Source: a virus
Virus record (IMG/VR): IMGVR_UViG_3300046000_004994
Span: 1-20,535 of that record
Reading direction: 5' to 3' (one strand)
Length of the DNA: 20,535 nucleotides
Position 1 is the stretch's first letter. Each line of letters begins with the position of its first letter. The translations under genes and the position numbers were made by a program. This document shows positions 1 through 20,535 of this stretch, piece after piece. The notes beneath the pieces were generated by a model that did not search any database, was not told the DNA's origin, and saw only the letters and a list, made by a program, of their open reading frames with translations.

Positions 1-71
1 GGACGAGGCGGAAACTGCTCCGTCATCATTTGCTGTGCACTTGGGCGATTCCGACGTAAAAAACTCCGCAT
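1..71 (-). CDS. 5' end of an unknown gene, cut by the window edge
   Basis: An ATG at 71 opens a frame that stays open for 23 codons to the edge of the window; its start reads MRSFLRRNRPSAQQMM. It lies 12 bases after the stop of the Gln-rich protein gene. An AAGGGGAG Shine-Dalgarno sequence sits six bases before the ATG, one of the better ribosome binding sites in the window, and this is the main reason to believe the start. The N-terminus is basic (five Arg in nine residues). Too little is visible to name a family. By position it should be another virion or late protein of the same operon. Confidence 0.55.
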   Translation of the reverse strand, partial: MRSFLRRNRPSAQQMMTEQFPPR

Positions 72-83
72 TTTCAACTCCCC

Positions 84-1775
84 TTAATTCCCGAACAGGC
101 CCGCTTTTTTCGCCCCAGTAGCTGCGCTCACCGCCCCGATGGCAATCCCCGCTGCCTGCTGGAACGGGCTGGCAGACGGCTGGCTCGTGGCAGTCGTCGC
201 CATCTGATTGGACGGCGCACCGCGATAAATGTCGGACAGGAACGCCGCCTGCTGGTACGGCGCGTAAACCTGCTGCAAGGTATTCGCGCGCTGCGCATCC
301 ATCAACTGCTGCTGACGTGCCTGATCGGCCTGACCGACGTTGTACAGGAAGTTGACATCGCCCTGATACATCGCCTGACCCGTCTGGCCCAGCGCACCCT
401 GCTGAACACCCAACTGACCCATCTGCCCGCCCAACTGACCAAGGCCCATCGCCTGCTGCTGACCGATGTTGAACTGCTGGCCGGCCAACTGACCGATGCC
501 CTGTCCGATGTTCTGGAACTGGCCCGCCTGCTGGCCGTAAATGTTTGCAATGCCTTGGCCCGCCTGCATCATCTGGCCGGCGGCCTGCTGTCCGAGGCCT
601 GCCTGCTGGACGCCCAACTGCCCCAAGCCTTGACCCGCACCAATCTGCTGCGCCGCCAAGTTGCCGTACAAGCCCGCCGCGCCCTGCTGCAACTGCCCCT
701 GCTGACCAGCGGTCTGAGCTTGCAGTTGCCCGGCCTGTGCAAGCTGCTGCGCCGCGTTCTGGCCCAAGCCCGCCTGCTGCGCGGCAATCGCGGCCTGCTG
801 CGCGCCCAACTGCCCAATGCCCTGCGCACCAGCCATCTGCCGCTGCTGCTGCTGCTCAAACGTGGCGATTGCATTGGCCTGCGCTTGGTTGTAGCCTTGG
901 CTCAACAGATTCGCGATCGTCCCCGCCTTCTGCTCCATCAGGCCACGCTCAAGCTCCGCACGCTGCACACCCTCCCGAGTGCCTCCAAACGCCCCAGATC
1001 GAACCGCCTGAGCCGATAGGTTTTGTTGTGCAATCTGGCCTTGGCGATTGATTTGGCGCATCGCCTCGTCGATCACCTGCTGCTGATACGGGTTCATGAA
1101 GCCTTGAGCCGCAGCCGGGTTGTACCCCTGAGCCGCCCCACCCAACTGCCCCAATCCCTGCTGAATCGTCTGCTGCGCGGCGGCAAAGCCCGGCTGTGCA
1201 GCAGCTAGGCGCGCTTCTTCCGCAGCGGACATGGCGGTCTGAACGCCTTGGCCAAAGCCCGGCTGCTGGCCCGACAAGGCGGCCATTTGCTGCGCTTGCG
1301 AGAGCCCGCCCATCCCCTGCTCAATGGCCTGCGTGGCGGGGGTCAGATTGGCCTGAGAGTTCAGGAGCGCAAGCTGCTGGCCCGTGGTCAACGCGCCAAG
1401 GCCCGAGCTGATCCCGCCCGCAGCTCCTCCCGCCCGCTGGATGGCCTGCTGTGCGTCGGTAAACTGCCCACGCGTATCGGCACCTCGCAGGATGTCAGCA
1501 GCTTCTCCGGTCGTGCTGACACCGCCTGCGAGCGACTGCTGGGCAGCGGTCAGGGCGGGGGTGAACGCGCCTATTCCGGTGTCGTAGGCGCTTCGGATCG
1601 CGGTCTGCTGCCCGGGGGCAAAACCAGCGATTTCATACGCGGGAATCTGTTGGGAGAGCGGCGTGCGATCGACGTTGAATGCAAGATTCTGTGCCTCTTG
1701 CAACAACTTCATCTTATAGGCTTCAACCTCCGGGGCCTCCCGGACGATCTGCTGCTGGGTGGTGATTTCTGCCAT
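84..1775 (-). CDS. Gln/Ala/Gly-rich probable internal virion protein
   Basis: This 563-residue protein is probably a virion component, possibly one ejected with the DNA; no enzymatic domain is visible. Residues 1-50 (opening MAEITTQQQIVREAPEVEAY) form a charged helical segment. Residues about 226-278 hold a recognisable conserved block (NPYQQQVIDEAM, then SGAFGGTREGVQ). Residues about 300-460 are degenerate short Gln-rich repeats built on LGQLG and QQAG. The C-terminus has a short hydrophobic helix ending AKKAGLFGN. The ATG directly follows the TAA of the upstream gene (TAAATG), with AAGGGGA as ribosome binding site. I recall similar proteins in uncultured aquatic phages, always without a function. 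The pairing with the hydrophobic protein just upstream suggests both are ejection proteins like those of P22 or T7, but that is inference from position and composition. Confidence 0.8.
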   Translation of the reverse strand: MAEITTQQQIVREAPEVEAYKMKLLQEAQNLAFNVDRTPLSQQIPAYEIAGFAPGQQTAIRSAYDTGIGAFTPALTAAQQSLAGGVSTTGEAADILRGADTRGQFTDAQQAIQRAGGAAGGISSGLGALTTGQQLALLNSQANLTPATQAIEQGMGGLSQAQQMAALSGQQPGFGQGVQTAMSAAEEARLAAAQPGFAAAQQTIQQGLGQLGGAAQGYNPAAAQGFMNPYQQQVIDEAMRQINRQGQIAQQNLSAQAVRSGAFGGTREGVQRAELERGLMEQKAGTIANLLSQGYNQAQANAIATFEQQQQRQMAGAQGIGQLGAQQAAIAAQQAGLGQNAAQQLAQAGQLQAQTAGQQGQLQQGAAGLYGNLAAQQIGAGQGLGQLGVQQAGLGQQAAGQMMQAGQGIANIYGQQAGQFQNIGQGIGQLAGQQFNIGQQQAMGLGQLGGQMGQLGVQQGALGQTGQAMYQGDVNFLYNVGQADQARQQQLMDAQRANTLQQVYAPYQQAAFLSDIYRGAPSNQMATTATSQPSASPFQQAAGIAIGAVSAATGAKKAGLFGN

Positions 1776-3767
1776 TTATTTCCCCTTGACCGGGCCGCCT
1801 TCGAGCATTTTCATCAGCTTGTACATCCGAGCTGCGCCTTTTCGCCGGCTACCGTTGCCCGCATTACGCACCGCCCGGGCGGTGAACACAAACTCACCGT
1901 CCGACAGCATGGCCGGAATGGAGTCAGAAGTCCCGGTTCCCGGGCCGTTGATCGCGCCTGTTTTGCGCGGGAACTCCGTTGTGCGCATCTCACCGCCGCT
2001 CGCGGCCGTCCGGATGGGCCCGAGCGGGAGGCCGAGGCCGTAAAGGCCGCTTACATTGTAGGGCTGCGGGATGCCGCCAACGGTCTGAGTAATCCCCGTT
2101 GGATTGATTACTGGAATGCCTCCCGGAGGGGGCTGGATATACGGGGAGGGCGGGATATACGGAGAGGGGGGCCGAATCCCGGGCGAGGGCCCGGGTATGG
2201 CCGGGTTGTCCAATCCGCCCCGGAACATGTCTGGGTTCTCGCGTATGTAATCCAAACCCGTCTTTGGTGTAAAAAGCGGGTTCGGGTTCGAGGGCTCTTT
2301 TTTGAACGCACCAGTGGCGGCGGCAACCGCCGTACCGGCCGCTGCCAACGGAGCGTATTGACGGATCAGACCAGCATCCGCCGGCAGCCCGGGCCGGCTC
2401 GGGGAGAGGTACTGGTTATAGAGGTCCTTTGCGCCAGTGGTCAGGCGGCCCAACATTCCGGGCTGTGCGGGGTTGGATCCGGGTGGCAGCAGTTGCCCCG
2501 ATGCAGAGTAGGGGGTCGACGCGGTCGTTCCCATCTCTCCGGCAAAACTCGGTGCCGGAGGCGTGGCCAAGATTTCTCCGGTCGGCGAATAGGTCCCTGT
2601 GCCCATTTCACCCGCAAAAGGTTGCATAACCGGCTGCTGCGCCGCCGTTCCGACGGGAGAAATGCCGCTCTGCGGCGCGGCAGAGGCCGGCGGACCCGCC
2701 ATCTCGGTTGCTGCTCCCGGCTGCTGTGCCGCTTGGGCCGTGGGCCCTGACAAGGCCTGCAAGCCCCCCGACACAAGGCCCGCCGTCGCACCCATCTTGA
2801 GCGCCTCTTTGGGCTTCATCCCCAAGAGTAGCCCCGCACCCGTGCCCAGTGCGCCGGTGGTCAAGCCCGTGTTCAGCGCGCTGCCGGCCGCGCCGGGCAA
2901 CACACTGCCAACAGACTGAAGCGGGCTGACACCACCAATCGTGCCGCCACCGCCCACATAGCCCAGCGCACCGGAAATCAAGGCCTCTTTCAAGCCACCA
3001 CCCGCCGCCAAGGCCGTGGTCGCCCCAGCAACACCCGCCGCAGCGGCCGTGCTGGTCATTAGGCCCATGCCGGCCGGCCCGAGGACCGTGGCCAACGCGA
3101 TCGTGCCGATGATCCGGCCGACCGGGGATTGCAAGACCTTTTTGACGGCGCTGCCCAGCTTCTTGAAGAACTTCTTGAAGTATTCCGGCAGTCCTGTGTT
3201 CGGGTTAATCGTTCCCGAGCCCCCCTGAGCTTGGAGCATCGCCGCTTCGTCCGGCGTGATGTGTGCCAGCATCGTGTCGCCGTTCCGACCCTGCGAGGCC
3301 AGATAGCCGGCCATGTCGGCCAATCCGCCTTGGGCCATGGCCATCGGGGCGGCGATCGGCGGGCCTTCGGCCATCGGCTGCATCGCGCCTTGGGCCTGCG
3401 ACATCTTGAGCTCGTTCAAAACAGCAAGGGCCGCGCCCACGAACACCGGATCGTACTCTTCCGGCATGTCGCCCGGGTCGATCATGTCCCGCGCCAGCAA
3501 CTGCTGCAAGATCTGCTGGTAGTCTTGGGGGTTGTTCGTCAGGTGCTCAAAGACAGAGAGAAGCTGGTCAATCTCACGCGGGGTAAGGTCTACATCCGCC
3601 AGATTCTCGCGCAAGGAGGCCTTCATCTCCGCAAGCGCCTGAGGATTGGTCATGCCCAGAGCGGTCTTCGCCGCATCATAGGAGTCCGCGCTTGATACAG
3701 CCGTCGGAGCAGGCTGCTCAGGCATGCCCTCCCCCATGGGGAGCGACATGATTCCTTCGTTTTCCAT
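1776..3767 (-). CDS. Probable ejection/internal virion protein with cationic and hydrophobic segments
   Basis: A 663-residue protein with a clear layout. Residues 1-125 are acidic and helical. Residues 163-195 hold a conserved-looking block (DTMLAHITPDEAAMLQ, GGSGTINPNTGLPEYF). Residues 194-211 form a cationic amphipathic helix (FKKFFKKLGSAVKK). Residues 218-340 are a long Ala/Gly-rich hydrophobic region able to enter membranes. Residues 341-600 are low-complexity and Pro-rich. Residues 609-650 carry GPGTGTSDSIPAMLSDGEF followed by basic residues, a C-terminal motif I recall from phage tape-measure and internal virion proteins. The start is supported by GGAAAGGAC ahead of the ATG. The gene follows the only sizeable intergenic gap, which contains a candidate promoter and leader structure. 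A tape measure is the alternative, but no long coiled coil or tail-tube genes accompany it, so a podovirus ejection protein is preferred. Confidence 0.75.
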   Translation of the reverse strand: MENEGIMSLPMGEGMPEQPAPTAVSSADSYDAAKTALGMTNPQALAEMKASLRENLADVDLTPREIDQLLSVFEHLTNNPQDYQQILQQLLARDMIDPGDMPEEYDPVFVGAALAVLNELKMSQAQGAMQPMAEGPPIAAPMAMAQGGLADMAGYLASQGRNGDTMLAHITPDEAAMLQAQGGSGTINPNTGLPEYFKKFFKKLGSAVKKVLQSPVGRIIGTIALATVLGPAGMGLMTSTAAAAGVAGATTALAAGGGLKEALISGALGYVGGGGTIGGVSPLQSVGSVLPGAAGSALNTGLTTGALGTGAGLLLGMKPKEALKMGATAGLVSGGLQALSGPTAQAAQQPGAATEMAGPPASAAPQSGISPVGTAAQQPVMQPFAGEMGTGTYSPTGEILATPPAPSFAGEMGTTASTPYSASGQLLPPGSNPAQPGMLGRLTTGAKDLYNQYLSPSRPGLPADAGLIRQYAPLAAAGTAVAAATGAFKKEPSNPNPLFTPKTGLDYIRENPDMFRGGLDNPAIPGPSPGIRPPSPYIPPSPYIQPPPGGIPVINPTGITQTVGGIPQPYNVSGLYGLGLPLGPIRTAASGGEMRTTEFPRKTGAINGPGTGTSDSIPAMLSDGEFVFTARAVRNAGNGSRRKGAARMYKLMKMLEGGPVKGK

Positions 3768-3771
3768 AGAA

Positions 3772-3826
3772 GTCCTTTCCGTTAGTGGCCTATAGCCCTG
3801 TAAAGGGCCGCGCGCCGGAAAAGGAC
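3772..3826 (-). promoter_or_regulatory. Candidate leader RNA structure hiding a ribosome binding site
   Basis: On the minus strand the sequence GTCCTTTTCC (3826-3817) is complementary, with one bulged base, to GGAAAGGAC (3780-3772). The latter is the ribosome binding site of the 663-residue protein. The loop between them contains a 5-bp hairpin, GCCCT and AGGGC around a four-base loop (3808-3795). Folded, the RNA would cover the Shine-Dalgarno sequence. The complementarity is seen directly; a regulatory role is inference. Confidence 0.4.
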
Positions 3827-3841
3827 GCGTTCTCAGGCCAG

Positions 3842-3871
3842 ATTATCTGCTAGGAAACGCCCCGTTGTCCA
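3842..3871 (-). promoter_or_regulatory. Candidate sigma70-type promoter
   Basis: In the 108-base gap the minus strand reads TGGACA (3871-3866), 18 bases, then GATAAT (3847-3842). Each hexamer matches the bacterial housekeeping -35/-10 consensus at five of six positions, and the spacing is acceptable. Transcription would start near 3835 and give a leader of about 68 bases before the ATG at 3767. It is the only gap in the window long enough to hold a promoter outside coding sequence. Chance occurrence cannot be excluded. Confidence 0.4.
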
Positions 3872-3875
3872 CCGA

Positions 3876-4208
3876 TCAGGTACGATCCATTTCCAAATAC
3901 GAAAGCCAGAAGTCCACATCTGCGGTTGATGCTGTCACCTTGAGCACATCTCCAGCCTGCATAACCAACGGCACGCCTGAAAACGCATCCAACGTCTGGC
4001 TGGTCGGCAAGACATAAGTCTTCAACATCTTGTAGGGCGTCGCCCCACCCTCCGGATACAAGGTCACACTGATGTTGGAGGTGCTGGCATTGTCGTTCGT
4101 CACACGCAACGACGAAACGACTGCGCTATTGGCCGCCGGCGTCGTGTAAAGCGTCGTCTCGGTCGACGATGACGGGGTCAGGTACTTCCTCAGATACTTG
4201 TTGGCCAT
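3876..4208 (-). CDS. Small beta-rich putative virion protein
   Basis: A 110-residue protein opening MANKYLRKYLTPSSSTETT. It has no signal peptide or transmembrane segment and alternates short hydrophobic beta strands (SAVVSSLRVTN, NISVTLYPEGG, GDVLKVTAS, VDFWLSYLEMDRT) with polar turns, as expected of a compact beta sandwich. I recall small proteins of this kind near tail genes of uncultured aquatic phages, without known function. The ATG lies two bases after the TGA of the C1q-like protein gene, with only a weak AGG nearby, so translation is probably coupled. It is the last gene before the 108-base gap. A tail accessory or head-decoration protein is a reasonable guess; the family is not identified. 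Confidence 0.75.
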   Translation of the reverse strand: MANKYLRKYLTPSSSTETTLYTTPAANSAVVSSLRVTNDNASTSNISVTLYPEGGATPYKMLKTYVLPTSQTLDAFSGVPLVMQAGDVLKVTASTADVDFWLSYLEMDRT

Positions 4209-4210
4209 GG

Positions 4211-4924
4211 TCAGCCTGCCGAGACAAAGTTGATAGTGAGAATTACCGAAGGGATCGCAGGGCGGGTGGGCGTCGATTCGGCCGCATAGTGCTCAAGGAA
4301 CACATCGGTGCTGCTGGCCCACCAAGCGATCTCAAGGTAGTGGGTGCTTGGGTCGTTGACCGTGAAGATTCCGGTAATGGCAGGGACAATGTGAGACCAA
4401 ATTGAGCCACTTTTACGCGCCGGAATGTCAAAGCGCGTCCGGCTGCTAGAGTAGTTGACGCCTGTGTCCTTGGCCCAGACCTCAAATTCTTGCACCGCGT
4501 TGCTTCGATTGGAGACCTGAAGCGTGAACGTCACCAGATATTGCCCGGAACACGGGACATAGATCTTGCTGTTGTCCACCACCCGGATGCCGTTGGTGAG
4601 CGCCACCACGTCGTAGGTCAGAAGCTCTTCGGTTGTCGTGCTGGTGAGGTCCTGATCCACATTTGAGACCAGCATCGCATGCGGCAGGATGATGCCATTG
4701 GAGAGTTGAAAGCCGCGCACACCGCCAGCAAACCCGCCGCCCGCGCCTGACCCGGCGGACATCCAAGTCGCCGCACCGGCCGTGTTCTCACTAGTGATGG
4801 GCGTGTAGGTGTTGTTGAGCTGGAAGACGATCTGCTCAAGCGAACGAACCAACTGGTTGAACTGCTCCGGGCTGTAGTTCGTCGTGATCGCATTCGGCAG
4901 GCGAACATTGTTGATCTTACTCAT
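4211..4924 (-). CDS. Tail appendage protein with C1q/TNF-like C-terminal domain
   Basis: A 237-residue protein. Residues 1-40 contain a conserved-looking start (INNVRLPNAITTNYSPEQFN) leading into a short coiled coil (about 18-38) that could trimerise it. Residues 57-72 form a Gly-rich hinge. Residues about 98-234 look like a C1q/TNF jelly roll: strands around IYVPCSGQYLVTFTLQVSN, FEVWAKDTG, TRFDIPAR, THYLEIAWWASS and PSVILTINF follow the spacing and closing hydrophobic strand of that fold. Such domains form trimeric tips in phage fibres and spikes, so this is probably a short fibre or knob attached to the tail hub encoded just upstream. The start overlaps the hub stop as ATGA (4921-4924), indicating translational coupling. 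The fold assignment comes from pattern recognition only. Confidence 0.7.
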   Translation of the reverse strand: MSKINNVRLPNAITTNYSPEQFNQLVRSLEQIVFQLNNTYTPITSENTAGAATWMSAGSGAGGGFAGGVRGFQLSNGIILPHAMLVSNVDQDLTSTTTEELLTYDVVALTNGIRVVDNSKIYVPCSGQYLVTFTLQVSNRSNAVQEFEVWAKDTGVNYSSSRTRFDIPARKSGSIWSHIVPAITGIFTVNDPSTHYLEIAWWASSTDVFLEHYAAESTPTRPAIPSVILTINFVSAG

Positions 4925-6771
4925 CTGAGGCCGTCCGGCTGAATGTCAACACGCATCGTCCCAAACCGCCAGTTGCTATCGAGCTCATCACTCTCGATCC
5001 TGAGCTGAATCTGTCGGCCCCTAGCCCGGGTATCCACCTTCTGCGTCGTCGGCGTGATGACATACGGATCCAGTGAACTCGGACTCGCCGACGCCTGCGG
5101 AAACGGCCGCAGAAGCAACCGCACCGTCAGGTTGCCGACCTGATTTTTGAAGTCCGGGATGAACCGGCTCATCAGGAGCATGTTGTCGCCGTCGCCGATG
5201 TCAAAGTAGCCCGAGACGATGTAAGCCGGCAATGGCTCATCGATCGCGTTGACCCCGTCCTCTTGGTTATACACCGCTGTCCGCCCAGCCGTCAGACCGT
5301 AAATGGTGGAGATCGTCGCTTCGGTACTGTCCGGTTCATACTCGGTGGCCATCGGCTTTTCAAACGACCCAACATCCCGCCACGCGGTTCGCGGCATACT
5401 GCCCACGGACCAGACGTTCTCCAAGTAGTTGTAGGTCACGAAACGGTCGATATAGTCGCTCGTGAACGAGCAGTACCACCACGTCACCTCGTTGAACTGG
5501 GTGTTGATGCCGACATGCACCTTCTGCGCTTGAACGACGTTGAGGTCCTTGAACACATAGTCCTGCACCGTGCACGCCAGCTTCTTGACCGTGCCGTCGA
5601 AGACAAAGAACGCGTCCTTGCTCATCCAATACGCCACGCCGTTGACGTCAGCCGACGCATGGGGCCCGATACAGCCGCAATTCGCCCCAAGCTGCTGAAA
5701 TCCGAAGGTGTAGGGCGGACCCAGATACTGCTGACCATGGAGCGAGGTATCCGTCCAAATCAGGATCTGACCTCGCGATCGCACTGCCGTGATGATCTCA
5801 TTGCCGTCCGTGAGCCGTTGTCCGCCGGCCGTGTTCGTGGCCGTCTCTGCGAAGGTGTTGATGTCCTCCTGCGCCGAAAAGCGCACAAACATCGGATCCT
5901 GCGTGCTCGTCGAACCGATCGTGCCCTCTGTGCCAAAACAGACCAGATGCCGATCAGGCGTTGAAACCAGCGCGTATCGGCTCCGGGTGGGCGCGCCTGA
6001 AATCGCCGTCGCACGCGGGGACAACGTGATATCCGGCGTCCACTCGTAGATGCCTCCGTTGACAAGCTGGAGGATTAGGACCTCCCCAAACGTGTCAAAC
6101 TGCCAGACGCGCGAAAGCAAAAGAACCGGGACGCCCGAGGTACGGGGCGTGCCCCATGTGCCCGTGTTCCACGTGCCCGTGCCCCAGCCGTAGTCAAAGA
6201 AGCTGCGGTCATCGCCCACACTGATCTGATACGCCGCATCGGCCGATCCAGCCGCCGTGGCCGTGCTGGTCGCAGCGGTCGGCGAGGTGATTGCGTACTC
6301 GTCCGCCCCAACCACCTCGATGATCTGGAACTCGTTGTTCAAAGAGGCGTTGAGTATGCCGCCCGGATCGCCGGTCGTACTGCTGAATGTTACAAAGTCA
6401 CCGACGGACGCGTCATGCCCAACGTCGTTGACCACGACCCGGGTCAACCCGTTCGTGGTGTCAAAGGTGACCGTTCCAGTCGCGCGGATGGGGGTGATGT
6501 CCGCCCAGTTGCCCCCGGCAAACGCATAAACCTTCCGGCTGGTGCCGACCACCGCATAGGGCGTCCCGTCCAAGGCATTCCAAGTGAATACCTCGCTGGT
6601 CATCCCCACCAAGTACTCAGGCCCGTCGTTGAACCACTGCCAGCCGCCCGTCTTTTCCGGTAGCCCGTAGCGAAAGCGGATGTAGTCGCCGTCCACCCAG
6701 CCGCCCTCAGCACCGTATTCGGTGTTCTGTTTGTCGATTCCGGGCTTGAGAAAGAGTCGGAGCAGGGGCAT
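4921..6771 (-). CDS. P22 gp10-like tail hub / DNA stabilisation protein
   Basis: A 616-residue protein likely to form the tail hub that plugs the portal channel after packaging. Residues 9-44 hold the opening motif (PGIDKQNTEYGAEGGWVDGD, IRFRYGLPEKTGGW). The rest is beta-rich with blade-like repeats, as expected of a beta propeller. Residues about 362-400 (GANCGCIGPHASADVNGVAY, then MSKDAFFVFDGTVK) match in kind the P22 gp10 segment where a state-check strand precedes the next blade. The end (GRQIQLRIESDEL to MRVDIQPDGLR) resembles the closing strands of gp10. An ACAGGA ribosome binding site lies inside the end of the 34-residue ORF; only one base separates that stop from this ATG. Residues 145-185 contain a low-complexity Thr/Ala insertion. 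P22 gp10 itself is shorter. Assignment rests on remembered family pattern. Confidence 0.65.
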   Translation of the reverse strand: MPLLRLFLKPGIDKQNTEYGAEGGWVDGDYIRFRYGLPEKTGGWQWFNDGPEYLVGMTSEVFTWNALDGTPYAVVGTSRKVYAFAGGNWADITPIRATGTVTFDTTNGLTRVVVNDVGHDASVGDFVTFSSTTGDPGGILNASLNNEFQIIEVVGADEYAITSPTAATSTATAAGSADAAYQISVGDDRSFFDYGWGTGTWNTGTWGTPRTSGVPVLLLSRVWQFDTFGEVLILQLVNGGIYEWTPDITLSPRATAISGAPTRSRYALVSTPDRHLVCFGTEGTIGSTSTQDPMFVRFSAQEDINTFAETATNTAGGQRLTDGNEIITAVRSRGQILIWTDTSLHGQQYLGPPYTFGFQQLGANCGCIGPHASADVNGVAYWMSKDAFFVFDGTVKKLACTVQDYVFKDLNVVQAQKVHVGINTQFNEVTWWYCSFTSDYIDRFVTYNYLENVWSVGSMPRTAWRDVGSFEKPMATEYEPDSTEATISTIYGLTAGRTAVYNQEDGVNAIDEPLPAYIVSGYFDIGDGDNMLLMSRFIPDFKNQVGNLTVRLLLRPFPQASASPSSLDPYVITPTTQKVDTRARGRQIQLRIESDELDSNWRFGTMRVDIQPDGLR

Positions 6772-6772
6772 T

Positions 6773-6877
6773 TCAGTTTCCTGTCAAAGCCGCCAGCGCC
6801 TTGGCCTCCGGATCCGGAATGACCTTGTCCAAGACCTTGCCGGCAAAAGGCAGAAGAGCACTGAGCATGGGGAGCAT
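6773..6877 (-). CDS. 34-residue ORF resembling the N-terminus of 3TM-type holins
   Basis: This short frame lies between the tail fibre and hub genes. GGAGG stands six bases before the ATG at 6877, among the best ribosome binding sites in the window, and an in-frame TAA 15 bases upstream rules out a longer form. The product begins MLPMLSALLPFAG and continues VLDKVIPDPEAKALAAL, so a hydrophobic helix leads into a charged one. The DKVIPDPEAKA stretch is like the part after the first helix in 3TM holins, whose full-length candidate lies at 19824-20324. The stop (TGA) is one base from the hub ATG and holds the hub's ribosome binding site. It may be a minimal membrane peptide, an antiholin-like regulator, a hub accessory or a leader that couples hub translation. 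Function is unknown. Confidence 0.65.
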   Translation of the reverse strand: MLPMLSALLPFAGKVLDKVIPDPEAKALAALTGN

Positions 6878-6914
6878 ATTAGGCCTCCGTTATCCCGGGG
6901 TAAAGCTGTGTGGA

Positions 6915-8744
6915 TCAAGAAACACGGACAAAAAGACCGGGCCACCAACCGTACCTTGTGTCAGGATCTACAAACTCCGAAGAGTATCCGGGCCTGCCCA
7001 TGCACCTCCAAGTGCCAGACAACGACGTACCGCCGCCGTCGTATGTTGTAGATGAGTCCCTTGTTCTCCCAGTAGTATAGTCGGAGCGTCCATTATTAAA
7101 TGCGTTTGCAGTATAGTTGTAACGCAGCGTACTTCCCGCAATAGTGTCGCCAATACTCAATGAAAACGCGTTTGTATTTGGATGAGTACCGGGCACATAC
7201 AAAGCGACAACATAACTGCCGATTGAATCTACCGACGTTTGAGTCACTGCACCTGTCTGACCATTAACACTGGTAACGCCGCCGTTTGTCGCCGTAGTCG
7301 CAGTCGCCGCGTTTCCAGAAATGCTAATCCCCCAAGTCCCGCTCGCCCCGGTGCCGTCTGCTTTGGGTGCACCCACCGTGCTGTAATCAATCGTCCGTGC
7401 AGCGGACCCGTTAAAAGTCGTGCCAGCCGCAGCACCGCCCGACGTATTGAACGTCACAGCATTGGCAACCGATCCGGCAGAACCAGTTGTGTTCTGATTC
7501 AACGTCGGCACATCAGCGGCTTGAATGGCGCTCATCACGACGTTTGTGCCGGTACCGCGAAGATACTGCCCCGAAGTCGTGGCCCCAGCGAAGGCGTTCA
7601 TCGCAGCTTGGGCAGTAGTCTGACCCGTGCCACCATTACCCAGCGGCAATGTTCCAGTCACCCCAGTCGTCAATGGCAACCCAGTCGCGTTGGTCAGCGT
7701 GCCAGAACTCGGCGTGCCAAGTGCCCCGCCGTTCACAACAAACGCCCCGGACGATCCCACGTTCACCGCAAGCGCTGTGGCGACGTTTGACCCTAAGCCC
7801 GACACGCCCGTGCTGATCGGCAAGCCCGTAGCATTGGTCAGCGTGCCGGAGCTTGGCGTACCCAAGACGCCGCCGTTGACGACCACCGCCCCGGCCGTGC
7901 CTACGTTCACCGCAAGCGCAGTGGCGACGTTCGTGCCCAGCCCGCTCACACCCGTGCTGATCGGCAAGCCCGTTGCATTGGTCAGCGTGCCAGAGCTCGG
8001 CGTGCCCAAAACACCGCCATTGACGACAACCGCCCCGGCCGTGCCGACGTTGACCGCCAGAGCCGTGCCGACGTCCGTGCCCAGCCCGGCTACACCCGTA
8101 CTGATTGGCAACCCCGTCGCATTGGTCAGCGTGCCAGAGCTCGGCGTTCCAAGCACGCCCCCGTTGACAACCACCGCCCCGGCCGTGCCCACGTTCACCG
8201 CAAGCGCCGTCGCGACGTTCGTGCCCAGCCCGCTCACGCCCGTACTGATCGGCAGCCCCGTCGCGTTGGTCAAGACCCCCGAAGCAGGAGTCCCCAGCGC
8301 AGGAGTAACAAGCGTCGGGCTGACAAAATAATCCACCATCTGCACGACATTCGTGCCGTCCACGTACAGATGCGCTTTGCGGCCATTCGGCACCGTCACG
8401 CCCGTGCCGGCCGAGGTCTTGACCGTGATGCTTTGTCCGCCAGTCGTGTTGTTCTGGACGATGTACTGCTTCTCGATCGTCGGAACCACCAGCTCACGGG
8501 TCGTGGACAATGAGACGCCGGACGTCACATCAAGGACCAAGGCCCGCGCTGCTTGGGCCGAGTTGCTGTCTGTCAGTGAAATCGTCAGGTTCGCGTCACT
8601 GGCAAAGTTCGGATTGCCCTTGCCCACGATCGCCTGCTCAAGCGCCGTGCCAAGATTGGTGTTGGTGACAGTGCCCCACGTGTTCGACTTCTCCCCCGTG
8701 GCCATCAGCTCAATCTTGAGATTCGTAGAGAATGTACTTGCCAT
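6915..8744 (-). CDS. Tail fibre protein with five 48-residue repeats
   Basis: A 609-residue protein with classic tail-fibre layout. Residues 1-140 (start MASTFSTNLKIELMATGEKS, then NTWGTVTNTNLGTALEQAI) match the N-terminal virion-attachment domain I know from fibres of aquatic phages. Residues 150-364 are four full and one partial copy of a 48-residue repeat (LGTPSSGTLTNATGLPISTG). Residues about 365-490 have typical shaft sequence (LPLGNGGTGQTTAQAAMNA, SAGSVANAVTFN). The C-terminus ends in a tip with SGTWRCMGRP and GWWPGLFVRVS, the Trp-rich ending of many receptor-binding tips. The product should be an elongated trimer that contacts the host surface. An AAAGGA ribosome binding site precedes the ATG at 8744, just after a hairpin that spans the previous stop. 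The receptor cannot be inferred. Confidence 0.85.
   Translation of the reverse strand: MASTFSTNLKIELMATGEKSNTWGTVTNTNLGTALEQAIVGKGNPNFASDANLTISLTDSNSAQAARALVLDVTSGVSLSTTRELVVPTIEKQYIVQNNTTGGQSITVKTSAGTGVTVPNGRKAHLYVDGTNVVQMVDYFVSPTLVTPALGTPASGVLTNATGLPISTGVSGLGTNVATALAVNVGTAGAVVVNGGVLGTPSSGTLTNATGLPISTGVAGLGTDVGTALAVNVGTAGAVVVNGGVLGTPSSGTLTNATGLPISTGVSGLGTNVATALAVNVGTAGAVVVNGGVLGTPSSGTLTNATGLPISTGVSGLGSNVATALAVNVGSSGAFVVNGGALGTPSSGTLTNATGLPLTTGVTGTLPLGNGGTGQTTAQAAMNAFAGATTSGQYLRGTGTNVVMSAIQAADVPTLNQNTTGSAGSVANAVTFNTSGGAAAGTTFNGSAARTIDYSTVGAPKADGTGASGTWGISISGNAATATTATNGGVTSVNGQTGAVTQTSVDSIGSYVVALYVPGTHPNTNAFSLSIGDTIAGSTLRYNYTANAFNNGRSDYTTGRTRDSSTTYDGGGTSLSGTWRCMGRPGYSSEFVDPDTRYGWWPGLFVRVS
7653..8297 (-). 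repeat. Tandem 144-bp repeats in the tail fibre gene
   Basis: The landmark GCRTTGGTCA (plus strand) recurs at 7687, 7831, 7975, 8119 and 8263, exactly 144 bases apart. Four complete units and one partial unit encode the 48-residue fibre repeat. Units differ mostly at third codon positions while the protein sequence is nearly constant. Such arrays can gain or lose units by recombination and so change fibre length. Confidence 0.95.
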
Positions 8745-8758
8745 GATTCCGTCCTTTA

Positions 8759-8777
8759 TTGTGACGCTAGGTCACAA
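8759..8777 (-). promoter_or_regulatory. Hairpin across the stop codon between two tail genes
   Basis: The minus-strand RNA can form a 7-bp stem, TTGTGAC paired with GTCACAA, around a five-base loop CTAGC that includes most of the TAG stop at 8769-8767. It lies just before the AAAGGA ribosome binding site of the tail fibre gene. No U-run follows, so it is not a standard intrinsic terminator. It could affect mRNA stability or fibre translation. Confidence 0.35.
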
Positions 8778-9393
8778 CCTCGACCCAGTTCGTTGTTTGG
8801 CTGTCGTCCACAGTCACCCAGTTCGTCGTCTGACTGTCGTCTACGGTCGCCCAGTTCGGGACTTGGTTGTCGTCGATCGGCCCCCAGACCAACGCAACAC
8901 CGACCTGCCCGATCCCCGCCACGCCCACCGGGAACACACTACAGTTTCCGGTGATGACAACTGAGCCGACTTGGCCAGTAGCTGAGACGCCTGTTACAAC
9001 AACCGGCGTAATCAACTCTATGGTAACCGAGCCAACCAATCCTGTCGCGCTCACGCCCGTGACAGAGACGCTTGCACCGGCAGCTATTGCGACAGAACCT
9101 ACCTGCCCCGTGGCCTGAACCCCGGTAACGAGGACTGAGGTAACCAGATCAACCGTAACCGACCCTACCGCGCCGGTAGCCGATACTCCGGTCACATCAA
9201 CCGACGCATCCCCGGCCACATCCACTTGGCCGACTTGGCCAGATCCGGATACTCCGGTCAGACTGGTGTTGGCATCTCCGGTGACGGTCGCCGTTCCAAC
9301 TTGGCCAGTAGCCGCGACCCCCGTGGCATTGACATTGGCGCTGCCGGTGACCGCAACATCGCCCACCAGCCCTGTGGCCGAGACGCCCGTGAC
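8767..9393 (-). repeat. 66-bp coding repeats plus 33-bp terminal repeats
   Basis: Eight in-frame units of 66 bases (about 8866-9393) encode the 22-residue beta repeat. They are followed toward 8767 by 33-base units encoding the NW-VDDSQTT motif. DNA identity between 66-base units is moderate, which argues for old duplications held by protein structure. The array is not CRISPR-like: there are no conserved repeats alternating with unique spacers. Confidence 0.85.
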
Positions 9394-9462
9394 AAATACA
9401 GTTACCGATCCTTCTCCAAGACTAGAAAACGGTACCTGCGAAAATGTGGCAAAACCAAACAT
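8767..9462 (-). CDS. Tail repeat protein of eight 22-residue beta units
   Basis: A 231-residue protein of unusually regular design. After a 23-residue start (MFGFATFSQVPFSSLGEG), residues 24-199 are eight consecutive 22-residue units on the pattern xTGVxATGxVGxVxVxxxxxVx. The strict V-G spacing predicts a narrow beta solenoid or stacked beta sandwich. The last 32 residues change to an 11-residue motif, NWATVDDSQTT then NWVTVDDSQTT, ending NWVEVVT. Similar repeat proteins are common beside fibre genes in aquatic phages, and their function is not established as far as I know. The ATG lies 12 bases after the giant protein's stop, with an AAGG about ten bases before it. A fibre segment or a spacer between tail and fibre is likely. 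Confidence 0.8.
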   Translation of the reverse strand: MFGFATFSQVPFSSLGEGSVTVFVTGVSATGLVGDVAVTGSANVNATGVAATGQVGTATVTGDANTSLTGVSGSGQVGQVDVAGDASVDVTGVSATGAVGSVTVDLVTSVLVTGVQATGQVGSVAIAAGASVSVTGVSATGLVGSVTIELITPVVVTGVSATGQVGSVVITGNCSVFPVGVAGIGQVGVALVWGPIDDNQVPNWATVDDSQTTNWVTVDDSQTTNWVEVVT

Positions 9463-9474
9463 CAGGTGTTGGCC

Positions 9475-12400
9475 TTAAAGGAAAACGAAGAAGAAATTTC
9501 CAGAGCCACTCGGAGTCGGCGGCGCGGGAGCAGCCTCAAACAGCAAACCCAAAGATCCATTGTTCGTGGAATTGGCCCCAACATACCATGTATCGGTCAG
9601 ATCATAAGCCCTGATTCCGGTAGCCGTCAGATAATCAACGTTGGGATCGGTTGCACCAGTCAGAACAAGCGTCGCAGGAGAACTGGCTGAAGTCCCCTGA
9701 ACCGTCAGCACCCGCCCGGATTCGCCTGCCGCTGTCCACTGAGAGACGCGCTGGGTGGTCGTGCCGAGAGTAATGTTTGTAGCTCCGGTCGCCTTGTAGG
9801 TGTTGGTGATGTCTTTGAACGTGTTGTTGCCGGAGATCGTCAGAGTTCCAGCACCGCCTTGGTTGAGGGTGATGTCGGTGTAGGCGATGCCGCCGCCAGC
9901 GAATGTCTTAGCGGATGCCGAGGTTAAACTGATTGTGCCTGTGCCTGTGACGGTAAGTGTTCCTGCGCTATTATTAAAGGCAGATGCTCCAGATGCTGCA
10001 AGCGTAAAAGTACCTGTACCTAGCGCAAGTGTCTTTAACAAAACACCAGACGCAGTAAATGAAGAACTAGAAGAGTTAGTTAAAACATAGCCATTAACAT
10101 CCAATGTCCCAGTAACCAATGTAAGAGAGTCAGAAGTTATTAGTGCGTCTTGCAATGTCACCAAACCGGATGGAGAGTTGACGGAAAGTGCCTGCGTAAA
10201 CGTCTTACCAGCACTTGTAATCGTCTGACTACCACGCCCAGCAAACGTCATCGTTCCAGTACCCGTCAGCGTAGTGCCAGTGCCGTTGATCCAGTTGCCG
10301 TAGATGAACGGGGTGGTTGATCCTGTTGCCAGCGTCATCGTGTTAGTTGTACGCGCCGACATATCAATCGTGCCGATGTTGTAGGACTGATTGATGGTGG
10401 TCGTAGCTCCTGTGCCGGGGCTGGTCGATTCAAAGATGCAGGTGTCTTGGGCCAGAGGGAAGTTGTTGACAGACGGAGAACCCCCGCTTGATGTGGCCCA
10501 AGCCGTAGCAGACCAGTTGTTGTTTCCGGCAAGGTTCCAATACTTGTTCGCTGCTGCTGTAAACGTAATCCCGCTGTTCCCCTTGCAGTCCCCGATCCGT
10601 GTACCCGTAGCAGGGGCCGCAGCACCTGCAATTGTGATGTCGCGGAAGTCTACGTCAACTAAGGACACGGCAGCACAGGTCAGGGTGCGGGTGGTGCCGA
10701 GGGTGTCTGACCTACAAAACTGGCGACAGGTTGCATCGGAACCACCCACAAAGGTTAATGTTCCATTTATTGTTTGATTCGCATATACAAGGATGTTTTT
10801 AACGCCAGCAAAGAACACGCCAGTAAATGACAAATTGTTAAATGTGTTTACACCACGGATTTCCGGGGTTCCGGCAGACGAGGACGTAAAGGCAACATTG
10901 TGAAAGGTCTTGCCGTTCCCATCAAAGTCACCATTTGTATTGTCAATGTTTATTGTGGAGGTTCCCGCTACAATCGTAAGGTTTGCTGCAACGGTTTCAG
11001 TTGTTCCAAAATTCAATCCAGTAAGTCCAATGGATACAACAGACGACCCAAAGTCAATAGTTCTAGAGTTGCTACCATTACTTACTATCGCGCCTACCGT
11101 AACATTGTAGGTGTCAAAGTCAATCAGCCCATTAGTTACGGTAAAGTTGTTCGATGTCCCAATAGTCAACGCACTCCCAAGCGTCCACTCGCACCCAACC
11201 CCGTTAACCGTAATCGCAGACGCCAGCGCCACGCCATTCGTCGTCAGCGTCTTACCTGATGTTGATCCTGTCAGAGTGATCGCACCCGTATAAGTCCTCG
11301 TCAGCCCCGTAGCAGGCAGCGTCACGTTGCCGTGTATCCCGACCATCGCAGTCGATCCGGCCAGCGTCACGTTTCCTGATGCTGGGCCAGCAATGGTCAG
11401 AGCCTTCATCCGAATCCCGCCGGTCACGGCGTTCACCGTAGCGGTATAGGCCGTTGCGTTAGACAGGCTGTCGAAGACAACGTCATCATGGCTGCGTGGC
11501 ACAGACGCGCCTGAGCCTCCACCAGAGCCTGTAGACCAACGAGCAGTGTCGCTCCAGTTGCCTGTACCTCCGACCCAGTAGCGCGTAGAGTCAGCAGGTT
11601 TAGCGGTCAGATATGTCGGAGCCGCAGGAGATCCCGTAGCCGTGGAATTGGCACCAGCGTAGAACTCCCCCGGAGAGGCATCAGCAAACCGAATGCTTCC
11701 GATGGCAAGGTAGTCGATGCTGTCTGTGCAGGCTCCTGCGAGGATGTGAGAAGTGCCCGTTCCGGTCAGGGTGACAACGTTGCCAACGGTGCCAGTCACT
11801 GTCCACTTGCCGAAGGTCTGGGTGGTCGATCCTAGGGCGATGGTGTGAGCTACGGTCTTAGTGCTGGCAAGCTCGGTGAATTGGTTGCTGCCGGTGATAG
11901 TTGTGGTCGATATGCCGGTCGCACCGCCGATGGTGAGTTTGTTGTATGAAAGACTGCCGCCAACAAAAGTTCGGGCAGTTGCACTGGTGTCAGATAGGAC
12001 GATGTTGGCTGTGCTTTTGTAGAAGTTAAGATTAGAAGTAGTGGCAGTATCCCAAATTGAACCAGTGCCTGACAATGTCCAAGTTCCAGAACCCATTTTT
12101 AATGTTCTTAATGTCGAGCCACTAGCGCTAAAAAACCCCACCGCCACACTGTAAGATACTGCATCAAACGTTCCGCTCACTATTGCCAGTGATCGTGCGG
12201 AGTTAAGTGTTAAAGCGTCGGCAAGTTGTACCGTACCAGAAATGTTATTTATATTTAATGGACAGCCAAATGTAACGCCGTTACTGGTTATGGTTTGAGA
12301 GCCTCTTTTTGAAAATATTAAATTACCCGCAGCACTGGTTGATGTAACACCTGTGCCAAACTTCCAATCTCCATGCACTAATGGATCATTTGATCCTGTA

Positions 12401-14625
12401 GTCAGCGTCATCGCACTTGTTCGTGCCGACGCATCAAACGTACCGATGTTCCACGAGGCATCGATTGTGATCGTTCCCGTCACGCTGCCAGCTTCATCGA
12501 ACACCGCCGTATCTTGTGCAAGCGGGAAGTTGTTGATGTCAGGCGACCCACCCGATCCCGGTGCCCAAGCCGTAGCACTCCAGTTCTGAGCGCCAGCAAG
12601 GTTCCAGTACACAGTCTTCGGAGCAGGGAACGTGATCCCAGAGTTCCCACCGCAGTCACCAGCGCGGGTCGGAGATGATCCAGCAGCAGTACCGGCTATC
12701 GTGATGTCTCGGAAGTCGCAGTCAGTCGCGGATAGAGTGCCAACGGTCAGGGTGCGGGTGGTGCCAAGAGTATCAGAGCGAACAAAGATGCGGCGTACTA
12801 CTGTGGCTCCGGCGACGGTGAGGGTGCCGGTGATAGTGTTATTAGCCAAAAATGAACACTGCATAAATCCGGCTGATGACGGAGCAGTAAATGTCAAATT
12901 ATTAAAAGTATTTGCACCGTAGATATTTTTAACTGACGCAGCGGTTCCCGTAAACGTGACATTGTAAAATGTCCTTCCGCCACCATCAAATATAATGTTA
13001 CCGCCACCAACCGACACGGTTGATGTTCCAGCGTTAAATGTTAGGTTGGTCGATGTTGTAAAATCCAAAGTACCTGAAACTGTTATCGTACTCGACCCAA
13101 GCGTAATTGTCCTAACGTTGCTGTTGTTGGATGACAAAGAGCCAGCAGTGACGTTGTAGTTCTTGGTGTCGAACGTGCCGTTCGTGACGGTGAGTGCGCT
13201 GGAACTAATGTTCAGCGCATCAGCAAGCTCGACTGTGCCACCATAGGAGTCAATTGTGATTGCACCTGAGAGCGTTTTTCCTGCGCTGGTGATGGTCTGT
13301 GTGTTGCGTCCAGAAAATGTCAAAGTACCAGAATAGCTTTGAGTTACCCCGCTACCAAGCACCCAATTTCCGTACACTGCATAGCCAGTTGATCCGGCCA
13401 GCGTCATCGCATTTGTCCGCGTGGACATATCGATAGTGCCAAAATAAGTAATAGTATTGTCCAGCGTCACCGTAGCCGACGTATTCAACCCCGTGTTCTC
13501 GATAACAGCCGTATCCTGAGCGAGCGGGAAGTTGTTTGTGCTGACAGCGCCGCCAGATGATGCCGCCCAAGCGTTTGCGCTCCAGTTTCCACCTGCGGCA
13601 AGGTTCCAGTAGACGGTCTTCGGGGTAGACGCAGTGATTCCTCTGATGCCTCTCAGATCACCAATCCTTGTGCCAGAGATCGGTGCAGCAGTGCCACTAA
13701 CGTAGATGTCTCGGAAGTCAGCGTCGGTCAGGCTGGGAGCAGAGTTGATGGTGAGGGTATGGGCAATGCCGTAGGTAGAGGAGCGGAACCAAACGCGACA
13801 GTTGCCTGCGGTGCCGGTTGTGGAGAGGGTGCCGTTGATGGTTTGGCGGGAGTTAAATGTTACCTGTGTAACCCGTGCGGAAGACGGCCCAGTTACGGTT
13901 ATATTGTTAAACGTGTTTATCGCATTTATCTGATGTGTGTCACCATTTGTAGAAGTAAGAGACACATTATAGAAGGTTACTCCAGTACTGGTTATCGCTC
14001 CTCCAGCAATAGTTGCTGCCGTGGAAGAACAGTTTATTTGTGAAGTACCTGCATTGAATGTGAGATTTGTATTTGTAGAAAAACTGATAGCTGTGCCAGA
14101 ACTCAACGTCACCGTAGACGATCCAAGATTGATCGTGCGGGTATTGCTGTTGCTGGAGGATAGGGAGGTTGCAGTGACGTTGTAGTTAGCAGTGTCAAAT
14201 GTGCCTTGTGTAACCGTCAGCGTTCCAGAAGATGTCAACGCATCACCAAGCGTTACGGTGATCCCAGATCCATTTATATTAAGTTGACCGATTGTTTTAC
14301 CTGCGGTTGTCAGCGTTCCTGTTCCATTAATCGTTAAAATACCGTTATAAGTAACGGCCATCCCTGCTACAAACGTGACGCTACCAGACACGGTCATACC
14401 GGAATTACCCGCTAAAGTTCCTGTGAACCCAGTACAGTTGATCGACTTTGCTCCGGTGTTGCCGGATGAGATCGTGCAGGTGCCGGTGGAGAGGTTCGTG
14501 AAGAACACATCATCCGCACTGGTAGGAACAGAAGCGCCGCCAGCACCACCAGACGTAGTAGCCCATTTGGTACCGACAGTGCCGTCCCAGTTTGCCGTCC
14601 CGCCAACCCAGTACCTGTCGGCCAT
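9475..14625 (-). CDS. Giant modular beta-solenoid adhesin-like tail protein
   Basis: At 1,716 residues this is the largest gene here. It has five modules of 334-355 residues whose landmark Trp motif falls at about residues 5, 339, 673, 1016 and 1362. Modules 1 and 4 begin with a YWVGGT motif; modules 2, 3 and 5 begin YWNLA, then NNFPLAQDT. Each continues with Thr/Ser/Gly-rich short beta strands (GTLTVTNGTFDT, SNVRTITLGSSTI, NTFNNLTFTAPSS), typical of a right-handed beta helix. Modules 3 and 5 end with a distinct cap (QTFGKWTVTGTVG; QRVSQWTAAGESG) and a GANST motif. There is no signal peptide. The end is Pro-rich and hydrophobic (APAPPTPSGSGNFFFVFL). It probably forms a long surface spike or fibre for host or polysaccharide binding. 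No catalytic motif is recognised. GAAGG precedes the ATG, two bases after the upstream TAG. Confidence 0.85.
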   Translation of the reverse strand: MADRYWVGGTANWDGTVGTKWATTSGGAGGASVPTSADDVFFTNLSTGTCTISSGNTGAKSINCTGFTGTLAGNSGMTVSGSVTFVAGMAVTYNGILTINGTGTLTTAGKTIGQLNINGSGITVTLGDALTSSGTLTVTQGTFDTANYNVTATSLSSSNSNTRTINLGSSTVTLSSGTAISFSTNTNLTFNAGTSQINCSSTAATIAGGAITSTGVTFYNVSLTSTNGDTHQINAINTFNNITVTGPSSARVTQVTFNSRQTINGTLSTTGTAGNCRVWFRSSTYGIAHTLTINSAPSLTDADFRDIYVSGTAAPISGTRIGDLRGIRGITASTPKTVYWNLAAGGNWSANAWAASSGGAVSTNNFPLAQDTAVIENTGLNTSATVTLDNTITYFGTIDMSTRTNAMTLAGSTGYAVYGNWVLGSGVTQSYSGTLTFSGRNTQTITSAGKTLSGAITIDSYGGTVELADALNISSSALTVTNGTFDTKNYNVTAGSLSSNNSNVRTITLGSSTITVSGTLDFTTSTNLTFNAGTSTVSVGGGNIIFDGGGRTFYNVTFTGTAASVKNIYGANTFNNLTFTAPSSAGFMQCSFLANNTITGTLTVAGATVVRRIFVRSDTLGTTRTLTVGTLSATDCDFRDITIAGTAAGSSPTRAGDCGGNSGITFPAPKTVYWNLAGAQNWSATAWAPGSGGSPDINNFPLAQDTAVFDEAGSVTGTITIDASWNIGTFDASARTSAMTLTTGSNDPLVHGDWKFGTGVTSTSAAGNLIFSKRGSQTITSNGVTFGCPLNINNISGTVQLADALTLNSARSLAIVSGTFDAVSYSVAVGFFSASGSTLRTLKMGSGTWTLSGTGSIWDTATTSNLNFYKSTANIVLSDTSATARTFVGGSLSYNKLTIGGATGISTTTITGSNQFTELASTKTVAHTIALGSTTQTFGKWTVTGTVGNVVTLTGTGTSHILAGACTDSIDYLAIGSIRFADASPGEFYAGANSTATGSPAAPTYLTAKPADSTRYWVGGTGNWSDTARWSTGSGGGSGASVPRSHDDVVFDSLSNATAYTATVNAVTGGIRMKALTIAGPASGNVTLAGSTAMVGIHGNVTLPATGLTRTYTGAITLTGSTSGKTLTTNGVALASAITVNGVGCEWTLGSALTIGTSNNFTVTNGLIDFDTYNVTVGAIVSNGSNSRTIDFGSSVVSIGLTGLNFGTTETVAANLTIVAGTSTINIDNTNGDFDGNGKTFHNVAFTSSSAGTPEIRGVNTFNNLSFTGVFFAGVKNILVYANQTINGTLTFVGGSDATCRQFCRSDTLGTTRTLTCAAVSLVDVDFRDITIAGAAAPATGTRIGDCKGNSGITFTAAANKYWNLAGNNNWSATAWATSSGGSPSVNNFPLAQDTCIFESTSPGTGATTTINQSYNIGTIDMSARTTNTMTLATGSTTPFIYGNWINGTGTTLTGTGTMTFAGRGSQTITSAGKTFTQALSVNSPSGLVTLQDALITSDSLTLVTGTLDVNGYVLTNSSSSSFTASGVLLKTLALGTGTFTLAASGASAFNNSAGTLTVTGTGTISLTSASAKTFAGGGIAYTDITLNQGGAGTLTISGNNTFKDITNTYKATGATNITLGTTTQRVSQWTAAGESGRVLTVQGTSASSPATLVLTGATDPNVDYLTATGIRAYDLTDTWYVGANSTNNGSLGLLFEAAPAPPTPSGSGNFFFVFL
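9475..14625 (-). repeat. Five degenerate ~1-kb modules in the giant tail gene
   Basis: Homologous module starts lie near 14613, 13611, 12609, 11580 and 10542 (minus-strand reading), a period of about 1.0 kb. Conserved stretches such as GCAAGGTTCCARTA (plus strand, near 10530, 12600 and 13600) persist at DNA level. The order is two internal-type modules and a terminal-type module, then one internal and one terminal module. This implies duplication or deletion of whole modules. Confidence 0.85.
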
Positions 14626-14627
14626 AA

Positions 14628-14837
14628 CTACGCCTTCACATATTTGACGCCATCGATCTCGATGTACTCGAGTTGCACCTCCTCAACCGGAGGCGCGGTC
14701 ACAATAGCGATCCAGTTGTCCCGGCGCTGTTCCTTCATGGCTTGGATCTCTGCTTCCGTGAACGTGTGATCGTCCGGAAGATGCAGAGCATCAGCGAACT
14801 TGCCATGAGGGGTCTCAAATTGAAAGTCGATCTTCAT
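14628..14837 (-). CDS. Small conserved phage protein, 69 residues
   Basis: A 69-residue acidic soluble protein opening MKIDFQFETPHGKFADALHL, followed by PDDHTFTEAEIQAMKEQR and ending YIEIDGVKYVKA. The middle should be a helix followed by a two-stranded beta hairpin. I recall very similar small proteins next to fibre genes in aquatic phages, with no known function; a chaperone or assembly factor for the neighbouring giant protein is possible but unproven. The ATG lies three bases after the TAA of the upstream gene, with AGAGG as ribosome binding site. Its TAG is two bases before the giant protein's ATG, so the two are probably translated together. Confidence 0.8.
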   Translation of the reverse strand: MKIDFQFETPHGKFADALHLPDDHTFTEAEIQAMKEQRRDNWIAIVTAPPVEEVQLEYIEIDGVKYVKA

Positions 14838-14840
14838 TGT

Positions 14841-15728
14841 TTAAGCCTCTTGAGCTACTGCGACAGCATCCCAACGGGAATCTGCAATGTTGTAAATGCA
14901 TCCCACATAGACTGTCTTGTTGATCACCGTCGTTGTAGGCAGCGTTATCCCGACAGCGCGAAATCCTTTGCTAACTCCGGTCGTCCAAGTCAATGCTCTA
15001 GCAACCCCGTTATCCTTGATCCGAAATACTGCTCTCTGACCATCAGTCGGCGTTCCAGCATCCGCGTTGATTGTTAACGCATTAGCTAGGGCCGAAAAGC
15101 TCTGTTGATCATAACTGTCGCTGTTCCAAGCAAACGGGGATGCTGTAGTGGTTTGAGCGTTGCAGCGTTGGGTAATCCGCTTGTTGGTAAGCGTTTCAAC
15201 CCCATCGGTTGTGGCTTGATTAATTTGAGCCAGAACCTGAACTGCGTTCAAACTGTCCAAGAAGTACAGTTTCCCGTCAGCGGTATTGACCACCAACTCA
15301 CCAGCAGACAGGCTAAGAGCGGTCGGAACTGCTCCGGGTATGCTGCTGTATCGAAGCTGGATCGTGGTGGTGTTGCCAACCAGACTTGCTGATGTCGCAG
15401 GAACAATTTCGGAATTGTTGTCCACCAACACGGCTCGTTCTGCCGGATAGGTCAGGAATACATCTTTGCTACCCGCACCCCAGTTGACTGCTGATCCGCT
15501 GTTGCTCGACGCAAGGATCGTGTCACGGCTGAGAGTCGTACCGGATGACGTATACGTCCCAACACCGACCTCCCAGTTCGTGCCGTCAGTGACCGTGTAA
15601 TAGGTGGAGTTTCCGTTACCTACAACGGCAAACGATTGAAACCCCGTCACCGCACCTGCAAGCGTATAAGTACCCGTGCTGGTAGTTGTCGTGGTTTCCT
15701 TTACACGATCCTTGACGATAAGGGCCAT
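14841..15728 (-). CDS. Tail fibre-like structural protein (MALIVKD type)
   Basis: A 295-residue beta-rich structural protein. Residues 1-100 hold a conserved domain (MALIVKDRVKETTTTTSTG, then GNGNSTYYTVTDGTNWEVG and LSRDTILASSNSG, AGSKDVFLTYPAERA). Residues about 135-160 carry LSAGELVVNTADGKLYFLDS, a module found in many fibre and baseplate-attached proteins. Residues about 175-190 have the fibre motif GVETLTNKRITQR. The C-terminus (about 225-295) has RAVFRIKDNGVARALTW and NKTVYVGCIYNIADSRWDAV, a beta sandwich I recall from the same family. The order of modules suggests a fibre base or adaptor on which larger adhesins sit. AAAGG lies eight bases before the ATG, nine bases after the preceding stop. 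Confidence 0.8.
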   Translation of the reverse strand: MALIVKDRVKETTTTTSTGTYTLAGAVTGFQSFAVVGNGNSTYYTVTDGTNWEVGVGTYTSSGTTLSRDTILASSNSGSAVNWGAGSKDVFLTYPAERAVLVDNNSEIVPATSASLVGNTTTIQLRYSSIPGAVPTALSLSAGELVVNTADGKLYFLDSLNAVQVLAQINQATTDGVETLTNKRITQRCNAQTTTASPFAWNSDSYDQQSFSALANALTINADAGTPTDGQRAVFRIKDNGVARALTWTTGVSKGFRAVGITLPTTTVINKTVYVGCIYNIADSRWDAVAVAQEA

Positions 15729-15737
15729 GATCTACCT

Positions 15738-16175
15738 TTAAGCAATCCGGATGATCGCGTTACTTGCATCGGCAGTCGGGAAGATGATGGTGAACGTCCC
15801 AGCCGTCGAAGTCTTCGCCCCGCCAAAGTCCAAAATACAGACCGAAGGGTCGCCCGCTGCTGAGTCGTTGTAGATCATCGCGCCAAAGGCCGTGATCGTC
15901 GCACTGGTAAACGACAAGTCCGCAAAGTCCGTGAACGCAGTCGTACTAGAGCTCGTCGGCGTCACATTGGTCAACGCTCCGCCGCCCGCAGAGTACGTTC
16001 CAGACGCCCCCACCTCGTTGGTCGAGGTGTAGGCCGTAGTCGCCGCCGTAAACGAAGCGCTGTTGTCGTAGAGCGCCAGCTTGAACGTGTTGCCCGTGCT
16101 GGCCGTGAAGTTGTGCACTGCCCTCATCAGCTCAACCTTGAAGCTGGTGCACATAAAATTGCCGGTGAATGCCAT
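15738..16175 (-). CDS. Beta-rich putative tail structural protein (MAFTGNF type)
   Basis: A 145-residue protein starting MAFTGNFMCTSFKVELMRAV. The open frame extends 23 codons further upstream, but GGAGGA lies five bases before the ATG at 16175 and the extension would overlap the 95-residue gene completely out of frame, so 16175 is the start. Just one base separates it from that gene's TAA. The sequence has short strands (NTFKLALYDNSASFT, DFADLSFTSATITAFGAMIY, GTFTIIFPTADASNAIIRIA), with NEVGASGTYSAGG in the middle. I have seen this family in aquatic phages as a hypothetical protein beside fibre genes. A minor tail or decoration protein is the best guess. Confidence 0.75.
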   Translation of the reverse strand: MAFTGNFMCTSFKVELMRAVHNFTASTGNTFKLALYDNSASFTAATTAYTSTNEVGASGTYSAGGGALTNVTPTSSSTTAFTDFADLSFTSATITAFGAMIYNDSAAGDPSVCILDFGGAKTSTAGTFTIIFPTADASNAIIRIA

Positions 16176-16176
16176 G

Positions 16177-16464
16177 TTAGTCCTCCAAAATTGAGCGCAA
16201 ATCCGCATGTCCGGCTTGGCCCAGCCTATTTGCAATGGTTGCACGGTCCTGCTGGACCGCTTCCTTCAGATAGAACAGGACAACCTGCTTGACCTGCTCC
16301 TTGAATGCACGCGCCTGAGCCTGTACCGCCGGATGCGACTGGTCTCCGACAAACACAATCTTGTCAGCGGCCCGCTGCGCGAGCTCCTCAGGCGTCCAGC
16401 CTCGCGCGGCCGTGGTGGCGACCTGTACACCACCCAACAAAACAGGGGATTGAACAGAAATCAT
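16177..16464 (-). CDS. Small helical phage protein, 95 residues
   Basis: A 95-residue protein. A short beta-rich start (MISVQSPVLLGGVQVATT) is followed by GWTPEELAQRAADKIVFVGD and three helices (about 45-92) rich in Gln, Ala and charged residues. It has no Cys, signal or membrane segment. I recall homologues between connector and fibre genes in uncultured aquatic phages, where they have no function assigned. Its ATG overlaps the upstream adaptor stop as ATGA (16461-16464) with only a distant GGAG, so it probably depends on coupled translation. Its position between adaptor and fibre genes suggests an assembly or minor tail role. Confidence 0.75.
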   Translation of the reverse strand: MISVQSPVLLGGVQVATTAARGWTPEELAQRAADKIVFVGDQSHPAVQAQARAFKEQVKQVVLFYLKEAVQQDRATIANRLGQAGHADLRSILED

Positions 16465-17117
16465 GGTCCGGGTGACTCCGATTTGACAGGGATACGAATC
16501 ATGCCGTCGCGATACTCATCACGACGACGACGGCCTTGCTGCTCAATGCCCAGCCCTTGGAGCGCCTCTTTGTAGGCACCCTTGAAGTAGTTCAACATAT
16601 CCCCCGGGCCCTTCGTGTAACTGTACGCCTGAACCAAGCACGCATACAACAGCGCCTCCGGCGCATTCAGGCTGATCCATGTCGTCGGATTCGCGGAAGA
16701 CAACTGCACCGGGCGATAGATGTACCCCAGCTCGACGACGTATCCGGAGTTCGGAGTCGGAGCCACGTAAAACGTGTCCTGATCCCAAACCGAATAGTAC
16801 TTTGGAACACCTGTAGCAGATCCGTCCGGCCAGAACTCCTTCATGAAGGAGGTGTCCCGGAAGTCCAAAAAGATCTGATCCCCCGACACCGTGATCATCA
16901 TGTACCGATGCGTCAGGATGCCCGACGGCGCGGCCAAGAACTTGTTCCCGGAGGTCAGATTGCCCGCAACCTCAACCTTGAAAACGTCCAGATCGATCTC
17001 GCGAAGGATCTGATTCTCCGCCATCGTGATAAACGTGTTGATCACCGATGCAGTGAAGACGTTGCTCCCCACCTCGGTGTAGTTGCGAATGTTCGTGACG
17101 AGCTCGTCGTAGGTCAT
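16461..17117 (-). CDS. Second head-tail adaptor-like protein
   Basis: A 218-residue protein with the build of podovirus adaptor (gatekeeper-type) proteins. An N-terminal helix pair (MTYDELVTNIRNYTEVGSN, then VINTFITMAENQILREID) is followed by a beta domain with PKYYSVWDQDTFYVAPTPNS and ELGYIYRPVQL. A long C-terminal helix region follows (APEALLYACLVQAYSYTKGP, then YFKGAYKEALQGL), with a basic tail (QQGRRRRDEYRDGM). The adaptor-like protein at 17466-18131 has the same order of parts, including the Pro-x-Tyr strand and the C-terminal helix, so the two are probably distant paralogues. Adaptors form a ring under the portal. The start overlaps the zinc-ribbon gene stop as ATGA (17114-17117). A tail-tube-like role similar to T7 gp11 is also possible. 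Confidence 0.65.
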   Translation of the reverse strand: MTYDELVTNIRNYTEVGSNVFTASVINTFITMAENQILREIDLDVFKVEVAGNLTSGNKFLAAPSGILTHRYMMITVSGDQIFLDFRDTSFMKEFWPDGSATGVPKYYSVWDQDTFYVAPTPNSGYVVELGYIYRPVQLSSANPTTWISLNAPEALLYACLVQAYSYTKGPGDMLNYFKGAYKEALQGLGIEQQGRRRRDEYRDGMIRIPVKSESPGP

Positions 17118-17464
17118 GATGTGCTCACTGTGACAGATCCAACGACGCCCTGAGCAATCAAGGCTTGTCCCTCGACATAGGGCCGCATGTCATTCGTCCC
17201 GCGCGCGCTGCCAAAACTCTGGAAGGCGGTAAAGCCGGGCGCTCCAACAAACACCGACACAGGCTCAATACGATCGGGCCGAGGATCACGCAGCGCGATC
17301 GCGTCCCCTCGATATCTTAGCGGCTCAAGCTGCGGTTCCTTGGGCTCATAATCATCCGGGCAAACCATGTAGCCCTGCCAGTTCTTGCGCAGGATGTTGT
17401 ACGGATACCGCTGCCCACAGTAATCACAAAGGGCTAGTGAGTACTTTCCGGTCGCGTATGCCAC
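17114..17464 (-). CDS. Small zinc-ribbon-like protein with three cysteines, GTG start
   Basis: A 116-residue protein. Residues 13-16 form a CDYCG knuckle and a third Cys follows at 35 in MVCPDDYEP. The usual zinc ribbon would have a fourth Cys or His near residue 38-43, but here those positions are Asp, Asp, Tyr, Glu, Pro and Glu. The rest is Pro-rich and then beta-like (about 60-116), with no membrane segment. The start is a GTG at 17464 preceded by AGGGA; the only nearby ATG is out of frame and the upstream stop is one base away. Related small proteins occur between connector genes in aquatic phages. It may be a minor connector or assembly protein; whether it binds zinc is uncertain. Confidence 0.75.
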   Translation of the reverse strand: MAYATGKYSLALCDYCGQRYPYNILRKNWQGYMVCPDDYEPKEPQLEPLRYRGDAIALRDPRPDRIEPVSVFVGAPGFTAFQSFGSARGTNDMRPYVEGQALIAQGVVGSVTVSTS

Positions 17465-17465
17465 G

Positions 17466-18131
17466 TCATATCCCTAGATCCGGAACAAACTGCACACTGG
17501 CAGTGTCACGATCCTCAAGGGCAGCTCGCTGGAAGTCCTCATCGTAGATGGCCTTCAAGGCCTGCGTCCGCTCAGGCGCAAACTTCAGGGACAGATAGTA
17601 GGCCAGCCCGGACGCCAGACACGGCAGAAAACGGAAGTTGATATCCGTCGTGTTGGTGTAGTCCCCCGCATCTTGGATGCGCCGAATCCGGTAGTACACG
17701 AACGTGTACGTCTGATCCGCTGCCGGATAGAAAAACACCTTCGGCGTGTTGGCGCGCTGCACATAGAACTGTGCAGGACGGGCCTGCGAGGTCTTGTCCG
17801 GGACGTTCAACCAGTCTTCCCGACTGATCCGCTCGATGTAGACGTCCGTATTGATGCCTTGGCTGTTCTGACGGATGATGGCTTCGAGCACGTTGACCGT
17901 ATCCGAGGCCAATGTGATCTCATTGTTCCCCTGAGTCAGCGTATAGGTCGCCTGCTCAATGGTCCAAAGGTTCAACCCGCGATTGGCCCAGTCCAAGAAA
18001 AGCAAGTTGAGCGAGCGGCGCGCCGTGTTGAGCTGATATCCGCTCTGCGGGCGCATCCCGCAACGCTCAAATGCCTCTTCGACGAGGTCATCAATCGAGA
18101 GGTCAAACGTGGTGGTGCCGGAAGTAGTCAT
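17466..18131 (-). CDS. Head-tail adaptor-like protein
   Basis: A 221-residue protein that fits the adaptor family of short-tailed phages (phages such as SU10, and functionally T7 gp11 or P22 gp4). Helical N-terminus: FDLSIDDLVEEAFERCGMRP, then TARRSLNLLFLDWANRGLNL with LWTIEQATYTL. Central beta part: NEITLASDTVNVLEAIIRQN, then ISREDWLNVPDKTSQARPAQ and FYVQRANTPKVFFYPAADQT. C-terminal helices: RFLPCLASGLAYYLSLKFAP, then TQALKAIYDEDFQRA. The pattern of Trp, Arg and the FLPCLASGLAYYL helix is what I recognise. It should join the portal to the tail. It starts in an ATGA overlap with the preceding gene (18128-18131), has no clear ribosome binding site of its own, and is separated from the next gene by one base. 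Confidence 0.7.
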   Translation of the reverse strand: MTTSGTTTFDLSIDDLVEEAFERCGMRPQSGYQLNTARRSLNLLFLDWANRGLNLWTIEQATYTLTQGNNEITLASDTVNVLEAIIRQNSQGINTDVYIERISREDWLNVPDKTSQARPAQFYVQRANTPKVFFYPAADQTYTFVYYRIRRIQDAGDYTNTTDINFRFLPCLASGLAYYLSLKFAPERTQALKAIYDEDFQRAALEDRDTASVQFVPDLGI

Positions 18132-18796
18132 TTGCTGTACAGGTTATTAAATGTTGCTTGCGCATCCATGTACGAGTCGTCCTGCTCCGCACAATGTGTC
18201 CACTGACTCGGCCTGAAGTCGGGGGCCCCTTCTCCTGTCTGCCAAAACGCAGGGCTTGTGACCCGGACGCGATTGTTTGGCAGCGCCACAATGTTCCCTG
18301 TCCACTTGCCCGCATCGGTCAAGATTAGTACATGACTTTGCTTGTGCTGTGCAGGGCAATCAGCTACCTCGCTCTCCGAGTAGTCCACAGTAAACAGATA
18401 CCTGCCAGTGTGAAACTCGCCGTCAATCTTGCACAGCCATGGACTGGGGCTGGTTCTCGCAAACTTCACCACAGTGTGGTGGTGTGAAGGACAGTCCCAA
18501 GGCTGTGCCAAGTGCGTAGGCATACGCTCTGGCCACTCCTCCAATGGTATGTCCCCCACCAGCGCTGTGATAGGCATACGCGCCCACATTGCTCCCCCAT
18601 GCACGTTTTCGGAGTCATCTACCAAGCTTTCACACCCGGTAAATACGATCTGAAAACTCAAGCAACGATCCGGCATGGCATTTACCGCAATGACATTTGC
18701 GTGCAAATACTCGCCATGGTACTTCTGGTGCATGTGGGTAAACTCGCGTCTAACCCAGCACTTGAAGTACGGAATGTTGCTGATGAGGTAGGCCAT
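18128..18796 (-). CDS. Conserved His/Cys-rich protein of unknown function (LISNIPYF type)
   Basis: A 222-residue protein with 13 His and 7 Cys, unusual for a structural protein. It opens MAYLISNIPYFKCWVRREFT, a start I recall in proteins of uncultured aquatic phages without function. Later landmarks are GAMWARMPITALVG, WDCPSHHHTVVKF, FHTGRYLFTVDYSESEVADC, and PNNRVRVTSPAFW. Alternating hydrophobic strands and aromatic residues suggest a beta-rich globular fold. The His and Cys clusters (residues 13-45 and about 105-155) could bind a metal, but no known metal-binding signature is complete. The stop overlaps the adaptor ATG (ATGA), and the ATG overlaps the upstream TAA by one base (TAATG). Stable association with adaptors suggests a tail or assembly role. 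Confidence 0.75.
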   Translation of the reverse strand: MAYLISNIPYFKCWVRREFTHMHQKYHGEYLHANVIAVNAMPDRCLSFQIVFTGCESLVDDSENVHGGAMWARMPITALVGDIPLEEWPERMPTHLAQPWDCPSHHHTVVKFARTSPSPWLCKIDGEFHTGRYLFTVDYSESEVADCPAQHKQSHVLILTDAGKWTGNIVALPNNRVRVTSPAFWQTGEGAPDFRPSQWTHCAEQDDSYMDAQATFNNLYSK

Positions 18797-19062
18797 TATT
18801 TTGCGCGCTTACCGCCCGCCATCATGCCTTTGGACATTTTCTTGACAGCGCCGCCCGCAGCGTAGCCTTTGGACATCATGCCGCCGCCCATCATGCCAAT
18901 GGGCTTGCCCATGGCCATGCGCTTGTGCTGATTGACCGCACCACCCGTCGCCATCATGACCGGGCCGGTGTTCTGGCTCGTCTCAAACACCATCTTGTTT
19001 TTCGGACCACTGCCCACGGCCCCACCGCCACGCGTCGCGCAGCCCATTCCACGTCCAGCCAT
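18796..19062 (-). CDS. Met/Gly/Lys-rich miniprotein
   Basis: An 88-residue protein with about 14 Met and many Gly and Lys. It opens MAGRGMGCATRGGGAVGSG, has TGPVMMATGGAV in the middle, and ends in repeats with GGAVKKM and a basic tail (GGKRAK). The sequence is low-complexity and flexible, with no membrane helix. I recall similar proteins in aquatic podovirus-like genomes upstream of connector genes, with unknown function. The upstream neighbour has the same style, so they may be diverged copies. The ATG has AAGGGG eight bases upstream. Binding to DNA or to an acidic partner is plausible from the charge, but not shown. Confidence 0.7.
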   Translation of the reverse strand: MAGRGMGCATRGGGAVGSGPKNKMVFETSQNTGPVMMATGGAVNQHKRMAMGKPIGMMGGGMMSKGYAAGGAVKKMSKGMMAGGKRAK

Positions 19063-19064
19063 GA

Positions 19065-19301
19065 TTATTTCCCCTTCTTCATAACGGAACCACCCTTCTT
19101 CATGCCGTGCGAGGCCCCGGGCATCATGCTGCCGTCAGGCATCTTGTGCATGGCACGACCCTTTGCATCGGCCGTCTTGGTCTTCATGGCACGACCCATT
19201 TTGTCGGCCATGCCGCCCTTCTTCATCTTGCCCACACCATCGGCGGCAAAAGACGGCACCATCTTACCGCCTTTCTTCACCATTTTCATCTGCTCTTTCA
19301 T
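19065..19301 (-). CDS. Lys/Met-rich miniprotein with KKGG repeats
   Basis: A 78-residue protein with 18 Lys and 14 Met. Its start reads MKEQMKMVKKGGKMVPSF, with KKGG motifs at residues about 9-12, 27-30 and 68-71, and MPDGSMMPGASHGMKKGG near the end. The protein is strongly basic and probably disordered. It is similar in composition to the protein encoded immediately downstream. The ATG lies four bases after the upstream TAA with a CAGGG ribosome binding site. A role in DNA condensation, scaffolding or RNA binding is possible; I do not recognise a characterised family. Confidence 0.65.
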   Translation of the reverse strand: MKEQMKMVKKGGKMVPSFAADGVGKMKKGGMADKMGRAMKTKTADAKGRAMHKMPDGSMMPGASHGMKKGGSVMKKGK

Positions 19302-19305
19302 CTCG

Positions 19306-19551
19306 TTACCCTGCCTTTCGCATTTCGTCCAGTTTGGCTTCCAGACGGTTAAACCGCTGGTCTACGTGGTTGACGATCCTGTCAAAGCGGTCGTCAACCT
19401 CTTTCCGAGTGACATGCTCACGGGCCATCTCTTCGCGAGTCTTGTTCAAGAGGATCCCCAAACGGCCGAGCTCGTCAAATTTGCCTTTCAAGAAGACTCC
19501 CATCACCCCGACTAGGGCTGTAAGGATGATGTTCCAGATCATCATTTCCAT
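19306..19551 (-). CDS. Small membrane-anchored coiled-coil protein
   Basis: An 81-residue protein with one N-terminal transmembrane helix (about residues 5-21, MIWNIILTALVGVMGVFL) followed by GKFDELGRLGILLNKTREEM and a coiled coil (about 48-78, TRKEVDDRFDRIVNHVDQRF). No positive charge precedes the membrane helix and Lys residues follow it, so the positive-inside rule suggests the coiled coil faces the cytoplasm. That makes an inner-membrane spanin, which faces the periplasm, less likely. GAGG lies seven bases before the ATG. The gene sits two genes after the holin candidate, so a lysis accessory such as a holin regulator is plausible. Similar proteins are common in aquatic phages. Confidence 0.7.
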   Translation of the reverse strand: MEMMIWNIILTALVGVMGVFLKGKFDELGRLGILLNKTREEMAREHVTRKEVDDRFDRIVNHVDQRFNRLEAKLDEMRKAG

Positions 19552-19560
19552 TTAAGCGCC

Positions 19561-19821
19561 TCAACAGTTCCACGCCTTGAGCGACAGCGCCTTGCGGGTC
19601 GGTCGTCCCTTCGCATCTTTCATCGGACCGGACATCCCCGACATTCTGGCGCAAAACGACTTCCGGCGCTTGGAATCCTTCTCAGTCTTGGGGTTCGGAG
19701 CAGGAGGCTTCAGCCCCGGCTTGCCCGGATTGGCAGCGTTGTAGCTGGCGCGGCCTTTGGCGTTCAACCCACCCTTCGGGTTCTTCCCTTCCTTGCGAGT
19801 CCACGCAGGCGTCTTAGCCAT
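19561..19821 (-). CDS. Small basic phage protein (KEGKNPKGGLN type)
   Basis: An 86-residue, strongly basic protein. It opens MAKTPAWTRKEGKNPKGGLN, continues GRASYNAANPGKPGLKPP, and ends with a second conserved block: SKRRKSFCARMSGMSGPMKD and GRPTRKALSLKAWNC. This pattern matches a small phage family of unknown function that I recall as DUF6321; the name should be checked. The two blocks flank a Pro/Lys-rich linker of variable type. The FCARM and WNC cysteines (two in total) may be functional. AGAGG lies five bases upstream of the ATG, and the holin stop is two bases away. Its charge suggests nucleic-acid or membrane-surface binding; no function is established. Confidence 0.75.
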   Translation of the reverse strand: MAKTPAWTRKEGKNPKGGLNAKGRASYNAANPGKPGLKPPAPNPKTEKDSKRRKSFCARMSGMSGPMKDAKGRPTRKALSLKAWNC

Positions 19822-19823
19822 GA

Positions 19824-20324
19824 TTACCTCTTCTGCTCTTTAAGCTCTGCCGCAAGGGTTTCAGTCTTCTCCTTGCTGCCTGCGCTCGATCCAAGGAAAA
19901 AGTTGATGATGGTCGCTACCACTGTACCCAACAGGAAGCCAAGAATAGTGTCAGCAAAGCGCACGTTGCTTTCTTGGATGGTTCCAAAGGTAATGAAGAA
20001 AATGTAGGTCACCGCAGTAATCGACCAAAAGGTCGCCAGATACATCACAAACCGCTTGGCAAACTTGTCGTCCTGACCCAGCGCAACCACCTGCATCGCC
20101 CGAGCGTCCGCCGTGTTCTTGTTGGCTTGCTCGATCTTGAACTCTTCGTGCTTCTGAGCCGCTTCGCGCAGAGCTTTGACTTCCTCTGCGTTCATGTCAG
20201 GCTTGAGCTCCAGCCCGGTCTTCTCCTGCACGTAGTCCAGACCCTTGTCCACCACCGCTTGCGCGACCTTTGGCAGGTTGTTCTGGATCAGGGAAGAAAC
20301 GATTCCCGCGATTAGAGGTGCCAT
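19824..20324 (-). CDS. Holin candidate, 3TM superfamily
   Basis: A 166-residue protein with the plan of the 3TM phage holin superfamily. An N-terminal hydrophobic, weakly amphipathic helix (residues 3-25, LIAGIVSSLIQNNLP) is followed by a charged linker (DYVQEKTGLEL, then EEVKALREAAQKHEEFKIEQ, ANKNTADARAMQVVALGQDD). Two clear membrane helices lie at about 91-113 (RFVMYLATFWSITAVTYIFF) and 125-143 (TILGFLLGTVVATIINFFLG), with a short Lys/Glu-rich tail. Holins form membrane lesions that release endolysin at the end of infection. No endolysin or spanin gene is visible nearby. The ATG overlaps the upstream stop as TGATG. The family is assigned from remembered pattern, but the match is good along its full length. 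Confidence 0.8.
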   Translation of the reverse strand: MAPLIAGIVSSLIQNNLPKVAQAVVDKGLDYVQEKTGLELKPDMNAEEVKALREAAQKHEEFKIEQANKNTADARAMQVVALGQDDKFAKRFVMYLATFWSITAVTYIFFITFGTIQESNVRFADTILGFLLGTVVATIINFFLGSSAGSKEKTETLAAELKEQKR

Positions 20325-20533
20325 CAGTTGCTCACTAGGTCAAAGTTAAGGTTCTTGTGCCGTGGATAGGTGACCGTTCTATCCCCCTCTGGACACTTGT
20401 ACTTGATGGTTGCCAACAGTGTACCTTTACCCGGAGCCATTTCAGACTTAACTGAAAGCGTGTACGTAAACGTATCAACCTCCGGACCAGCGGGACCAGA
20501 GAACTTCGGGTTTGACGATGTAGCTTCATGCAC
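20324..20533 (-). CDS. Small unknown protein at the window edge, possibly partial
   Basis: The frame encodes at least 69 residues and begins with a GTG two bases from the window edge; because it stays open to the edge, the true start may lie outside. The sequence has beta-like strands (DTFTYTLSVKSEMAPGKG, TLLATIKYKCPEGDRTVTYP) and one Cys. No signal peptide, membrane helix or known motif is visible. The stop overlaps the holin ATG as TGATG, which supports this frame over an alternative Arg-rich frame on the same strand (20335-20529). I do not recognise the family. Its place ahead of the holin does not define a function. Confidence 0.5.
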   Translation of the reverse strand: MHEATSSNPKFSGPAGPEVDTFTYTLSVKSEMAPGKGTLLATIKYKCPEGDRTVTYPRHKNLNFDLVSN

Positions 20534-20535
20534 CA

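Follow-up and report, generated by a model that had tools for sequence, protein, structure and literature searches.

What is the 34-codon open reading frame (ORF) that lies directly upstream of the hub gene in the viral record IMGVR_UViG_3300046000_004994 of IMG/VR? The whole stretch analysed, 20,535 nucleotides, is here called the window. The sequence-only reading of this DNA proposed either a minimal holin or antiholin partner for the protein encoded at 19824-20324 (here P0005) or a leader that couples translation of the hub. The features on which the answer depends are given below; L006 is a close relative whose hub is 96% identical to that of the window.

4921..6771, minus strand: hub or stabilization protein gene (gp10-like), one base after the stop of the 34-codon ORF; phrog_3287 virion structural protein (E=2.9e-88), and 'stabilization protein' in phage DSL-LC04.
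6773..6877, minus strand: 34-codon fusion ORF, stop codon included, read as a deletion scar from its translation and the comparison with L006.
6773..6802, minus strand: endolysin-derived part (blastn block 2), the final 9 codons of a GH19-type endolysin with the stop, the microhomology being counted here.
6798..6802, minus strand: the join, a 5-nt microhomology (AAGGC) where the two blastn blocks overlap.
6803..6888, minus strand: holin-derived part, comprising GGAGG, the start codon and the first 25 codons of a 3TM holin (blastn block 1).
6884..6888, minus strand: GGAGG ribosome binding site, taken over from the holin gene.
6915..8744, minus strand: tail-fibre-like gene upstream of the scar, an ORF with weak family matches only (phrog_31104) and 144-nt repeats.
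19824..20324, minus strand: likely holin of a separate lysis cassette (P0005), from hhalign and its endolysin neighbourhood.

The minus strand from 6877 to 6773 translates to MLPMLSALLPFAGKVLDKVIPDPEAKALAALTGN, followed by the stop codon. The translation signals described earlier are all in place: GGAGG (6884-6888) precedes the ATG by six bases, an upstream in-frame TAA is separated from the ATG by four codons, the border with the hub reads TGA, a single A and the hub ATG, and AGGAAA in the last codons of the ORF is a plausible ribosome binding site for the hub. The two strands of the window together contain 71 ORFs of 25-60 codons that begin with ATG, and of these only the present ORF is preceded by GGAGG, AGGAGG or AAGGAG at a distance of 4-14 bases. 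The hydrophobic helix that had been noted is present, but it is short and broken by Pro10 and Lys14. A Kyte-Doolittle mean of 1.6 is often applied as the threshold for a membrane span; the best 19-residue mean of the 34-mer is 1.29 and that of the corresponding region of the intact L006 holin 1.43, each below that value. With 34 residues and this score, the peptide does not provide the three membrane helices of a 3TM holin.

Family searches with the 34-mer gave no Pfam match at E values up to 10, so that the cut-off of PF11351 (GTA_holin_3TM) was not reached, and matched the PHROGs families phrog_402 (unknown function, E=0.015) and phrog_3427 (holin, E=0.16). In GenBank phages, tblastn with the peptide gave 15 matches, each weak singly (E values of 0.01 to 9), and all 15 fall at holin-annotated genes. 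Together with the L006 alignment, these matches show that the likeness to the start of 3TM holins reported from the letters alone is true homology. A plasmid search gave no match.

Between the same borders, L006 encodes a complete 3TM holin (137 aa, L006:3008-3421) and a GH19-type endolysin (193 aa, L006:3418-3999). The holin matches PF11351 (E=9.9e-10) and the endolysin PF00182 (Glyco_hydro_19, E=1.2e-12), both above the curated cut-offs; the corresponding PHROGs families are phrog_3427 (holin) and phrog_181 (endolysin). Two blastn blocks connect the window to this cassette. The first runs from the GGAGG to the join (window reverse complement 13648-13738, L006 2997-3087, 96.7%), and the second starts with the nine final endolysin codons and extends into the hub (window reverse complement 13734 onward, L006 3970 onward, 93%). 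The blocks overlap by 5 nt (AAGGC) and their offsets differ by 887, so 887 bp are missing relative to L006, and the fusion is in frame. Codons 1-25 therefore derive from the holin and codons 28-34 from the endolysin, with codons 26-27 in or next to the shared bases. Shared with the holin gene are the ribosome binding site, the start and the first 25 residues (24 of 25 identical); lacking are its remaining 112 residues, which include the site of its sole 19-residue window above 1.6 (from residue 80). Shared with the endolysin gene are the last 9 residues (KALAALTGN), the stop and its one-base spacing to the hub, whereas the other 184 residues, catalytic domain included, are gone. The ends of the ORF thus match two adjacent L006 genes whose intervening part is missing. 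The sequence comparison shows, on the left, a 3TM holin start complete with its ribosome binding site, joined at a 5-nt microhomology to the terminal codons of a GH19-type endolysin on the right. We conclude that the ORF is almost certainly the in-frame scar of an 887-bp deletion that took out the bulk of a holin-endolysin cassette located immediately before the hub gene. Counting against this reading, L006 is a single contig, and its endolysin is without a close relative (next best 46%).

Could the join have been made by an assembler rather than by the phage? Every carrier is a metagenome contig, and a search of GenBank phages for DNA nearly identical to window positions 5500-9000 gave no match, so no isolate was found. 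However, the join is common to six contigs with three diverged alleles, and an overlap of 5 nt is too short to mislead an assembler. We regard an assembly artefact as extremely improbable.

The direction of the change was read from related loci. These were obtained with queries based on the hub, the holin, the endolysin, P0005 or motifs, and for that reason the numbers that follow are not frequencies. The order holin, endolysin, hub occurs in 51 fetched loci, in which the endolysin is an M15 peptidase (26), GH108 (14) or GH19 (11). Under a stricter filter 50 loci remain, which form 39 clusters when grouped by 95% identity of the holin. The distance from the endolysin match to the hub start is below 60 nt in 24 of these 50; in the other 26 the hub lies 61 to 4915 nt further on or the hub match is partial, and several of the hub matches are only 23-33% identical. 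The annotated GenBank phage DSL-LC04 (OR003939), with a hub 66% identical to that of the window, likewise encodes a holin, an M15 peptidase and the stabilization protein in that order; its cassette is intact, although its endolysin is the M15 peptidase and not GH19. A proposed family, 'Dishuiviridae', is given for DSL-LC04 (PMC10611076). The intact order is thus widespread, which argues for deletion rather than insertion. The alternative, that a cassette was inserted into a short gene already present, was rejected, since each end of the scar is the end of a gene that is widely conserved.

Hub relatives were fetched from IMG/VR as the best 80 of at least 599, and among them L002-L005 carry a 34-codon ORF of like form ahead of the hub. 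Among the fetched loci, these four carriers are also the only ones in which a holin start is followed by the hub with no GH19, GH108 or M15 match between them. Quite different genes occupy the slot ahead of the hub in other hub relatives, which means that the ORF does not regularly accompany the hub. Of the 186 loci whose holin match has an E value no higher than 1e-10 (a limit that excludes the scars), four give products shorter than 100 residues, all four apparently cut by the locus end; thus, no second short form of the holin was seen.

The scar is carried by six contigs as three alleles (the window and L002; L003 and L004; L005 and L166), all with open frames. Two exact-match patterns, one covering the join and the other the block ahead of the start, each matched the same five contigs apart from the window, and the pattern for the block after the join matched those five and L006. 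The check for broken frames in relatives that the sequence-only reading had suggested found none in the six carriers, although with exact patterns diverged or broken copies of the scar could be missed. Searched in genome contigs, the junction pattern matched three stretches, each within a long open frame (1089, 2628 and 1089 nt), and by eye none of the three has a likeness to holins.

Counting against a mere scar are the open frame in all six known carriers and the greater number of synonymous than of non-synonymous changes. Three synonymous changes separate the alleles, along with two non-synonymous ones: D17N, shared by the second and third alleles, and A12D, confined to the third. At an expected non-synonymous share of 0.70-0.75, the probability of two or fewer among five without selection is about 0.10-0.16, and a total of five changes is too small a sample to show selection; rough pairwise ratios for the hub are 0.04-0.18. 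The 55 bases ahead of the scar start are identical in two alleles, and the third differs at three bases, two of them at the far edge. With a flank this constant, the ORF is not clearly more conserved than its surroundings.

Both non-synonymous changes depart from the constraints on holins. Residue 17 is Asp in 131 of 131 unique full-length holins and Asn in four of the six scar contigs; at residue 12 the 131 holins have G, A, I or L, whereas two of the six contigs have an Asp, which lies within the helix. The 131 sequences comprise 44 from a pattern that requires Asp17, 67 from a holin search (one of its six patterns includes the site), 15 fetched through the endolysin, 3 from other sources and 2 that belong to none of these groups. 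The 15 fetched through the endolysin all have Asp17.

Beyond the constant block upstream of the scar, the sequence differs among the three alleles, as if fibre ends had been exchanged there. Our own reading of the 6915-8744 product is that it is a tail fibre; within its gene, positions 7675-8272 hold 4.2 tandem copies of a 144-nt unit (48 codons).

The idea that P0005 is a holin gains ground, and we consider it likely on profile comparison and on its neighbourhood. The P0005 family gave hhalign values of 93.9-95.7% with the 3TM holin family, as against no more than 0.5% for five control families from the same neighbourhoods; with the six-member holin set of L007 the value was only 7.7%, and all of these profiles are shallow. 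P0005 itself belongs to phrog_1544, of unknown function, and has no holin match in Pfam, including none to PF11351 at E up to 10. Among 80 loci with P0005 relatives, 70 have an endolysin of the GH108 or GH19 type nearby (GH108 directly downstream in 49, GH19 directly downstream in 3, GH108 60-700 nt upstream in 18). The other ten have none of the three endolysin types in view, and four of them have short flanks. L007 has a PF11351 holin between GH108 and a DUF6321-like gene, which is the position of P0005 in the window, and L172, whose P0005 is 99% identical, has GH108, a 150-codon gene and P0005 in that order. The window ends within the 150-codon gene, and the endolysin of its own genome would lie outside it.

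Positions 18128-18796 of the window hold a 222-codon gene matching phrog_3704 ('ferredoxin', E=1.3e-29), which is present in L172 and not at the same place in L007. The L007 record (L250 reversed, 17620-18237) has a 205-codon ORF with Cys near its start (VCDCGKEC), between relatives of the window neighbours 15738-16244 and 14841-15728; it recurs in L172 (10684-11301) after a relative of window gene 15738-16244.

With a likely holin in the window, the fusion peptide might have been kept as an antiholin or holin modulator, in which the holin start would interfere with the 19824-20324 holin and delay lysis. The retained holin start and ribosome binding site, and a frame open in all six carriers, are consistent with this. 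Holin-derived antiholins such as that of dual-start lambda S offer a parallel, in that the scar too encodes a holin-related product that might modulate a holin. However, lambda S-type antiholins retain membrane spans, whereas the scar keeps only the N-terminal 25 holin residues, with no 19-residue stretch at a membrane-span score (nor does the corresponding region of the L006 holin have one). P0005 is also a holin of a different type, without a PF11351 match. The comparison does not support the purpose-made minimal holin or antiholin partner proposed earlier: the ORF is a fusion of 25 holin and 9 endolysin codons from which most of the holin is gone, it occurs in one small lineage, and Asp17 has been lost in four of the six contigs and Asp12 gained in two. 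The antiholin idea is without specific support, and we think such a role very unlikely.

We propose that illegitimate recombination at the 5-nt microhomology produced the deletion, probably once, in an ancestor of the six carriers. The deletion may have been tolerated by the phage because another lysis cassette, with a GH108 endolysin near the holin-like 19824-20324 protein, would serve lysis. The scar records, all of them fragments, contain no GH108 or phrog_181 match (0 of 6, window included), so the argument for tolerance rests on relatives. P0005 was matched in 3 of 20 searched records and in none of the other five scar records, also fragments. PF11351 was matched in 2 of 20 records (L006 and L007; the window was not among the 20) and in none of the five scar records, and GH108 in 14 of 28 records; among the same 28, only the L006 record matched phrog_181. 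Because its site, start and frame are kept, the peptide is probably still translated; it would no longer act in lysis, and its translation may at most aid ribosomes in reaching the hub start.

That last step bears on the leader proposed by the sequence-only reading, which adds to the deletion and does not deny it: the scar would have been kept as a leader cistron, and its translation would bring ribosomes to the place where the hub begins. The strong inherited ribosome binding site, the TGA-A-ATG border and the frame open in six of six carriers are in keeping with such a role, as is a fold around the hub start that is somewhat stabler than in shuffled sequences (z=-1.75, 7 of 200). However, the stop-start border came with the endolysin gene, as in L006, the hub has a plausible site of its own, and the five changes in three alleles cannot show constraint. 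We consider the leader unlikely.

A sister clade provides further deletions in the same slot. Relative to L023, three internal deletions (312, 366 and 337 nt) in a 145-codon gene before the hub have joins with overlaps of 5, 4 and 5 nt, and leave mini-ORFs of 41, 23 and 35 codons with AGGAGG sites, ending 8, 8 and 1 nt from the hub. The mini-ORFs directly before the hub are as follows.

L009 and L010: 41 codons.
L011, L012 and L034: 23 codons.
L025-L027: 35 codons.

Including the 34-codon scar, four distinct microhomology-deletion joins thus precede the hub; two are perhaps nested, since the 366-nt deletion could lie on the 312-nt one and these two may not be independent. By our reading of the sequences, other frames in the sister clade would likewise stop close to the hub start or continue into it; the pattern of mini-ORFs is therefore partly expected and is suggestive only. 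A broader proposal is that the slot before the hub is deletion-prone, that deletions persist if a translated mini-ORF runs to the hub start, and that the 34-codon fusion would be one of several coupling leaders. This we hold to be improbable, although a coupling role appears more plausible than an antiholin role.

A deletion scar is an already known kind of thing, and coupling to the hub is a testable side question. Literature searches on truncated holins, antiholins, remnant lysis cassettes and 3TM holins gave no title or abstract opening that concerns this locus. The finding shows that a recombination scar can pass for a convincing small gene, as this one does with its genuine holin homology and strong ribosome binding site, and this matters for annotating small phage proteins. 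It is also a case in which one lysis cassette was lost from a lineage that probably has a second, and the set of microhomology deletions just before the hub provides material for tests of translational coupling.
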